Positions 1 through 64,000 of a stretch of 64,000 nucleotides of DNA are shown piece after piece. The DNA lies in assembly GCF_007741515.1 (NCBI RefSeq), contig NZ_CP036263.1:992001-1056000 (forward strand), in the 5' to 3' direction. A model generated the notes under the pieces. That model did no database searches. It was not told where the DNA came from and worked only from the letters and a program-made list of their open reading frames with translations. The first letter of the stretch is position 1, and each line of letters begins with the position of its first letter. Origin of the DNA: Adhaeretor mobilis. Its GTDB lineage: Bacteria > Planctomycetota > Planctomycetia > Pirellulales > Lacipirellulaceae. Position numbers and translations under genes: made by a program.

Positions 1-431
1 GTAACGACGAAACACGCTGATCTTGTCTCCTAGAGCGGACGGAAGATTCTCACGAATCTATCTAATCCATCGGTTCGGCACATCCCTTAAGTTTAGACGG
101 TTCGGGCACTCTGAACAAACGGGCATTGTGAACAACCCTAGTTTCCGACTAGGCGCTTCGATCAGTTGGCCGGCCGGTCATGCAATCGCAGCAATCTGGT
201 GGCCATAACTAACGCTGAGGTAGAGACTTAGCACATTCATCACAGTTGCCATCGAAGTTGGTTGCAGGGGGCCCAAGGCTTAAGTCGACGCTATCCCCCC
301 CTCCGATGGGAGTCGGGTAATTCGCTGCCAGTTCCCGCTTCAGGAGCGCTGCCTAGATTGCTGGAATTGCTTTGACCAGGGCTTTAAGCCAAAGGTGCGC
401 CGACTCTAACCGCACCGAAAAGAAGACCTGC
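1..431. other. Region without a recognised gene
   Basis: I see no convincing gene here. The only reading frame longer than 60 codons (about 23-208, plus strand) has no recognisable motif, no clear ribosome binding site and an arginine- and serine-rich composition typical of chance frames. The stretch lies downstream of the permease gene, which runs toward it on the minus strand, so it may hold that gene's terminator, but no clear stem with a T-run was found. Confidence 0.4.
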
Positions 432-1736
432 TCAGCTTGAAGAGTAACGCCTCACCACGAGGTACAGCCCTATCCCCGACAGCAAAGTAACCGCCGTTGC
501 GATTGCTTCATGCGGACGGTGATAGGCAGCCAACCCAGCCAGTATCAAGGTTGAACTGACATAGATTCCCGGCGCAAGAAGACCCACTGTTGGCCTTAAC
601 TCGCCATGAGACTTATTGGATGAAATGAACAGTGTCGAAACGGTAAGAGCCGCAAACAGCGAGAGTGTGAGTCCTAAGTAGGAAAGCAGGGATTGCAGTC
701 CGGCAAAGTAAATCACGACCAAAACACTGATCCCTTGCAGAAGTACCGCATTGGTCGGGGGCGAAGTTTTGGTCGCCAGTTGGCGAGGCAGAAAGCCATC
801 GGCGGCCATCTTCGCATAAACCCGCGGCCCTGCTACCAGTGCCGAAGAAACGCTGCTGGCTAATCCCAGGCAGATCATTGCCCGCGTAAGCCACGCGAAC
901 CATTCTCCGGCCAACGCCTGAGCGGTGATGGCAGCAACATCGCTTTTACCAGCGATGGCCTGTACTCCCGGCGCAAACAGAAACGCCGTGTTCAGCAGTA
1001 GATAGAAAACCGTTACCACGGCGGTCCCGTAAATCATTGCTCTGGCAATCGTTGTCGATCCGCCCCGCGCTTCCTCTGCGACATACACAGCAGCATTGAA
1101 ACCGCTGTAACTTAAAGAGATCCACATCACCGAGCTAGCGAAGTTCAGTAGGATGTTGGTCGGCGGCGAATCCAACGGCTCGACGAGCGCTGCTCCCTGC
1201 CAATTTCCAACTAGGGAGTAAGCAACCAACAAGAAAGCGGCCATAAGCACTAACTTGATTCCCACCAAGAGGTTCTGACCCATTGCTCCTGATTTGGTGT
1301 GGAAGGCGTGGAATACCGTAGCCACCAGCACAAGTAGCATGGCGAGAGACTTGGCGGGAAGCCAGGCAGGACGACTGTCAGTAGGCCAGGCATAGAGATC
1401 GAAGGTCATGGCTGCGAAGGCAGCAGCTCCGGTAAAACCTGCCAGCAGAGAAACCCAGCCCCCCAGGAAGCCAGCAGCTGGATGAAGAAAGCGAGAGAGA
1501 AATACATATTCCCCGCCACTCTCGGCCAAACGCTGGGCGAGTTTGCCATAACTGAGCGCACCGCACAAAGCGATTGCACCTCCCACTCCCCAGGCCGCCA
1601 TAACGAGCCACGGCGAGCGAAGATCCGCCACCGAAAATCCACTGGTTGTAAAAACCCCAGCACCAATCATGCTGGCTACCACCAGGGCGGTCAGTGACAG
1701 AATGCCCAAGGGCCTCTTCGCTTCTCCGTGACTCAT
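432..1736 (-). CDS. APC-family amino acid permease
   Basis: A 434-residue inner-membrane protein with about 12 hydrophobic segments. The start of the first segment carries the SMIGAGVF motif (about residues 22-29) typical of amino acid/polyamine/organocation transporters, where the unwound glycine-rich part of helix 1 holds the substrate backbone. A second family mark is [14 protein letters not shown] around residues 210-223, the helix 6 region followed by the conserved AEE. The likely role is proton- or exchange-driven uptake or efflux of an amino acid; the substrate cannot be read from sequence. The start codon overlaps the stop of the upstream methyltransferase (ATGA), so the two are probably translationally coupled. 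Length is normal for the family. Confidence 0.88.
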
Positions 1737-2461
1737 GGTTTGCGAAAGCGCAAGAAGTAGTTCTCTTCAAGCTCCTCGAATAGAGCTTCCTCGACGAACT
1801 CGAAGCCTGCCTGCTCGATCTCTCGGCGAAATGTGCCCTTTCCCGCCCTCACATGACCGAGAGTCCATTCGCGTGAAACTCCCGGAATGCGTTCGAAATC
1901 AATCACCACAAGCTGTCCGCCGTGCTTGAGCGCGCGCTGGATCGATGCCAACGAGGCCTGCGGATTTTCGAAGTGATGGTAAGTGTCACAAATGAATGCC
2001 ACATCGATGCTCTCGGGCGGTAATCGCACGTTGTCCTCCCCGCCTAAAACGGGGGTAACATTCGGAAGTTTTTTCGTCTTGGCAATCTCACTAACTCGCT
2101 CGACAAACGCCGGGGCGATATCAATGGCAAGAACTTGCCCCGTCGGGCCCACGGCCCTAGCAAACGGTTCGACGAACAGGCCAGTGCCGGCACCGATGTC
2201 TGCGACAACATCGCCAGCGGTCAGCTTGAGCAGCGTGACAATTTTATCACGAGCCCGAAAGATTTCGCGACTCTCAACTTCAAAGCGTGCTACCCAATCG
2301 TCGACGTCCAAATTTGGGTCGAGAAATGAGTCGTTGATGCCGGGCTTTACGCTGGTGGGCTTCTCGGGGGTAGCCACCGCCTGGCACGAGCCTTTGCTCG
2401 CCAGAACCGTGAGCAAGGCAATCGCAAGAGCGAACCGTAGAGACAATTGGTAGGCAACCAT
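1733..2461 (-). CDS. Exported SAM-dependent class I methyltransferase
   Basis: The 242-residue product begins with a hydrophobic stretch resembling a signal peptide ([20 protein letters not shown]). The methyltransferase domain follows: motif [13 protein letters not shown] binds S-adenosylmethionine, AIDIAP is the acidic end of strand 2, and [12 protein letters not shown] is motif IV (a UbiE-like arrangement). I chose the ATG at 2461 because AAGGAG lies 10 bases upstream; a TTG at 2470 would sit only one base after that site. A methyltransferase behind an export signal is odd because SAM is cytoplasmic, but similar proteins occur in planctomycetes; the segment could instead be an N-terminal membrane anchor. 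The gene overlaps the permease gene by four bases. The methyl acceptor is unknown. Confidence 0.82.
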
Positions 2462-2471
2462 CGGTGTCAAA

Positions 2472-2812
2472 CTCCTTAGTCAGCAAGAATTATTAGAACA
2501 GATCAAGAATACACCTACACCCCTCTGGCAACAACTCGCACTCGGCGAGCCAATGAGAGAACGTGATGTCGCTAAGCTGCCTTGTCGCCTTATTTCACTG
2601 AGTGAGCGACATTCCGAGGTGGGTGAAGCGGTTGAGGATTTGGCCGCGTGTCGTGCTTCGATTTGCTGTTTGCACAACTATCGACTGACGAGCATACCGC
2701 CGAAGATCGCTTTCGTCTCAGGATCGATTCCCTCATGCGACGCTCTAAGCTAGGTGAAACCGGACAAGAATATAGAATCCGTGATAGCAACCACAGCCAA
2801 CATGGGCTTTGA
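2472..2812 (+). pseudogene. Frameshifted remnant of an unidentified protein
   Basis: Two adjacent frames on the plus strand each read like a real protein and join across a shift near 2640-2665. The first frame (2472 to about 2650) gives [20 protein letters not shown] and later SERHSEVGEAVEDLAA. The second frame (about 2660-2812) gives FDLLFAQLSTDEHTAEDRFR followed by LRIDSLMRRSKLGETGQEYR and stops at TGA 2810-2812. The second part looks like a small winged-helix module with the usual basic turn before a C-terminal strand. No start codon or ribosome site is seen; the remnant begins just outside the divergent methyltransferase gene. I do not recognise the family. The composition is like that found in large ATPases of defence or regulatory systems, but that is a guess. 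Confidence 0.45.
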
Positions 2813-2884
2813 CAAAGAGTTGCGTTCCCCAAACGCACTCTCACTTTTCAAGCCGGTGAAGCGGCCTGTTTTTGGGAGCTGTAT

Positions 2885-3124
2885 CTAACCCATTCGAGGC
2901 ATAGTCCTTGTAACGAACTGAGGGTCGCGCAATAGCAGCGAAGGAAATACCGTTCGCTGCTCAAGACAATATTTCCTGTGGTAATTGGCGGGACATCCTA
3001 ACTGCCCTTCGTGCTGGATAGTTGTTCTCACCTCCTGTAAATAGCCAAGATGGATTGGCGAGCGGTTGGGATGCCTCGAACGATGAAATCTGAGTAGTTT
3101 CCTTAGCTCCGTTTCAGGCGGCAA
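2885..3124 (-). CDS. Possible small protein, unknown
   Basis: An 80-codon frame is included only because it follows an unusually strong ribosome binding site: AGGAGGTGAT on the minus strand at about 3130-3139, an extended match to the 16S rRNA tail, lies 8 bases before a TTG at 3124. GTG (3133) and ATG (3130) codons in the same frame overlap the site and are too close to it. The product is basic and histidine/arginine-rich, with no signal peptide, membrane segment or motif I recognise. It could be a chance frame. The rest of 2813-3356 shows no further gene. Confidence 0.22.
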   Translation of the reverse strand: MPPETELRKLLRFHRSRHPNRSPIHLGYLQEVRTTIQHEGQLGCPANYHRKYCLEQRTVFPSLLLRDPQFVTRTMPRMG

Positions 3125-3356
3125 TAACATCACCTCCTAGCAAATTGCGTTTTTGGGCATTGGATGAGGCTACCTAAGCCAATTGACGTAGGTATGAAAC
3201 GCGACCCACCAGTCGCTTTGCAGTAGTTCGTGCTGTGTCGTTAAGTGCAGAGGTAGCGCACCGGCTTCGACTGGGCTGCTTGACGGCTTTATTCCGCGTG
3301 TATCCAATAGCCTAGGTATCCAATAAAGGAACGCATTTCTTACCGAGGGCATTCTC

Positions 3357-4259
3357 ATGAAGTACAAAATATATCTTGCTGTGGTTGCATTTTGGCTATG
3401 CGGGGTCGTGCATTCTGCCAGCGGCCAGGAGGATACTGCTGCACGTGATGAAGACACCGCTCAGATCACTGCTGCGATTCAGTCGTATGTTGCTGCTTTC
3501 AATGCGCGGGACGTCGAGAAACTCGCAAACCATTGGTCTCCCAATGGTGTTTACACGAGCCGAACTAGTGGAGAGCAGTCGGTTGGACGAGAAGCGATGG
3601 TTGAAGAATTCACAGCGATACTCGCTGGCGAGAGCTTTCCTAAGTTGGCTGTTGCCACGGAATCAATTGAGTTCATATCACCAAATGTGGCACTTGAGCG
3701 CGGAACCGCGACGGTGGCTCATTCAGAAGACGAAGTCGTTGAAACTACATACAGCGTCGTCTACGTGAAAAAGGATGGCACGTGGCTGATCGATCGTGTC
3801 ACTGAGGACGAGATGGTTGTCGAGCTTTCACACTACGAAAACCTGAAAGACCTTGAATGGATCATCGGTGAGTGGATTGACGAGACCGACGGAGTCAAGA
3901 TTGAAATCACCTGCCGTTGGACTGAAAACAAGAATTTCATTAGCCGCACTTTTGCCGTTTCCAATGCCGAAGAAGTGGAGTCGTCTGGGTTGCAGATTAT
4001 CGGTTGGGACTCCAAAGAGAAGAAAATCTCGAGTTGGCTATTCGATTCCCAAGGGAATATCATTACCGGAACTTGGGCCAAGAGAGACGATCGATGGACT
4101 GTTCAGTCGCTGGCATCGCTGGCAGGTGGGATAAGCGGGTCTTTCATCACTGTCTTTCAGCCGCTCGAAGACGGTACCTACACTTGGCAGAAGATTAATC
4201 AGGTCGTGGATGGGGAACTGCTCCCCAATATCGAAAAATCCATCGTTCGGCGCAAGTAG
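3357..4259 (+). CDS. Exported SnoaL-like (SgcJ/EcaC type) domain protein
   Basis: The 300-residue protein starts with a signal peptide (KYKIYLAVVAFWLCGVVHSASG). Residues about 30-150 form a SnoaL/DUF4440-like alpha+beta fold of the kind annotated SgcJ/EcaC: the helix QITAAIQSYVAAFNARDVEK, then HWSPNGVYTSR, then FTAILAG and the strand ending in KKDGTWLIDRVTEDE. A second domain (about 160-300, starting LEWIIGEWIDE) resembles DUF1579-like lipocalin-type strands. The family includes enzymes and ligand-binding proteins, and no catalytic residue can be assigned. The next gene, for a repeat protein, starts 41 bases downstream on the same strand, so co-transcription is likely. Confidence 0.78.
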   Translation: MKYKIYLAVVAFWLCGVVHSASGQEDTAARDEDTAQITAAIQSYVAAFNARDVEKLANHWSPNGVYTSRTSGEQSVGREAMVEEFTAILAGESFPKLAVATESIEFISPNVALERGTATVAHSEDEVVETTYSVVYVKKDGTWLIDRVTEDEMVVELSHYENLKDLEWIIGEWIDETDGVKIEITCRWTENKNFISRTFAVSNAEEVESSGLQIIGWDSKEKKISSWLFDSQGNIITGTWAKRDDRWTVQSLASLAGGISGSFITVFQPLEDGTYTWQKINQVVDGELLPNIEKSIVRRK

Positions 4260-4300
4260 TCACACTCTCCAGGCAAATCAAGTTTTCGTGGGAATTTCCG

Positions 4301-5716
4301 ATGTTGCAATTCACTAAGATCAGTCTTTGTCTTATTTGTTTGAGTTTGACAGGCCCAGGGGTGGGTGAAGAGGCCTATGGGCGAGGCCGAGGAGGCGGTG
4401 GAATGAGCCGAGGGGGAGGCGCAAGCCGTGCTCGCCCATCCGCAGGCCGATCACCCTCGATGAGCCGCCCAACATCGCGCCCGTCGGTAAGTCGACCATC
4501 TGCCAGACCATCCGTAGGAAGACCGTCCCAGGGCAGACCTTCGGTAAGTCGACCTTCAACTGGAAGGCCATCTACCGGGCGACCCTCGACAGGTAGGCCG
4601 AATGTTGGCCGACCATCCACGGGTCGGCCGTCCACTGGTCGACCATCCACAAGTAGACCATCCACAGGTAGACCGTCCACGGGTAGACCAGCCACGGGTA
4701 GACCAGCCACGGGTCGGCCGACGCAGGGTCAACTCAACAACTTCCTCAATATGGATCGACCATCCACAAGACCTGCAGGGCGACCGAGTGGTGGGGCGGC
4801 CGGTGATTTCCTGCAAAACAGGCCACAAACTCGGCCAGGACAGCGTCCGCCCGGAGTGGGTGACCGACCGACGCAATTGCCCGGAGCCGGCCAACGTCCT
4901 CCAGGTACTCGTCCTCCGGGCACGCGACCACCGGGCACGCGACCTCCAGGTGCTCGACCACCAGGAGCACGACCACCAGGGCATCGTCCGGGGCATCGTC
5001 CGCCGGGAGCTCGCCCACCAGGATACCGCCCACCCGGTCACCGTCCGCCCGGTTACCGCCCTCCCGGATATCGTCCACCACATCCAGGCCACTTGCCGCA
5101 CTACGGCGCTGGGTATTGGGGACGTCATCCACACTACCGCTGGGGTTGGCACAACCATGCTAACAACTGGTGGCGATGGGCGACTGCCGGAGCCGTCACG
5201 GGTTGGTTCGCAGGGGGTATTGTTGGCCAGCCGGCCTACTACGACTACGGAACGAATCTGTACTACGAGGGTGACAACGTCGTCTATAACGACCAAGTCC
5301 TCTGCACGACGGAGGAATATGCCGAGCAAGCGCAAACAATCGCCACTGCCGTGCCTGATGTCGATCCAGACCAAGTCGAATGGATGCCATTGGGAATATT
5401 TGCATTGACTCAGAAAGAGGGTTCTGTCGAAGATTCGACGCTCTTCCTTCAGTTAGCTATTAGTAAGGAAGGAATCATTGCAGGAACCTTCCAAAACACG
5501 GCCACGAATAAGTCGATGGAGGTCGAGGGAACGGTCGACACCGAAAGCCAACGTGCCGCGTGGGGTCCTGTTGGCGGAAGTTGGCCAATTATGGAAACTG
5601 GCATTTACAATCTCACCGAAAACGAAGCAGACGCGTTGCTTCACTTTGAGGATGGTCAGACACAGCAATGGTCAATGGTGCGTTTAGACGAACCTGAAAG
5701 CGACGTCCAAAGGTAA
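4301..5716 (+). CDS. Exported Pro/Arg/Ser repeat protein with conserved C-terminal domain
   Basis: A 471-residue protein with an N-terminal signal-like segment. Residues about 25-50 are Gly/Arg-rich. Residues about 50-145 are near-perfect repeats of RPSTGRPS units, then from about 200 to 265 repeats of PPGTRPPG/ARPPGHRPPG. The low-complexity part is strongly basic. From about residue 300 it becomes a normal globular sequence: a tyrosine-rich strand (YYDYGTNLYYEGDNVVYND), a helix beginning TTEEYAEQAQ, and a beta-rich end with a W-G-P-V-G-G-S-W element. This tail recurs in planctomycete proteins of unknown function. The basic collagen-like part could bind acidic polysaccharide or DNA outside the membrane (inference). 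It follows the SnoaL-like gene closely. Confidence 0.75.
   Translation: MLQFTKISLCLICLSLTGPGVGEEAYGRGRGGGGMSRGGGASRARPSAGRSPSMSRPTSRPSVSRPSARPSVGRPSQGRPSVSRPSTGRPSTGRPSTGRPNVGRPSTGRPSTGRPSTSRPSTGRPSTGRPATGRPATGRPTQGQLNNFLNMDRPSTRPAGRPSGGAAGDFLQNRPQTRPGQRPPGVGDRPTQLPGAGQRPPGTRPPGTRPPGTRPPGARPPGARPPGHRPGHRPPGARPPGYRPPGHRPPGYRPPGYRPPHPGHLPHYGAGYWGRHPHYRWGWHNHANNWWRWATAGAVTGWFAGGIVGQPAYYDYGTNLYYEGDNVVYNDQVLCTTEEYAEQAQTIATAVPDVDPDQVEWMPLGIFALTQKEGSVEDSTLFLQLAISKEGIIAGTFQNTATNKSMEVEGTVDTESQRAAWGPVGGSWPIMETGIYNLTENEADALLHFEDGQTQQWSMVRLDEPESDVQR
4480..5090 (+). repeat. Tandem short repeats inside the Pro/Arg/Ser protein gene
   Basis: Two blocks of degenerate tandem repeats lie in frame with the gene. 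From about 4480 to 4722 a unit of 9-18 bases (CGACCATCCACGGGTAG and variants) is repeated more than a dozen times. From about 4897 to 5090 the unit is CGACCACCGGGCACG and variants. The reading frame is kept throughout, so unit number can change without destroying the gene. These are coding repeats and not a CRISPR array. Confidence 0.8.
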
Positions 5717-5874
5717 TGAGAAAACGACTAGATCGAGTCTCTACTTTTTAGGGGGACTCTTTCGTTTCCCTCCTGTCAATCGCGATGAGCGTATGGAAGT
5801 AGATGAACTCCGTCGATGACTCAAGCGTATGATTTCCGAGAGCAGCATAATTCCGAATCAGAAGGAGATTCAAC

Positions 5875-6432
5875 TTGGCTAGCCAAGATTTGCCAGACAC
5901 CACGTCACTAACGATCATGGGCGTATTTCTGATCGTTTTCGGCATCATCGCCATTGCCACCCCGGCAGTCGCTGGTACAGCGGTCGTGATGGTTATCGGC
6001 GGGATACTGCTGATCGCCGGAGTCGCTCAGATAGTTTCGGGATTGAGGTCCGATGGTTGGTCAAGCAAATTACCACCACTGATTCTTGGTGCCATCACTT
6101 CGCTCTGTGGACTTGGGCTGTTAGGCGAACCTTGGATTGGAATGAAGTTTATTGCCTTGCTCTTGGCGATCTTCTTCACGGTGGGAGGAATCTGGAAGGT
6201 CATCGCTTCATTCAGCTACCGGCCAGCGTCCGGATGGCTGGCTCTGTTGTTGAGCGGAATCCTTACGCTTGTTCTTGGCGTCCTTATTTGGCGCCAGTGG
6301 CCGCTTTCAGGTCTTTGGGCAGTGGGGGTCCTCGTCGGGGTCGACCTGCTTACTACGGGGATCTCGATAGTCGCAGTTGCATCCACCGTTCGCCGACTGA
6401 AGAGCCTGGCAGGGAGTATTGGGAATCAGTAG
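5875..6432 (+). CDS. HdeD-family (DUF308) membrane protein
   Basis: A 185-residue protein made almost entirely of six hydrophobic segments in three pairs, as in HdeD/DUF308 proteins. Each repeat has the pattern of a long helix, a short Gly/Ala loop and a second helix, for example MGVFLIVFGIIAIATPAVAG followed by VMVIGGILLIAGVAQIVSGL. HdeD of enterobacteria is linked to acid resistance, but the biochemical role of the family is not known. The start is a TTG at 5875, supported by AAGGAG eight bases upstream; there is no in-frame ATG near it. It follows the repeat-protein gene after about 160 bases. Confidence 0.8.
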   Translation: MASQDLPDTTSLTIMGVFLIVFGIIAIATPAVAGTAVVMVIGGILLIAGVAQIVSGLRSDGWSSKLPPLILGAITSLCGLGLLGEPWIGMKFIALLLAIFFTVGGIWKVIASFSYRPASGWLALLLSGILTLVLGVLIWRQWPLSGLWAVGVLVGVDLLTTGISIVAVASTVRRLKSLAGSIGNQ

Positions 6433-6953
6433 TAACTAGATGACTTGCTTCTTAGTTTGCAGCTGACGTCTTCCGGCACTGGTAAGCCGAGCTAGAGTTC
6501 TTCAGTATTCAGCAACTGGGCACCATGACCACCTTCATTACTGTCGAACGGTTGTCCCTAAAACTCAGCTGGTCGTGACTCACGTCAAGAGACGACCCTA
6601 CTGGGCACTCCCTTCGTCGAGCGTCTCGCCCTCCCGAATCTTGGGTCGTTCGGCGCCTACCACGGTTGCCAGTTGTGCCGATGTAGGTCCGGCAGCGTTG
6701 TTGCCCGCCGTCAGAAGCGGAAGTCTCGTTTCGTCGAGCGGTGGCTTCAATGGTCAATCCTGCTAGACTCCTATGGACGGCTGTCACAAACAGAAAAAAA
6801 GACCTGCGAAACCGGAACTATCGGCCCTTTTCAGTGTTTATGAGCAGTGGCCCTACTCGCGAAGATGCAGGATCTGCCGCTGATAAGTGCTCTCTTTGGC
6901 CAACTTGCAGTGGCTGGCTTCAACGAATTACACCGCACGAGGAAAAATCAATA
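6433..6953. other. Intergenic region before the CotH-like gene
   Basis: About 520 bases with no supported gene. The frame of the CotH-like gene is open back to 6741, but its N-terminal 71 residues before the ATG at 6954 lack a signal peptide or conserved sequence, so I treat that part as non-coding leader. No terminator or operator stood out. Confidence 0.4.
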
Positions 6954-8726
6954 ATGCGCGCCATGTGTTTAGTTTTCGTTCTCCCCATCAGTATCGGTAT
7001 GACTTTGTTCGTGGCTCAAACCGCGAACTCGCAGCCCCCAGGCGGTGGCGGACCAGGTGGCGCCGGCGGTCCGAATGCAGCTGACGTCGAGTTGGTGGAA
7101 GAATTTGACGAGGACAAGGACGGCCGCCTGAATACGGAAGAACGCAGCAAAGCCCGCAAGTCGATTCAAGGCAACGAGAGTAGCCCGCGCAGAGGCCCCC
7201 GAAGACGAGAGAATCGTCCACCAGGGACGCCCGGAGAGCAAGTCAGCCCAGCGGATGCGACGAGCTACCCATCATCGAAAGCCCTGTACGACCGAAGTAC
7301 GTTGCGGACCCTCTTCCTGGATTTTGAGAGTGACGACTGGGAGCAAGAGCTTGCCGATTTCAAATACACAGATGTCGAAGTCCCTGCAAAGCTAACCGTA
7401 GACGGCAAAGTCTACGCTGACATCGGCGTCAGATTCCGTGGAGCCTCTTCCTTTTTTTCTATCCCAAAAGGGCTGAAACGGTCACTTAACCTATCGATCA
7501 ACTATGCGGATAAAGACCAACGACTTTACGGCTACAAGACGCTCAATCTATTAAATTGCAACGGCGACGATTCGATGATGAGTTCAGTCCTCTACAGTGC
7601 GATTGCAGGTCACAAAGTGGCGACGCCGAAAGTGAATTTCGTCAAGGTGGTTATCAACGGCGAGAACTGGGGGGTCTATGTTAATTCGCAACAATTCAAC
7701 AAAGTCTTTATCAATGAGAACTTTGGCACCACCAAAGGAGCACGTTGGAAGGTCCCGGGAAGCCCTCGTGGCGACGGAGGACTGAGGTACCTGGGAGAGG
7801 ACATCGAGCCGTACCGCGAGAGATTTGAAATTAAGTCGAAAGACCGTGAAAAGTCGTGGCAAGATTTGATTCATCTCTGTCGCGTACTGAACGAAACTCC
7901 GGCAGATCAGATTGAAGAGGCTCTCGAACCGATCTTGGACATCGAGGGAGTTCTGTGGTTTCTCGCGGTGGATGTCGCGCTCGTTAACAGCGACGGCTAC
8001 TGGACCCGAGCCAGCGACTACAACATTTATCAAGCCCCCGATGGTCGGTTCCATGTCATTCCACACGACATGAACGAGGCGCTGCGCGAAGGGCATGGTG
8101 GCCCAGGTGGTCCAGGCGGCCGGCCTGGATTTGGTCCGCTGCCCGAAGGTGGGCCTCCTGGATTTGGTCCGCCACCCGAGGGGGGGCCTCCACCAGGATT
8201 TGATGGACGCCCCGGGGCACCTAGCCAAGACGCTCCTCGCGCAGGACGCAGGAGACGAGGGGACGAGGGCCGCCCGGAGCCGGGTGGCAACAGAGGCGAC
8301 ATTGACCGCAGGCGTGGTCCTGGCCAACGTGGCGGACCTGGTCGCAGAGGTCCCGGTGGTCCCGGTCGCGGTGGAGTCGAATTGGACCCCTTGGTTGGGC
8401 TCGACGATGACAGCAAACCACTCCGCAGCAAACTACTCGCGAATCCGCGGTTGCGAGCCCGTTATTTGCAGCATGTTCGCACGATTGCCGATCAGATGCT
8501 GAGTTGGGATTACCTTGGGCCACGTGTTGCAGAGATGCGCGAATTGATTGCGGAAGAGGTAGCCGCCGACACCAGAAAACTAGGGACAACTGAATCCTTC
8601 CTGAATGCAACTTCACCAGAAGCAGGGGAGGATGGAGCCGGGCTGCGCGGTTTTGCTGAGAAGCGGTCAGCCTACCTGCTAGATCATGAAGCGATCAAGG
8701 CATTGCCAAGCCGCCAAAACGATTGA
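6954..8726 (+). CDS. Exported CotH-like protein with EF-hand motif and Gly/Pro-rich insert
   Basis: I start this at the ATG at 6954, which gives a clean signal peptide (MCLVFVLPISIGMTLFVAQT) and follows GAGGA about 11 bases upstream. The mature N-terminus is Gly/Pro-rich, then comes a calcium-binding EF-hand-like loop DEDKDGRLNTEE. The body is a CotH kinase-like domain: strands around VRFRGASSFFSIPKGLKRSL, the segment DYNIYQAPDGRFHVIPHDMN holding the conserved D-x-N/D metal residues, and a C-terminal helical part (RLRARYLQHVRTIADQML). CotH proteins of Bacillus spores are atypical protein kinases. An insert of about 95 residues rich in Gly, Pro, Arg and Asp (about 377-474) follows the DMN motif. 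Large exported CotH proteins are frequent in planctomycetes and their targets are unknown. Confidence 0.8.
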   Translation: MRAMCLVFVLPISIGMTLFVAQTANSQPPGGGGPGGAGGPNAADVELVEEFDEDKDGRLNTEERSKARKSIQGNESSPRRGPRRRENRPPGTPGEQVSPADATSYPSSKALYDRSTLRTLFLDFESDDWEQELADFKYTDVEVPAKLTVDGKVYADIGVRFRGASSFFSIPKGLKRSLNLSINYADKDQRLYGYKTLNLLNCNGDDSMMSSVLYSAIAGHKVATPKVNFVKVVINGENWGVYVNSQQFNKVFINENFGTTKGARWKVPGSPRGDGGLRYLGEDIEPYRERFEIKSKDREKSWQDLIHLCRVLNETPADQIEEALEPILDIEGVLWFLAVDVALVNSDGYWTRASDYNIYQAPDGRFHVIPHDMNEALREGHGGPGGPGGRPGFGPLPEGGPPGFGPPPEGGPPPGFDGRPGAPSQDAPRAGRRRRGDEGRPEPGGNRGDIDRRRGPGQRGGPGRRGPGGPGRGGVELDPLVGLDDDSKPLRSKLLANPRLRARYLQHVRTIADQMLSWDYLGPRVAEMRELIAEEVAADTRKLGTTESFLNATSPEAGEDGAGLRGFAEKRSAYLLDHEAIKALPSRQND

Positions 8727-8925
8727 AGCAATACATGACAGCGATCTTGTCGCCCTTGATGCCGATGTTGCGCATCGCGTCGAGTCCGGTTTCGGGAACC
8801 ATCACTCGGCCACCTCTGAGACTACATCATACTCGCTTTGCTTTGCGCTCATTTTCTTATCTTTGCTCAAGGGTTTCAAGTTTTCGATTCAGCTGCATCT
8901 TACGCCTTTTGGGCGGAGCCGAGAA

Positions 8926-10050
8926 TCAGCTTGCGGGAACCGCGAAGACAGTAATGAAAGCAAGCACCAGCGCCACGACGGCGATCCCCGCCCTTTGGAT
9001 AACGGACTTGCTCACACTGATAGCCACAAAGCACTGAAGCAGGTAGTAGAACGCGAACGCCCGCGATGCGATGGCAACAATTTCGAGCGTGCTCGCTGAC
9101 CAGGTCAGAGCAATCGCGCCGCCTCCCACCAGAACGCAGCCCCAATTTGACTTCAGATGACCGTGCGTGGTTTCTTGCAAGTTGCCGGTCGCGGCAAGGG
9201 TATCGGCGACGGCCGCCGAAAACTGGCTCAACGCTGCCGCGACGATCAGCGGTACGGCGAGAGCACTTGCGGCGACACCGGTCAGCGTGATCAGGCTGTT
9301 GTCGTCGTACTTTCCATTTAATGTATGCACGACTGGCAACGCCAACGCCACAAAAATGAGGTAAACCGCCGTAGAAATTATCTGCGACCAGCGGGAAGCT
9401 CTCACCCGGGTCTCCGCATCGAAAGAGCCGCCCAAATAACGAGTGGTCTCGAAGCCTTGAACGACGATCAACGTACCCGCAACGATGGTCAGGACTTCCC
9501 ATGACGTGTACTTCAAGGCCTTGGGCAGAATGATACCGGACGCGGACTGCCAGGCCGTCCAGTCGTAGCTTGCAAAGCCGAACAGGAGTAGCGAGATGAT
9601 CAGCAGCGTGATGTAGAGCCCCCATCGCTCCAGGACGCTAAGCACCTTGAGTCCTTTCGTGACCCCGATCACCATAATGAGAGCGATGACCGCGGTGGTC
9701 ATTAAATTCTCGTTGAGCTCGGTATCTGCGTGCAGACCGCCTAGCACGAAGGAGGACAGGATGTGCAAGTACAGAGAGACCGAAATCACGTAGGCAAACA
9801 CGAGCGCTAAATCCGAGCAACGCTCGAAGGACAACGTCGCCTCGCCCGGTTTGCTAGCCAGCACGGGCTCCGCATGCTTGATGTTGAACCGATTCACACT
9901 TCCCACGGCGAAAGCCAGCGCACACACGCCTGCCATCGCGAGCACCGAGTAGGCTCCCACCGCTCCCGCGAGCACCGGCACGATGATCAGGAACCCGCTG
10001 CCAAAGATCGAGGAGAGCGGCGCGCTAGTGGCGTCAACAACGGGCTTCAT
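8926..10050 (-). CDS. Polytopic membrane transporter, APC-superfamily-like
   Basis: The 374-residue product has about 10-11 hydrophobic segments. The N-terminus (SSIFGSGFLIIVPVLAGAVG) has the glycine-rich interrupted first helix typical of LeuT-fold carriers. The segment VVQGFETTRYLGGSFDAETR resembles helix 6 and its cytoplasmic loop in amino acid permeases. I place the start at 10050, where GGGAG lies six bases upstream, and not at 10074. Substrate unknown. It lies downstream of a TRIC remnant and MarC on the same strand. About 200 bases separate its stop from the CotH-like gene, which converges on it. Confidence 0.68.
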   Translation of the reverse strand: MKPVVDATSAPLSSIFGSGFLIIVPVLAGAVGAYSVLAMAGVCALAFAVGSVNRFNIKHAEPVLASKPGEATLSFERCSDLALVFAYVISVSLYLHILSSFVLGGLHADTELNENLMTTAVIALIMVIGVTKGLKVLSVLERWGLYITLLIISLLLFGFASYDWTAWQSASGIILPKALKYTSWEVLTIVAGTLIVVQGFETTRYLGGSFDAETRVRASRWSQIISTAVYLIFVALALPVVHTLNGKYDDNSLITLTGVAASALAVPLIVAAALSQFSAAVADTLAATGNLQETTHGHLKSNWGCVLVGGGAIALTWSASTLEIVAIASRAFAFYYLLQCFVAISVSKSVIQRAGIAVVALVLAFITVFAVPAS

Positions 10051-10096
10051 AATTACTCCCAATTCCAAAAGCATCCATTTTTGTTGCCTTGTCGAG

Positions 10097-10408
10097 TTAC
10101 ATGTTTGCTGATCCCGACTTCGAGTCGCAAATCCAGCTTCCTAGTTTCAGAACATGGGCGATTGGTCCCATGCGGATCTCGAAAACAATGTCCGACGCTC
10201 GCAACGCGAACACAGCCGTGCAAGTCGCTACCTCCAAGGGGCTTTCGGAGACTCTGAAATGCCGCAGACTCGCGTAGCTCAACAGCGCGGCGACGGCGTA
10301 GAGTTGGCCAAACAGGATTAGGGGTTGCGTATTGGTTAGTACGTGGCAGATAAGAACTCGGCCAACGGTCAATCCCCGGAGTACTGATTCCCTCGATACC
10401 CCGGTCAC
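10097..10408 (-). pseudogene. Truncated TRIC/UPF0126 (YicG-like) channel remnant
   Basis: This frame matches only the second half of a TRIC-type cation channel (UPF0126). The order is a degraded form of the conserved GVGGGxxRDxLxxxVP turn (here TGVSRESVLRGLTVGRV), then QPLILFGQLYAVAALLSYAS corresponding to the LYAxAALLG helix, then TAVFALRASDIVFEIRMGPI for the last helix and tail. The first three helices are missing; upstream sequence in this frame does not resemble them, and the MarC gene begins its stop only 45 bases away. The triple glycine and the Arg-Asp pair that are near-invariant in the family are changed, so I regard it as decayed and not as a short functional protein. The similarity call is from memory of the family pattern. 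Confidence 0.6.
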
Positions 10409-10453
10409 GGATCCTAATTCCGTTCTTCTCCAATACCGCGGATTTGAGGTGTT

Positions 10454-11068
10454 TCATGAGGTGACGTCAAAAAACGATTTTAAACCAGAGAGCACGAACT
10501 GTACGCCCATCGCCAACACGATCAAACCCATGAAACGGCTAGCGGTTTGACGGGCAAAACTTTGCTCGCCTTTCTGGCCACCCCGCGCGGCGAGCAGCAT
10601 TAACGGCCACGTCACGACTATCGCGGCGCAGACAGCAACGATCGCGGTCCAGGGAAATTCGGAACCGGAATGATCGGCCGCGATGGTAATTACGCCGGTA
10701 ATGGTCCCCGGACTTGCCGCAAACATGATCAGTGGTGTTAGCGGGGGATTCGACCGAAGTGCTTGTGTCTTGCTCGACGGTGCGCTCTCCTGCTTGGCGT
10801 TGAGCATGGAGAATCCCATCCAGGACAACACGATTCCCCCAGAGACCTTGAAGGCGTCCAGCGAAATGCCGAACTGGTGGAGAAATTGCACGCCAACGAT
10901 CGCCGCCAAGAGCAAGATGAGCAAGACAGCGAGCGACGCCTTGGTCGCATCTCTGAGTTGGGCACTTCTCGGCTGGCCGCTTTCAATTGTCGCAAACATC
11001 GCTGCACAGACGGCCGGGTTGACCAACGAAAGCACGGTAATGACGGCTTGCAAATGCTGTTGCATAAA
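10454..11068 (-). CDS. MarC-family integral membrane protein
   Basis: A 204-residue protein with six hydrophobic segments. The first helix reads VITVLSLVNPAVCAAMFATI, close to the N-terminal MarC pattern in which a conserved Asn-Pro sits in the first segment, and FAASPGTITGVITIAADHSG matches the second repeat pattern (PLxxGPGxI). The C-terminus ends RFMGLIVLAMGVQFVLSGLK as in the family. The MarC/UPF0056 family was once thought linked to antibiotic resistance; its transported substrate is not established. The start at 11068 is chosen because the first hydrophobic segment follows directly; a GTG eight codons upstream is possible. The HAD phosphatase gene lies 30 bases upstream on the same strand, so the two may be co-transcribed. 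Confidence 0.82.
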   Translation of the reverse strand, partial: FMQQHLQAVITVLSLVNPAVCAAMFATIESGQPRSAQLRDATKASLAVLLILLLAAIVGVQFLHQFGISLDAFKVSGGIVLSWMGFSMLNAKQESAPSSKTQALRSNPPLTPLIMFAASPGTITGVITIAADHSGSEFPWTAIVAVCAAIVVTWPLMLLAARGGQKGEQSFARQTASRFMGLIVLAMGVQFVLSGLKSFFDVTS

Positions 11069-11098
11069 AGTGTTCTCACGTTGACAGACCACTATCCA

Positions 11099-12088
11099 TT
11101 ACTTTGGCGGAAAGACGGTCTTCCAGTCTTGCTTCATGTCGATGATGGTCCAGCCGTTGGCATCTGCTAGGTCGAGAGCCTTGTCGAGTGTGCCGACGTG
11201 GCTTTTGCGGTCGTAGGCATACTCACGTTCTGCATCGGTGTGGTGGACGAAAAGTCCCATTCGGGGGCCATCGCCTGCCATAGTATACTGGATCATTTGC
11301 ATGTCGCTGTCCGAATTGCCACAGGCAAGAATCGGGCGGTGACCAATGTGATTGTAGATTCCCACCGGCTTGCCCGCCTTGTCATCGATAAAGTGAATCT
11401 TTGGCATGCGGACGATTTCCGCTTTGCCGTCCTTGATCTGGAATTCGGATTCGATCATGGAGCCGACGACCTGCTCGGGGGGAATGCCGTAGGCCTCTTC
11501 GGTAAATGGCCTCATGAAAGCGATGCCTCCGCCGGAAACGATGAAGGTTTTGAAGCCGTTGGCGCGCAAATACTCAAGCAGTTCAACCTGAGGTTGGTAG
11601 ATCAGCTCGTTGTAGGGGCGGTTGAATCGGGCTTGCTTAGTCTTGACCAGCCATTCGGTCACCTGCTTATCAAACTCCGTGGCGGTCATGCCAGAGTGGC
11701 TAGCGATAACGATCTCCATCAAGCCCTTCATACCCGAGGCACCCACGGTTTTCATGTCACCTTCAAGTAGAGCCTTGAAGGGCTGTGTAGTTTTCCACTC
11801 AGGATGCTGTGGCGCCAGCTCCTTGATGCGATCGAACGCAAAGAGGAGCTGGGTGTACATGGGATATTCCAGCCACAAACACCCGTCGTTGTCGAAGGTG
11901 GCGATGCGTTTCTCTAGCGGCACGAAGTCGGCAGATCCTTCCGTCGTGACCTTCTCGACGAATTCAATGATGGCGGTTCTGGTCGCGCCCTCGTTCCAGG
12001 AGGGGAGCGGATCGGCAGCCCCGGCATGGGTGGTCATGAGTGTTACGATGCCGAAGAGCGTGGCAACATAGAGGCGGTTGGTCTTCAT
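11099..12088 (-). CDS. Exported HAD-superfamily phosphatase-like hydrolase
   Basis: A 329-residue protein with a signal peptide (residues 1-24, ending THAGA). HAD motif I is IATFDNDGCLWLE, giving the nucleophile Asp66 and the general acid Asp68. Motif II is TFIVSGGGIAFMRPF, with its Ser. The C-terminal motif with two acidic metal ligands is ILACGNSDSDMQMI. The cap between motifs I and II is helical, like phosphoserine-phosphatase relatives. It probably removes phosphate from a small molecule in the periplasm. It lies about 100 bases downstream of the arylsulfatase on the same strand, and such HAD proteins are often found beside sulfatases, which suggests they act on one substrate class (inference). 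Confidence 0.82.
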   Translation of the reverse strand: MKTNRLYVATLFGIVTLMTTHAGAADPLPSWNEGATRTAIIEFVEKVTTEGSADFVPLEKRIATFDNDGCLWLEYPMYTQLLFAFDRIKELAPQHPEWKTTQPFKALLEGDMKTVGASGMKGLMEIVIASHSGMTATEFDKQVTEWLVKTKQARFNRPYNELIYQPQVELLEYLRANGFKTFIVSGGGIAFMRPFTEEAYGIPPEQVVGSMIESEFQIKDGKAEIVRMPKIHFIDDKAGKPVGIYNHIGHRPILACGNSDSDMQMIQYTMAGDGPRMGLFVHHTDAEREYAYDRKSHVGTLDKALDLADANGWTIIDMKQDWKTVFPPK

Positions 12089-12195
12089 GATATTGGAGAA
12101 TCCGGTTGAATAGATGAATGAAAGCGGTCCGACCTACAAAGTCGCGGGCCGCTCCAGAAAGAAGCGACCCGCGTGAATTAAATCGGAAGGCGTGA

Positions 12196-13887
12196 TCAGT
12201 TGCCGGTTGGCAGCGGGATGCTGATGCCGTCCTTCTCAAGCTGGTCTCTCACCCACTGAAAACGCTGGTAGGCCGAGAGGGTGAGCGGCCCGGTGTAGGT
12301 CTCGCTCTGCAGCTTGCGCGGCGGATACTTGACGTAGGTCTTCATCTTATCCTGCACAGCTTGGCTGATCGTGACCATCGTCCAGGTGCGCTCGGTGTAG
12401 TTGTTCATGAAGATGTCGTAACGCTCTTGCGGATCGGCCCAGAGGTCGAAGATCTGGGGAACGGTGGCGACATATTTTTCCGCACCCTTCCAGCCGAGAT
12501 TGCTATCGACCGCGAGGCCGCCGGTCGCCTGACCGTTGTCGCCGCGCAGGTTGAAGAGAGCCTTGTAGTTGCCGACGCGAATCGCTCCCGGGGAGAGTTC
12601 GTTCTCGGTGTAATAGAACCACTGATTGCGAGGGCACTTTCCGGTGCCGGTGAGGACCGGGGTCATGTCGTAGCTATCGAAAATAATCGGCTCCCCTTCG
12701 CGGTCCTTCTCTGGCAGTTTCTCACCCGCGACGGAGGCGAAGGTGGCCATCAGGTCGAGGCCTCCGATGATGTCGTGGTTTTTCACGCCAGGCTTGATCT
12801 TGCCAGGCCAAACGGCGATGGCAGGAACGCGGTTGCCGCCTTCGCGGACGGTGCCCTTAGTACCACGGAACGGAGTGTAGCCAGAGTCAGGATAGACGTC
12901 CTGCCAAGCACCGTTGTCGGTCGTATAGAAGACCAGCGTGTTGTCGGCCATGCCGGTTTCCTTCAGCTTGTCCATGATGCGACCGATGCGTGTGTCCAGT
13001 TCGACCACCGAATCCGCGTACTTCGATTTCGACATCGATTTGTGCTCAAATTCGGGAGCCGGCATGTTCGGCTGATGCAACTTCATGAAGTTCGCGTTGA
13101 TGAAAAACGGCTCGTTCTTGTCTTTGGCCGCTTCGTCGAGGAATTCGATCGTCGCCTTCTCAACGTAACTGTCGAAGTACGGGATGCCGACGACGCCATC
13201 AGGGTAGTTGACGCCCTCCAGGGTGACGTTCTCGTTGGGCTTATCGACGTACTGGCCATTGATTTTGAAGTCCTCCACCGCCTTCTCGCCAGCCTTGCCG
13301 GAAAGCGAGCCGATGGTCACTTTCTGGAACATCTCGCGCAGTTCCGTGGGCATGTCCGGGAACCAGGTTGGATCGGCATAGGTGTAGGCGTTGAGGTGAT
13401 ACAGACCGCAATACTTCATCACGTCGTAACCTTGTGCGTTTGGAAGCGCGTAGTCGGACTCACCAAGGTGCCACTTGCCGGTGAAGTAGGTCTTGTAACC
13501 ACCCTTCTTGAGAACGGAAGCCAAGGTCCATTCCGCCTTGGGAAGTCCGCCGCCTTGGCCCTGGAAGGCTACGGTGGTCATGCCGCTGCGATTGGGGATG
13601 CGGCCGGTTTGCATCGCGGCACGTCCGGGTGTGCAACTCGGCTGGGCGTAGAAGGAAAAGAACGTCATGCCCTCGGCCGCCAGCTTGTCGATGTTCGGGG
13701 TCGGCATGCCGCGTCCCTTGCCACCGCCATACGGCCCGAGGTCGCCATAACCGGTGTCGTCGGAAACGATCAGCAAGATGTTCGGCTTCGATTGCTGTGC
13801 GTGCGCCGGGACGATTCCGCCCAAGATCGTAAGGAGAGTCAACAGAAACAAACTGGCCCAGCTAAATCTATGCATTTGGTAACTCAT
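12196..13887 (-). CDS. Exported type I arylsulfatase
   Basis: The 563-residue protein starts with a signal peptide ending PAHA. The alkaline-phosphatase-fold metal site begins NILLIVSDDTGYGDLG. The sulfatase signature is CTPGR (Cys85 when started at 13887) followed by AAMQTGR: the Cys of C-x-P-x-R is converted to formylglycine by a separate maturase not in this window. Further marks are GKWHLGE and TTDNGAWQDVYPDSG, which supply the active-site Lys/His and the Asp-Asn pair, and a C-terminal strand region. It hydrolyses sulfate esters, presumably from algal or mucin-like polysaccharide. Starts at 13902 and 13929 are also possible. The gutted second sulfatase lies just upstream on the same strand. 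Confidence 0.92.
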   Translation of the reverse strand: MSYQMHRFSWASLFLLTLLTILGGIVPAHAQQSKPNILLIVSDDTGYGDLGPYGGGKGRGMPTPNIDKLAAEGMTFFSFYAQPSCTPGRAAMQTGRIPNRSGMTTVAFQGQGGGLPKAEWTLASVLKKGGYKTYFTGKWHLGESDYALPNAQGYDVMKYCGLYHLNAYTYADPTWFPDMPTELREMFQKVTIGSLSGKAGEKAVEDFKINGQYVDKPNENVTLEGVNYPDGVVGIPYFDSYVEKATIEFLDEAAKDKNEPFFINANFMKLHQPNMPAPEFEHKSMSKSKYADSVVELDTRIGRIMDKLKETGMADNTLVFYTTDNGAWQDVYPDSGYTPFRGTKGTVREGGNRVPAIAVWPGKIKPGVKNHDIIGGLDLMATFASVAGEKLPEKDREGEPIIFDSYDMTPVLTGTGKCPRNQWFYYTENELSPGAIRVGNYKALFNLRGDNGQATGGLAVDSNLGWKGAEKYVATVPQIFDLWADPQERYDIFMNNYTERTWTMVTISQAVQDKMKTYVKYPPRKLQSETYTGPLTLSAYQRFQWVRDQLEKDGISIPLPTGN

Positions 13888-13976
13888 ATTCAGGTCCACC
13901 ATCTTAGGGAGGTGGCGGACCCTTAACACCGAAGGGTCTGCCGAGAAAAGTATAGCTACAAATCAGCCTGCGGAGC

Positions 13977-14323
13977 CTACTGACCTGGACTGGCGTACTG
14001 GATCTTATCCAGGACCTTACCAAGACTCAGGCTGGAACCGGTGGCAGGTGGAAACTCTTTCAAGCTTGCCATCTTCTTCGCAATGACCGCTTTCGCAGGC
14101 TCCATCAAGAACACGCGGTCGACCATCCATTTCAGGTACATCTCCGACTGGCTGCTGAATCGCTCATAAGGGTCTTGTCACTTTGCTGAGCAAGTGCACC
14201 ACTTGTGAAAAGCGAGAGAGAGAACAGGGCTGCGAGACCAACAAGAAATGTCGCTGCAACATACCAGCCATAGGAGCTCCTATTGATTAGGGTGGTGACG
14301 AAGCAGAAGAGAGAGCCCCGCAC
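13977..14323 (-). pseudogene. Gutted sulfatase gene: signal peptide joined to C-terminal tail
   Basis: A 63-codon frame from 14323 encodes a signal peptide (YGWYVAATFLVGLAALFSLS, then SGALAQQ). It ends at about 14130, but another frame continues without a gap as ERFSSQSEMYLKWMVDRVFL, then MEPAKAVIAKKMASLKEFPP, and stops at TAG 13977-13979. That second part is the typical C-terminal end of bacterial arylsulfatases (xxYxxWxxDRxFxxxPAxAxVAxxxxSxKEFPP). The whole catalytic domain, more than 400 residues in a normal sulfatase, is absent and the junction is out of frame. I read this as a former sulfatase gene removed by an internal deletion. It sits between an intact sulfatase and a divergent LysR gene. 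Confidence 0.72.
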
Positions 14324-14450
14324 TTGCTGAAAGACAAATATATGTCATATGACTTGGTATGCAACTATTCCTTAGGTGAATTTGTTAATAAGATTTGATT
14401 CCCTGGGGGAATCGCTCCTCCATCCTCCAGGAATCGGAACCTATTTGCAT

Positions 14451-15359
14451 ATGATTGAGCTTCGTGATCTTCAGAATCTTCTGAGCATAGATGCGCATCG
14501 CCATTTCGGGCGGGCCGCCGAAGCGGTTGGTTTGAGTCAGTCCGCTCTCACTAAATCGTTGCAGCGGTTGGAGAAGGAACTAGGGGTCCGGCTTTTTGAT
14601 CGCTCTAGCACTCGAGTCGAACCGACTACGGTGGGACAAGAAGTCCTCGACCGCGCCAACCAAATCGCTCTGGGAGTCACAGAACTCCAGCGCTCGGTCG
14701 ATCTATTGCGCGGCGTAAAAATCGGCGCGATCAATGTGGGAGTCGGACCGGCGATGGCCGAATCGCATCTTTCTTCAGCCCTGGCTCGACTAGTAGACGA
14801 GCATCCGCTTACGAGGATCAGCGTGCGTGTCGATCATTGGCAGCAACTCTCAGCCTGGTTACTTTCCGGAGAGATCGATCTTTTCATTGCGGACCTGAGC
14901 GAATCGACCGGCGATGAGCGCATCGAGAGTATTCCGTTGCCGGCCGAAGAAATCGCGTGGTACTGTCGAGCGGGTCATCCTCTCGCGGAACGCGATCGTG
15001 TGAGTCGCAGCGATCTCGTTCGCTTTCCGATCGTTTCGCCGCGATTTCCTCAGTGGGCTATCAACTGGTTCGCTGCAGAAGAGTCTTCTGAAGGACCGGA
15101 GGAACGGGCACCGCTTCCCACGCTCGAATGCGAAAACTACGCGATGCTCAAGCGTATCGTGTTATCAAGCGATAGCATCAGCGCGGCTCTGCCAACAACG
15201 ATCCGCTACGAACTGGAAAGAGAACAGGTCGTAATTTTGCCGGTCGATGCTCCGAAGCTGGTGACACATGCAGGGGTTGCTTATCTTCGCCACCGCTCGC
15301 CTTCTCCTCTGGTCACAAAGGCCATCGAAGTGATTATGTCGCTCGCAAGTAGAGCGTAG
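14451..15359 (+). CDS. LysR-family transcriptional regulator
   Basis: 302 residues from the ATG at 14451. The N-terminal winged helix-turn-helix is classic LysR: ELRDLQNLLSIDAHRHFGRA, then EAVGLSQSALTKSLQRLEKE, then LGVRLFDRSS. The rest is a periplasmic-binding-protein-like effector domain (from about residue 90), with GAINVGVGPAMAESHLSSAL at its start. The frame is open further upstream to 14376, but that extension is not conserved in character. It is divergent from the gutted sulfatase and converges on the outer-membrane protein gene. LysR regulators often control a divergent neighbour, so its original target may have been the decayed sulfatase and the downstream sulfatase/HAD genes (inference). 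Confidence 0.9.
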   Translation: MIELRDLQNLLSIDAHRHFGRAAEAVGLSQSALTKSLQRLEKELGVRLFDRSSTRVEPTTVGQEVLDRANQIALGVTELQRSVDLLRGVKIGAINVGVGPAMAESHLSSALARLVDEHPLTRISVRVDHWQQLSAWLLSGEIDLFIADLSESTGDERIESIPLPAEEIAWYCRAGHPLAERDRVSRSDLVRFPIVSPRFPQWAINWFAAEESSEGPEERAPLPTLECENYAMLKRIVLSSDSISAALPTTIRYELEREQVVILPVDAPKLVTHAGVAYLRHRSPSPLVTKAIEVIMSLASRA

Positions 15360-15411
15360 GTCTGGAAACCAGCTGCTCAAGCGGACTCACCCATGTCAAC
15401 GAATGGCACTG

Positions 15412-16212
15412 TTACTTCGGGAACAGCAGGTTCACTTGAAATCGAAACTGCCATTTCGGCCCTCCCTCGGGAGCCGTCAGATAGGGCGCGAATCGTGTAC
15501 TCATGGTCATGGGCTGCCCCATCAGGCTCATAATCCGGCCGGGTCCAACCCCGAAGACGTTCAGCCAGCGATCTTCCTCGCTCTTTTCCCAGTCGGCCTG
15601 AAATTCTCCGCTGGCGCTGATAAAGCACTTGTTCAGTAGGCCTTCTTCAAAGTTGTAGTTGAAGAACGGCTGCAGCAGAAATGGCTTCGACACTCCGTCT
15701 TCGACGTAATTCTGATTGATGAGTGCGCCACCGACCACAGGACCTTTGGAATAGACAGCCACCCCACTAACACCCGCGCCCCAGCGTTGCAGCCCCAGCG
15801 TTTCATCGGAAGCGGTTGGCAGGATAAACGAGGGACCTGCGCCGTAGGTCCAGCTGCTAGGTTCCTCGGGAATCGGAACGAAAAAGTTTTGCCACTGCAT
15901 ATCGCCCAGACCATGGCTCACGTCCGAGGTACCGATAGGCGAATTGACAAAGGGCATGATCGGACGCGTAATCAGGTTCCAGTGATCACTAAGTTTGAGT
16001 GGGATCACCGGCTGAACCAACGACACAAACTGCGTGCGGTCGTCCGGGCCATTGCCGAAGTTCCAATTATTCTGAATGGGAAGCGTCACCAGATCGGCTA
16101 TCGGGTTTTGCGATTGCTTTCCGGCGCTGTCTTCCGCAGAGCAATGAGAAACTGCCGCTGACGCCCACAGGCAAATGATAAGTCTGGTTACACTCAAAAG
16201 TCTTTGGGACAT
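15412..16212 (-). CDS. Exported barrel-like protein of the planctomycete 'neuromedin U' type
   Basis: A 266-residue protein with a signal peptide (LLSVTRLIICLWASAAVSHC). The mature part starts with a motif I recognise from many bacterial proteins that databases label neuromedin U by historical error: PIADLVTLPIQNNWNFGNGP, then VQPVIPLKLSDHWNLITRPI, then YGAGPSFILPTASDETLGLQ and WGAGVSGVAVY. The alternating pattern of aromatic and polar residues fits an outer-membrane beta-barrel, and the C-terminus ends with an aromatic-rich strand (QFRFQVNLLFPK). The function is unknown; some relatives are called transporters. It is not related to the vertebrate peptide hormone. It converges with the LysR gene. 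Confidence 0.75.
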   Translation of the reverse strand: MSQRLLSVTRLIICLWASAAVSHCSAEDSAGKQSQNPIADLVTLPIQNNWNFGNGPDDRTQFVSLVQPVIPLKLSDHWNLITRPIMPFVNSPIGTSDVSHGLGDMQWQNFFVPIPEEPSSWTYGAGPSFILPTASDETLGLQRWGAGVSGVAVYSKGPVVGGALINQNYVEDGVSKPFLLQPFFNYNFEEGLLNKCFISASGEFQADWEKSEEDRWLNVFGVGPGRIMSLMGQPMTMSTRFAPYLTAPEGGPKWQFRFQVNLLFPK

Positions 16213-16647
16213 CGGTCTCTCCGCGGAACATCCGTGTAGCGGCAGCTAACTAGCATGGACCAGATAGCCAAGGACCAGAGAGGTCCATTAACCATTTCGT
16301 CCCAGTCACTGGCGAACTTGACGGCTAACGCTGCCAAAGTCGTTGGGGAAGCATATGACAGACGCGGGTATTGCCGGATGTTACGATTATGATGGCGGCA
16401 CTCTCCCTAACGGAAAATCCGACACCGGCAAATCGGTAAGAAGGGGCGTGTCAGGTAAGACTTAGGCGAAATGTCTTCGTGCGTAAGGAGGCATCGATTG
16501 CGTCATAAAAACTTGGGACAGGAGAATGGGAGGTAATCGATGGCTTTGAATAAGGTCGTATGGATTGAACCCAATATATGAGGGGGCTATGCAGCCGGTC
16601 ATCATGTAGTGCTTACGGATAAAGGAGAATTAGAAACCTAACTGCCG
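16213..16647. other. Intergenic region, nothing recognised
   Basis: 435 bases without a supported gene. A short perfect inverted repeat, GGACC-agaga-GGTCC, lies at about 16271-16285, close to the start of the barrel-protein gene; it could be an operator but may be chance. No T-run terminator was found for the dockerin-like gene, which is transcribed away from this region's far side. Confidence 0.35.
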
Positions 16648-17673
16648 TCAGCACCGGCTGCGGAAAATTTGCAGCCCTTGAAAGAAACGTCTCCGGATTA
16701 GAATCTGCAGAAAGGCAATAAGCGACAATGCCACCGTGCTAGACTCTGGAACAGAATGGTAGCTCAACGCGCCAACCGCCATGTTGCCATAGTTGGTCTC
16801 CCAATTCGCCAAGTCAGTCGTTCCATAGAGTGCAGGAAACTCTCGTTGCCACGCGAGAAAATCAGCGCCATTTACCGCTCCATCGGCGTTCAAGTCGCCA
16901 GGAGTCAAAGCCGACGCGTCCAGACCTGCGTCGTCGAAGTCGACCTCGATATCTGACAGGGGAAACGAGGGATCAAGCTGGTTCAAGTTCACCAAACGAA
17001 TCCCTAAGTCTTCCCCAAGCTGCGGATGTTCTGCTCCCGTGGCAAACGTGATGGTGCTGGTGCCAAACTCTCCGTCGGAGATTGAGCCTGCAAGCGAATC
17101 GTCATCCGAATCAAGGTTCTCATCACCTCCAAGATCACGTGTGAACAAATCAACTCGATAGCCAGGAAATCCTGCGAGCGGGAAGAACGTTCCGTTCATG
17201 GCCGTTGCCGAATCGATATTGCCAATCTCAACCTGCAACGTATAGAGCGTATTCGCTTGCAGCGTGACATTTAACACCTGCTCAAAGCCATACTCGCCCT
17301 GACCATCACTCCCTTGGAAATTAAAAGCAATTCCCACACGTTGTCCCTCAGCAGCGCCGTCGGGAAAGTTTGCATACTCCCCCGGCGAACCAATGGGGTC
17401 AGGCTCAAAGGGAGTCAAAGTCCCAATGAAGTAGGTTCCCCCTGCCCCTCCACTAGTGATCAGATTTGGATCATAAAGGTCCCAGCCATTGAGCGGACCA
17501 AAAGTGAACTCATTGGAAGGTGACTCGCCCGAAATGTCTTCGAACCCTGGATTCGTGATCGCAATCGGCGCAGCCTGAAGTGTCGAAGTACTCATTCCGA
17601 AGATCAGTGGAATGAGCAGGCGATGCCGCAAGCCCCAGGGAATGATCGTCGCCAATGCGAGTTGCTTTTGCAC
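16648..17673 (-). CDS. Secreted protein with dockerin-like repeat and PEP-CTERM-like tail
   Basis: 341 residues. After a signal peptide comes a beta-rich body starting ITNPGFEDISGESPSNEFTF, of the kind seen in carbohydrate-binding jelly rolls (a PEP-CTERM-type N-PGFE domain). Near residue 255 lies one dockerin-like calcium loop, GDLNADGAVNGADFLAWQRE, followed by a partner segment TDLANWETNYG. The end has VPESSTVALSLIAFLQILIR followed by an Arg cluster: the layout of a PEP-CTERM sorting tail (short motif, hydrophobic helix, basic end), with VPES in place of VPEP. It is therefore probably exported and processed by an exosortase encoded elsewhere. Ligand unknown. The zinc-protease gene at 18.1 kb has the same tail architecture. 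Confidence 0.78.
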   Translation of the reverse strand: MQKQLALATIIPWGLRHRLLIPLIFGMSTSTLQAAPIAITNPGFEDISGESPSNEFTFGPLNGWDLYDPNLITSGGAGGTYFIGTLTPFEPDPIGSPGEYANFPDGAAEGQRVGIAFNFQGSDGQGEYGFEQVLNVTLQANTLYTLQVEIGNIDSATAMNGTFFPLAGFPGYRVDLFTRDLGGDENLDSDDDSLAGSISDGEFGTSTITFATGAEHPQLGEDLGIRLVNLNQLDPSFPLSDIEVDFDDAGLDASALTPGDLNADGAVNGADFLAWQREFPALYGTTDLANWETNYGNMAVGALSYHSVPESSTVALSLIAFLQILIRRRFFQGLQIFRSRC

Positions 17674-17722
17674 TTCATGACTCCCGGTAAGGGACGGTTG
17701 GATTCTCTAGAGTCTACCAACC

Positions 17723-17886
17723 AGTACTACAGCGCAGGGTAAGTAGCCACGGATTTAGGTTGAAAACAATCGCTGAAAAGGAATGACGTTCCTGCAAGCA
17801 GCTATTCGCTGGAGATTCCGTTGAATTCATCCGTGAAATCAGTGTCATCCGTGGCTAAGTATTCTATGACCCTGCGCTGTAGTACT
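17723..17886. repeat. Inverted-repeat element between two secreted-protein genes
   Basis: The 18-base arm AGTACTACAGCGCAGGGT at 17723-17740 is repeated in perfect inverted form at 17869-17886. A second pair lies inside it: TAGCCACGGAT at 17744-17754 and ATCCGTGGCTA at 17847-17857. The right arm carries about ten extra bases between the two pairs. Next to it is the phrase ATCCGTGAAATCAGTGTCAT, a repeat family of the CACGGAT type that I know as dispersed in many unrelated bacterial genomes. No coding capacity is seen. It may be a non-autonomous mobile element or a repetitive extragenic palindrome. Confidence 0.75.
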
Positions 17887-18131
17887 AGAGCTGCTTACCC
17901 AATTCTAAATGCCCCCAGCAGCCTCATAAGCAACTTCGCATGCAATAGGCAAATTGCCGTTTGTGACGCAGGGCAAAGTGTCCTTCGGCGGTCGCAATTG
18001 GGAATATTCGCGGCTTGGGTCGCGTCCCGTTAACCTTAAAGTCGTCGGATAAGGACAGCGGCCTCGGGGCATGGTAGAATGCCCCCTTATCGAGAACTCA
18101 TCGCGCACCTCCTTTCGGCAGAGCCATTCCC

Positions 18132-19670
18132 TTGAATCCACTCATTCTCCATCGTCTTGAGCTCCACTGTTTTGTTATTCTGCTTTCTCCTCTCGTTCTT
18201 TTATCAGCGAGTGCGGCACCGGCCTCTGCGATCGACGTTTGGGTCGACTTCACCTCCGACTTCCACGATGGCAACGACGGCGCTCCTAACGGCGTCGCCG
18301 ACTGGATCGACGAACTGAACGAAGCAACGAGCCGTTCAGGCGGAGTGACCAACGAATCTCCCTCGCAAAATCAGTTTACTGCTGCAGATCGTTTCGAAAT
18401 CGAGAACAACATTCTCGCAGACCTAAATCAGATCTACGACGGGTACAGCGTCAACTTCGTCACGCTGCAACCGGCTGGCGAGCATGATGTCGTCTACCTC
18501 GGTGCAGATAACGATGCGTCTGGTGTTGATGGTAGCTTTGGCAAAGCATCGGGAGACTTGGGCAACACTCGGACCAGAACCTACCCAACCAATCCCAGTG
18601 GCAATCCAGGGGGTGTCTCGCGAGTTTTTACGGGCAACTTCAATGGCGCGCTGGAGCCAGCTTTTAATTCCCTTCAAGAGTCGATCGATGAAATCTCCAC
18701 GTCACTGGCGGGAACTGCGGCCCATGAGTTTGGTCACAGCCTGGGTCTGTTTCACCATTACACTTACAGTGCTGAGGGCATTGTCCCCTCGAATTCGAGC
18801 AATACCGGGGGTCTTCAGAATCAACACATCTTGGCTACTGGTAGCACGGGGGTGAGCGAAGCGGAACGTGAGTCCATTCGCACTCTGTCTCCGTTCTCGC
18901 GGGTCATCCTCGACATCGCCGGCGGGTCTCAGACTCATGGTGGCGCTGCAGTTGTGAATAACCCCGTGCTATCCGACACTTCCGAGCTCAACGGAGGTGA
19001 CGCCGGCGACTCGCTTCCACAGGCGCAGCAGTTGAGTTTTTCCATTGGCGAATCCTCAGGCAAGGAGATTAGTTTTATCGAAGCAGACCTCGATAATTCT
19101 CCAACAGATATCGACGTCTATCGATTTACCACGAGTGTCGAGGCGACTTTGACAGCCCATGTGTTCACTTCGCGGCTACCAGGATTGGATAACTTCGACT
19201 CCGTGCTTGAGCTTGTTGACGTGACCGGAACAGTTCTCGGCGTTTCGGACGACATCGGCTGGAGCAACGACAAGTTTGGCGACATTCCCAACCCTGCCGA
19301 TGACGACACGGGCTCATTCTTAGTGAACCTCACAGTCGATCCGGGTAGCTACTACCTGCGAGTTTCTACTGCGACCACCGACATTGATGCGGCTGCTAGT
19401 GTCGGAGACGAGTACTGGCTCATTACGTCACTGGATCGCCAGTTCGTGAATCCAGGTGACTTCGATGTGGATGGCGATGTCGACGGGGCCGATTTTCTGA
19501 AATGGCAGCGCGACGTTGGCAACGCCCAGGAATTGACCGACTGGCAGTCGAACTACGGCGGGAGTGACATGAATGGTCTGGCAAGTTCACACGCCGTGCC
19601 TGAGCCCAACGCTACGACCCTAGCTTTACTGGCGCTCATGCTAGTTTCTACTAGCAAATCGCGACGCTAG
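18132..19670 (+). CDS. Secreted metzincin-like zinc protease with dockerin-like and PEP-CTERM-like tail
   Basis: 512 residues from a TTG start at 18132; no in-frame ATG is near, and the ribosome site is weak. A signal peptide is followed by a domain with DVWVDFTSDFHDGNDGAPNG and the zinc motif HEFGHSLGLFHH (His198, Glu199, His202, His208), the HExxHxxGxxH pattern of metzincins. Residues about 300-425 form a beta-sandwich of the bacterial pre-peptidase C-terminal type (DIDVYRFTTSVEATLTAHVF ... SYYLRVS). Then come one dockerin-like loop, GDFDVDGDVDGADFLKWQRD, and the tail VPEPNATTLALLALMLVSTS-KSRR. It probably degrades protein or glycoprotein outside the cell, held at the envelope until sorted. 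Substrate unknown. Confidence 0.82.
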   Translation: MNPLILHRLELHCFVILLSPLVLLSASAAPASAIDVWVDFTSDFHDGNDGAPNGVADWIDELNEATSRSGGVTNESPSQNQFTAADRFEIENNILADLNQIYDGYSVNFVTLQPAGEHDVVYLGADNDASGVDGSFGKASGDLGNTRTRTYPTNPSGNPGGVSRVFTGNFNGALEPAFNSLQESIDEISTSLAGTAAHEFGHSLGLFHHYTYSAEGIVPSNSSNTGGLQNQHILATGSTGVSEAERESIRTLSPFSRVILDIAGGSQTHGGAAVVNNPVLSDTSELNGGDAGDSLPQAQQLSFSIGESSGKEISFIEADLDNSPTDIDVYRFTTSVEATLTAHVFTSRLPGLDNFDSVLELVDVTGTVLGVSDDIGWSNDKFGDIPNPADDDTGSFLVNLTVDPGSYYLRVSTATTDIDAAASVGDEYWLITSLDRQFVNPGDFDVDGDVDGADFLKWQRDVGNAQELTDWQSNYGGSDMNGLASSHAVPEPNATTLALLALMLVSTSKSRR

Positions 19671-19751
19671 GACTGCCTTTCAGTCCATGCGGTTCGAGCC
19701 TGCGGACTTTTTCACCGACGGCAGTTAGCCCTCTGATGCAGGAGCAGGAGT

Positions 19752-19994
19752 CTACAACATTGTTGGAGTTGGATTAAAAGGCACGTCCTTCGCTTGGTCT
19801 TCCTCTGACGCTTCGCAGGCTACTGAGTACCCCACGCATCCTGTCAGCGGCGTTTTTTGCTCAAATACCATAGTGCCATCCTCATTGGTCCTCAATGTGG
19901 CATAGCTAATGTAGGCTAGCATTTGTTGTTCAGACCCGAATTTGGCTACCAACTCGGTATTACCGTTTCGTCGATGTCCATAAAGAAAATTCAT
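19752..19994 (-). CDS. Small conserved-looking protein, unknown
   Basis: An 80-residue frame starting at an ATG with GAGAG about six bases upstream. Composition is ordinary and not biased like a chance frame, with a predicted mixed alpha/beta fold. It has two cysteines near the middle (CVGYSVAC), which could form a disulfide or bind metal. There is no signal peptide. I do not recognise the family. It lies 38 bases downstream of the cupin gene on the same strand and may share its promoter, which would put it in the same redox-type unit. Confidence 0.5.
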   Translation of the reverse strand: MNFLYGHRRNGNTELVAKFGSEQQMLAYISYATLRTNEDGTMVFEQKTPLTGCVGYSVACEASEEDQAKDVPFNPTPTML

Positions 19995-20032
19995 TGTGCT
20001 CTCGGTTCATGAAGTAGGTGACTCATGTTCGA

Positions 20033-20356
20033 TTAATCAGTTCTATTGAATAAGATGCTGACCAATAATATGGCGTTCTCTTCGGACTCAAGGGCGTGAA
20101 TAGTGCCGCCTGTCAGATACAGCCAGGAACCTGAAACCAGCTCTCGTGGTTCTTCGCCCACGAAAAACGTGCATCTGCCACTGAGGCACTGCACCGTAAT
20201 GGGCCCCTCTACCTTATGGGGAGGAATTGGCTTGCCTGCTTCGACGACAATGCGAATTACTTCAAAATTCTTTTCTTTGACGACCGCCGTCGACGTGCTG
20301 CCGCCGAAGGTATTCAGGTCAAGCACGACCCCTGGTTGTGCATGCTCATGAGCCAT
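20033..20356 (-). CDS. Single-domain cupin protein
   Basis: A 107-residue cupin. The two conserved motifs are recognisable: motif 1 around PIPPHKVEGPITVQCLSGRC (one His and the Gly turn), and motif 2 around GSWLYLTGGTIHALESEENA (His in the second strand). With only some of the usual metal ligands it may bind iron, zinc or nothing. Cupins of this type, with the phrase ITVQCLSGR, are often found beside nitric-oxide or redox regulators and hemerythrin/RIC-like proteins. Here the gene is divergent from an Rrf2-family regulator, and a perfect inverted repeat lies 61 bases upstream of its start codon. A role in redox or nitrosative stress is likely (inference). Enzyme reaction unknown. Confidence 0.8.
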   Translation of the reverse strand: MAHEHAQPGVVLDLNTFGGSTSTAVVKEKNFEVIRIVVEAGKPIPPHKVEGPITVQCLSGRCTFFVGEEPRELVSGSWLYLTGGTIHALESEENAILLVSILFNRTD

Positions 20357-20416
20357 TTCAATTCTCCTCGTTCAGCTTTGGCCGAACTGCTGACATGGAA
20401 GTAGGGTATTGAATAG

Positions 20417-20435
20417 GATAACATAGTCTGTTATC
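20417..20435. promoter_or_regulatory. Perfect inverted repeat, probable operator
   Basis: GATAACA-tagtc-TGTTATC forms a perfect 7-5-7 inverted repeat, centred at 20426 in the divergent region between the cupin gene and the Rrf2-type regulator gene. Its location and symmetry fit a dimeric winged-helix regulator binding site. The likely binder is the Rrf2 protein encoded next door, but an FNR/CRP-type regulator is another option. It is 61 bases before the cupin start and 232 bases before the rrf2 start, so it is better placed to control the cupin side. Confidence 0.6.
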
Positions 20436-20667
20436 TATTATGGGCCTTGAGCAACCGCCTGTCAATCCAGATACGAGAGAATCCCAGTACAAGAGCAACC
20501 TCGACATTCGCCCTGAGCAATACGACACGTAACTAGAGAGCCTCTGCGAAAGGGTGAAACAGGTGGACCCGGAGTGGACTGCAGAATTGGATGCTGGCTG
20601 GAACGCACAAATGCAATCTGGTGTCCAACTCATAACGTCAATACATTGAACTAGCGAGACCTGAATC

Positions 20668-21126
20668 ATGTTCTCACAAACCGCAGAATACGCTGTGCGA
20701 GCAGTAGTCTGGTTGGCTCAACACAAGGAGGGTGGTCCAGTCGGCAATCAAACTATTGCAGAGGGGACGCAGGTTTCGGTGTCGTACCTTGCAAAAATCC
20801 TGCAAGCATTGGCAAAGGCAGAATTACTGTCCTCGCGTCGGGGTGCCGGCGGAGGATTCGAATTGATTAGTGATATTGGTCAGCTCACCGTTCTTGATGT
20901 CGTGAACGCAGTAGACCCGATTCAGAAGTTTGAAGCCTGTCCGCTCAAACTAATGACGCACAAGAGGAAGCGGTGCCCGATGCACGCCAGTCTGAATGAA
21001 GCTGCAGAGAAGGTCGAGCAGGTTCTCTCTGGCTACACCATCGCCGACCTACTCAAAGACAAGAGCCGTCCAACGCCAATGGCCGATACGACGAGGGACT
21101 CGTCACGATATCGCAGTAGCATTTGA
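20668..21126 (+). CDS. Rrf2-family transcriptional regulator
   Basis: A 152-residue protein. The winged helix-turn-helix is typical of Rrf2: MFSQTAEYAVRAVVWLAQHK, then GTQVSVSYLAKILQALAKAE, then RRGAGGGFEL in the wing. After it lie Cys91 and Cys103 (ACP...RCPMH). IscR and NsrR use three cysteines here to hold an iron-sulfur cluster; this protein has two cysteines and a nearby His (His106), so a cluster or a thiol switch is possible but not certain. It is followed after 19 bases by a helical-bundle protein, and is divergent from the cupin gene. Likely a sensor of iron-sulfur status, oxygen or nitric oxide. Confidence 0.85.
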   Translation: MFSQTAEYAVRAVVWLAQHKEGGPVGNQTIAEGTQVSVSYLAKILQALAKAELLSSRRGAGGGFELISDIGQLTVLDVVNAVDPIQKFEACPLKLMTHKRKRCPMHASLNEAAEKVEQVLSGYTIADLLKDKSRPTPMADTTRDSSRYRSSI

Positions 21127-21145
21127 GACCTTTCGGAGAAGTGCA

Positions 21146-21595
21146 ATGAAGAACCCAAAGACAATTAGCGACGTACTCAAAATACTTGAAGAGTACCATA
21201 GGGCTAGGTGTGCTACCTACCAGGACCTTGCCAAGTCGTGTCCCGACCCGCGTGCAAGCATTTTATTGGATCACTTGGTGGAGCTGGAAGAATACTCAGT
21301 CAAAACGATTCGCTACGAGGTCGATAATTTGGTCCCCGAGCATGCTACGTATTTGACCTATGGGGCGACATTATCCGATGGAGTTACTCATGCGACGGAG
21401 TGCCGGTGTCATTCAGAACCTGCTTTCCAAGAGGTATTAGATTGTACTTTTACCGCAGACCAGTCACTCAGTGAACTCTTTGACCGCCTCGATGGATGCA
21501 GCTCGGCAGGTACGGTCGTCCACTTGGCTGAACGTCTGAGAGATATGGAGAACATTAAGCAACGCCAAATTGCGAAATATACACGCCAGGATTGA
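21146..21595 (+). CDS. Helical-bundle (ferritin-like) protein in the Rrf2 operon
   Basis: 149 residues from an ATG with CGGAGAA seven bases upstream. The sequence is almost all helix, in four blocks; the first is TISDVLKILEEYHRARCATY with E-x-x-H in a helix and the second is LLDHLVELEEYSVKTIRYEV with further Glu and His. This spacing of Glu/His is like ferritin-like or hemerythrin-like di-iron bundles, but I cannot place a complete ligand set. It also has five or so cysteines, including CRCH near residue 90. It is 19 bases behind the Rrf2 gene, so the two are almost certainly co-transcribed. A role in iron handling or redox defence is inferred from context. Confidence 0.6.
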   Translation: MKNPKTISDVLKILEEYHRARCATYQDLAKSCPDPRASILLDHLVELEEYSVKTIRYEVDNLVPEHATYLTYGATLSDGVTHATECRCHSEPAFQEVLDCTFTADQSLSELFDRLDGCSSAGTVVHLAERLRDMENIKQRQIAKYTRQD

Positions 21596-21861
21596 AGAAC
21601 AAACCACGAGGTTTGAAGGCTCAGGTGGGTTCGAAGGTGACGGCAGAATCGGCTGTTACTAACCAACCAACTTGTCACCCTCATCCCCCCCGCCCGCAAT
21701 TCATTTCTGGCGAACTGCTTCGCATCGCAATCTACGGGGGACCTGTAACTCGGGACTAATCAAGCTCGATTCTCGGCATCGCGTGCGATGCTGGCTAACT
21801 TGCGTCGTAAAGGGTTGCTAGAATGAGAGCTGCCCTGCCCTGATCTAGAGATGTGCTCGTA

Positions 21862-23289
21862 ATGACCGAAGCCTACACAGCCGCTGTGGAATATTTGTAC
21901 GGCCGCATCAATTTTGAGTCTCTGCCGTCGCCCCCGTATGCCGAGCGGCACATGAAGCTCGATCGCATGCGCCAGCTGCTCACCCGGCTCGGCCAGCCGG
22001 CTGCTGGCGTGCCCACAGTTCACATTGCAGGTACCAAGGGCAAGGGTTCCACATCGGCGTTGCTTGCCTCGATCGTGCAGGCTGCCAACTACAGCGTGGG
22101 CGTGTTTAGCTCGCCGCATTTGCAAAGCATCGAAGAACGTTTCTGCGTGAACTCTCTCCCCTGCAAACCTCAAGAGCTCGTTGAGCTGGTTGAACTGGTG
22201 CGCCCAGCTGTGGCGCTAATGGATGAAGAGGCGGACGCGGCCCCGAAGGAGCAACTGCGTCCGACGTTCTTCGAAATCGCCACGGCGATTGCATTGCTAC
22301 ATTTTGCACGACGCAAGGTCGATTTGGTCATCCTTGAAGTGGGCCTCGGCGGTCGGTTGGATTCCACGAATGTTTGCTCGCCCTGCTGCACCGTCATTAC
22401 GAGCATCAGCTACGATCACACCAAACAGCTAGGAGAAACGCTCGCAGAGATCGCTACGGAAAAGGCAGGCATTGTCAAACCGGGCGTCCCGCTCGTCACG
22501 GGGCCATTGAAGGAAGCGCCTCGCCGGGTGATTGCTGAGGTGGCCGAGCGTCACGGCGCGCGGATGATTGCTGCAGACCGAGACTACCGCTTTCGGTACG
22601 ACTCGGCTCATGCTCAGTCAGCGGAGCGTGTTGGCGGGCAGTTGCACTTTGAAATGCAGGCCGATCGTGGACATCCGCTGCAAGAACCGTTCGTGCTTGA
22701 CGATGCAAAGCTGAAGTTACTGGGGCGTCATCAGGCCGCCAATGCCGCGGTTGCATTGGCAACATCCGTGGAACTACGTCGCCAAGGTTGGCTGCTCCCC
22801 GAAGCAGCCCTGCGAGCCGGCTTAGCCGAAACGACTTTGCCCGGGCGCGTAGAGCTTATTTCAGAGCGTCCTGCGGTGGTGCTCGATACGGCGCACAACG
22901 TCGCCTCAGTCACAGCACTGGTAGAAACACTTGCGGAGAACTTCTCCTGCGAGCGCCGTCATCTGCTGCTTGCTGCCACCAGAGAGAAAGATGTGGCCGG
23001 TATGCTGCGCGTGCTGCTACCGTTTTTCCAAACCGTCACACTCACACAGTACGAAGAGAACACACGCGCCGTACCAGTTGCGAAGTTGCAAGAAACGGTT
23101 CAAGCGATTCTTGCTAAAGAACCTGACTTGGCGAGCCAAATCGAGGTTGAGGTTGTCGATAACCCCAAACAGGCTTGGCAGAAGGCTCGCGAGCAAGCAC
23201 AGCCAGAGGATTTGCTGTGCGTAACCGGCTCATTCTTCATCGCTGCGGAGTTGCGACCCGTCTTGAGGGCGGAAGCTGTAATCAATTAG
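21862..23289 (+). CDS. folC: Folylpolyglutamate synthase / dihydrofolate synthase
   Basis: About 475 residues. The ATP-binding P-loop is VHIAGTKGKGSTSALLASIV, exact for Mur-ligase-type FolC. The folate-site loop SSPHLQSIEERFCVN follows, then EVGLGGRLDSTN and SYDHTKQLGETLAEIATEKA, then KPGVPLVTG, all in the family order. The C-terminal domain includes LPGRVELISERPAVVLDTAHN, with the HN pair of the family. It adds glutamate to dihydropteroate and to folates in the cytoplasm, a step of folate biosynthesis and retention. A GTG three codons upstream (21853) is an alternative start; the ribosome site is weak for both. The gene stands alone on its strand. Confidence 0.93.
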   Translation: MTEAYTAAVEYLYGRINFESLPSPPYAERHMKLDRMRQLLTRLGQPAAGVPTVHIAGTKGKGSTSALLASIVQAANYSVGVFSSPHLQSIEERFCVNSLPCKPQELVELVELVRPAVALMDEEADAAPKEQLRPTFFEIATAIALLHFARRKVDLVILEVGLGGRLDSTNVCSPCCTVITSISYDHTKQLGETLAEIATEKAGIVKPGVPLVTGPLKEAPRRVIAEVAERHGARMIAADRDYRFRYDSAHAQSAERVGGQLHFEMQADRGHPLQEPFVLDDAKLKLLGRHQAANAAVALATSVELRRQGWLLPEAALRAGLAETTLPGRVELISERPAVVLDTAHNVASVTALVETLAENFSCERRHLLLAATREKDVAGMLRVLLPFFQTVTLTQYEENTRAVPVAKLQETVQAILAKEPDLASQIEVEVVDNPKQAWQKAREQAQPEDLLCVTGSFFIAAELRPVLRAEAVIN

Positions 23290-23556
23290 TCACGGATCGT
23301 CGTAGATCGCAACAAGCTTTCATGCGGTTACTGCCTCGAGTCCGGATGCGAACCCATGCTGTAACAGCACTACCGCTTGCTATTGCCTACATGGAAGCCC
23401 AGGAACTCGACCCCGGCAGGTCCATCGGATCGAGCGGCTCAGCCTGTTTGGTAGACCGAAGCAGAACGACAAGTAAGCAGCAGGCGATGGTAGTCAACAC
23501 GGCGAGATCCTTTCGCGACGTTGTGAGTTTGAAATGTTTGTCTGTGGGTTTCGTGT

Positions 23557-23982
23557 CTACTTGGTCTGTCCGGCAGTCTGCTCACCCTCATTCCAGTTGG
23601 GCTCATTCAAAGTGGGCTGCCAGCGGGGAAGGTCGAAGCCAGGCTCGAAACCTTCGTAGTCCGTATCCAGCGAGGGCGTCGCCGGTTCGAGTTCCGAGAT
23701 AGTTGTGCTGGCGAGAGTCTCTACCATTTCAGGTTTTAGGAACTTGAGCGTCTTACCGCCAGAGGAACGCTCGGCTCGTACTTCGTTTTGCAAGCGGTTG
23801 ACCAGCTTGGAGATCATGGGGTCTGCCCAGGGAAGCAACTGGCTGGGACGTAAGCTGCCCGTGCTGCTGTAGGTATCGTTGCTGAGAGTCTGCTCGCTCA
23901 GTCGATTCGTCGCAGACATAGGTTCTTCAGGCAAACGAATCACAGTGCAAACAACCCGTCGTGTTTTTTTAGGAGCAACCAT
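23557..23982 (-). CDS. Conserved-looking hypothetical protein, acidic C-terminus
   Basis: 141 residues from an ATG with GAAAGGA seven bases upstream, a good ribosome site. The N-terminus is basic (VAPKKTRRVVCTVIRL), the middle has a helical segment (MISKLVNRLQNEVRAERSSG), and the end is rich in Asp, Glu and Pro with tryptophans (LPRWQPTLNEPNWNEGE). There is no signal peptide or membrane segment. I do not recognise the family. The region 23290-23556, between folC and this gene, shows nothing else. Confidence 0.6.
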   Translation of the reverse strand: MVAPKKTRRVVCTVIRLPEEPMSATNRLSEQTLSNDTYSSTGSLRPSQLLPWADPMISKLVNRLQNEVRAERSSGGKTLKFLKPEMVETLASTTISELEPATPSLDTDYEGFEPGFDLPRWQPTLNEPNWNEGEQTAGQTK

Positions 23983-25226
23983 GGTAAATCCTTTCGTGGA
24001 AGCGACCGCTGCGGTGCTTCGTGGTTCTGATGAGAACTGTTGAGATTAGAAATCTTGGGAAGAGTCTTCGGAAGCTGCCCAAGCCGACGGGTTTGGCTCT
24101 GGTGCGTGGGCTTCTCGAAGCGTGTCAGCTGGGTCTGGCCATTGGGGTGAGCCAGACTCAGGTGATGCAATGAACTAATGCAAGCGGCGTGCCAAACGCT
24201 GTGCATTGGCGAAGTGGAGCAACGAAAACGCAAGCAATACGCTGCAATTACCGTGCAAATAGGAGTTTGAAGAGAATTTCCAGCGTGTCGACTTTGCCCG
24301 ACAGGCAGCGGCTATTTGGAAACTCTTTCAAACCGTTTTGTAAGTGCTAGCATAATCGAGCCGAGCTCTTTAAGGCCGCGGTGCTTAAGCACCCCGGGCC
24401 AGGAGAGAGCGGTACGCTAGCTTCTGAAGGCCCTCACTTAGGCGGGTTTCGTGAGCGGTTGGAGATTAGACATCTTAAGTGGAGTATCGCAGTCAACACA
24501 CGAATGAATTGCAGAAACCAGGCTCTTTTTGCCAGTTCGAAGCAGATTGGGTACACTGCGCTTACTGAAAAGTTCCTGTCTAGTAAACAAATCCTTCCAA
24601 CCAAACACCAGATCATGACCTAGCAAAGGTGAGCCATCCGGAGTTCGTCCAAAAGGAGATTACGTGAATGAACACGAAGCTCCTTCCAGATCAAGAGTTG
24701 GGCGGTTGCGCTAGGCTCAGCTCTATTAATAGTAATTGCATCCACTAAGAACGATTGTTACGTCCTCGCCGTCATTTTCATGCCGTCGTCTGTTGGTTTC
24801 TAGATGCCTACTGCGTGACACAGCAATGCACGCTTCGAGGCTTCTGGGAATGATGTTGCATGTATTTCCAAAGAGCCAATGTCAAACAAGCTATTTGCGA
24901 TGCACCCTAACCTATCTACATTGGTGAAAAGTTTAACTCTTGGATCAGCTTCACTTCCTCAAGCTCCGCTGCATGTTAGCTGCCGAGCATAGCATACCCA
25001 TCAACTGCTTGTTGTCATGATGACGACGACTAATGCGGGATTGAGTACGACTGCCTGGCTCTGTCTCGATTTTGTATCTCTAGTCGCAAATGAAAGAACC
25101 GGTTTGCAATTCTAAAGTTAAGTAGACTATCACTCTTCTCCGACGCCAACAGGTACGGAATTTGCAACGCTGATTAGTGTTGTTGGCTTTTCAGTATCGG
25201 CCATTTAGCTGAAAAGGGGTTCCCAA
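23983..25226. other. 1.2-kb region without a supported gene
   Basis: No frame here has a plausible start with a ribosome site and a protein-like composition; the longest are basic, low-quality frames. The only structure found is a hairpin at 24374-24400. A weak direct similarity exists between GAGATTAGAAATCTTGGGA near 24039 and GAGATTAGACATCTTAAG near 24462, about 420 bases apart, but it is too short to interpret. The last part, up to the Hint-protein gene, is AT-richer than its surroundings and probably includes that gene's promoter. Confidence 0.4.
24374..24400. repeat. Hairpin with 14-bp perfect palindrome core
   Basis: GGTGCTTAAGCACC at 24380-24393 is a perfect 14-base palindrome. It extends outward with one indel as GGCCGC on the left and CCGGGCC on the right. 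No T-run follows on either strand, so it is not a standard terminator. It may be an operator or part of a degenerate repeat. Confidence 0.5.
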
Positions 25227-26993
25227 ATGAAGAAACAGATCGCCTACGTACTTCTACTCTCTTGTTGGGGATTGCTTGGAACACCATCCGTTCAAATTGC
25301 TTTCGCGGCCGAAGTCAATCGCGATGCCGTGCCTGCAGTTCCTAATTCCGAGCTCGCTCGCTGGCATAGCGGCCAGGTTTTTTTCGACGGGCAATGGCGG
25401 CATGTTGAACAGGTTCAGCAGTTGGTATCCACCGATTCTCGCTGGCAGGATTACCAACAGCATGTGAATGCTTTAGATGGCAGCATAGAAGCTCATGTGG
25501 ACCTCGCTCACTGGTGCAACCGAAATCGACTCGTTCACGAAGAAAAGTTGCAGTGGCTCTATGTCCTGCAAGCAAACCCGAATCACAGCGGAGCCTTAAA
25601 GGGGCTGCGATTGATACGATACCGGGACCAACTCTACTCCCTCGATCACGTTGACCAGCTCAAGCAACAAGAGAAAGCAGCCGAAGAATCGTACCAGAAA
25701 TTCAAGCCATTGCTGTTGGCTCTTCGGCGATCTGCCAAATCTGGAAGCAAGTCCCAGCGTGAGGCAGCTTTCGCACAACTTGCCGCAGTCTCCGATCCGA
25801 CGGCCATTCCCGCCTTGATGGAAGTTGCAAAGCTGAAATTCGGCAGGGCAGATAGTCCACCTAGTCGAGATGTAGGCAACAAGGCAAACTCGTTTCAACT
25901 GGAGTTGCAGCAGGCGGCAATCACCTCACTGCGTAACATCAGCTCGCATGAAGCAACGCTGAAACTTGTCGAAATCGCAGTCCTGTCGCCCTTTAGACAG
26001 ATACGTTGCTTAGCAGCAGAGTCGTTGATTCCGCACAAGAAAACTAGTTACATGCCTCTTTTGATGACCAGCTTAACAGCTCCTCTAGAAGCTGACATCG
26101 GCATACAGGTTTCACCAAACGGAATGCTCCTGCTCTCTGAGCACATCGCAGAAGTTGGACCAGAAGCGGAATGGGTTACGATTCGCGACAGCAATTACTT
26201 CAGCAGAACGTACTTCGCCAGACAACAAAAAGTTGCGGTGAATCATAACGTAAATCGGAGCAATGCACTTGCGAGAGCCCAACAGACACAACGTAAAGTG
26301 GCAGCGACCAACTACTCCAGGCATCAATGGAATACTCGCATAGATGAAGTATTGCAAACTACTACCGGCCAGTCTGTGAGCAACGTTCCCCAAGATTGGT
26401 GGGACTACTGGAAAGACTACAACGAGCTTGCTTATCCGGAGGAGACTCCCACTTACGTATCCAGCCAATACGAGAGCTATGATCAATGTAATTTGTCACT
26501 GTCTTGCTTTGCGGCGGGCACTCCGGTTTGGACGTTAAAGGGGCCCACCCCCATCGAGTGGATCCAGGTGGGGGATCTTGTTCTCAGTCAAGATCCGGCC
26601 ACGGGCTGCCTCGATTATCGACCTGTCATGCATACCACCGTGAGGCCACCCAGTCCGTCCATAAATCTTAAGCTGGAAGACGAAACGATCGTCTCGACTC
26701 GGGGGCATCGTTTTTGGGTAATTGGCGAGGGCTGGCGTATGGCTAAACATCTCAACGCCGGTGATCGGCTACACGGGGCCGACTTACGCTCAAGCCTTGA
26801 AATGGCCGTCGAAGGTTCAGAAGTAGAAGCCTTTAATTTGGTGGTCGGCGAGTATCACACCTACTTCGTTGGCAATAGTCGACTTTTAGTTCACGACAAC
26901 GGCTGCCCCAGTGCCGTCCGAGCGATCGCTCCTGGCATCAAATCGGATTCCATTGTAGCAGCGGTAAACCAAAGAGCTGCCCCTCAGCATTAG
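25227..26993 (+). CDS. Exported HEAT-like repeat protein with C-terminal Hint domain
   Basis: 588 residues. A signal peptide (KKQIAYVLLLSCWGLLGTPS ... AFAA) is followed by a helical N-terminal part (about 35-150) and HEAT-like helices (about 160-300: REAAFAQLAAVSDPTAIPAL, then LKLVEIAVLSPFRQIRCLAA). The C-terminus from Cys427 is a Hint domain of the polymorphic-toxin type: CFAAGTPVWTLKGPTPIEWI, QVGDLVLSQDPATG, STRGHRFW (His494), LNAGDRLHG, VEAFNLVVGEYHTYFVGNSR, LLVHDNGC (Asn558-Gly559-Cys560). The nucleophile Cys, block-B His and terminal Asn are all present, so self-cleavage is possible. Only 29 residues follow the VHDNG end, with no toxin domain. No immunity-like gene follows; 27.0-27.25 kb is empty. 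Confidence 0.85.
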   Translation: MKKQIAYVLLLSCWGLLGTPSVQIAFAAEVNRDAVPAVPNSELARWHSGQVFFDGQWRHVEQVQQLVSTDSRWQDYQQHVNALDGSIEAHVDLAHWCNRNRLVHEEKLQWLYVLQANPNHSGALKGLRLIRYRDQLYSLDHVDQLKQQEKAAEESYQKFKPLLLALRRSAKSGSKSQREAAFAQLAAVSDPTAIPALMEVAKLKFGRADSPPSRDVGNKANSFQLELQQAAITSLRNISSHEATLKLVEIAVLSPFRQIRCLAAESLIPHKKTSYMPLLMTSLTAPLEADIGIQVSPNGMLLLSEHIAEVGPEAEWVTIRDSNYFSRTYFARQQKVAVNHNVNRSNALARAQQTQRKVAATNYSRHQWNTRIDEVLQTTTGQSVSNVPQDWWDYWKDYNELAYPEETPTYVSSQYESYDQCNLSLSCFAAGTPVWTLKGPTPIEWIQVGDLVLSQDPATGCLDYRPVMHTTVRPPSPSINLKLEDETIVSTRGHRFWVIGEGWRMAKHLNAGDRLHGADLRSSLEMAVEGSEVEAFNLVVGEYHTYFVGNSRLLVHDNGCPSAVRAIAPGIKSDSIVAAVNQRAAPQH

Positions 26994-27249
26994 GCAGAAA
27001 AGGTGTGCTGGTGGCTAGATTCACTCGGCCAAGCATCTGCACTCAGTGTGTCTTGAAGCGATGTTGTTGAACTGCATTTCTCATGGCAGTCGCTGTGGCG
27101 AACCCAACTGCGTCACCCCACAGAGTCGAACTTTTTGAGATTCACGAGAAATGTGGCGGCAAGCTAGCGGAGATTCCAGTGACGGTTTTTCGTGCCTTGG
27201 TTCGCTTTCACCCAGAGACAGGGCAAGCCCCGAGAAGGATTGGCAAACT

Positions 27250-28602
27250 CTAATGGTCGAGCTGCTTTTGCAACGCCTCGACCGCTTTTTCGAGCATGCG
27301 ATCAGAGTAGTCCTCGGGCAGTTTGCCATCTTTGAGGTCGAGCTCTTTGAAGAGTCGCTCGTTTCCGTCCTGCACGTTCTTGCTCTCTACGCTACCGCCA
27401 GGCACATCGCGACGACTGCGATAGAGCCGCCAAGTGAGATACTCTTTCTCGTCAAGATCCACTTCCATGCCAGAATCGGGGAACACGCCCCACTGGTCGG
27501 TTTCCTTGGCGCCTGTCATGCGATGAATGTTCTTCTCGCTGGGGCGCCAGAAACTTGCTGAGGTGAGTTTCAACAGGCTGCGGCCCGATTCAAGTCGCAT
27601 GACCCGTTGCACGGTGCCCTTGCCGTAGGAACGTTCGCCCACGATGATCGCGCGGTGATAGTCCTGCAAGCAAGCAGCCACGATCTCGCTGGCGCTAGCA
27701 CTGTTGTGATTGATCAGCACGGCAAGCGGCAAATCGCGGTACGCACCTTCGTACTCGGACACATACTTCTCGCGAGTCTTTTCATCGCGATCGCGCGTGG
27801 TGACGATGGTTGCCCCGACAGGCAGAAACATGTCACAGATCGACACGGCGGCGTCGAGTGCGCCGCCGTAGTCGTCTCGCAAGTCGAGAATCAGCCCGCG
27901 AACGTTCTCCTTTTCGAGTTCCCCGAGGACTTCGCGCAGTTCGTCGACAGTCTTCTCGCCGAACTTAATGATGCGCACGTATCCCAAGTTGGGATGCCCG
28001 GGGAGGTGATAGCTCCATTTGCCGTCTTCGCTGGGCAGATCGCCAAGGATGGAGGGCACCATGATGATGTCCCGCAGCAACGTGACTTCCGTTTTCTCCT
28101 CTTCGTCGGCGTGAATAACTGTGAGGACGACGGACTTACCTTTCGGGCCGCGCACTAAAGTGACAATTTCCTCGAGCGGAACGTCGGCAGTATTCTTCCC
28201 GTCGATTGCCACGATGCGATCCCCCGAGCGAATATCCGAAGCAAACGCCGGCGTGCCCGGCTCCGGAGGGCCGATGACCGTTGGGTAGGACGGCTCGCCG
28301 AGCACTCGCAAGCGAATGCCCACGCCGCCGAATTCTTGGGAGATTTCTTCGCGAAAGGTGTCTGAGCGTCTCGCCTCCACAAATTGCGAGTGCTCGTCGC
28401 CATAGCGTTCGAGAACCTTGATCATGCCTTGCATGGCACCATCGAACAGTTCCTCATCAGGCGGTTGTTCCAGCGCCCAGCGATCGATCACCGAGAAACC
28501 GGCAGCCATGTATCGAGCGTACGGATTCTGCTCCGCCCGCACGTAGCAGGCGTAACAGACCAAGGCGGCACCGATCAGGACGAGGAAATTGCGATGTGAC
28601 AT
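27250..28602 (-). CDS. S41-family C-terminal processing protease with PDZ domain
   Basis: 450 residues with an N-terminal signal anchor (NFLVLIGAALVCYACYV). The order is a CtpA-type helical N-region, a PDZ domain (about 100-185: PAFASDIRSGDRIVAIDGKN with GGVGIRL before it), and the peptidase core: LGYVRIIKFGEKTVDELREV, GLILDLRDDYGGALDAAVSI, INHNSASASEIVAACLQDYH with the catalytic Ser in SASAS, and IIVGERSYGKGTVQ with the Lys of the Ser-Lys dyad. It cleaves C-termini of periplasmic proteins. It begins 15 bases after the transaldolase stop, and its AGGAA ribosome site overlaps that stop region, so the two genes form one transcript. Confidence 0.92.
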   Translation of the reverse strand: MSHRNFLVLIGAALVCYACYVRAEQNPYARYMAAGFSVIDRWALEQPPDEELFDGAMQGMIKVLERYGDEHSQFVEARRSDTFREEISQEFGGVGIRLRVLGEPSYPTVIGPPEPGTPAFASDIRSGDRIVAIDGKNTADVPLEEIVTLVRGPKGKSVVLTVIHADEEEKTEVTLLRDIIMVPSILGDLPSEDGKWSYHLPGHPNLGYVRIIKFGEKTVDELREVLGELEKENVRGLILDLRDDYGGALDAAVSICDMFLPVGATIVTTRDRDEKTREKYVSEYEGAYRDLPLAVLINHNSASASEIVAACLQDYHRAIIVGERSYGKGTVQRVMRLESGRSLLKLTSASFWRPSEKNIHRMTGAKETDQWGVFPDSGMEVDLDEKEYLTWRLYRSRRDVPGGSVESKNVQDGNERLFKELDLKDGKLPEDYSDRMLEKAVEALQKQLDH

Positions 28603-28617
28603 GCTAGCAAGAGATTC

Positions 28618-29673
28618 CTAAACCTCGGCCCCACTTTTGCGTTTCTCAGCAACCAATGCTAACAGCGCTTGTTGCGGATCGACGAACTTCTGCACGCCTT
28701 CGCGCATCAGCGTTTCTTGTAGCTGGTCGAGATCTACTTTCGCCGCGATTTCTTCCACGATTGCCTTCTCGGGCATTTGATCGACTGTGCGGGGGAAGTC
28801 CATACCGCTCTCCGCAACCGCTTCGTTGGTCGCGGGCGGATTGGTTTGAATGCCGCTGCCCACAAGTGCTGCTACGTACTTCCATGCGGGGTCGCCGTCG
28901 AGTTTGGCCCCTGTGCTTGCGAATACAATCTCCTGCTCAAGTGGCGTCGGGTTCTTTGACCAGAATGCTTCGTTGGCTTGCCACATCTGTTTGACGTTCA
29001 CTAAGCCGACCTGTCCTTGGGCGTTGCTAGATAGATCGGGCACTTGCTGTTGGGTGTACACATCTACGCGAGAAATGAAAATGCTGTACACGCTCTTAAA
29101 GCCGTCGAGCGAATCACGCCGTTGTGCGCCCCGCCAGATGGCGTCGCGTGCCTGTTCATATTGTTGCTGCGTGAAGATCAGCGTGACGTTGAGCGTCACC
29201 CCGCGTGTTGCTAGTTCCTCCAACGCTGCGAGCCCGGCGGGCGTTGCCGGTACTTTAATCATGCGATTGTCGTGCCCTTGGGACCACTTGGTGCCCAGTT
29301 CGATGTATTGCGAGACTCGCTCGTCATGGGGCAAATCCTGCTTCGGGTCTTCTAGAAGTGGATCGAGCTCGAAGCTCACGTAGCCATCATTGCCGCCAGT
29401 TTCTTTCCAAACGGGATGGAAGACTTCTTGGGCCGCGGAAACCACTTGGTCGGTCAGCGCCCAAGCCGCTACTTCGTTAGTGCTATCACCGGAAAGCTGT
29501 TTCGCCAACTGCTGGTCGTAACGGCCGGTCTTGATGAGATTGCTAATAATAATTGGGTTGGACGTCGCTCCGGTGGCTCCCTGTGCGCGATTGGATAGCA
29601 CGAGATCGGGGTCCACGGAGTCAAGCCACAGTTTAGTGCCAGCATCGATAATCGATTTCAACGGGTTGGGCAT
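28618..29673 (-). CDS. tal: Transaldolase
   Basis: 351 residues from the ATG at 29673, which follows GAAGG about ten bases upstream; a start at 29700 would add nine unconserved residues. It is of the longer type seen in cyanobacteria and actinobacteria. Early motif: [13 protein letters not shown], then [20 protein letters not shown]. The Schiff-base Lys lies in [20 protein letters not shown], followed by [20 protein letters not shown]. It moves a dihydroxyacetone unit between sugar phosphates in the non-oxidative pentose phosphate pathway, in the cytoplasm. It is the first gene of a two-gene unit with the S41 protease; the pairing has no obvious metabolic logic. Confidence 0.92.
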
Positions 29674-30039
29674 AGGTATTTGCCTTCTAATGGGGGCCAC
29701 TTGAAGGAGGCCATCTACGGGAAGTGATCGAACCAGGGGAAACTGGGCATGCCCTGGCGACCGGCAGTATAGGGCTTTTCGCCGCGGATTTCTCGTTGAT
29801 TGGGAGTAGAAGTTGGCAGTTAGGTATCGGAGTGAGCGAGAACTCTTCAGGGGTTTTGGGCGAAATTCGTTGAGTTTATGGCCTGGCGATGAGTTTGCCG
29901 CTTGGTTGGATTACTACGAATTTACGGAATCTGCTGGTTATTCCTATACCGCGGGCTCACTGAGGACGATGAATCCCTTTGAAGCCACCGGCGTAATCTG
30001 CGCCGTGGGGGGAAACCCGTTGTGAGGGGAAATAGACCA

Positions 30040-31362
30040 GTGAAAAACAACATTGCATTCGCGATTATAACGACCTTTAGTTTGGCTGCCTGCCAGGCGC
30101 TGGCCCAGAGCGGGGAAGAAATGCCGCTCGAGGCCCTGCCACCGGGGCTCGAACTCTCCGATTCAGAAGTGCCTTTCGATGGGCAGCTTGATTCTGGTCC
30201 GCTCACACCGGACGTGATACCAGCACCAACCAACGAGCTGTCACCTTTTAGCACGAGCGGCAGCTCTACGGAAGACGACGCCATCGCACCATTCGTTCCT
30301 GGCGCAAACATGCGAGAGTATGGCTGCGAACCAGCATTGCTGGAAAGCACCGGCACCTGGCTTCGCCGCGGCTTCTGGTACGCCCAGGCTGACATGGTGA
30401 TTCTCAATCGCACGTGGGAGCGCAAGGGCCTGCTCTTGGCTACCGATGCAACGTTACTTCAAGGCGCACCTGGTTTAAACGGCATTCGCGCAGGAAACGA
30501 CTTGAATATTGATGGTAACAAACCAGGAGCCGATGGTACCTTTCGCCTGACTCTAGGTAGATTTCTCTTCAGGGATGAGGCCAATCGCGACCACACCACA
30601 GAGTTTAGCTGGTGGGGCGACGGGCATTGGAATCAAGAGGCCAGAGTTGCGGCAGGTCAGAATGCAACTGCCGGTTTGCAAGTGAGCAATTTCATCGACC
30701 GCCTGAACACTTCGTTCGACGGGGCTTCGGACATGCGGTTTGTGTACGAGAGTCATATGGATAGCTTTGAATGGAACTATCACGTCAAGCAGCGCATGTC
30801 ACGAGATCGCATGGAAATGCAGCCCAGCGGTCAATGGGTTCGCAAAGCCCATAATTCAGTGACCTACTCCTACCTTGCTGGCCTCAGATTTATCAACCAC
30901 CGCGAAGCACTCGACTGGACTGCAAACGACATTCCAGCAGGAGGTGGCCTGACGGAAGACGGCAAATACTTTGTGACGACTGATAACAACCTGCTCGGCA
31001 CACAAGTTGGTGGTACTGCAGCCATAGAACGCGATCGTTGGAGTCTGGAAGTACTAGGCAAGATCGGCGGCTATTGGAACGCCATGGATACGAATTCGCT
31101 GTTCAATGTGGGGGCCGTCGCATCCAACCAAGCCAACGGCGAGGAGGACACACTTTCTACTGTCGGCGAGGCGAGGCTCATCGGACGCTGGCACTTGCGA
31201 CCGAACCTCTCAATTCGTGCAGGTATAGAGCTGCTTTGGATCGACTCCATCGCGCTAGCACCGCAACAACTCAACTTTATTCAATCGGCCAACTTGCCGA
31301 TTGCTGAGTCGGGTGATAGCGTTTACATGGGAACCTCGTTTGGGTTGGAAAGCTACTGGTAA
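30040..31362 (+). CDS. BBP7-family outer-membrane beta-barrel protein
   Basis: 440 residues starting at the GTG at 30040, with GAGGGG about ten bases upstream; an earlier GTG at 30022 overlaps that site. A signal peptide (KNNIAFAIITTFSLAACQAL) leads to a Pro/Ser-rich linker, then WLRRGFWYAQADMVILNRTW, which is the planctomycete BBP7 opening. Further alternate strands follow: DGTFRLTLGRFLFRDEANRD, HNSVTYSYLAGLRFINHREA, GTQVGGTAAIERDRWSLEVL, GKIGGYWNAMDTNSLFN, and an aromatic C-terminal end (GTSFGLESYW). BBP7 is found in planctomycetes and proposed to be a surface barrel; its cargo is unknown. The 316 bases between this gene and the MMPL transporter show no gene. Confidence 0.85.
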   Translation: MKNNIAFAIITTFSLAACQALAQSGEEMPLEALPPGLELSDSEVPFDGQLDSGPLTPDVIPAPTNELSPFSTSGSSTEDDAIAPFVPGANMREYGCEPALLESTGTWLRRGFWYAQADMVILNRTWERKGLLLATDATLLQGAPGLNGIRAGNDLNIDGNKPGADGTFRLTLGRFLFRDEANRDHTTEFSWWGDGHWNQEARVAAGQNATAGLQVSNFIDRLNTSFDGASDMRFVYESHMDSFEWNYHVKQRMSRDRMEMQPSGQWVRKAHNSVTYSYLAGLRFINHREALDWTANDIPAGGGLTEDGKYFVTTDNNLLGTQVGGTAAIERDRWSLEVLGKIGGYWNAMDTNSLFNVGAVASNQANGEEDTLSTVGEARLIGRWHLRPNLSIRAGIELLWIDSIALAPQQLNFIQSANLPIAESGDSVYMGTSFGLESYW

Positions 31363-31678
31363 GCTAGGGTGGTGCCACGCAGACACCGGCAACTCCCTGA
31401 GCAGGGGGGGCAAGCTCGGCTCGTAGAGCCTCGGCAATCGCTACGACCGGCAACTTGGGGCCCCGAATAGCGCCTTCCCACCTCGCCTACTCTGCTGAGT
31501 CGGCGTAGACTCAGTACTCAATTCCCGCTAGCCTTGACTTTAGAGCAGCACGGAAATCGTGCCAGCAGGTCATGGAGGCTTGTTGGGTATCTCGCGATAG
31601 CAGGTCGATGCCCCAGCCCTATGTGGGCAGGGTGTCCCTCTTCGGCTGCTTCTCACAGGCGCAACCGCGTTTCCACAG

Positions 31679-34600
31679 ATGAAGCAACCGTCGTTCCTGG
31701 CTCGTAAGACGCTGGGTCAGCCCAATTACTTTCTCATTGCAATGGCCGTAGCGTTCCTTGTGGCGCTCATGCCTCGTGGTGCGCGGTTGGCAATCGAAAG
31801 CAACAACAACAATGCAGCCGATTGGCTCCCGAGTAATTACTCGGAGTCGGTTGATCTGCGGTGGTTTCGCGACCACTTTGTGGGCCAACAATTTGCCCTG
31901 GTGAGCTGGGATGGTTGCACTCTTGGCAATCCAGAGAAGCTTAACTTCTTCGTGAAGAAGCTGCTCGCCAGAAAAGAAGCCATTGATGTCGCCGATCCGC
32001 ACAGCAAAATGGCCGAACGGCCCTTTTGGTATGAAAGTGTACTCACCGGGCCAAGCGTTTTGGACCAAATGTCGGGCCCCGACGCAGGTATTCCCTACGG
32101 CATAGCTTGCAAGCGTCTTGAAGGAGCTCTCGTTGGCCCGAAAAAGGTCGACGCATCGGGCAAGAAACTTGGCAACGAATCGCGAACCACCTGCGCAGTG
32201 GTCTTCCTCTCCTCGGAAGCGACTCGCGACAATCGTACGATGCGCCAAGCAATCGAGGGCATTACCGCAACGCTCGTCAACGATTGCGCGATCCCTGAAG
32301 AGCAGATCCGGATGGGCGGGCCGCCCGTAGACAACATTCAAATTGATATCGAGGGCGAACGCACCCTCATTCGGCTAGCTGGTCTTTCCGGAATCGTGGG
32401 CTTGCTGCTCTCCTATTGGTGCTTCCGCAGCATCAAGCTTACAAGTATTGTGTTCACCGTGGGCGTGATTAGTGCAGGCATGAGCCTAGCGATTGTGTTC
32501 TACTTTGGTATCGCAGAGGTGTGGCTCTTTGGTATGCCTAAAGCGAGGCTGGGCACAGTCGACGCGATTCTCATGTCGATGCCTGCGGTGGTCTACGTGC
32601 TGGGACTTTCCGGGGCGATTCACACGGTCAATTACTACCGCGATGCACGCCGCGAAGCAGGACTTCATGGTGCCGCTGAGTCTGCTGTGAAAATGGGGTG
32701 GGGACCTTGCCTGCTGGCAGCTCTCACCACCGCTGTCGGACTTGGTTCTCTCTACACGAGCGACATCCTACCGATCAAGAAATTCGGCATGTTCAGTGGC
32801 ATCGCCGTGTTAGGTACGGTCGGTGTGCTCTTTACGGTGCTACCAGTGTTCTTGCATCGCTTCCCGATCAGCGACGACTTGGTCCGACGTCAATCGGGCG
32901 GCAAGCATGGTGGGCACTTGCCCAGCTGGGCCCAACGTGTCTTCGGGGTGGTGATCAATCACAATGTTGCCGTAGTCGCTATGTGGCTGGCCGTGATGGC
33001 CGGTGTGGGCTTTGGCATGACCAAAATTGGCACTTCGGTGCAGCTGCTCAAGCTGCTGGATGAGGATGCCGATCTCATTCACGACTACGCGTGGTTGGAA
33101 GAGAATCTTGGCAATCTTGTGCCGATGGAAGTCGTGCTCACGATTCCTGAGGAACGCACCGCCGAACCGGGGGAAGCGCCTGATGCTGATGGAATGCAGT
33201 ATCGTCTGACCATGGTGGATCGCATCGCACTCACGCGCATGATTCAAGAGCGTATCGAAGCTCTGGACGAAGTGAGTCGCTCGCTTTCGCTTGCAACGTT
33301 TGCACCAAAACAAAGTAATTCGGGCTTGGCTGTATTGGACGGGTCGGTCGACTCAACGACGAATCGCCGCCTGACAGACCTTCGCGACGAGCTTCGCAAC
33401 GGCGACTACCTCCGCTTTGAGAAATCGCCTACCACGGACGCCGCGGGCAACCAGGTCATCGATCGCGAACTCTGGAGAGTGAGCGCTCGCGTGGCAGCGC
33501 TGTCCGATGGGGACGAAGGTGTCGATTACGGACTGTTCGTCAATGATCTCAAAAAGGCGGTCGATCCCGTACTGTTTGCTCTCGACCAGCGTGATGTCAT
33601 TGTTCGCGAACTTGCCAAACGCGAGAAATCGATTCGCGGCAGCAAGTTCGTCATGCTCTATCGCTCCAATGAAGAGGATACCAAGCTCACCAAAGATTCC
33701 CAGGAAGCGGTGCTCAGAGAGCTATTGCTCTCCAGCGGGGCGGATGCTGGTCGCGGTGGCGTGATCTCGTTCAACTTGGCAAAATTCGACAGACCCGGGC
33801 GTGGCAGCGCAGAAGAAGACAACGCCTATCGCGATGCCGCCATCAACCGGCTCATGGAGGAATACGACGCATTGATCCTTGTGTCTGCAGGCAGCGATCC
33901 CACAGCGCGGCAGATGGCCGCCGGCGGGCTCCCGATTATCGACGTTAGTAATTCACCGCTTCTCAGCCAATCGGCTAGCATTTCGGCAGCGAAGCCGCTT
34001 TTGAAAACCGACCTGCCACGTCCCATCCGCGCTGTATTCACCGGCATGGTACCTGTCGTCTATAAGACACAGCGGCAGCTGCTCAAGAGCTTACGCGAAA
34101 GCATTGGTTGGGCAACCTTGCTGATTGCGGGCGTCATGATGGTGGTGTTGCGCAGCCCCATGGCGGGGCTCATCTCGATGATTCCCAATGTTTTCCCAAT
34201 CGTCATGGTGTTTGGCGCGCTTGGCTGGCTGGGCATTAAGGTGGACATCGGCATCATGATGACTGCCAGCGTCGCCCTTGGCGTAGCAGTGGACGATACG
34301 GTTCACTTCCTCACGTGGTTCCGGCGCGGAGTTGCGCAGGGGCTCGATCGCAAACAGTCGGCTGTGCTTGCTTACGAACGGTGCGCTACAGCCATGTTGC
34401 AAACCACGCTCATTGGTGGGCTGGGGCTGGCCGTGTTCGCCACGAGTTCATTCACGCCGACGCAACAGTTTGGTTACCTCATGATCACGATGCTGGGGAC
34501 CGCTCTCGTAGGCGACTTGCTGCTGCTTCCAGCAATTCTCACCAGTCCGCTCGGGCGATTTTTCGGTGGAAAAGCCTCGCCGGAAGCTCACATAGACTGG

Positions 34601-34888
34601 AGCTCCATGGAGGCTAGCGTTCACGATGATGGTGGTCTTGATGGTGACCAGGACCGGGACCAGGGCGACTGGCCACAGAGTGATTCCGCAGACGAGCCTG
34701 ATTCGCGAACGATTGCCACTGAGCAACCCGTCGGCTCGCCCACCGCCGCTGAGAGAGTCGAAAGCCCTGCAACCGGCAATACGGCGAGCTCCAGCATTGA
34801 GGAAGATCGTCACTCGATCAAGCATGGACCTCATGCCGAGTTGCATGCCAAACTCCGCCGCTTGCGACGCGAGTCTTCGGATCGGTAG
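31679..34888 (+). CDS. MMPL/RND-family transporter
   Basis: 1069 residues. Two halves, each with a transmembrane helix, a periplasmic domain and a five-helix bundle. The first bundle begins LIRLAGLSGIVGLLLSYWCF; the conserved helix-4 region is RLGTVDAILMSMPAVVYVLG. The second bundle has RESIGWATLLIAGVMMVVLR, IPNVFPIVMVFGALGWLGIK and DIGIMMTASVALGVAVDDTV, where the VDDT acidic pair is the proton-relay site of this class (hopanoid/patched type). The C-terminal 100 residues are soluble, acidic and Gly/Asp/Ser-rich, beyond usual family length. It probably exports lipid or a hydrophobic compound using the proton gradient. Ribosome site is weak; the first ATG is used. Confidence 0.88.
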   Translation: MKQPSFLARKTLGQPNYFLIAMAVAFLVALMPRGARLAIESNNNNAADWLPSNYSESVDLRWFRDHFVGQQFALVSWDGCTLGNPEKLNFFVKKLLARKEAIDVADPHSKMAERPFWYESVLTGPSVLDQMSGPDAGIPYGIACKRLEGALVGPKKVDASGKKLGNESRTTCAVVFLSSEATRDNRTMRQAIEGITATLVNDCAIPEEQIRMGGPPVDNIQIDIEGERTLIRLAGLSGIVGLLLSYWCFRSIKLTSIVFTVGVISAGMSLAIVFYFGIAEVWLFGMPKARLGTVDAILMSMPAVVYVLGLSGAIHTVNYYRDARREAGLHGAAESAVKMGWGPCLLAALTTAVGLGSLYTSDILPIKKFGMFSGIAVLGTVGVLFTVLPVFLHRFPISDDLVRRQSGGKHGGHLPSWAQRVFGVVINHNVAVVAMWLAVMAGVGFGMTKIGTSVQLLKLLDEDADLIHDYAWLEENLGNLVPMEVVLTIPEERTAEPGEAPDADGMQYRLTMVDRIALTRMIQERIEALDEVSRSLSLATFAPKQSNSGLAVLDGSVDSTTNRRLTDLRDELRNGDYLRFEKSPTTDAAGNQVIDRELWRVSARVAALSDGDEGVDYGLFVNDLKKAVDPVLFALDQRDVIVRELAKREKSIRGSKFVMLYRSNEEDTKLTKDSQEAVLRELLLSSGADAGRGGVISFNLAKFDRPGRGSAEEDNAYRDAAINRLMEEYDALILVSAGSDPTARQMAAGGLPIIDVSNSPLLSQSASISAAKPLLKTDLPRPIRAVFTGMVPVVYKTQRQLLKSLRESIGWATLLIAGVMMVVLRSPMAGLISMIPNVFPIVMVFGALGWLGIKVDIGIMMTASVALGVAVDDTVHFLTWFRRGVAQGLDRKQSAVLAYERCATAMLQTTLIGGLGLAVFATSSFTPTQQFGYLMITMLGTALVGDLLLLPAILTSPLGRFFGGKASPEAHIDWSSMEASVHDDGGLDGDQDRDQGDWPQSDSADEPDSRTIATEQPVGSPTAAERVESPATGNTASSSIEEDRHSIKHGPHAELHAKLRRLRRESSDR

Positions 34889-35288
34889 CTCTCAATGAGG
34901 TCATCCCGAAGGAGCCACGAGGCGACTAAGGAATCAAGCTCAAATTCGGCTTCGTTGTAGCGATCTTTTTACGCTTACCAGCTCGCGAGCTAAGCCTCGC
35001 CTAGTTATTGAGAATGCTTCAGCATCTCAGGATAGGCTCTAGAAGTCAAGAAAAGTGGCCCGGTTGCTGATGCTTGGTCGAAATCTCACGAGATCGCCAA
35101 GTCAGTTCTCCTACCTCGCAAACGCAGCGTCTCGTCGGCCTTCGGTCGCTGTGTTAGAATGAGCGGCTCAACGTACACTACTTGTCGTGAGCCAGATGCC
35201 TGATTTCAAGGCAGTTGCCACGAGCACAAACATAGCAGCGCCTTCACCTAGCAGCGCTCTCACCCAACAAAGACAGGTCTACTTTTCC
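34889..35288. other. Intergenic region before the SEC-C/TPR gene
   Basis: 400 bases. The downstream gene's frame is open back to a GTG at 35187, but that 34-residue extension is Ser/Thr/Ala-rich without conservation marks, so I count it as leader. No clear terminator with T-run follows the MMPL gene. Confidence 0.35.
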
Positions 35289-37448
35289 ATGGCCATTGAC
35301 CAATATTCACCGTGCCCCTGCGGTAGCGGCAAGAAGCTCAAGTTTTGCTGTTCGGACTTGGCGCACGAAATCCAGAAGATTGAGAAACTGGTTTCTGGCG
35401 AACAACCGCACGCAGCACTCAAACACGTTGAGCACTTGTTAGACAAGCAGCCAGAGCGTGCATCGCTTCTCGATCTCAAGGCGTCGATCGAGATGGGGCT
35501 CGACCAGCTGGAAGATGCACAATCTACGATCCAGGTCTATTTGCTAACCCACCCTGACAATCCTTCCGCCTACGGCCAAGCAGCCATCATGGCGGCCGCG
35601 AAAGGCGAAACGGCAGCAGCCGTGGGGGCATTGCAAGAGGCGCTCGATCGCGTACCCGATCGTCAGATGCCCCAACGCGTGTTCGAGGCAATCGGAGCCG
35701 TGGGGCACGCATTGCTAATCACTGGCGACTTGATTGCCGCACGGGGGCATCTGATCCTCTATGCAGGGATGTCGCCAGACGAAGACAACCGGGCGATCGA
35801 CCTGTTGTTGCGCATGAATCTCCAGGGCGGATTGCCGTTATTACTTCGAGACACCCTCTACTTGCACGAACTGTCTGACCAGCCGTCAACTGATCAACCT
35901 CCCTGGAGCGCTGTCTTTGAGGAAGCGGGCCAGCTAGCGCGCCGCGGTTTGTGGCGACGCGCGGAAGCAGAGTACGTGAAACTCGCCGAGCAAGCAAAGC
36001 AGCACCCTGATGTGGCTTACAACTTAGCGGTTGTTCGCGGCTGGCTGGGCGATGCGGCTCAATTTGCTAGCGGCATGCACCATTTTGCCCAGCTGGCGAC
36101 CACAGCAGCAGGAGCTCCGACCGACGAAGCAGTCGAGGCGGAAGCTCTTGCACAACTAGTCGATCCTGATCTCGACGAACCAAAACTCGAAACGGTGCGG
36201 GTGACATATCCCGTAGGAGACGACGACCTTGCTGCCGAGCGGCTTGCCGCGCACAAACAGACGGAACATTACGAGCTCGATCCCCAATCCTTGGGCGAAG
36301 CGGCTCATCCACGCGAAAGCTACGTGCTACTCGATCGACCTGTTCCTTCTACAGGCGTCGACCTGGCGATCGAGGATGCACCGAACGTGCTTGCATTCCT
36401 CTCCCTTTACGGAAAACGCACCGACCGGGATGCACAGATCGAGCTCACGACTGACCGTGGAGAACATTTCCAAGAGGTTGAGACTCTGGTTGTCGACATC
36501 CTTGGAGATGCTTGCCAGGCCCAATCCGATACGGAAGTGGTTGCTGAGAAACCGGCCGCTGAGGAAGCCCTTAGCTGGCGCTGGAGGTTGCCGGACGACA
36601 CGCCTTCCGCACATCGTCGCGCGTTGCTCGCTAAGCGTCGCCAACACGCAATTCTGGAAGATTGGGTCGCCGCCCCCCGCGGCGCATTAGACGGCAAGAG
36701 CCCACTAGAAGCTGCCAACGACGAAGCTGCTCGTCTGCCTTTATTGGGTAGCGTGTTGATCGTCGAGCAAGCTGCTGCCGATCCTTCGGAGTTCGACCTC
36801 TTCGCTCAGCTACGCGACAAACTCAACTTGCCGGGGCACGATCCCGTTACCTGCGAACAGGAGCAGCTCAATCAGTTGCCGCTAGTTCGTCTCACACGCC
36901 TTGAGTTGTCGGGACTTGGCGATCTGCAATTGCAGAAGCTCCTGAACCGCACCGTCATGGGCGGTGCCAACTTGGCAACATTGCGTGTCGCTGAAGAATT
37001 GGTCGGACGCGATACAGTTGAAGAGGGTGTCGACCTAGCGAGCGCCTATCGGCAGTTGATTCGTGCCGAACCTGCGCCGGATCGAGCGCTTGAGTGGGTT
37101 CGCAAAGCCACCAAGTGGACTGAGGCTTCAGGAGAGTCTGCAGCAGAATGGGCGTTGCTGGAGTTAGAGCTGCAGATCGAGCGCAGTGATGCGGAGGGCC
37201 TACAGCAATCGCTCAACCATATTCGCGAGAAGCACATTAACGAGGCCGGCGTGGCGGAAGCCGTCTACAAATTGCTGTACTCAGCAGGGCTAGTCCCACC
37301 CGAGGAAATGCAAGCCTCGCAACACCCGACCGCCCTACCGCAGGAAAGTCAGGCAGGTGGCCTGTGGACGCCAGGCGGCGAAGCAGCGGCAGCCGCGCCC
37401 GCGCAATCCGATCCCGCACAGGCCAAGTCCGCCATCTGGACGCCCTAA
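35289..37448 (+). CDS. SEC-C zinc-motif and TPR protein
   Basis: 719 residues from the ATG at 35289. The start has a full SEC-C zinc-binding motif, YSPCPCGSGKKLKFCC (C-x-C then CC), as on the end of SecA, here at the N-terminus. Helical repeats follow from about residue 30: EQPHAALKHVEHLLDKQPER and PDNPSAYGQAAIMAAAKGET, in tetratricopeptide style. The middle and C-terminal parts are longer, acidic and less repetitive, ending in a flexible Ala/Pro tail. SEC-C modules bind protein partners or ribosomes; the client here is unknown. ribD begins two bases after its stop, so the two genes are co-transcribed. Confidence 0.8.
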   Translation: MAIDQYSPCPCGSGKKLKFCCSDLAHEIQKIEKLVSGEQPHAALKHVEHLLDKQPERASLLDLKASIEMGLDQLEDAQSTIQVYLLTHPDNPSAYGQAAIMAAAKGETAAAVGALQEALDRVPDRQMPQRVFEAIGAVGHALLITGDLIAARGHLILYAGMSPDEDNRAIDLLLRMNLQGGLPLLLRDTLYLHELSDQPSTDQPPWSAVFEEAGQLARRGLWRRAEAEYVKLAEQAKQHPDVAYNLAVVRGWLGDAAQFASGMHHFAQLATTAAGAPTDEAVEAEALAQLVDPDLDEPKLETVRVTYPVGDDDLAAERLAAHKQTEHYELDPQSLGEAAHPRESYVLLDRPVPSTGVDLAIEDAPNVLAFLSLYGKRTDRDAQIELTTDRGEHFQEVETLVVDILGDACQAQSDTEVVAEKPAAEEALSWRWRLPDDTPSAHRRALLAKRRQHAILEDWVAAPRGALDGKSPLEAANDEAARLPLLGSVLIVEQAAADPSEFDLFAQLRDKLNLPGHDPVTCEQEQLNQLPLVRLTRLELSGLGDLQLQKLLNRTVMGGANLATLRVAEELVGRDTVEEGVDLASAYRQLIRAEPAPDRALEWVRKATKWTEASGESAAEWALLELELQIERSDAEGLQQSLNHIREKHINEAGVAEAVYKLLYSAGLVPPEEMQASQHPTALPQESQAGGLWTPGGEAAAAAPAQSDPAQAKSAIWTP

Positions 37449-37450
37449 CC

Positions 37451-38560
37451 ATGCCTGCTGACTCAGATCAAGCAGGCTCGTCTGACCGACAACACATGGC
37501 ACGGGCGCTAGAACTAGCCCAGCAGGGCTTGGGCCATGTCGAGCCCAATCCCCTGGTGGGTTGCGTAGTCGTTCAAGGTGACAAGGTCGTCGGCCAAGGC
37601 TGGCACGCCCAGTTTGGCGGCCCGCATGCGGAGCGTGCTGCCCTGAAGGACGCTGGCGACGCAGCCCGTGGGGCGATCGCCTATGTCACGCTCGAACCGT
37701 GCTGTCACACAGGAAAGACGCCACCCTGTACCGAAGCGCTCATCGACGCTGGTATGAAGCGTGTCGTCATCGGTGCGGCCGATCCTAACCCGCAAGTCTC
37801 CGGTGGCGGGGTTTCGGCACTGCGAGACGCAGGGATAGAAGTCGATGAAGGTGTACTAAGCGAGCAGGCCGAGGAGTTGATCGCCCCGTTTGCAAAGCTT
37901 CAAACAACTGGCCAACCTTGGGTCATTGCCAAATGGGCCATGACTCTCGACGGCAAGCTGGCCACACGGACCGGTAGCAGTCAGTGGATCAGCAACGAAC
38001 AGTCGCGAGCCGTCGTCCATGAACTACGCGGCCGCATGGATGCGATTGTCGTTGGGCGACAAACAGCACTTGTTGACGATCCGCTACTCACCGCACGTCC
38101 CGTTGGCGCGAGAACGCCAACGCGCGTTGTGCTTGATAGCCAAGCGAGCTTGCCGTTGGAAAGTCAACTCGTGCACACGGTTGATCAAGCGCCGATCGTG
38201 GTTGTTTGCAGTAGCAAAGCACCGGCGGAACGGCGCACAGCATTGGAAGCAAACGGAGTCGATGTATGGGCTGTTGCAGGCGAGGAGCACGCCACACGCC
38301 TCAATAACATGCTGCAAGAAATGGGCCGCCGTCAGTGGACGAACATACTGGTCGAGGGGGGCGCTCAGCTCCTGGGTTCACTATTCGATGCCCAAGCAAT
38401 CGACGAAGTCCACGCTTTCATCGCCCCCAAACTGGCAGGCGGAGCAGCAGCCCCCTCGCCGCTTGCCGGAACCGGCCTCAACCACATGCCGACCGAGGGG
38501 CTCCGCAACGTGCAAATCCAAATCCTAGAAAACAACATTTACATCAGCGGGCGTTGTTAG
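37451..38560 (+). CDS. ribD: Bifunctional riboflavin deaminase/reductase
   Basis: 369 residues. The N-terminal deaminase domain (about 20-160) has the zinc site: PHAERAALKDAGDAARGAIA with the HAE triplet, then VTLEPCCHTGKTPPCTEALI with the PCxxxxxxPPC ligands. The C-terminal reductase domain (about 165-369) starts PWVIAKWAMTLDGKLATRTG and includes DAIVVGRQTALVDDPLLTAR and NILVEGGAQLLGSLFD. It converts the GTP-derived pyrimidine intermediate by deamination and NADPH reduction, steps two and three of riboflavin synthesis. Two bases separate it from the SEC-C/TPR gene. No other riboflavin genes are in the window. Confidence 0.94.
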   Translation: MPADSDQAGSSDRQHMARALELAQQGLGHVEPNPLVGCVVVQGDKVVGQGWHAQFGGPHAERAALKDAGDAARGAIAYVTLEPCCHTGKTPPCTEALIDAGMKRVVIGAADPNPQVSGGGVSALRDAGIEVDEGVLSEQAEELIAPFAKLQTTGQPWVIAKWAMTLDGKLATRTGSSQWISNEQSRAVVHELRGRMDAIVVGRQTALVDDPLLTARPVGARTPTRVVLDSQASLPLESQLVHTVDQAPIVVVCSSKAPAERRTALEANGVDVWAVAGEEHATRLNNMLQEMGRRQWTNILVEGGAQLLGSLFDAQAIDEVHAFIAPKLAGGAAAPSPLAGTGLNHMPTEGLRNVQIQILENNIYISGRC

Positions 38561-38616
38561 ACCGATTCCATACTTGCCGACGCTTTCCTTGTTGCCCACG
38601 CCGAGAAATCAAGCCT

Positions 38617-39591
38617 TTACGCGACAGCCTTCGCAATCTTCTCATGAGCCGCACGAAGCTTGCTCGCTAGTATCTGTAAGTAGCTTGCGCCTTGCTCTTG
38701 ATCTTCTAGATGCTCAAGCAAGTGGAAAGGGATCGCGGTGATTCCTAAGTAGGCCCCGCTAATGGCTCCGGCCATGGCTGCGATTGTGTCGGTATCTCCA
38801 CCCAAGAGAATCGCGTTACCGATGGTCGCGTCGTAGGAGTTTGGCGACATTGCGAAAGCCGCTATTGCGGTTACGACTGAGGATGTTGCTTCGATGCCAT
38901 TACCAAAGAGTGCCAGATCCCGGACATCAGATGCCCCGACATCAGAAAGTAGCGAAGCTTTGCGAAGCGGATCCGTATAGTCTTGCGACTGGCACTTCTC
39001 TGCCAGACTCGCGAAGAAATCATCTCGATCGAAAGCTTCTATCGTTGACGCAATCCCTACAGCCAAGGCAAGGAGCTGAGCCCCCTCGATCCCCAAGGGA
39101 TGCACGTGAGTCGGCAAGGCCGAGAGTCTTGCCTCTCGCCACAGCCGTTCATGGTCGTGCCTAAACATGAGGCCAACCGGAGCGACACGCATGGCAGCGC
39201 CATTCCCGAACGAACCGCCGGGAAAATGATTCGCAGCAAGCACCTTGTGATCACGCTCGTCCACCATCGCTTCCAGAACGATCTTTGCCCCAGCCCCATA
39301 GCCCCGTTCTGGGGAATAGTTGGCCACAAATCGTTTGCAGAGTTCTCTCTCGTTGATTCTGCCGCACTTCACTAGAGTTTCAGCAACGCCGATCGCCATC
39401 TGTGTGTCGTCGGTGTAGCACAGCTCCTCAGGAGGCGGATTCTCGATCAAGTCTTGGGCACTTGGATACCGTTGAGCAATGTCGTCGGCCGACATACCTT
39501 CAAACGGTGCACCGAGCGCATCTCCAACCGCAAGGCCAAGCAAGCAACCTTCAAAACGACTCTCAATGGTTGGCTGTGATTTATCAAGCAT
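38617..39591 (-). CDS. ADP-ribosylglycohydrolase-family protein
   Basis: 324 residues, close to the usual length. Metal-binding motifs of the DraG/ARH fold are present: EGCLLGLAVGDALGAPFEG at the N-terminus, ELCYTDDTQMAIGVAETLVK with the T-D-D-T dinuclear magnesium site, PGGSFGNGAAMRVAPVGLMF (GNG-xAMR), and LLGGDTDTIAAMAGAISGAY with the closing G-D-T-D-T. It removes ADP-ribose from protein or from small ADP-ribosylated molecules. No ADP-ribosyltransferase gene is visible nearby, so its partner is unknown. It is convergent with ribD and divergent from the tex gene. Confidence 0.9.
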   Translation of the reverse strand: MLDKSQPTIESRFEGCLLGLAVGDALGAPFEGMSADDIAQRYPSAQDLIENPPPEELCYTDDTQMAIGVAETLVKCGRINERELCKRFVANYSPERGYGAGAKIVLEAMVDERDHKVLAANHFPGGSFGNGAAMRVAPVGLMFRHDHERLWREARLSALPTHVHPLGIEGAQLLALAVGIASTIEAFDRDDFFASLAEKCQSQDYTDPLRKASLLSDVGASDVRDLALFGNGIEATSSVVTAIAAFAMSPNSYDATIGNAILLGGDTDTIAAMAGAISGAYLGITAIPFHLLEHLEDQEQGASYLQILASKLRAAHEKIAKAVA

Positions 39592-39773
39592 TTCGCGTCA
39601 TGCTAAAAAATTGTTGTAGCCGAAGTGCGTCGAGCCCCCAGAGGAATTCGCATCCACACCCGTCTGTTTGCTGTGAATATCGCCAATTGTCGCTTACGAT
39701 GGCCGACTTGTCACCGGCGCCAGACATCGCCTACACGAAATGTTTGGATTGGCCCCTCCGATAAAAGAAGTCA

Positions 39774-41999
39774 ATGCGCAGAACGGTGGACCTACCCCTC
39801 GCGGCGATACTGAGTAAAAATGCATCCATGCCAAACAAGAAGACCGCTGAGTCGGGATCCACAGAGGTCCCCCAGAATATTGCCACAGAACTAGGGCTAC
39901 CGCTCCGCCAAGTGATTGCCGCGGTCGAGCTCCTGGACTCGGGAAATACCATCCCGTTTATTGCCCGCTATCGCAAGGAAGCGACCCAAGGACTCGATGA
40001 GATCGCTCTCCGTGCGATTGAAGATGCACTCGAACACATGAAGGCCTTGAACGCTCGCAAGACGACGGTACTCAAGACCATCAGCGAACAAGGCCTCCTG
40101 ACCGACGCCTTGCGTTCTCAAATCCAGAGCTGTGGCGACCTGCGAACGCTGGAGAGCATTTACCTGCCATTCAAACCCAAGCGACGCACTCGCGCTACCA
40201 TCGCGCGCGAGCAGGGGCTTCAGCCACTGGCCGACTTGCTGCTCAAACAAGAAAAACTCAATCAGTCGAAACAAGCAACGCTGCAGCCCTACGTCGACCC
40301 GGCCAAAGAGGTCCCCGACACTCAGTCAGCCTTGCAGGGTGCGCTGGACATTATCGCTGAACAGTGGTCAGAAAACGCCGAAACCCGCGATTGGATGGTC
40401 GAGCAAGCCAGGACTTATGGCAAAATTGCCTCGAAGGTCAAACGAGGGAAGAAGGCAGAAGCGGAAAAGTTCGAGTTGTACCTCGATCACCAAGAGGCAG
40501 TGCGAAGAATTCCCTCACACCGACTCCTCGCCATGATGCGAGGCGTTGCCGAGGGCGTCTTGCGAGTGAGCTTGCAACTAGAAGGCACACGTGAGCTTGC
40601 CGAGCTTCGGCGACGCCTCGTCCACAACCGTCAATTCGAGTTCTACAGCGATCTCACTGCTACCGTCGAAGATTGCTACGAGCGACTGCTGCTACCAGCA
40701 ACCGAATCCACGGTTTTGCAAACGTTGAAAGAAGAAGCCGATGAACAGGCCATCGGAGTATTTGGCAAAAACTTGCGAGAGCTCCTACTGGCAGCGCCAG
40801 CCGGGCCGCGTGTTACCTTGGGGATTGATCCCGGTTTTCGTACCGGCTGCAAAGTGGCGGTAGTTGATGGCACCGGCAAGTTTTTGGCCAACACCGCCAT
40901 CTACCCAACGCCGCCCAAGAGCGATGTCGCAGCAGCAGGCAAAACCCTGCTCGCGCTGATTGAAAAACACAAGGTCGAACTGATTGCCATCGGCAACGGT
41001 ACCGCTTCGCGAGAGACAGATGCCTTTGTGGGAGACCTCCTCAAAGACCATCAGCTTGATATTACCAAGGTCATGGTGAGCGAATCGGGAGCCTCGATCT
41101 ACTCAGCCAGCGAACTGGCCGCTCGAGAGTTCCCCGACCTGGACATCACCGTCCGCGGGGCAATCAGTATCGCTCGACGACTGCAGGATCCACTCGCCGA
41201 ATTAGTCAAATCCGATCCCAAGTCAATTGGCGTGGGGCAATACCAGCACGATGTCAATCAAGCCAAGCTCCGCAAGTGCCTAGACCGCGTCGTCGAGTCG
41301 TGCGTCAATCAAGTGGGTGTCGACTTGAACATGGCGAGCGTCCCACTCCTCTCGTATGTGGCCGGCATCGGGCCACGACTTGCAGAGAACATTGTCGAGC
41401 ACCGCAACAGTAACGGCCGGTTTGCCAATCGCCAGCAGTTGACGTCGGTTGCCAAGCTGGGCAAAAAAGCATTTCAACAAGCGGCTGGCTTTCTTCGCAT
41501 TAGGGATGGCGACCAGCCGCTAGATAACTCAGCCGTGCATCCAGAAAGCTATCCGATTGTAAGCCGCATGGCCAAGCAACTGAAAACCAATTCCAAAACG
41601 CTTGTCGGCAATGCGACCCTCAGCGAAACACTCAAGCCAGAGGATTATGTCGACGCCCAGTTTGGCATGCCGACGATCGTTGACATTATTTCGGAGCTAG
41701 GCAAGCCGGGGCGTGACCCGCGCAGCCAATTTCGAGTCGTGAAATTCGACGAGAGCGTCAATACCATGGCAGACTTGAAGCCCAATATGATCCTCGAAGG
41801 AGTGATTACCAACGTCACGCACTTCGGTGCATTTACAGACATTGGCGTGCATCAGGATGCGCTCATCCACATCTCCCAGCTGTCCAATGAATACGTGAGT
41901 GATCCGAACGAAATTGTTGCCGTCGGCGATCTCGTGAAGGTGAAAGTTCTGGAAGTCGATGTTCCCAGGAAACGAATTTCCCTGACACGCAAGTTTTAG
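39774..41999 (+). CDS. tex: Tex-like S1 RNA-binding transcription accessory protein
   Basis: 741 residues. Order: N-terminal helical domain starting ELGLPLRQVIAAVELLDSGN and TIPFIARYRKEATQGLDEIA; YqgF-like RNase H fold (PRVTLGIDPGFRTGCKVAVV); the long connector with VSESGASIYSASELAAREFP and IGVGQYQHDVN; a helix-hairpin-helix pair (LLSYVAGIGPRLAENIVEHR, FANRQQLTSVAKLGKKAFQQ); and the C-terminal S1 domain (MILEGVITNVTHFGAFTDIG ... QDALIHISQLSN). Tex binds nucleic acid and affects transcription termination and stress survival. I used the ATG at 39774; 39828 is an alternative with 18 fewer residues. A YaiI gene follows 65 bases downstream. Confidence 0.93.
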   Translation: MRRTVDLPLAAILSKNASMPNKKTAESGSTEVPQNIATELGLPLRQVIAAVELLDSGNTIPFIARYRKEATQGLDEIALRAIEDALEHMKALNARKTTVLKTISEQGLLTDALRSQIQSCGDLRTLESIYLPFKPKRRTRATIAREQGLQPLADLLLKQEKLNQSKQATLQPYVDPAKEVPDTQSALQGALDIIAEQWSENAETRDWMVEQARTYGKIASKVKRGKKAEAEKFELYLDHQEAVRRIPSHRLLAMMRGVAEGVLRVSLQLEGTRELAELRRRLVHNRQFEFYSDLTATVEDCYERLLLPATESTVLQTLKEEADEQAIGVFGKNLRELLLAAPAGPRVTLGIDPGFRTGCKVAVVDGTGKFLANTAIYPTPPKSDVAAAGKTLLALIEKHKVELIAIGNGTASRETDAFVGDLLKDHQLDITKVMVSESGASIYSASELAAREFPDLDITVRGAISIARRLQDPLAELVKSDPKSIGVGQYQHDVNQAKLRKCLDRVVESCVNQVGVDLNMASVPLLSYVAGIGPRLAENIVEHRNSNGRFANRQQLTSVAKLGKKAFQQAAGFLRIRDGDQPLDNSAVHPESYPIVSRMAKQLKTNSKTLVGNATLSETLKPEDYVDAQFGMPTIVDIISELGKPGRDPRSQFRVVKFDESVNTMADLKPNMILEGVITNVTHFGAFTDIGVHQDALIHISQLSNEYVSDPNEIVAVGDLVKVKVLEVDVPRKRISLTRKF

Positions 42000-42064
42000 G
42001 CAACAGGTCTAGGCGATAGGTCTGGCAACAGCGCGACGCGATATCTTCAATCGGCAAACGCCCT

Positions 42065-42541
42065 ATGAGTACTACGAGCAATACATTTCAGATCTGGGTC
42101 GATGCCGATGCTTGCCCTGCACCGATCAAAGAAATTCTCTACCGAACGGCCCGCCGTCTAAAAGTCGAACTCACGCTCGTAGCGAACCAGTCTATGCGAG
42201 TTCCCTCCTCGGCGTTAATCCGTTTGATTACCGTCCCCGAGGGGGCTGACGTCGCGGACGACAAAATCGTCGAGATGCTTGCGCCCGGGGATGTCGTGAT
42301 CACGGGCGACATTCCGCTTGCCGCTCGCGTCGTAGAAAAATCAGCCATTGCGATCGGCGTACGCGGCGAGTTGTTAGACGACAACAGCGTGCACGACCGT
42401 CTAGCATCACGCGACTTAATGGAGCAATTCCGCTCGGCAGGCGTCGAGACCCGCGGCCCTAGCCCGCTTACTAAACAGGACATTCAAACGTTTGCCAATT
42501 CACTGGACCGAACGCTCACACGATGCCTCAAGAAACGGTGA
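42065..42541 (+). CDS. YaiI/YqxD-family (DUF188) protein
   Basis: 158 residues. Typical marks: FQIWVDADACPAPIKEILYR at the N-terminus with two acidic residues of a PIN-like site, VELTLVANQSMRVPSSALIR, VVITGDIPLAARVVEKSAIA and GELLDDNSVHDRLASRDLME. The family is widespread, with a PIN-nuclease-like fold, and its substrate is not known. It lies 65 bases downstream of tex on the same strand and may be its operon partner. It converges with a small zincin-like gene. Confidence 0.9.
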   Translation: MSTTSNTFQIWVDADACPAPIKEILYRTARRLKVELTLVANQSMRVPSSALIRLITVPEGADVADDKIVEMLAPGDVVITGDIPLAARVVEKSAIAIGVRGELLDDNSVHDRLASRDLMEQFRSAGVETRGPSPLTKQDIQTFANSLDRTLTRCLKKR

Positions 42542-42571
42542 TCGTAGCAAAGGCAATTGAAGTAGAGCTAG

Positions 42572-42970
42572 TCACCGACCGACCCACGGAGGATTCGCTG
42601 GCTGAGCGAATCCCCAAGCGGCTGCCAACGCATCTGCGGCATTTTCTACGTCAGAAATGTCACCCCACGGTCCATTTCGCAAGTAAGCATGGGCAAATTC
42701 ATGCGCGATAACGTAGTGAGCAAACGCTTCGTCGCACTCAGAGAGTCGCGGCCGGAGCACCACGCTACGACTACCAACGCCAGTACCTCCTGGAACCGCC
42801 ATGAACACCGTTGAGCCCTCGCCCGGAACAAAGTTGTCCAGCGAGACAGTGAACCGAGTATCACTCAAAAAGTCTTGCTGCACTTCCGCCGGCAGCGTGG
42901 TGAGCACATGCAAAACGCGTTTCCCCAACGGCTGGTAGTGCTCAAAGGCTTGCAGATAGAGGGAGAACAT
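42572..42970 (-). CDS. Small zincin-like protein (HExxH)
   Basis: About 132 residues from the ATG at 42970; the frame is open to 43063, but the upstream 31 residues look non-conserved. The core is YVIAHEFAHAYLRN, a zinc HExxH helix, followed 16 residues later by ENAADALAAAWGF, where the Glu-x-x-Ala-Asp pattern supplies the third ligand as in small gluzincin-type proteases. A strand run SRSVVLRPRLSECDEAFAHY precedes it. No signal peptide, so it is probably cytoplasmic. It might be a peptidase of the M78/DUF type. I do not know a named family for it. Confidence 0.62.
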   Translation of the reverse strand: MFSLYLQAFEHYQPLGKRVLHVLTTLPAEVQQDFLSDTRFTVSLDNFVPGEGSTVFMAVPGGTGVGSRSVVLRPRLSECDEAFAHYVIAHEFAHAYLRNGPWGDISDVENAADALAAAWGFAQPANPPWVGR

Positions 42971-43225
42971 ATTCGACAGGATCGCTGCGTGCTGAGATCT
43001 GAGAGATGTCGCGAGGGAGACTAGTCTACCAAGTCCTAGCCGAACTGGGTTAGCCCCCCTCATCGTCTGTCCCAGAGATCACCTCAAGCATTCCCGACGA
43101 CTAGCACCGATGAGGGCGAAAGGCGCTGTTCTCGACCATCGGCGACTTCGCAGTCCTCCCTACGGCGAGTACCGTTGCTCACATTTGTGACATCCTGTGT
43201 GTACTTGATTTAGACGTAGGGTAGG

Positions 43226-43681
43226 TCAATTGGCAAGAGGATTGAGCAGGGCGGCTCCATGCCCAAAGAAGTCACGGGTCATTCCCGGACCATCGTTGAG
43301 CAAATCCCCACCTAAGCCAATAGATGAGGTGAACGGGAAGTCGTTCTGCAAGACTGCATCTTGACCAATCAGGCCCAAGCCGAGAATGTCGAAGCCGGTG
43401 GCAGTGCCCTCATCAAGATCGTTCACGGTGAGCAGGTCCAGCGATAGGCTCCCGTGGAATGTGTCACGGAGATAGAAGGTCTCGTTGTTGTTGTTGTTGG
43501 TGATCGGTGTTTTCGTGACATCCACAAAGCCCGCATCGCTATCGGCAATCGAAACACCAACCCAATCGGAGCTGTCACTGTCATGGGCGATGTCCTTGAA
43601 TGTGACAGCGTTTGCCAGCGTTCCCAGCATGGCTACTAAGGCCAAAATCCCGAAAGATGTAAGCGTGTGTCGTAGTCTCAT
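43226..43681 (-). CDS. Short exported protein, unknown
   Basis: 151 residues from an ATG at 43681 with AGGA five bases upstream; the longer frame from 43735 lacks such a site. It has a signal peptide (MRLRHTLTSFGILALVAMLG ... ANA) and a short mature part rich in Asp, Gly, Asn and Leu, with an Asn run (ITNNNNNETF). No PEP-CTERM-like tail is seen, so it may be released or be a truncated member of the secreted beta-rich proteins common in planctomycetes. No function assigned. Confidence 0.6.
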   Translation of the reverse strand: MRLRHTLTSFGILALVAMLGTLANAVTFKDIAHDSDSSDWVGVSIADSDAGFVDVTKTPITNNNNNETFYLRDTFHGSLSLDLLTVNDLDEGTATGFDILGLGLIGQDAVLQNDFPFTSSIGLGGDLLNDGPGMTRDFFGHGAALLNPLAN

Positions 43682-44093
43682 GATTCCTAATCCGGTTGAA
43701 GAAAAACGGGCATCAAAAATGAACACAAAAGCCAAATGCGTGGAGTACGCATTTCGTTCTAGATTGCTACGGTGCGATCTTCCGCATCTCAGCAGATACT
43801 AAGTTTCACAGGTGGGTTGAGCATGGACTGCCCAGTACTACTACAGGGCGTGCTCAATGAGTCGGCAGGGCGACGGGAATGTGCGGCTAGGGTAGGGGGA
43901 AATGATGAACTGTTGAGATTCCTAGAAACGCTAGAAACACCTTCGTTCCCAGCGTCTCACCCATCAGCCGCCAACCTGATGAAGAGAACCATGATATGCC
44001 TATCAGCAAAGTGCGTGCCAAGCATAGAGTCTCAATGCCACCATTCCAGTTGGGGAGTTCTGAAATCGCTTGAAGGCAGGCAGGTCACCCAAC

Positions 44094-44204
44094 GGCTAGC
44101 ACCGACACTTCGTCCGCCTTCGGTGTTGCCACTTCACACCGACACGCGGCCTGTCTGCGAACAGGCGAAAACAACTTCCTGAGGCCGGAGTGTCGGTGCT
44201 AGCC
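44094..44204. repeat. Inverted-repeat element with 16-bp perfect arms
   Basis: GGCTAGCACCGACACT at 44094-44109 is repeated in perfect inverted form at 44189-44204 (AGTGTCGGTGCTAGCC). Between them is a second stem, CCTGT-ctgcga-ACAGG at about 44150-44165. The GGCTAGCACCGACACT phrase and the inner CTTCCTGAGGCCGGAG are, from memory, repeated in planctomycete genomes. Non-coding; likely a repetitive extragenic palindrome or non-autonomous mobile element. Confidence 0.75.
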
Positions 44205-44216
44205 GCTCTCCAGTAA

Positions 44217-44247
44217 AACCTCTGCGCCCCTGCGTCTCTGCGTGAAA
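44217..44247. repeat. Dispersed repeat of the CGCAGAGACGCAG family
   Basis: AACCTCTGCGCCCCTGCGTC, continuing TCTGCGTGAAA, is the reverse complement of the repeat TTTCACGCAGAGACGCAGGG followed by GCGCAGAGG. I recognise this family as dispersed in the genomes of unrelated phyla with almost unchanged sequence. It starts 13 bases after the inverted-repeat element. Its function is unknown. Confidence 0.65.
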
Positions 44248-44641
44248 CATTTCACCTCGAAACCCGTGTGCGAAACACAGGTGGCCAAAAATCGTTGCTG
44301 AACACACTTCCAAATTGCGTACAATGGCACAAGTTCGACGGCGGCTTTTTGGAGCGACTGCGGCGGGCTGCGAAACGTGTTCGCAAGGCAACTTGAACAG
44401 CTCGTCCGTTGGTATCGACATCGTTCCCCGGGAGTTGCCGTGCAAGCACAAAGTAGCAGTGATCGCGAACGCGGTTCTCAAGGGCCGACGAACGGCCAGG
44501 TTCAAGGGATTGCCCTGACTGGCTCGAATGATGGACGTCCATCCTTTTTTCTAGTGGGCAGTCGGCAGGGCGCGGTGGGCAGTGTAGCCTGCAAAACGCT
44601 CTGTAATTGAGAACTGCCTCCTGACGACACCCGACTCAATT

Positions 44642-45760
44642 ATGACCATACCTTCCCAACCACCTGACCAACATATCGCACCTGATGCGGCTCCGCCGCC
44701 GACCGACGAGGTGCGCAACTACCTGCTCTACACGCTCAGCTTGCCGGAGCGGGCCGTGCGCTCTTCGGTGGGTGCTGTCGGCGGAGCGGTGCGCGAATCT
44801 ACCGGCTTACTCGTGCCGCAAGCGATTCGCGATAGCACCACCTACTCAGTACTCGTGCAGCAAACGCTCGACTTCCTCACGGAAGATGTCGGTGGAGTAA
44901 AAAAAGAAGAAGAGGAGGGGGGGGCAGAAGGCGCGAAGCCGCGGGTTGAGAACCCAAGAGTTGAAAACTATGTAGCACGCAAGACGGTTGGCAACTTCGT
45001 GGAAATGGCAGGGCTGGCCACATTGCATTTGTCGCCGCTCATGGTGCTGGCGGTGGTCAGCGATGTGGCCCACGGATCGCAAACCTATTTGAAAGAGCTG
45101 GCCGAGGAGCTGCGGCGCGAAGGCATTATCGACGAGCAATCGACCATCGATAGCACGAGCGACTTGCTTGATGCGTTGGGTCGTACTTCTAAGACTGCCT
45201 CGGAAGCGTTCGACACGCCACCGCTTTCTTTGGAAGGCCTGCGCGAAACGCTCAATCAAACGACAACCGCAGCCGGCGAAATTGATCTCACCAAAGCGTT
45301 GCCGCAAAGCGAGATCACCCGAATGTGGGAGGAAATGCAGCAGCTCGCCGCTACTGAAGAGGTAAGCCTGCTGGAACTCTCCAGTGCCGTGACGTTGCAC
45401 TCGCTGGGGAAAATTGCCAACGTGGGTCGCGGGGCGCTCTCCACGGTGCGCGTGGCAGGCAACCTGTTTGATCGACACGTGCTCGACCATTACTCAACGG
45501 CGCTTGCGGATATCCACAACCAAGGCTACTACACAACACTTGCCGAAGTCAGCGGCCCGTACATCTCCGCGCTCTGGGAGAACTTCTCCACGGAGAAAAC
45601 CACCATCACCGAGGAACTCCTCAGTGGTCGAGCGATCAGCCAGGCCACACAAAAGCTTGGGCGCTGGTTGGGGCTCAGCGGGGAGCAAATCGAGGAACCG
45701 CAGGATATTTCACCTAGCTACGCGCCCAGCGACTCGCACGACAACGCGACCAACACTTAG
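44642..45760 (+). CDS. Conserved-looking hypothetical protein, mostly helical
   Basis: 372 residues, no signal peptide. The N-terminus is Pro/Asp-rich, then EVRNYLLYTLSLPERAVRSS and VGAVGGAVRESTGLLVPQAI. An acidic Lys/Glu/Gly stretch lies near residue 85-100 (KKEEEEGGAEGAK). The central part has one hydrophobic helix (FVEMAGLATLHLSPLMVLAV), which could be a membrane segment or a buried helix. A long helical region follows to the end (LDALGRTSKTASEAFDTPPL ... GKIANVGRGALSTVRVAGNL). Not recognised; the pattern suggests a membrane-associated scaffold. It converges with YjbQ. Confidence 0.65.
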   Translation: MTIPSQPPDQHIAPDAAPPPTDEVRNYLLYTLSLPERAVRSSVGAVGGAVRESTGLLVPQAIRDSTTYSVLVQQTLDFLTEDVGGVKKEEEEGGAEGAKPRVENPRVENYVARKTVGNFVEMAGLATLHLSPLMVLAVVSDVAHGSQTYLKELAEELRREGIIDEQSTIDSTSDLLDALGRTSKTASEAFDTPPLSLEGLRETLNQTTTAAGEIDLTKALPQSEITRMWEEMQQLAATEEVSLLELSSAVTLHSLGKIANVGRGALSTVRVAGNLFDRHVLDHYSTALADIHNQGYYTTLAEVSGPYISALWENFSTEKTTITEELLSGRAISQATQKLGRWLGLSGEQIEEPQDISPSYAPSDSHDNATNT

Positions 45761-45823
45761 CCGCTGAGCTTGCTCCGCGCTTTGAGCACTACCAGCACGG
45801 GGCAAGCCCCGCGGCGAAATGCA

Positions 45824-46243
45824 TTACTCGCCCCAAAGAGTTAAGACGATTTTTCGAGATGTAGCCCGATTGCGGTGCTCGCACAGATAAATTCCTTGCC
45901 ATGTGCCCAGATTCAGCCGACCGTTGGTAATTGGGATCGAGAGCGAGCAGCCCAGCAGCGACGACTTCACGTGGGCCGGCATATCGTCGGGGCCTTCGCA
46001 CGTGTGGCGATGCGGGAAATTCTCCGGCGCGATCGCCGACAACGAGGATTCCAGGTCGAGCGGCACATCCGGGTCTGCATTTTCATTGATCGAGAGCGAG
46101 GCGGAGGTGTGCTGAAGGAACAGTTGCAGTATGCCTACCTTCATGGCGGCAAGTTCGGGAACTGCCTCGACAATGTCTTGAGTGATCAGATGAAACCCAC
46201 GACTTCGTGGAGCAAGCTGAACGGTATGTTGATGCCAAGCCAT
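45824..46243 (-). CDS. YjbQ (UPF0047) family protein
   Basis: 139 residues from the ATG at 46243; the frame is open to 46327 but the family begins here (MAWHQHTVQLAPRSRGFHLI). Marks: GILQLFLQHTSASLSINENA with the conserved His-Thr-Ser-Ala, DVPLDLESSLSAIAPEN, FPHRHTCEGPDDMPAHVKSS with His/Asp ligands, LLGCSLSIPITNGRLNLGTW and QGIYLCEHRN. Members bind metal and some complement thiamine-phosphate synthesis at low level, so the family is often named secondary thiamine-phosphate synthase; the physiological role is open. Not part of an obvious operon. Confidence 0.9.
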   Translation of the reverse strand: MAWHQHTVQLAPRSRGFHLITQDIVEAVPELAAMKVGILQLFLQHTSASLSINENADPDVPLDLESSLSAIAPENFPHRHTCEGPDDMPAHVKSSLLGCSLSIPITNGRLNLGTWQGIYLCEHRNRATSRKIVLTLWGE

Positions 46244-46327
46244 AGGGAGAATCTTATCTGATAGCAGTAGAGGGGTGTCAAGACAGGCGGTTTGCGATGT
46301 GTGTGATGCTTTCCACTTTGGCGGCAA

Positions 46328-46699
46328 ACCCCAACTAGAGACGCCAGTCGGAATAGATTCCGCGTGTCAAGTGAGGGAGCGTCTAAAAGCTGGATTTCCC
46401 TCGGGAAAAAACTTGACTTCACCTCCCAGCTTGCAATAATCCCTTATTGACAAGTCCACACCCAAGCCCGGAAGAACTTCCCCGATTCTTTGCAGAGAAG
46501 CAGAGAAGGCGTGCTGAAAATAAGCAGCCCTCTCCTATCGCTCGGCATCGATGAGCGTTTTTTCGCCGACCTGTCTCGGCTTGGATACTACGTTTCGCCA
46601 TCCCGGCACGAACTTCGGCAGTTCGTGTGACGTGAAGGACGGCAAGAGATCGAGAACGCCGCGATGACAGCAGTGTTCTTTTTTTAGAGAGAATTTGTT
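46328..46699. other. Intergenic region before the small acidic protein gene
   Basis: 372 bases without a supported gene. A leader for the gene at 46700 is likely near the end, where a T-run and AGAGAGAA occur just before the start. Confidence 0.35.
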
Positions 46700-46930
46700 A
46701 TGCCAGACCTCAAGCTCAAGAACGTGTTCGAAGCCATCCTGAAATACGGGCACGACGAAGATTTTGCTCCCCGCTCGGACGACGATTTCGGTGCAACCCA
46801 GGCTCCCGCCGGTTCACGTGAAAAGTTGGACGTGTTAGCTGAACGTGTACGCATGGGTCAACCTCTATGGCACGAGGAAGATCGTGCCGACTACAGCGGC
46901 CTTACCGGTGCTGTACGTCCTCGCGACTGA
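46700..46930 (+). CDS. Small conserved planctomycete-type protein
   Basis: 76 residues from an ATG, with AGAGAGAA about eight bases upstream and a strong terminator 38 bases after its stop, so it is a single-gene transcript. The sequence is acidic and even in composition: MPDLKLKNVFEAILKYGHDE, then DFAPRSDDDFGATQAPAGSR, then EKLDVLAERVRMGQPLWHEE, then DRADYSGLTGAVRPRD. I recall near-identical small proteins in other planctomycetes, but no function. No signal peptide or membrane segment. The high conservation pattern and own terminator suggest an abundant product. Confidence 0.75.
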   Translation: MPDLKLKNVFEAILKYGHDEDFAPRSDDDFGATQAPAGSREKLDVLAERVRMGQPLWHEEDRADYSGLTGAVRPRD

Positions 46931-46967
46931 TTCCAAAACGTAATTCTGAAACAGTCACTCTGAATCG

Positions 46968-47003
46968 AAAAGCCGCTCAAGCCCCATGCTTGAGCGGCTT
47001 TTT
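46968..47003 (+). terminator. Rho-independent terminator
   Basis: AAAGCCGCTCAAGC at about 46968-46982 pairs perfectly with GCTTGAGCGGCTTT at 46988 onward, with a CCCAT loop, and is followed by a T-run. It ends the small-protein gene. On the opposite strand the stem is also followed by four T, so it may serve the convergent csrA gene. Confidence 0.9.
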
Positions 47004-47073
47004 GTTTGCTCTTATCAATTACAAGAATTCGTCTTTGTGACTTAATCAGCTTCGCCTAAAACAATGGACCTGC

Positions 47074-47364
47074 TCAATTACTAGTCACACAACAAACGCT
47101 TCCGCAGCTGGCATCAATTTGAGTAAACCCTGTTTGAGGAAGCCCCGTGGCAGGCATGACTGTGGCAGGCAACGTGGCAGCTGCTTGGGTCAACTGCTTA
47201 CTAATTGGCGGCTCGAGTGGTTCAAGCTCGTCCCGCAGGACTAGCATTTCTCGTGGGGCATCGATACCTAGGCGAACTTTGTCGCCCGCTAGGCGAACGA
47301 CCGTGATGACAATGTCGTCGCCGAGGCGAATACGTTGGGATTCTTTTCTCGAAAGTACTAGCAC
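47074..47364 (-). CDS. csrA: Carbon storage regulator CsrA with C-terminal extension
   Basis: 96 residues from the GTG at 47364, which is preceded by GGAGG nine bases upstream; this start gives the exact CsrA N-terminus MLVLSRKESQRIRLGDDIVI. It continues TVVRLAGDKVRLGIDAPREM LVLRDELEP, with the RNA-binding first strand (L-x-L-S-R) and the conserved late Arg (Arg44 region) present. CsrA dimers bind GGA motifs in mRNA leaders and change translation. Normal CsrA is about 60 residues; here about 40 extra residues follow, Thr/Ala/Pro-rich and ending with three cysteines (SCGSVCCVTSN). A longer frame from 47430 is rejected because of the strong site above. Confidence 0.9.
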   Translation of the reverse strand: MLVLSRKESQRIRLGDDIVITVVRLAGDKVRLGIDAPREMLVLRDELEPLEPPISKQLTQAAATLPATVMPATGLPQTGFTQIDASCGSVCCVTSN

Positions 47365-47577
47365 TATTGGAAACCTCCATGTTTTCCCGTGACGGGTAGT
47401 TAGTATCTTGCTAACTGATAGCACGTACATTTGTGTACGAGTGTTCAGTATATCGTTGCGGCGCTTCCTAACAAGCCCACTTCTTTGAGCTTGTTGGGAA
47501 AACTCAAATATCGTTTCGGAGCTTGCATTGCAATCGCTTGGCCGCTTTATTGCTGCAATTCATTTGCGACCAATCGC

Positions 47578-47943
47578 TCAAGCGGCACTGGCTATGCAGT
47601 CTTCAATCGCAGGGGCGGCAGCGAGATGCGTCCGTTGCACCCGTTCACCCTGCGAACCATAAAACAGAATCGTGTTGCCGTCGGTCTCCCAAACTGCCGT
47701 CAAGCGAACGGCCCGTGGTCCATGCAGGCAGAAGCTCATGCCGCAGGGCCGGCCACTGCGCCACAGGGGCGTCTCGGTGAGTTCGAATCGGTCTGGCTGG
47801 AGTTGTTCGATCTGGCTGAGGGTTTGGTTGATGTATTTACGAATATCTATGAAGTTGGGAAGTCTCTCGTGGCTTTCCACCATGACTTCGAAGTCCTCAT
47901 GAGGGTGATGGCTCGTTGTTGATGGGCTTGATAATCGAATCAT
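47578..47943 (-). CDS. Conserved-looking hypothetical protein
   Basis: 121 residues, no signal peptide. The middle and C-terminal parts have protein-like alternation: YINQTLSQIEQLQPDRFELT, then ETPLWRSGRPCGMSFCLHGP, then RAVRLTAVWETDGNTILFYG. A short alpha+beta domain with two cysteines near residue 65-70 is likely. The ribosome site is weak and the first 20 residues may not be part of it. Not recognised. It lies upstream of csrA on the same strand, 213 bases away. Confidence 0.55.
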   Translation of the reverse strand: MIRLSSPSTTSHHPHEDFEVMVESHERLPNFIDIRKYINQTLSQIEQLQPDRFELTETPLWRSGRPCGMSFCLHGPRAVRLTAVWETDGNTILFYGSQGERVQRTHLAAAPAIEDCIASAA

Positions 47944-48161
47944 TTCGCTGCGGTGCCCACACCGCGTTTGGTACGACCTGCTGCATTCCGTTAGTGGCTA
48001 ACAGGCGATGTTAAAATGGGAATGCTGGGTCTACCTTTATGCATCGGTAGAGTTTGGCGGCATTCTTCAGGCTGTTGTTGGAGATTGTTGATTAGGGGGA
48101 TTGAGGGTTTTGGGTTGGGCTTTGTCGGGCCGCGTTTGTTGGAAGATTGAGATGCGAGCGC

Positions 48162-48773
48162 TCAACTTCCTGACGGTACCAACCGCTGCAGATCAATCAC
48201 CCAGCCGGGAGTCGCCGTGAGATACGCTTGCGTGTACCTGCGTCGTGAGAAGTAGTAATACGCGTTCAAGCCTTGGAACACCATGCTCAGGGCGATGACG
48301 CTGCCGTAGAGCGCGATGACTGCACCACGGTAGAAATGGTCGAGTTCTTCAGGCGAACCTAACACTTCGGCCAGCTCGGGCTGAGCGGCGAATTGCTCTT
48401 GGAATGGGCCCTCGCCTGAAAGCCCCGCGGCTAGCATCCAGAGGCAGTAGGTGATGATCAAGGCCAGGAAGCCGACTTGGTTCCAGCCGAGGAAGGCTGG
48501 CGCTTCCTCATCGAATTCCAGTAAACGGCGGCGACCTCGGAATTCGTTGTAAGCCACGACCGACATGCCAGTGGTTATGAAGAAACCAGCCAGGCTAAAC
48601 AGCGCGAAGGGTGCCGAGCAGGTCGCTAGGATGCCAGTCGTCCAGCCATTAAACTTCGCGACGGCTGCTGCCTTGCGAATCTTCTGGGATCGCTCGCTCG
48701 CAGCGGCCACTTCTTGCTTCTGCGACAGGCTCAGCGGGCCTGAATCGACGGGAGCTAGTACTACATCGCTCAT
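48162..48773 (-). CDS. Membrane protein, unknown
   Basis: 203 residues with four hydrophobic segments: TGILATCSAPFALFSLAGFF, a second near GFLALIITYCLWMLAAGLSG, and a third and fourth in FYRGAVIALYGSVIALSMVF and the YYYF region. The N-terminal 45 residues are soluble and end in a basic stretch (SQKIRKAAAVAKF). No family recognised. The 218 bases between its end and the next gene (47944-48161) show nothing. Confidence 0.65.
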   Translation of the reverse strand: MSDVVLAPVDSGPLSLSQKQEVAAASERSQKIRKAAAVAKFNGWTTGILATCSAPFALFSLAGFFITTGMSVVAYNEFRGRRRLLEFDEEAPAFLGWNQVGFLALIITYCLWMLAAGLSGEGPFQEQFAAQPELAEVLGSPEELDHFYRGAVIALYGSVIALSMVFQGLNAYYYFSRRRYTQAYLTATPGWVIDLQRLVPSGS

Positions 48774-48889
48774 GAATCATCTTCGTGGGTTCGAAAAAGG
48801 GATCAACGTAATTATAGGTCATAGAACCGGCTATCCTCCGTACGCTCCGAGACTACTCGGCATACACTATGCATGAAATAGAGCGCATG

Positions 48890-48921
48890 AAAAAACCACC
48901 TCACCAGCGATGGTGAGGTGG
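48890..48921 (-). terminator. Rho-independent terminator for the PEP-CTERM-like gene
   Basis: CCACCTCACC-agcgat-GGTGAGGTGG forms a perfect 10-bp stem at 48896-48921. On the minus strand it is followed by six T, so it terminates the gene that ends at 48971. Confidence 0.88.
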
Positions 48922-48970
48922 TCCGTGTGCGTTGCCTGCGTAGTAGGCAGCTCAGCGTCAGTTAATTCTC

Positions 48971-49759
48971 TTAGCGTCGGCGTTGGACGAGTCCCAGGCC
49001 GCAGCAGAAGAGTGCCAAAATTGCGGTGTTCGGTTCAGGCACCAACGAAAGGCTGATGTTGTCGAACTTCACGCCACCGTTGGTCGAGCCAAGGTCCGAC
49101 GGTCCGCCGAGGCGGATGATATCGAACAAAAATCCGCCGTTCTGGTTGATGGTCGCGACATGCGTGCCGTTGATATTGCCATCGCCGTTCAAGTCGAGCG
49201 TGAAGGTGACTTGCGAGTCGGTGATCTCGGCAGTGTAAGTGTGCCAGCCCTCGACGGCAGTCTCGTCGGCGAGCGGGTCGCCTGCGTCATCCACAAGTCC
49301 TGGGAAGGCTACCCAGGACCCATCACTGCCGGCACCAAAGAGCACCGTCCGGATCGCGTAGTGTGACGGGCTGTTGTAGTGGCCCATCTCGATAATGTTT
49401 GCGCCCGCGGCGGAGCGGAGTCCCGCTGAATTTCGTTCGTTATTGGAGTTCGCGTCGTCGTAGATGTCGGCCTGGAAGATTAGCGTCTGGCCAGGGCCAG
49501 GATACACGCCAGGGAAGCTGAGCGAGTTGGTATTGGCACCAGTAAAGCTGCCGCCTGTGCCGGGATGATCCATCGATTGGCCCGGATTGCCATTGGCCGT
49601 ATCAAGCGTGCCATCAGCAAGCGACCAAGTACCGCCCAACGCGGTGGTGTCGGCGTAGCTCTCGAAGTCTTCAGAGACGATGCTGGCGGCCCTCACGGGG
49701 CCGGCGACCACCATGGCGATTGCCACGGATAAGAAGGTCAGTAGATGAGTAGTTTTCAC
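48971..49759 (-). CDS. Secreted protein with PEP-CTERM-like tail
   Basis: 262 residues from the GTG at 49759, with GAGGG five bases upstream; the frame is open to 49846 but that part has no site and no signal peptide. A signal peptide (KTTHLLTFLSVAIAMVVAGP) is followed by a beta-sandwich starting SIVSEDFESYADTTALGGTW, of the LamG/concanavalin type common in PEP-CTERM proteins, with a calcium-like loop DLNGDGNINGTHVA. The end is VPEPNTAILALFCCGLGLVQ-RRR, a classic PEP-CTERM tail. It should be exported and sorted by an exosortase. Ligand unknown; carbohydrate binding is likely (inference). Confidence 0.85.
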   Translation of the reverse strand: MKTTHLLTFLSVAIAMVVAGPVRAASIVSEDFESYADTTALGGTWSLADGTLDTANGNPGQSMDHPGTGGSFTGANTNSLSFPGVYPGPGQTLIFQADIYDDANSNNERNSAGLRSAAGANIIEMGHYNSPSHYAIRTVLFGAGSDGSWVAFPGLVDDAGDPLADETAVEGWHTYTAEITDSQVTFTLDLNGDGNINGTHVATINQNGGFLFDIIRLGGPSDLGSTNGGVKFDNISLSLVPEPNTAILALFCCGLGLVQRRR

Positions 49760-49846
49760 GAGTCCCTCACTTTTCAAAAATACAGTGCTTAGAAATCCCA
49801 GCAGGCTTCCCCAGCCCAACTGGCTTCCCTCATTATGACTAGCCAT

Positions 49847-50514
49847 TGAAGGAGACTGAAGAAACTAGAGCGCATGAAATTCTCGCGAATGCGTATTCGT
49901 AGAAAAACCCATGGGCATCCGGAGCTAGGACGCTGTACACTGACGGCTCACGCTTGGCTGCTCGGGAGGATCAATCTCGGTTGACAAATGTTTTGGCACG
50001 TAGATTGCATGTATAGATTCCAGCCGCCTAGCAGCGGCCCGATTCGCTTGGAACACGAATCGATTCGTCGGAACACGAATCACACGGGCCGGGACAGAGA
50101 AGAGGCACTGCAAAGGGCCGGTTTAGAGAAGAAGCAGCAACCGCAAGACCTTTGAGGACGCAAGTCTAGGGATTTACTCGACTTCATAACCCTCCCCAGG
50201 AGTCGGATAAATAACGTTCAGAGGTCACGATTCGGGCGGGTCTGGGATGCACCTGAAGAGGCATTCCCAGACCCGCTTGTTGCTTTTGGTGTGTTGCAAA
50301 ATTGAACAGTTGTTTAATTTCGCACCGTTCAAGTGTGTTGCAATCCTATCTGGGGCGAATTTATCAGGGCACTCTTGCTGATCTCATGGGTTCAATCCCC
50401 GGGAGCCCAATCATGGTGCCAGTGAGATCGGATGTCGGCGAGAGTGGGCCTGGATCCTCGCCAAAAAAACGCTGCAACAATGTGTTGTTTGATTGCATTC
50501 TGTAGAATGGAGGG
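49847..50514. other. Intergenic region with one hairpin
   Basis: 670 bases without a supported gene. It holds the hairpin at 50236-50276. A GGGTTCAATCCCC string near 50390 resembles a tRNA T-arm but no tRNA fold can be built around it. The end of the region contains the leader of the DUF1549/DUF1553 gene. Confidence 0.4.
50236..50276. repeat. Long imperfect hairpin, possibly a terminator
   Basis: GCGGGTCTGGGATGC at 50236-50250 pairs with GCATTCCCAGACCCGC at 50261-50276, with one bulged base and a ten-base loop, and is followed by TTGTTGCTTTT. It could be a terminator of an unrecognised short plus-strand transcript or a repeat element. Confidence 0.55.
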
Positions 50515-52386
50515 GTGAAGTTGACCCCGTTTGTTGCTCGAAAAATTCGTTCAAGCCGAGACGCTCAATCAATGCAATGCATTATCGCTCTTAAGTCGCA
50601 GCCCGCTCGTTTTACATTTGTCTTTGCGGTTGTCGCAGTTCTTATTGTGGCTGCCGTTACTAGCGATTGCATGGCAGCAGACTCTTCAGCGAACTCTACC
50701 TCGCAGAATTCCAGCCAACTGATCGACGATCTTGTCAGCAAGGGTTGGAAAGAGAACGGCTTCGCTCCTTCAAAAACAGCGACCGACTCAGAGTGGTGCC
50801 GGCGCGTGTATCTCGATGTGTTGGGTCGCATTCCCACAGTCGATGAACTTAACCAATTCCTCAAAGCGAAACGTACATCTCAGCGCGATGCAGAGCTGGT
50901 AGATCGTCTGCTCGGCCCCGACTATGTCCAGGAATACGCACGCAACTGGACCACAATCTGGACCAACACACTCATCGGGCGCACCGGTGGGACGGATCGC
51001 CGTTCTCCGACTAGCCGTCCTGGTATGATGCAGTATCTGGAACGTGTACTGCTAGAGAACAAGCCTTACCACTTGATGGCGCGTGATCTGATTACCGCCA
51101 CCGGCGATGCACGGCCGGATATGGATAACTTCAACGGGGCGGCCAACTTTCTTGTTGAGAAACTCGCCGAGAATGGCGTGCAGGCAACGGCCAAGACCTC
51201 ACAGATATTCCTCGGCATGAACGTGCAATGCACACAGTGCCACAATCACCCGTTCAACGAATACCAGCAAAACCAGTTCTGGGAAATGAACGCGTTCTTC
51301 CGTCAGACGCGGCGCAATCTCGAGCAAATGATGGACGACGACGAGCCGAAGCCGTATGCCACGCTAGTTGATGATAACTTTGGTGGCGAAGGCCGTATGA
51401 TGGGAGATCGCCGGCGCGAGGTCGTACTCGAAATGCGCCATGGGAAGCTTGTCGATCGTGATGGAGCTGGTGTGCATGCTGCCCCAACGTACTACGAACT
51501 TCGCAATGGCCAAGTCCGCGTTGCGTACCCTGTATTCGTGGATGGCAGTTCGCTGGCCGCGAAGTATTCCGACCAGGGCGAAGACTACGGCAACAGTGGT
51601 GCGATCGAGCAAATTAATCGTCGCAAGGAACTGGCCGAATTGGTTCTCGGCTCTGAGCAGCTCGAGCAGTCGCTGGTGAATCGATATTGGGCACATTTCT
51701 TCGGTCACGGCTTCACCAAACCCATTGACGATATGGGCCCGCACAATCCGCCTTCGCATCCCGAGCTGTTGGAAATTCTTGCCCGCGACTTCCGCGATTC
51801 TGAATTCGATCTCAAAGGGCTCATTCGCCGACTCGTGCTGAGCAAGCCGTACCGCTTGAGTAGCCGCATGAACAGCAGCAACGTGGAGGACGACCCCGCG
51901 CTGGGCCGCCCGCCGATGTTTAGTCGCTTCTATGTACGGCAAATGCAGGCGGAGCAGTTGTTTGATTCGCTGCTAGTGGCTACCAAGGCGGATGCGCAGG
52001 CCACCGACGATGAGAAACGTGAAATGATGAAAGACCGCTGGCTGCGACAATTCAGCACCGCGTTTGGCAACGACGAGGGTACGGAAAGCACGAGTTTCAA
52101 CGGCTCGATTCCGCAGGTGCTTACGCTAATGAACGGCGATCTTACGAAGAAGGCCATTCGCACCAAGGGCGAGAGCTTTCTGGGCCGCATTGCCAACGAC
52201 CCACAACTAAGCAACGCGGACAAATTCAACTACCTTTACCAAGCCGGCTTGAGTCGCAAGCCGTCGAAGCAAGAACGCAAGATTTGCACCCAACTGCTCG
52301 CCAGCCGCAAAGGCGACGTGGCTCGCACGCTGCAAGACGTGTGGTGGGCGGTGCTAAATAGCAACGAGTTTATTTTAATCCACTGA
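50515..52386 (+). CDS. Exported DUF1549/DUF1553 protein with CxxCH motif
   Basis: 623 residues if started at the GTG at 50515; a TTG two codons on (50521) has better spacing from GGAGG at 50509. A signal anchor ([20 protein letters not shown]) leads to the DUF1549 domain, [20 protein letters not shown], then a single c-type-heme-like motif CTQCH at 239-243 ([15 protein letters not shown]). The DUF1553 domain follows: [60 protein letters not shown] and a C-terminal helical end. These large planctomycete families are unexplained; the DUF1501 partner follows after 124 bases, with an inverted repeat between them. The pair is presumably one functional unit. Confidence 0.88.
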
Positions 52387-52403
52387 GTAAGCACAATGAG
52401 GTG

Positions 52404-52471
52404 TTAGCCGCCGACCTTGGTCGGCGCGGGGTTGGTACCCAAGCCGAGCGCCGACCAAGGTCGGCGACTAA
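52404..52471. repeat. Inverted repeat with 24-bp arms between the DUF1549 and DUF1501 genes
   Basis: The 24-base arm at 52404-52427 (TTAGCCGCCGACCTTGGTCG then GCGC) matches the reverse complement of 52448-52471 at 23 of 24 positions. Each arm is itself a smaller hairpin, GCCGACC-tt-GGTCGGC and GCCGACC-aa-GGTCGGC, so the transcript could form either two small stems or one long one. The spacer is 20 bases. Its place between the two genes of a likely operon suggests an effect on transcript stability or readthrough, but it may be a mobile repeat. Confidence 0.8.
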
Positions 52472-52510
52472 TGGACATCGCATAGATCACCTGGCATTGA
52501 GGAAGCAGCT

Positions 52511-53779
52511 ATGAACCTTATCCAACGCGCACCTGGCATGACCCGCCGTCACTTTATGTCGCACTTGGCTGGCGCTTCAGCACTGGCCGGGCCTGCCTGG
52601 GCCTTCACCAACACGCTGCGGGCGAACGCGGCTGAGCTGAAGAAAAATCACAAGTCATGCATCATGTTGTGGATGGGCGGCGGCCCGCCGACGATTGATA
52701 TGTGGGACATGAAGCCTGGTGCCACCACCGGCGGGCAGTTCAATCCGATCGCCACCACCGGCGAAGCACAAATCAACGAGCTGATGCCAAAGCTTGCAGA
52801 GCAGATGAAGCATCTGTCGGTTGTGCGTTCGATGAGCACACGCGAGGCCGATCACACACGCGGCGGCTACTACATGAAAACCGGCTATGTGCCGAATCCA
52901 AATATCGAGCATCCCAGCTACGGGTCGGTTGTTGCCCACGAGATCGGCACCAAGATCGACAACCTGGAGATCCCTCCCTTTGTATCGATCGGCGGCAGCG
53001 GTGGCGGGCCTGGCTTCTTGGGAATGACTTATGCGCCGTTCCAAGTGAGCTCCAACGGGCGCATGCGGGATTTACAGATGGGAGTAGAAGATTGGCAATT
53101 GGCTGATCGCATGAAACTGCTCAGCGTATTGGAACGCCGGTTCGTGAACGAGCGTCGCGGCCCTGCACCTGAGGAACACGCGAAGGTGCTCGATAGCACG
53201 CTTGAGCTCATGACCAGCGAGCAACTGGTAGCGTTTAAGGTCGATCAAGAGCCGCAAGCGGTTCGTGATCGTTATGGCAACAACAACCTCGCCAAGAGTT
53301 GCTTGCTGTCGCGACGGCTCGTGGAAGCGGGCGTACCGTTTGTGGAAGTGAACTTCGGCGGTTGGGATCTGCATCAGAACTGCTTCACTTCGTTGGAGGA
53401 GAAGCTGCCCGTTTTGGATCATGCTCTCTCGACGCTCGTTGAAGACTTGAGCGAGCGTGGCATGCTGGACGATACCATCGTCATGTGCATGGGAGAGTTT
53501 GGTCGTACGCCGCGCATCAACGAGAACGCTGGTCGCGACCACTGGGCCCGCAGTTGGAGTATACTGGCCGGCGGCGGCGGCTTGTCAGCGGGTCGGGTCA
53601 TCGGCGAGACCAACGCCGATGGCACCGCGGTCACTAGCGAACCCTACAGCAGTGAAGACCTGATGGCCACCATCTGCCAAGCGATGGGCATTTCCCTGCA
53701 GACCGTTTTCACAGCGAACAACGGACGACCGATGAAGATTGCCAACAGCGGGAAATTGATTGAAGGGCTGATCGCCTAA
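52511..53779 (+). CDS. Tat-exported DUF1501 protein
   Basis: 422 residues. The N-terminus has a twin-arginine signal: MTRRHFMSHLAGASALAGPA (RRHFM, hydrophobic run, and cut near ANAAE). The DUF1501 body follows: KSCIMLWMGGGPPTIDMWDM, IATTGEAQINELMPKLAEQM, MSTREADHTRGGYYMKTGYV, HPSYGSVVAHEIG, then VPFVEVNFGGWDLHQNCFTS and TIVMCMGEFGRTPRINENAG with a GRDHW segment. These motifs are like the sulfatase/alkaline-phosphatase metal site (DUF1501 is placed in that clan), but the reaction is unknown. It is paired with the DUF1549/DUF1553 gene, a recurring planctomycete pair. Confidence 0.9.
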   Translation: MNLIQRAPGMTRRHFMSHLAGASALAGPAWAFTNTLRANAAELKKNHKSCIMLWMGGGPPTIDMWDMKPGATTGGQFNPIATTGEAQINELMPKLAEQMKHLSVVRSMSTREADHTRGGYYMKTGYVPNPNIEHPSYGSVVAHEIGTKIDNLEIPPFVSIGGSGGGPGFLGMTYAPFQVSSNGRMRDLQMGVEDWQLADRMKLLSVLERRFVNERRGPAPEEHAKVLDSTLELMTSEQLVAFKVDQEPQAVRDRYGNNNLAKSCLLSRRLVEAGVPFVEVNFGGWDLHQNCFTSLEEKLPVLDHALSTLVEDLSERGMLDDTIVMCMGEFGRTPRINENAGRDHWARSWSILAGGGGLSAGRVIGETNADGTAVTSEPYSSEDLMATICQAMGISLQTVFTANNGRPMKIANSGKLIEGLIA

Positions 53780-53795
53780 AGCTGTAGGGTACTGG

Positions 53796-54887
53796 TCACA
53801 CGTTAAACAAGAAGTGACAAACGTCGCTATCTTGCATGACGTACTCTTTGCCTTCGACGCGCATCTTGCCGGATTCGCGGATTGCTTTTTCGCTGTGGAG
53901 CTCTTCCAGATCGGCGACCGAATAAGTCTCGCAACGGATGAAGCCGCGCTCGAAGTCGCTGTGAATCACACCTGCCGCTTGCGGGGCGGTCGCGCCGACG
54001 GGGATCGTCCAAGCGCGGATTTCCTTCTCACCAGCCGTGAAGTAACTCTGTAGGCCGAGCAACTCGTAAGCGGCACGGGCGAGCAACGCCAAGGCGGGCT
54101 CGTCGAGTCCGAGGCTTTCAAGCATTTCGATGCGCTCCTCGGCATCAAGTTCTGCCAGTTCCGATTCCAGGCTGGCACAGACGGGCACTACGGCACCCCC
54201 TTCGGCAGCGGCCCGCTCGCGCACTTTCATCACGTGCGGTCCTTCGCCAGTGAGATCGTCCTCATGGACGTTTGCCACGTAGAGCACCTGCTTGGCGGTG
54301 AGCAGTTGACATTCTTTGAACATTTTAGAAAGTGTCGCATCGTCGAAGGAGAGCGATCGCACCGGCTTGCCCTCGGCGAGCAATGCTTGGCACGCTTCAA
54401 GCACTTCCACACGCTGCTTCCCCTCTTTGTCTCCAGTGCGGGCAGTGCGACGGGCTTTGTCGAGCATGCTTTCCACGCTTTGCAAGTCGGCAAGCATGAG
54501 CTCGGTGTCGATGGTTTCAATGTCGCGAATCGGATCAACTTGGCCATCCACGTGGATGATGTCTGCATCTTCAAAGCAGCGTACCACGTGCAGAATGGCA
54601 TCGACGGTGCGAATGTGTGAGAGGAACTTGTTGCCGAGCCCTTCGCCTTCAGATGCACCGCGGACGATGCCAGCGATATCGACCAGTTGCAGCACCGCGG
54701 GAATGGTTTTCTCTGTTTTAATGAAAGACTGAATGGTTCCCAGACGCGCATCGGGCACCGGTACGGCACCGACATTGGGCTCGATGGTACAAAACGGGTA
54801 GTTCTCACTAGCGATACCTGCGGAGGTAAGCGCGTTGAACAGCGTGCTCTTGCCCACGTTAGGCAGGCCTACGATACCAGCTTCCAT
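53796..54887 (-). CDS. ychF: Redox-regulated ATPase YchF (OLA1 type)
   Basis: 363 residues. P-loop [20 protein letters not shown] at residues 7-26, switch region [40 protein letters not shown], and the NxxE variant of the base-recognition loop ([10 protein letters not shown]), which is what turns YchF from GTP to ATP. The C-terminal TGS domain ends [20 protein letters not shown], then [20 protein letters not shown] and the C-terminal [10 protein letters not shown]. YchF binds the ribosome and affects stress responses. It converges with DUF1501, with 16 bases between stops. Confidence 0.95.
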
Positions 54888-55030
54888 ATGTCTTTCCTGA
54901 GTGTGACTCTAATGATTTACGGAGGAGAAGATTCTACTCGATGCGTGCGAGTTGTTACAGCGGCAACGGCAGGATGTTTTCCTGCGGCTACTAGGTTTGT
55001 TACGATGAAAGCTCAATAGCTGCGATATAG

Positions 55031-55077
55031 CATCCCGCGGGAGTCCCTAAGCAAACTCCGACAACTATGTGAAACGC
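55031..55077 (+). repeat. Upstream copy of a ~45-bp direct repeat
   Basis: The block beginning CATCCCGCGGGAGTCCCTAA and continuing GCAAACTCCGACAACTATGT GAAACGC lies directly in front of the DUF1559 gene. A diverged copy lies at 56105-56147 directly after that gene and before cutA. The core GGAGTCCCTAAGCAAACT is identical. The two copies bracket exactly one gene, as a duplicated leader or a recombined insertion would. Confidence 0.75.
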
Positions 55078-55081
55078 CACC

Positions 55082-56104
55082 ATGCAATTCCGCCTTATCA
55101 CGATCGTGTACATCTTCGCGCTGCTTGCAGCGGCGATGGCTACGTTTGGCGTGGGGTGGGGGATATGCCTGGCGATTCTCACGCTGAGCATGCATCGTTT
55201 GCCGCTTGGGAAATGGTTCAAAGCGAATGCAAGTCCGGGACCGATCGAGTGGCTAATCATTCTGTTTGCGTTGGTAGTCTTGCTGGGGCCGCTTTCGTTC
55301 TTTATCCCGGATCTTCGTCCTCTTTCTCCTTCGCCACGAAGTGTTTGCAATCATAACCTGAAATGGCTTGCGCTGACTCTGCATAACTACCATGACGTCC
55401 ACGGAAGGCTGCCACTGCCAGCTACTGCAGAGGGCCCAGGGGAGCCAGCGCGAAGCTGGCGCTACGAAATCTTGCCCTTCATGGAAGGAAGTGTTCTTGC
55501 GAAGAATTACGACAAGCAGGAAGCATGGGACGGCCCAAGTAACCATCGTTTAGCCCTAATGGAGCAGTACGGCCATACTTGCCCTGCCGACACGACTTCT
55601 CCTAAAGGGGAGACAAGTTACTTTGCGGTCATTGGCGAAGAGACGATTTGGTCAGAAAAAAACGCCAAAGCTTTCACAGCCATTCCCGACGGTGCCTCGA
55701 TGACTATTCTCCTAATTGAAGCAAGCAACAGAGGGATCAACTGGTTCGAACCCCGTGATATTTCCATCGACGAAGCGATTGAACTAATGACGACTGGTGC
55801 ACATGCGCCCCATCGGCCTATTCGCGAAGGATTTTTTACGAGAAATTACGCAACCGTGGGCGGGCGGAATGCAGTCTTTGCTGACGGCCATGTGGAGTTC
55901 ATTCCTCCTTTTAAAGAACCCGCCATTGCACGCGCATTGCTTACTGCTGCGGGCGGTGAAGTGTTGCCAGAAAATATCGAAGACTACTATTTGGATAGCG
56001 AGACTATCACCGAAATCAAATGGCGGAATGTGTATAGCTTGTCGGTGTTTCTGGGGTTAGCCGTGTTGCCTTGGATTCGACGACGGTGGTCGAGAGCAGC
56101 GTAA
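55082..56104 (+). CDS. DUF1559-domain protein without prepilin leader
   Basis: 340 residues. The first 80 residues have two or three hydrophobic segments (LITIVYIFALLAAAMATFGV and WLIILFALVVLLGPLSFFIP), in place of the type IV prepilin leader found in most planctomycete DUF1559 proteins. The DUF1559 domain follows: CNHNLKWLALTLHNYHDVHG, the typical opening with LP, then YEILPFMEGSVLAKNYDKQE, TSYFAVIGEETIWSEKNAKA and the closing NAVFADGHVEFI motif. A final hydrophobic segment ends in WIRRRW. DUF1559 proteins are expanded in planctomycetes with unknown role, perhaps in pseudopilus-like or surface structures. The gene is bracketed by a direct repeat. Confidence 0.82.
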   Translation: MQFRLITIVYIFALLAAAMATFGVGWGICLAILTLSMHRLPLGKWFKANASPGPIEWLIILFALVVLLGPLSFFIPDLRPLSPSPRSVCNHNLKWLALTLHNYHDVHGRLPLPATAEGPGEPARSWRYEILPFMEGSVLAKNYDKQEAWDGPSNHRLALMEQYGHTCPADTTSPKGETSYFAVIGEETIWSEKNAKAFTAIPDGASMTILLIEASNRGINWFEPRDISIDEAIELMTTGAHAPHRPIREGFFTRNYATVGGRNAVFADGHVEFIPPFKEPAIARALLTAAGGEVLPENIEDYYLDSETITEIKWRNVYSLSVFLGLAVLPWIRRRWSRAA

Positions 56105-56147
56105 CATCTCGCTGGAGTCCCTAAGCAAACTTTCCAACATGAAACGC
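56105..56147 (+). repeat. Downstream copy of the ~45-bp direct repeat
   Basis: Matches the block at 55031-55077 with scattered differences and a four-base gap; the core GGAGTCCCTAAGCAAACT is conserved. It lies between the DUF1559 stop and the cutA start, so it forms the leader of cutA. Confidence 0.75.
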
Positions 56148-56155
56148 GTGACCCC

Positions 56156-56482
56156 ATGACCAACTTTCTCATCCTCTCAACCACCACGAGCCATCGTGAA
56201 GCAGCACAGAAAATCGCCAACGCTCTTGTCGAATCTCGGCTAGCAGCCTGTGTGCAAATCGCCGGACCCGTAACTAGCGTTTACCGCTGGCAAGGCAAAG
56301 TCGAACAGGCTCAGGAATGGACGCTGAGCGTGAAGACTTCGCAATCGCATTTCGAGGAAGTCATTGCGAAGATTGCTAGGCTGCACGACTACGATTGTCC
56401 GGAGATCATTGCTACGCCGATTGTTGCCGGCAGCGAAGCGTATTTGCAGTGGTTAGGCGAGCAATTGGGTCCGCAGACTTAG
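56156..56482 (+). CDS. cutA: Divalent-cation tolerance protein CutA
   Basis: 108 residues. Family marks: NFLILSTTTSHREAAQKIAN, ALVESRLAACVQIAGPVTSV, YRWQGKVEQAQEWTLSVKTS and HDYDCPEIIATPIVAGSEAY LQWL, with the conserved Cys-x-P-E-I turn. CutA forms ferredoxin-fold trimers like PII proteins and is linked to copper tolerance, but its exact role is debated. It stands 51 bases after the DUF1559 gene and shares with it the direct-repeat leader. It converges with the CinA/NadD fusion gene, with ten bases between stops. Confidence 0.93.
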   Translation: MTNFLILSTTTSHREAAQKIANALVESRLAACVQIAGPVTSVYRWQGKVEQAQEWTLSVKTSQSHFEEVIAKIARLHDYDCPEIIATPIVAGSEAYLQWLGEQLGPQT

Positions 56483-56492
56483 GTCCACGTTG

Positions 56493-57665
56493 CTAGGACC
56501 GTAGCTCGGACGAAGAAATATCCTCGCGGAATTCCTCAGCGGTCACTTCGTCGCACAACTCCAGCAGGGTAGGGGGGAGGGTGAGATCGCTGAGGGTTTG
56601 GAATTTTCCGTCGATCACTCTTCCAAAGACGAGGAAGCGGCAGCCGGCTGCTTCGATCATCGCAATGGCTTCCTCGGTGGCGGCCTCGCTTGCGTAGTAA
56701 TTCGGGTCGGCGATGCGGAGGAGGGTATCAACACCTACCACGAAGCAGACTTCCTCGTTGAACTCGGCCTTCTCAACGAAGGTCGGGAGAGTGCTGACTT
56801 TTACGAACCGATCCCTATCAACGGCATGAATCGCAGCAATGCGTTCTGCGTGCGTCAGGCAATCCAACGGCGGTTTGTCGACGTTGTTAATCGCTAGTTC
56901 CCAAGCCAGCGGCTCGCCAAGCTTTCGTTCGGCGACTTCTGCCATTCGCAAATGTCCACTATGGAGTGGATTAAAGGAACCTGGGAATACTAACTTTGGC
57001 CAGCTGGGTATTCTATCTGGGTCCATTTCCGGTGCGCGAACGGCCATCTCCTGGCAGTCTTCTAGGATTAGCTCCGACCATCTTCTGGTGGCCACCTGTT
57101 CTTTTGGCGAAATCCTCTCGCCAATTCCCATTGAACTCTCCATAGCTTCATCGAGGTCAGCATGTGATGCCTCGCACGCCTCAGCGAGAACACTAATAAC
57201 GAGGCTCGCTGCGAGTGTTTCTTCTTCCACCCGCTGACGAGAGGAGCTGAGTTCGAGATGAAACGTACGCGTGAACGCTCCCGATTGCACCGCCACATGC
57301 ACTCGATGCGCGCCCCGCTTGGGCCGATTGGTCGCCAGACTTGCCGTGCAACCCAGGCCGAGAAGTTTCAGCGGGTCAGCCTCGGGAGCCAACTCGCGCG
57401 CACGCATCCAGGCGGCCATGGCCATTGCGCGAGCGGTTGCCTCGCTGCAAGCTTGGTCGGGTGTGCCGCCGATCCACTGGCAGAGGGAATTGTGTGAATA
57501 GGGCACCACGGCTTCCAGCACGGTGCGCGAGGCACCGGGTGTTTTCACGAGTGCCGCCAGCGCACCGCTGCCGCCAGTCGCGGCCAGCACGGTTTGGAAC
57601 TTACTGGCGTGAATTGCTTCGACCACCGGTTGCCAGAGTTCGTCGAGTGGTTTGGTAGGTTCCAA
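56493..57665 (-). CDS. CinA-like domain fused to NMN-adenylyltransferase-like domain
   Basis: 390 residues. Residues about 8-165 resemble the CinA/PncC amidase domain: VLAATGGSGALAALVKTPGA, SRTVLEAVVPYSHNSLCQWI, then GLGCTASLATNRPKRGAHRV, ordered as in PncC, but the SCTGG serine of the amidase is replaced (here AATGG). Residues about 222-390 are a nucleotidyltransferase domain: FPGSFNPLHSGHLR (HxGH at 235-238), CFVVGVDTLLRIAD and, near the end, DISSSELR, like the ISSTxxR signature of NMN/NaMN adenylyltransferases. The likely role is in NAD synthesis or salvage: the second domain would adenylylate NMN or NaMN, while the first may be a regulator or a diverged deamidase. It converges with cutA. 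Confidence 0.8.
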   Translation of the reverse strand: MEPTKPLDELWQPVVEAIHASKFQTVLAATGGSGALAALVKTPGASRTVLEAVVPYSHNSLCQWIGGTPDQACSEATARAMAMAAWMRARELAPEADPLKLLGLGCTASLATNRPKRGAHRVHVAVQSGAFTRTFHLELSSSRQRVEEETLAASLVISVLAEACEASHADLDEAMESSMGIGERISPKEQVATRRWSELILEDCQEMAVRAPEMDPDRIPSWPKLVFPGSFNPLHSGHLRMAEVAERKLGEPLAWELAINNVDKPPLDCLTHAERIAAIHAVDRDRFVKVSTLPTFVEKAEFNEEVCFVVGVDTLLRIADPNYYASEAATEEAIAMIEAAGCRFLVFGRVIDGKFQTLSDLTLPPTLLELCDEVTAEEFREDISSSELRS

Positions 57666-57738
57666 TACTTGTCCTTTAAAAATCAGCCGCGAGTGGAGAG
57701 GTCTGGTTGTATTACGCCGTAGGCGTTGCGTAACTTAG

Positions 57739-57788
57739 CCCAGGGTTGCCCGATTCGGAGCTTTAGCGACGAAACGGGCAACCCTGGG
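57739..57788. repeat. Modular hairpin, copy 1
   Basis: A stem of 19 bp with one mismatch: left arm 57739-57757 (CCCAGGGTTGCCCGATTCG), right arm 57770-57788. The loop is GAGCTTTAGCGA. The base CCCAGGGTTG and the loop are shared with the copy at 57867-57916, while the upper stem differs. It lies in the divergent region between the fusion gene and the acyltransferase gene. Confidence 0.85.
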
Positions 57789-57808
57789 TTCGAGACCATA
57801 GACAAACC

Positions 57809-57852
57809 CCGTCGGCGACCGAAATCGCCTAGGCGATTTCGGTCGCCGACGG
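57809..57852. repeat. 44-bp perfect palindrome
   Basis: A perfect inverted repeat of 21 bp per arm with a two-base centre (TA): left arm 57809-57829, right arm 57832-57852. Left arm begins CCGTCGGCGACCGAAATCGC. It lies exactly between the two oppositely oriented modular hairpins. As DNA it could extrude as a cruciform; as RNA it would form a very stable stem. Confidence 0.92.
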
Positions 57853-57866
57853 AATTATGCAGGTTT

Positions 57867-57916
57867 CCCAGGGTAGCATCCAGTGTCGCTAGGGCTCCGC
57901 TGGATGCAACCCTGGG
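57867..57916. repeat. Modular hairpin, copy 2, inverted relative to copy 1
   Basis: A 17-bp stem with one mismatch: left arm 57867-57883 (CCCAGGGTAGCATCCAG), right arm 57900-57916. The loop contains GTCGCTAGGGCTCCG, which is the reverse complement of CGGAGCCCTAGCGAC; copy 1 has CGGAGCTTTAGCGAC, so the two copies lie in opposite orientation. The right flank (TTAATTGCGTAATACC) is the inverse of the left flank of copy 1 (TATTACGC ... TTA). Confidence 0.85.
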
Positions 57917-58247
57917 CTTAATTGCGTAATACCTTTGGCATAGTTATCACCCAATCAATCCCTTGGCGATCCTCCTCGGACTTCCACGCTTCTTCTATTC
58001 AGTGTTCACACAAGACAACATGGCTCGGGGAACTGTTGCCGTTTTGCCACACGCACGCGGAATCATGCAAATTGAGTGTAATGTATTTCGCACTCCTCAA
58101 GCGAGTGGCCTAGCTTTAAGTGTGCTGCTTGGGTCTCGACCCGATGGCGGCACGCGTGTTGCTTTCTCTCTAGGCCGTAGGCGAACTATTGCCTGGAAGA
58201 GCATGCACACCTTTTCGTTCATTTTGCTCTTCTCACAAGAATTCGCC

Positions 58248-59441
58248 ATGTCGCAAACGCCCTGCCCTGTTGAGCTAGAGCTGCCGCCAATGGCCGATGT
58301 TGTACTGGTCGACAACCTCGAAGAGTTTCAACAGTATCGACTCGCCTGGAAGTCGCTGCTTGAGGAAACCCCCCGCGCTTCGTTCTTCATGACGTTCGAC
58401 TGGTTGGAAACCGCGTGGAAACACTTCGGTACGAAACAGGAACACCGTGGAGCGAAGCATACACGCCGTGGCGATCAGCATGATTACCGGGTGTTGGTGG
58501 TTCGTTCGGACAAAAAGCCGATCGGCTTCGTGCCGCTGTGCGTGGTGAACGAGCAGCATCGCGTGGGCCGGGTACGCACGCTTACCTATCCGTTGGCCAG
58601 TTGGGACGCTTGGTATGGGCCCATCGGCCCCAATCAGGCGGCTTGTCACTGGTTGGCGACGCAGTTTCTGGCGGAGCAACGGCGAGACTGGGACATCGTC
58701 GACTTGCGCTGGCTCGACCCGCAGCAGACAAGCACATTCAGCTTGATCGCTGCTATGAAAGCGATGGACATGCCCGTATTGGCGGAGCCCTATCAGGAAT
58801 CGTCAGTCATTGATTTTGATGGCACATGGGAAGACTACTTGCAGACACGGTCTTCCAAGCAACGCCACGAGATGCGTCGCAAGCTGAGGCATGCTGAAGA
58901 GTTGCCCCAAGTCGAGTTCATCCGCCATCGTCCGCTTTCGGCAGCCGAAGGAGACGGAGATCCTCGCTGGGATCTCTTCGATACCTGTCGAGATCTGGCC
59001 GCCAGGAGTTGGCAAGGAGATTCAATGAGCGGCAACACGATTTCGCACCCGCAAGTGACAGAATTTCTGCACGAGTGCCACGCTGCTGCGGCTCGCCGAG
59101 GGATGCTCGATGTGACATTACTCAAAGTCGCGGGACAACCGGTTGCTTATGGTTACAACTATCACTATCACGGGAAGATAGCTGGACTTCGCATGGGCTA
59201 CGCCCCAGAGTTTCGCAAGCAGGGTGTGGGTACAGGGCTGCTCTTGATGTCGCTGCGAGATAGCTTTGAGCGGGGCGATACGTGTCTCGACCTGGGCGTG
59301 GGTGGCTACGGCTTCAAGCATCGCTATCGTACGAAGTTGGAGCAGAGCTACCGCTACACGCACTATCCGGCATCGGCTTGGAAGTCTCAAGGCGTGCGGC
59401 TTACGAAATGGCTGAAGCGTCGCGTCGCGATGAGCTTGTAG
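58248..59441 (+). CDS. FemAB/BioF2-like GNAT acyltransferase
   Basis: 397 residues from the ATG at 58248; the longer frame from 57963 adds unconserved residues. Two halves of a FemAB/GNAT-like fold (PF13480 type). N-terminal part: VVLVDNLEEFQQYRLAWKSL, SFFMTFDWLETAWKHFG, VRSDKKPIGFVPLCVV. C-terminal part: QTRSSKQRHEMRRKLRHAEE, then LLKVAGQPVAYGYNYHYHGK, IAGLRMGYAPEFRKQGVGTG with the acetyl-CoA loop (Q-x-x-G-x-G) and DTCLDLGVGGYGFKHRYRTK. Members transfer acyl or aminoacyl groups in polysaccharide or lipid modification. Position next to repeat elements says nothing about its role. Confidence 0.8.
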   Translation: MSQTPCPVELELPPMADVVLVDNLEEFQQYRLAWKSLLEETPRASFFMTFDWLETAWKHFGTKQEHRGAKHTRRGDQHDYRVLVVRSDKKPIGFVPLCVVNEQHRVGRVRTLTYPLASWDAWYGPIGPNQAACHWLATQFLAEQRRDWDIVDLRWLDPQQTSTFSLIAAMKAMDMPVLAEPYQESSVIDFDGTWEDYLQTRSSKQRHEMRRKLRHAEELPQVEFIRHRPLSAAEGDGDPRWDLFDTCRDLAARSWQGDSMSGNTISHPQVTEFLHECHAAAARRGMLDVTLLKVAGQPVAYGYNYHYHGKIAGLRMGYAPEFRKQGVGTGLLLMSLRDSFERGDTCLDLGVGGYGFKHRYRTKLEQSYRYTHYPASAWKSQGVRLTKWLKRRVAMSL

Positions 59442-59785
59442 AGGAGTGAGCTGAGAGCGCCGGCGATTGGAGTACGCAAGAGAAAAGCAAGCCCTGTTCA
59501 CTCGCAATCCGACAGCTATCGCGTGTTGGCCCGTTTGTTTAGCGCTTGGTCGCTTATTGAGTTCGCGATTCGATATCCTCGGGGCGAAGACGTCTGAGGC
59601 GTGATACGCTCTTGCGAACATATCGACTCCTCAGACGCCTGCCTCGCGAGGCGCCGTCCCCCCCAGGCCTTGCCGCGCACGCTCCCTATGGGCACGCCGC
59701 GGCAAGCGGCGATAAATTGTTTTCTTGTTGAGGGCGACTCATAACCAGCGTGAAGAATGCCGGTCACGGTTTGCTGCTTACGCTT
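59442..59785. other. Intergenic region with two inverted repeats
   Basis: 344 bases with no supported gene. CGTCTGAGG at 59591-59599 is inverted at 59629-59637, and CTTGCCGCG at 59669-59677 is inverted at 59698-59706. Neither is followed by a clear T-run. They may be diverged repeat elements of the planctomycete type. Confidence 0.5.
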
Positions 59786-60037
59786 TTATCTACGTTGTGG
59801 TTCGCTGATAGCAGCCGCGTTTTGTTCTGCCAGAGCGGCAGCTTCGCGAGCAAGCTTGAACTCAGGACCAGGAGCGTAGTACTGCACGTCGTCGGTCAGG
59901 TGATAGCCGCTTGGCAGCGTTTGGCCAGCGACATCGATCTGGCAGCCGGTTAGGCCGCCGCAGCTCAAGGCCAATAGCCCGGCGGCAACAAGACGTTGAC
60001 GGCCTGTGCGGCCGAAGACGGATTCGATTGTTTTCAC
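59786..60037 (-). CDS. Small lipoprotein
   Basis: 83 residues from the GTG at 60037, with GGGAG nine bases upstream. The N-terminus has a lipobox: LLALSCGGLTGCQID (L-T-G-C), so the Cys at about residue 32 should carry lipid. The mature part is short (IDVAGQTLPSGYHLTDDVQY, then YAPGPEFKLAREAAALAEQN) with a helical end. I recall similar small lipoproteins in planctomycetes without function. The gene is isolated; the 430 bases between it and the CHAT gene, divergent, hold no other gene. Confidence 0.72.
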   Translation of the reverse strand: MKTIESVFGRTGRQRLVAAGLLALSCGGLTGCQIDVAGQTLPSGYHLTDDVQYYAPGPEFKLAREAAALAEQNAAAISEPQRR

Positions 60038-60470
60038 GTCAGCAAACTCCCAACAACGTGCTTCATGGCCGCTTGTGCGACCAGCGATGAGTAGCCTCAG
60101 CTTGTGAGACTCGCCGGAGCGAAAACTTCGCCCAGCACAATCGTTATCGGCCCTGTAACCGTCAAACTTTCACTCAGTCGTTGAGAATCTCGAATTCGTT
60201 GTAGGTGCTAGCAAGGTGTCTATGCCAAGAGTCCCCAATAAAGACGCTGGCGCGTAGGGCGGAGGCCTTAACCACGCCTTGCCTGCTACGGCCTATATGC
60301 TTGGTCTTTCCTCCAACGTTGGCCACCGGTGTAGTCCTTCGTTCATTTGTCACAAAGTGGCTAAAACAGCGATAGCTACTGCTAACTTCATTCCGCAATG
60401 ACCGGTCGAAGGTGTAGAATGGAAGCTGGCAATATGGGGAATAGAGAAGAACTTCAGGGAGCTTGTTGGA
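60038..60470. other. Divergent promoter region, nothing else recognised
   Basis: 433 bases between two divergent genes. It must contain promoters for both, but no clear -10/-35 pair, operator or small gene can be singled out. Confidence 0.35.
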
Positions 60471-63400
60471 ATGCTAGCACGCGATGGCCTCAATTATTCG
60501 AAAGCGGCTTCAAGAGCGGCACGGCGTCTGTTTTTTTTACCACTGTTCTACCTGGGGATAGTGCTCCCAGCTGACACGGCGATAGCCCAACTTACCAGAG
60601 CGGACACCACGCCGTCGCAAGCGTACTTTGCAGGGATCGAGGATCTCTATCGGGGAGATTACCAGGACGCCGGCCGGACCTTCACGCGTGAGGCGCGAGG
60701 AGCCATCAAAACGGTCAACGCGCGGTGGATCGATTCCATCTGCTACTACGCACTCCTGGGGGAGACGTACTATCAGCAAGGCCGCCCGTTGGAGGCGCTT
60801 CAGCATTTTGACATAGCGGCAAATCACTATCTGCAAAATCCTGGTTGGCTACTGAGTGTTGAGTTCCAGCAGCCTCCACGCGTGGATACTAATCTCACAC
60901 GCCAAGTCGCGCCCTGGGGGCGTAGTCAGCGACAGTTCACTCCGGGCGGTTTCAGTAAGACGATGAAAATTCGTCAGGGCGGATTTGACGCTCAGAAGAT
61001 TTCACGCGAGGGGGGCGTGGTGCGCAATCTTCAATTCTGGCAGATCAACGCCATTGAAGTGCTGCGCTGCACAGCGCTCACGATGCGACGACGCAATGAA
61101 ATTCTTGGGCCGTTGGGCGTGTACGATCCCATCTCGAAAGATATGCTCCAGCGGCTATCGCGAGGCGGCGCGCCGCCCAACCATTGGTCGAACGCTTGGA
61201 TCGACATTTTGCGCGGCATTGCCCACGCCGGCGTGGGCGAGCACAAGCAGGCGTTGCAGCGCTTGGAACGCGGTACGATTCTCGCTGGGCAGTTCGACCA
61301 CCCGCTCACAGGAGTCGCTCTGTTGGAGCAAGGTCGTCTGATGATTCTCGCGGGCGACGATCCGGCCCGCGCGACGCAGCTTTTGGCAGAGGCGAGCTAC
61401 AGTGGCTATTTGTACGAAGATCTTAACGTCGTTGACGAAGCGTTTAGGCTTGCACACATAGCGCGGCTGGCCAGCAATGCTACCGATGTGAATCCGGCCT
61501 TGGCACCCGCTGCCGCCTGGGCACGGCAGAAACGCTACGATCATCTTGCTGCACGACTGCAGTTGGCCTGGGCAGAGGAACTACTCGACCTGAACCAAAG
61601 GGATGGTGCTGCGAGTGCTTTGAAGGCGGGGCAGTCGCGCTTGCGGCGCGGTTCGCAGCAAGGGTTGCTGGCCAATTGGTCGGTGTTTCTCGAAGCGAGA
61701 CTCGACTATCTGAGTGGGCGTGATTCGGCTCCTGCAAAGCTGGCCCAAGCCGTTGAGGGGAAGGCAGTCATGTCGCTGCGGAATCTCCAGATCGGCTTGG
61801 CGAACGAATGGTTCGCCAATCGCGTGCTCACTTCGCGAGCTGCGGTCGTGGTGTATGACGGGCTGCTACGCGATCCCACGCCTGGAGATACGGTTCTGTT
61901 ACCGCTGGATACCCTAGCTGTCATGAAGACCTCGCACGAGCTGGCCTTTGAGAACTGGTTGGCCGCGCTGCTGGAGCGCAAGGAGCAGGCGGCGGCGTTG
62001 GAAGTTGCCGACCTGGCGAAGCGGCGCCGATTTCATCGGGCCTTGCCGTGGGCCGGGCGGCTCTCTGCGGTGCGAAACCTGCTGGCCACTCCGAGTGAAC
62101 GGTTGGACCCAGAGCGGCGGATCCAGCAAAACGAATTACATATTCGCCTGCCGGGGCTCTCTCAGCTAGAAAACGAAGCGGAGGAGGCACGCGACCGATT
62201 GGAGGAGCTTTGGCAGCCCGCCATGGACGACGACACGCGCACGGAAGTTGCCCGCGAATGGAAACGCTATGCGAAAGCGATTGTCGCCCGCGAGTCGCAA
62301 TTGGAACTCTCCAGCCTGCGACGCATTCCTGCCGACTATGTGTTTCCGCCCCGGCTCAACTCCAAGGCGTTGCAAGCGCGTTTAAGACCGGGCCAAGCGA
62401 CAGTGGTTTTTCACGAGACGCCTGCTGGCATGTTGGGTTTTCTGTTCACACGCAAGGGTTCTACCCAGTGGAATTGCGGACCGGCTGGTCGGCTCAATGG
62501 TAAGGTGAGTGCATTCCTGCAGGACCTGGGCAACTACGACGGCAATCGCGAGATAACCATCGAGCAGCTCGCCTCAGAGGATTGGAAGGCCTCAGGGGCA
62601 AAGCTCTATGAGGCGCTGTTCAAGGGCTCGTCTTTCGATCCGGCCTCGACGAACGAACTGGTGATCATTCCCGACGGAATACTCTGGTACGTGCCATTTG
62701 AGGCGCTGACTGCAAGTAGCGACTCACGCACCGACGCGATGATCAACTTCAGCCAAATACGCTATGCACCCACAGCAGGGCTCGCGTTTGCAGAGCCGCG
62801 ACCCTGGCGGCGTGTGCAGAGGCTTGGGATTCAAGGCAGTGAGATAGCGCCCGGCGACACCGACGATCAAAGAGAAGAGAACCTGATAGCCTTTACCAGT
62901 GCGTTTGATCGTACGCTGCGCATCGACGACTCACCAGCAATTGCGCCTTTGGCAGCAAGTTTGTTGGATTGGCTGATTGTGTTGGACGAAGTGGAAGCGG
63001 ACGCGGCCGATCCACTAGGCTGGTCGCCTGTGAAGATGGGGCGTTCCCCCGCTACGCTGGCCGATTGGATGGTCATTCCCAACGCGGGCCCGCAGCGCAT
63101 TCTGATGCCGGGCATGCGCACCATCGCGGAAAACGGCGGGAAGGCGAGTCGTCGCAGCAAGAGCGCCGCCGCGCCAGGTTCCGAGCTATTTTTGGCGAGT
63201 TGCACCTTGATGGGATCAGGCGCCGAAACCATTCTTATGAGCCGCTGGCGCGTGGGTGGTCAGACGACGTTCGACATCACGCGCGAGTTTGCCCAGGAGT
63301 TGCCGTACTCATCCGCTGCGGACGCTTGGCAGCGCAGCGTGCAGGTCGTACGTGCGATGCCGGTCGATCCGATCGCCGAAATGCGAGTGAAGCAAGAACG

Positions 63401-63572
63401 GCGTTCTGCACCGCTGACGGCTGAGCACCCCTTCTTCTGGGCAGGCTACCTAGTGGTCGATAGCGGCTTGCCGGGGCCTCTTGCCGAAGAACCTGCCGAA
63501 GAACCTGCCGAAGAAGCTACTGAGAAAACCGGCGAAACAGTGCCCGCCGTTATTGAAAACGCAGGTCTCTAA
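60471..63572 (+). CDS. Exported TPR and CHAT-domain protein
   Basis: 1033 residues. The ATG is preceded by GGGAG nine bases upstream. A signal peptide (ARRLFFLPLFYLGIVLPADT) is followed by helical repeats (about 50-560) of TPR type: SQAYFAGIEDLYRGDYQDAG and CYYALLGETYYQQGRPLEAL. A CHAT (caspase-like) domain occupies about 625-1000: ELVIIPDGILWYVPFEALTA and ELFLASCTLMGSGAETILMS, with Cys911 at the expected nucleophile position, and AEHPFFWAGYLVVDSG at the end. I do not see the partner His in the usual place before the Cys (normally VHFATHG-like), so activity is uncertain. The last 30 residues are acidic Pro/Glu-rich. TPR-CHAT proteins are proposed caspase-like proteases, typically cytoplasmic; an exported form is notable. 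Confidence 0.82.
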   Translation: MLARDGLNYSKAASRAARRLFFLPLFYLGIVLPADTAIAQLTRADTTPSQAYFAGIEDLYRGDYQDAGRTFTREARGAIKTVNARWIDSICYYALLGETYYQQGRPLEALQHFDIAANHYLQNPGWLLSVEFQQPPRVDTNLTRQVAPWGRSQRQFTPGGFSKTMKIRQGGFDAQKISREGGVVRNLQFWQINAIEVLRCTALTMRRRNEILGPLGVYDPISKDMLQRLSRGGAPPNHWSNAWIDILRGIAHAGVGEHKQALQRLERGTILAGQFDHPLTGVALLEQGRLMILAGDDPARATQLLAEASYSGYLYEDLNVVDEAFRLAHIARLASNATDVNPALAPAAAWARQKRYDHLAARLQLAWAEELLDLNQRDGAASALKAGQSRLRRGSQQGLLANWSVFLEARLDYLSGRDSAPAKLAQAVEGKAVMSLRNLQIGLANEWFANRVLTSRAAVVVYDGLLRDPTPGDTVLLPLDTLAVMKTSHELAFENWLAALLERKEQAAALEVADLAKRRRFHRALPWAGRLSAVRNLLATPSERLDPERRIQQNELHIRLPGLSQLENEAEEARDRLEELWQPAMDDDTRTEVAREWKRYAKAIVARESQLELSSLRRIPADYVFPPRLNSKALQARLRPGQATVVFHETPAGMLGFLFTRKGSTQWNCGPAGRLNGKVSAFLQDLGNYDGNREITIEQLASEDWKASGAKLYEALFKGSSFDPASTNELVIIPDGILWYVPFEALTASSDSRTDAMINFSQIRYAPTAGLAFAEPRPWRRVQRLGIQGSEIAPGDTDDQREENLIAFTSAFDRTLRIDDSPAIAPLAASLLDWLIVLDEVEADAADPLGWSPVKMGRSPATLADWMVIPNAGPQRILMPGMRTIAENGGKASRRSKSAAAPGSELFLASCTLMGSGAETILMSRWRVGGQTTFDITREFAQELPYSSAADAWQRSVQVVRAMPVDPIAEMRVKQERRSAPLTAEHPFFWAGYLVVDSGLPGPLAEEPAEEPAEEATEKTGETVPAVIENAGL

Positions 63573-63662
63573 AAGCAGCTTTCGATTACACTAGAGGAAC
63601 GACCCGGGTAGAACAGGATTTCCAGGTTTTGCTGTTCTCGGGAACCACCTAGTGAGCTGCCG

Positions 63663-64000
63663 ATGTTACGTTTCACTCTCGCTCTATTGCTCGCGGCAAC
63701 ACTTGCGGTTTCGTCGTGCAGTGCTGCTCGCTGGAGCATCACCCATCGCGATACTCTTGCACTCGACGCGAATGGTTTTACCGTTGCAGAGTTGAGCGGC
63801 GTTGCCTACGACGCGACTCAGTCGAGTCCCCTCATTCACGTTTTCAATGCGGTTCAAGACGATGGCTCGGGCGTGGTGGAGTTCAGATTAACTATGACTC
63901 CGAGCGATGCCGTGCTCTGGACCACAGCGACGGCTTCGTATGCGTTTTCAGTTGGACGGGATGACGAGGGAATCGCGATTTCGGCTGATCCCGATGTTGT
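63663..64000 (+). CDS. Exported protein, 3' part missing at window end
   Basis: An ATG at 63663 opens a frame that stays open to the end of the window (112 codons). It begins with a signal peptide (MLRFTLALLLAATLAVSSCS) and continues RWSITHRDTLALDANGFTVA, ELSGVAYDATQSSPLIHVFN. The ELSGVAYD phrase resembles the start of esterase-like/phytase-type beta-propeller domains, but too little is present for a firm call. It follows the CHAT gene by 90 bases on the same strand and might be in its operon. Confidence 0.6.
   Translation, partial: MLRFTLALLLAATLAVSSCSAARWSITHRDTLALDANGFTVAELSGVAYDATQSSPLIHVFNAVQDDGSGVVEFRLTMTPSDAVLWTTATASYAFSVGRDDEGIAISADPDV

Follow-up and report, generated by a model that had tools for sequence, protein, structure and literature searches.

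The feature described here lies in a 64,000-nucleotide stretch of the Adhaeretor mobilis genome (hereafter the window), between two divergently transcribed genes, with a CinA/cytidylyltransferase-like gene (56493–57665, minus strand) on one side and a GNAT gene, assigned by Pfam, on the plus strand on the other. The initial annotation had described two hairpins here with a common base and loop and unrelated upper stems, and both are indeed present, one on the plus strand (57739–57788) and one on the minus strand (57867–57916), with the second inverted relative to the first as had also been stated, since CGGAGCNNNAGCGAC, the loop pattern, has just two occurrences in the window, and these are in opposite orientations. 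Both hairpins are built on the base CCCAGGGT(T/A)GC...GCAACCCTGGG. The left one combines the constant base CCCAGGGTTGC with a variable upper stem and the apical part CG-GA-GC-TTTA-GC-GA-CG (57756–57771, plus strand), and the right one repeats this base and apical core around the upper stem GCATCCAG/CTGGATGC, such that foot, base and apical loop are common to the two and the upper stems are unrelated, each of them paired. The foot of the left hairpin is the trinucleotide TAG directly 5' of it (57736–57738, plus strand), and that of the right hairpin (57917–57919) reads AAG on the minus strand, a variant of TAG/CAG. Further out, at the element boundaries, sit two small hairpins, ACGCC-GTA-GGCGT on the left (57714–57726, plus strand; conserved in the family described below) and ATGCC-AAA-GGTAT on the right (57929–57941, minus strand; one mismatch). 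Between the long hairpins is a perfect palindrome of 44 bp with no spacer (57809–57852, no strand assigned), previously noted with arms of 21 bp, which in fact measure 22 bp.

Taken together, the two window hairpins are the mirror-image ends of one gene-less element of 230 bp (57713–57942, no strand assigned), an inverted pair of composite ends whose bounds we set to correspond to those of 18 complete relatives from a genome of the same genus (G001). An imperfect inverted repeat (57713–57770 / 57885–57942, 71% complementary) contains both hairpins. Folded as single-stranded DNA, the 230-nt unit reaches −81.8 kcal/mol against −37.7 ± 3.7 in shuffles (z = −12; 0/200), and the two hairpins and the palindrome are each significant when folded alone (z of −9.6, −6.0 and −8.9). 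In this fold, what had been called a loop core is the end of the stem, where a four-base loop caps a symmetric internal loop of GA/GA with GC pairs closing it, and, going by established nucleic-acid chemistry, GA against GA in the apical core would form tandem sheared G.A pairs. The palindrome is private to the window copy, where it occupies the place of a longer conserved interior in the 315-bp relatives, and a DNA search for it as an independent repeat gave only chance-level partial matches elsewhere.

The surroundings of the element were compared among relatives. In the six relatives checked, the CinA-like gene neighbours the GNAT gene, their starts lie 191–413 bp apart versus 583 bp here, and the covariance model introduced below (R1) found no match in these six spacers; in G104 the CinA-like gene has an inverted pair on its opposite side. 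The spacer comparison fits an insertion of the window element in the lineage of the host genome. No exact empty site was obtained, because divergence from the relatives is too great (in G001, protein identity is 64%); in a comparison of G104 with G112, the flanks were likewise too diverged and the downstream genes differed. Elsewhere in the window, an imperfect inverted-repeat unit that is unrelated to the element and about 170 bp long (17715–17890; TACTACAGCGCAGGGT ... ACCCTGCGCTGTAGTA, with an inner GCCACGGAT...ATCCGTGGC) is possibly another small mobile element, and a nested hairpin between genes, whose outer arms match perfectly over 19 bp (52404–52471; TTAGC-CGCCGACCTTGGTCGGCG...CGCCGACCAAGGTCGGCG-ACTAA), resembles a further REP-like repeat whose foot would be TTAG.

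The element belongs to a dispersed family. A DNA search revealed related inverted pairs in the host genome at 911.0 kb and 4103.7 kb, and less similar pairs at 4970 kb and at 1092 kb. Exact patterns gave counts that are misleadingly low, with three matches for the loop pattern because the loop varies and one match for the strict base pattern because the sequence varies. R1, a covariance model built from 9 ends of the host genome, all from gene-less copies, finds 26 ends there at E<0.01 and 18 at E<1e-7, 9 of these outside the model set; complete pairs include 2212550–2212858 and 2095285–2095597. Across the order, R1 matches (E<=1e-5) occur in 28 of the 118 genomes sampled, with 41 ends in G001 alone. 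A plasmid search gave no match. The 18 complete gene-less copies of G001 are 313–318 bp long, with sharp boundaries in unrelated flanks; all start with TAC save two that start with TTC, and they finish with GTA or ATA. Information at these boundaries is at most 0.38 bits per position in the flanks and rises to as much as 2.0 just inside. Interiors of the G001 copies share nested inverted blocks (GCGACCGAGC...GCTCGGTCGAT and CGAGGTCGCAA...TTTCGACCTCG) that the window copy lacks. The family thus consists of gene-less inverted pairs with dispersed copies and defined ends, as REPINs and MITEs do. Two further observations concern related material: in the flanks of the G001 elements (L302–L319), A is slightly favoured four and five bases beyond the boundary, which may reflect a preferred target, and three other genomes of the order (G074, G106 and G033) hold many inverted Acido-Lenti-1 pairs of nearly constant total length (~195 bp), which look like additional families of homogeneous elements without a gene.

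The initial annotation had proposed a repeat family under structural selection. In the close family, with 27 distinct upper stems, 91% of positions are paired compared to 58% after permutation (maximum 72%), including covarying series such as CGATCA/TGATCG, CGACCA/TGGTCG and CACCCA/TGGGTG. A wider set of 110 distinct hairpins with the CCCAGGGT base, drawn from many phyla and scored over the first four upper pairs, gave 73% of cells as Watson-Crick versus 35% when the 3' arms were permuted (maximum 44%). The proposal is supported by these dispersed ends with their paired, covarying stems, and the non-complementary stems that would have spoken against it did not appear. The apical GA-NN-NNNN-NN-GA core is present in 45 of 47 family hairpins (57 listed minus ten duplicates read from the opposite side), and in 23 of the 110 distinct hairpins of the wide set as opposed to 1.5 in shuffles (maximum 7); because only those 23 from other taxa show it, the core is not universal.

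A candidate partner emerged from the genes that carry ends of the same type; the initial annotation had asked whether an IS200/Y1-like transposase is linked. The host genome has four genes with the motif Y-x3-Q-x2-HH, and all four lie between inverted composite ends, with, on each side, a small hairpin, a short spacer, a long hairpin with a TAG-type foot, a spacer and a small hairpin before the gene, and the mirrored order beyond it. The four proteins (150–151 aa, with invariant Y115, Q119, H122 and H123, DHVH and WQ) bear the full signature of Y1 subclass 1.2 (Y-x3-Q-x2-HH, the HUH motif DH[IV]H, WQ, about 148 aa), and 4/4 match PF01797. They pass the NCBIfam IS200 model NF033573 (77.4 against a cut-off of 55), and the partner is thus a Y1/HUH transposase as in IS200/IS605. 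Among proteins of solved structure, those nearest in sequence are ISHp608 TnpA and other transposases of the IS200 type related to it.

The association between this gene and the hairpins holds across the order, where 59 of the 118 genomes carry the subclass 1.2 gene in 1–5 copies each. Inward-facing AGCC-hairpins occur on both sides within 350 bp at 50 of 71 such loci, compared with 0–2 of 68–70 control windows placed 700–1400 bp off, and when the foot is left unforced there are 1.44 hairpins per flank near these genes versus 0.32 far away. At the hairpins flanking these Y1 genes the commonest feet are TAG (74 of 210) and CAG (31 of 210), with a variable fourth base. None of the other Y1 loci tested in the host genome has flanking hairpins (0/9). 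R1 itself matches both gene flanks in two genomes, G088 (3612176+/3612803− around 3612282–3612734) and G066 (13476+/14101− around 13588–14040), and its matches occur in 25 of the 59 genomes with the gene versus 3 of the 59 without it (p=1e-6, uncorrected for relatedness). The ends nearest to those of the window element around a gene are found in G001 and G088, and because no host Y1 gene carries closely matching ends, the partner of the window element may be lost or may act in trans. Outside the order, the gene was present in all 12 genomes tested, and within 845 kb surveyed around CCCAGGGT hairpins of other phyla, strong subclass 1.2 matches lie about 0.15–0.7 kb from a hairpin; hairpins flank both sides at 8 of 30 loci there, i.e., a looser link between gene and hairpin, and in Prevotella P5-108 they stand about 250 bp off the gene, facing other elements. 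At one Desulfovibrionales locus (L073, 3150–4200) a single subclass 1.2 gene is surrounded by several consecutive hairpin ends, as would arise if elements had landed side by side.

These ends have a counterpart in Rfam. RF01687 (Acido-Lenti-1, of type sRNA) matches the left end of the window element at 26.6 bits (E 0.0015), below the Rfam cut-off of 37, and reaches that cut-off at three places in the host genome (37–54 bits). The pair 82021−/82627+ encloses the Y1 gene at 82.1–82.6 kb, the match at 5887325 adjoins the Y1 gene at 5887.4 kb, and the best pair, 2101599−/2102210+, scores 54 bits at each end (span 2101599–2102255). This last pair encloses about 560 bp without a recognisable gene and has a further CCCAGG-type hairpin inside. 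Matches to RF01687 occur in 47 of the 59 genomes with the subclass 1.2 gene versus 8 of the 59 without it (p=1.4e-13, uncorrected for relatedness), and neighbouring matches are oriented '-+' in 27 cases, against 3 and 3 in other orientations and none '+-', and are therefore read as the two ends of one element. The published architecture of Acido-Lenti-1 (PMC2864571) likewise runs, from the inside out, through a long hairpin, a spacer starting CUA and a small CC-NNN-GG hairpin, with a CCUAG base where the window copy has CCCAGGG. Acido-Lenti-1 is therefore the same end structure as the hairpins that flank Y1 genes, with which it co-occurs, and what has been filed as an sRNA gene is here read as the end of a DNA transposon. 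In the freely accessible literature searched, we found no link of Acido-Lenti-1 to transposases; one paper lists it as an RNA and another speculates on a regulatory role. A 2026 study of Tannerella (PMC13298647) tentatively takes its matches as regulatory RNAs.

We interpret the window feature as very probably a non-autonomous, MITE/REPIN-like element whose inverted hairpin ends are recognised in single-stranded form by a subclass 1.2 IS200-like HUH/Y1 transposase. In IS200/IS605 and REP systems, Y1 enzymes recognise single-stranded DNA hairpins and cut near the foot. Each end comprises, from the boundary, a small hairpin, about 9–10 nt, the TAG/CAG foot and a long hairpin. By analogy, exposure of the strand, as at replication, would let the hairpins fold; a transposase made elsewhere would bind the foot, the base and probably also the apical G.A core; and it would then cut and rejoin at the element ends. 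The data directly establish the anatomy of the ends, the family with its sharp boundaries and covarying stems, the association of like ends with the transposase gene at its loci and across genomes, and the lack of the element in the corresponding spacer of relatives; we infer single-strand recognition, cutting, mobilisation in trans and what the foot and the G.A core do. Because the upper stem would need only to pair, its sequence could drift or be exchanged and the base and apical core would stay fixed. We propose more tentatively, as a possibility that we rate somewhat below even, that the transposase reads two parts of the hairpin that lie apart from each other (the TAG/CAG-CC(C/T)AGG base and the apical tandem G.A core), that the covarying stem is an exchangeable spacer swapped as a module between elements, and that the entire Acido-Lenti-1 family represents ends of DNA transposons and not an RNA.

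The initial annotation had also offered an RNA-structure element, and the hairpins acting as a small RNA or regulatory leader is the best of the alternatives, given that Rfam files their relatives as sRNA, that RF01687 scores as it does here and that the stems covary; we nonetheless consider it unlikely and unsupported, since the ends are paired in inverted fashion, flank a transposase gene and have sharp boundaries in unrelated flanks, and since the window copy lies between divergent genes without a fixed gene partner. A classical class 2 RAYT REPIN, driven by a GTAG-recognising transposase, would share the inverted hairpin pair, the many gene-less copies and the Y1 partner, but is quite improbable: the partner fails the NCBIfam RAYT model NF047646 (27.4 bits against a cut-off of 80) and passes the IS200 model, the foot reads TAG/CAG, its fourth base varying, where GTAG would be expected, and the host's other Y1 genes have no such ends. 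The suggestion of a RAYT/REP-like, non-autonomous element thus stands in its outline, because genome copies (about 25 ends in the host at E<0.01, not the two in the window alone), covarying stems and a linked Y1 transposase were all found, and gives way in detail, the inverted gene-less pair being REP-like and the IS200-like partner and the foot departing from the classical RAYT and GTAG.

Slightly less probable again is that the element is a MITE belonging to a DDE transposon of the IS630/Tc1 type, which would duplicate TA when it inserts. Nearly all 18 G001 copies begin and end with TA, 16 of them as a direct 2-bp repeat, but this is ambiguous as a target duplication, which IS200/IS605 elements do not make, because the inverted repeat TAC/GTA itself yields TA; direct repeats of 3–4 bp occur in no more than 2 of 18 copies, and Y1 genes are flanked by ends of this architecture. 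An intergenic position and strong hairpins might also suggest a transcription terminator or chance structure without mobility, which is highly improbable for a copy that lies between divergently transcribed genes, lacks a T-run and belongs to a dispersed family, whose existence refutes chance local structure, although termination may be a secondary role at other family copies.

Among known systems, the partner corresponds to subclass 1.2 as described in PMC6006769, with DHVH, WQ, Y-x3-Q-x2-HH, a conserved C-terminus and about 150 aa. That study reports the subclass as generally without terminal hairpins, gives REP as 'no' and places it mostly in Cyanobacteria and Bacteroidetes, whereas here hairpin ends are the rule (the 50 of 71 loci above) and half of the genomes sampled from a planctomycete order carry the gene. 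REPs and REPINs with their RAYTs (PMC3116915, PMC2817692) are alike in having two inverted hairpins, a foot on the 5' side, no gene, many intergenic copies and a Y1 enzyme elsewhere, and they differ from the present elements, which have TAG/CAG rather than GTAG, an extra outer small hairpin, an IS200-like enzyme, longer hairpins and exchangeable stems. IS200/IS605 elements share the HUH/Y1 family and subterminal hairpins, but here each end contains several hairpins and the two ends form an inverted repeat. As far as the accessible part of PMC3733652 goes, its TIRtrons (TIRYT) also have Y1 genes between inverted repeats, some self-complementary and some with repeat families, and many Y1 genes of R. 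baltica have flanking repeats; because these are described there, parts of the end architecture may already appear in that work, whose accessible text has RAYT-like proteins and assorted TIRs where we describe a composite TAG-hairpin end and a link to Acido-Lenti-1.

With these observations, a functionally blank but widely spread transposase subclass gains a likely substrate, and Acido-Lenti-1, a 'structured RNA' without known function since 2010, would become the end of a DNA mobile element, which counsels caution against taking its matches as regulatory RNAs. The covarying DNA hairpins also form a natural library that helps to find which parts a single-strand transposase reads.
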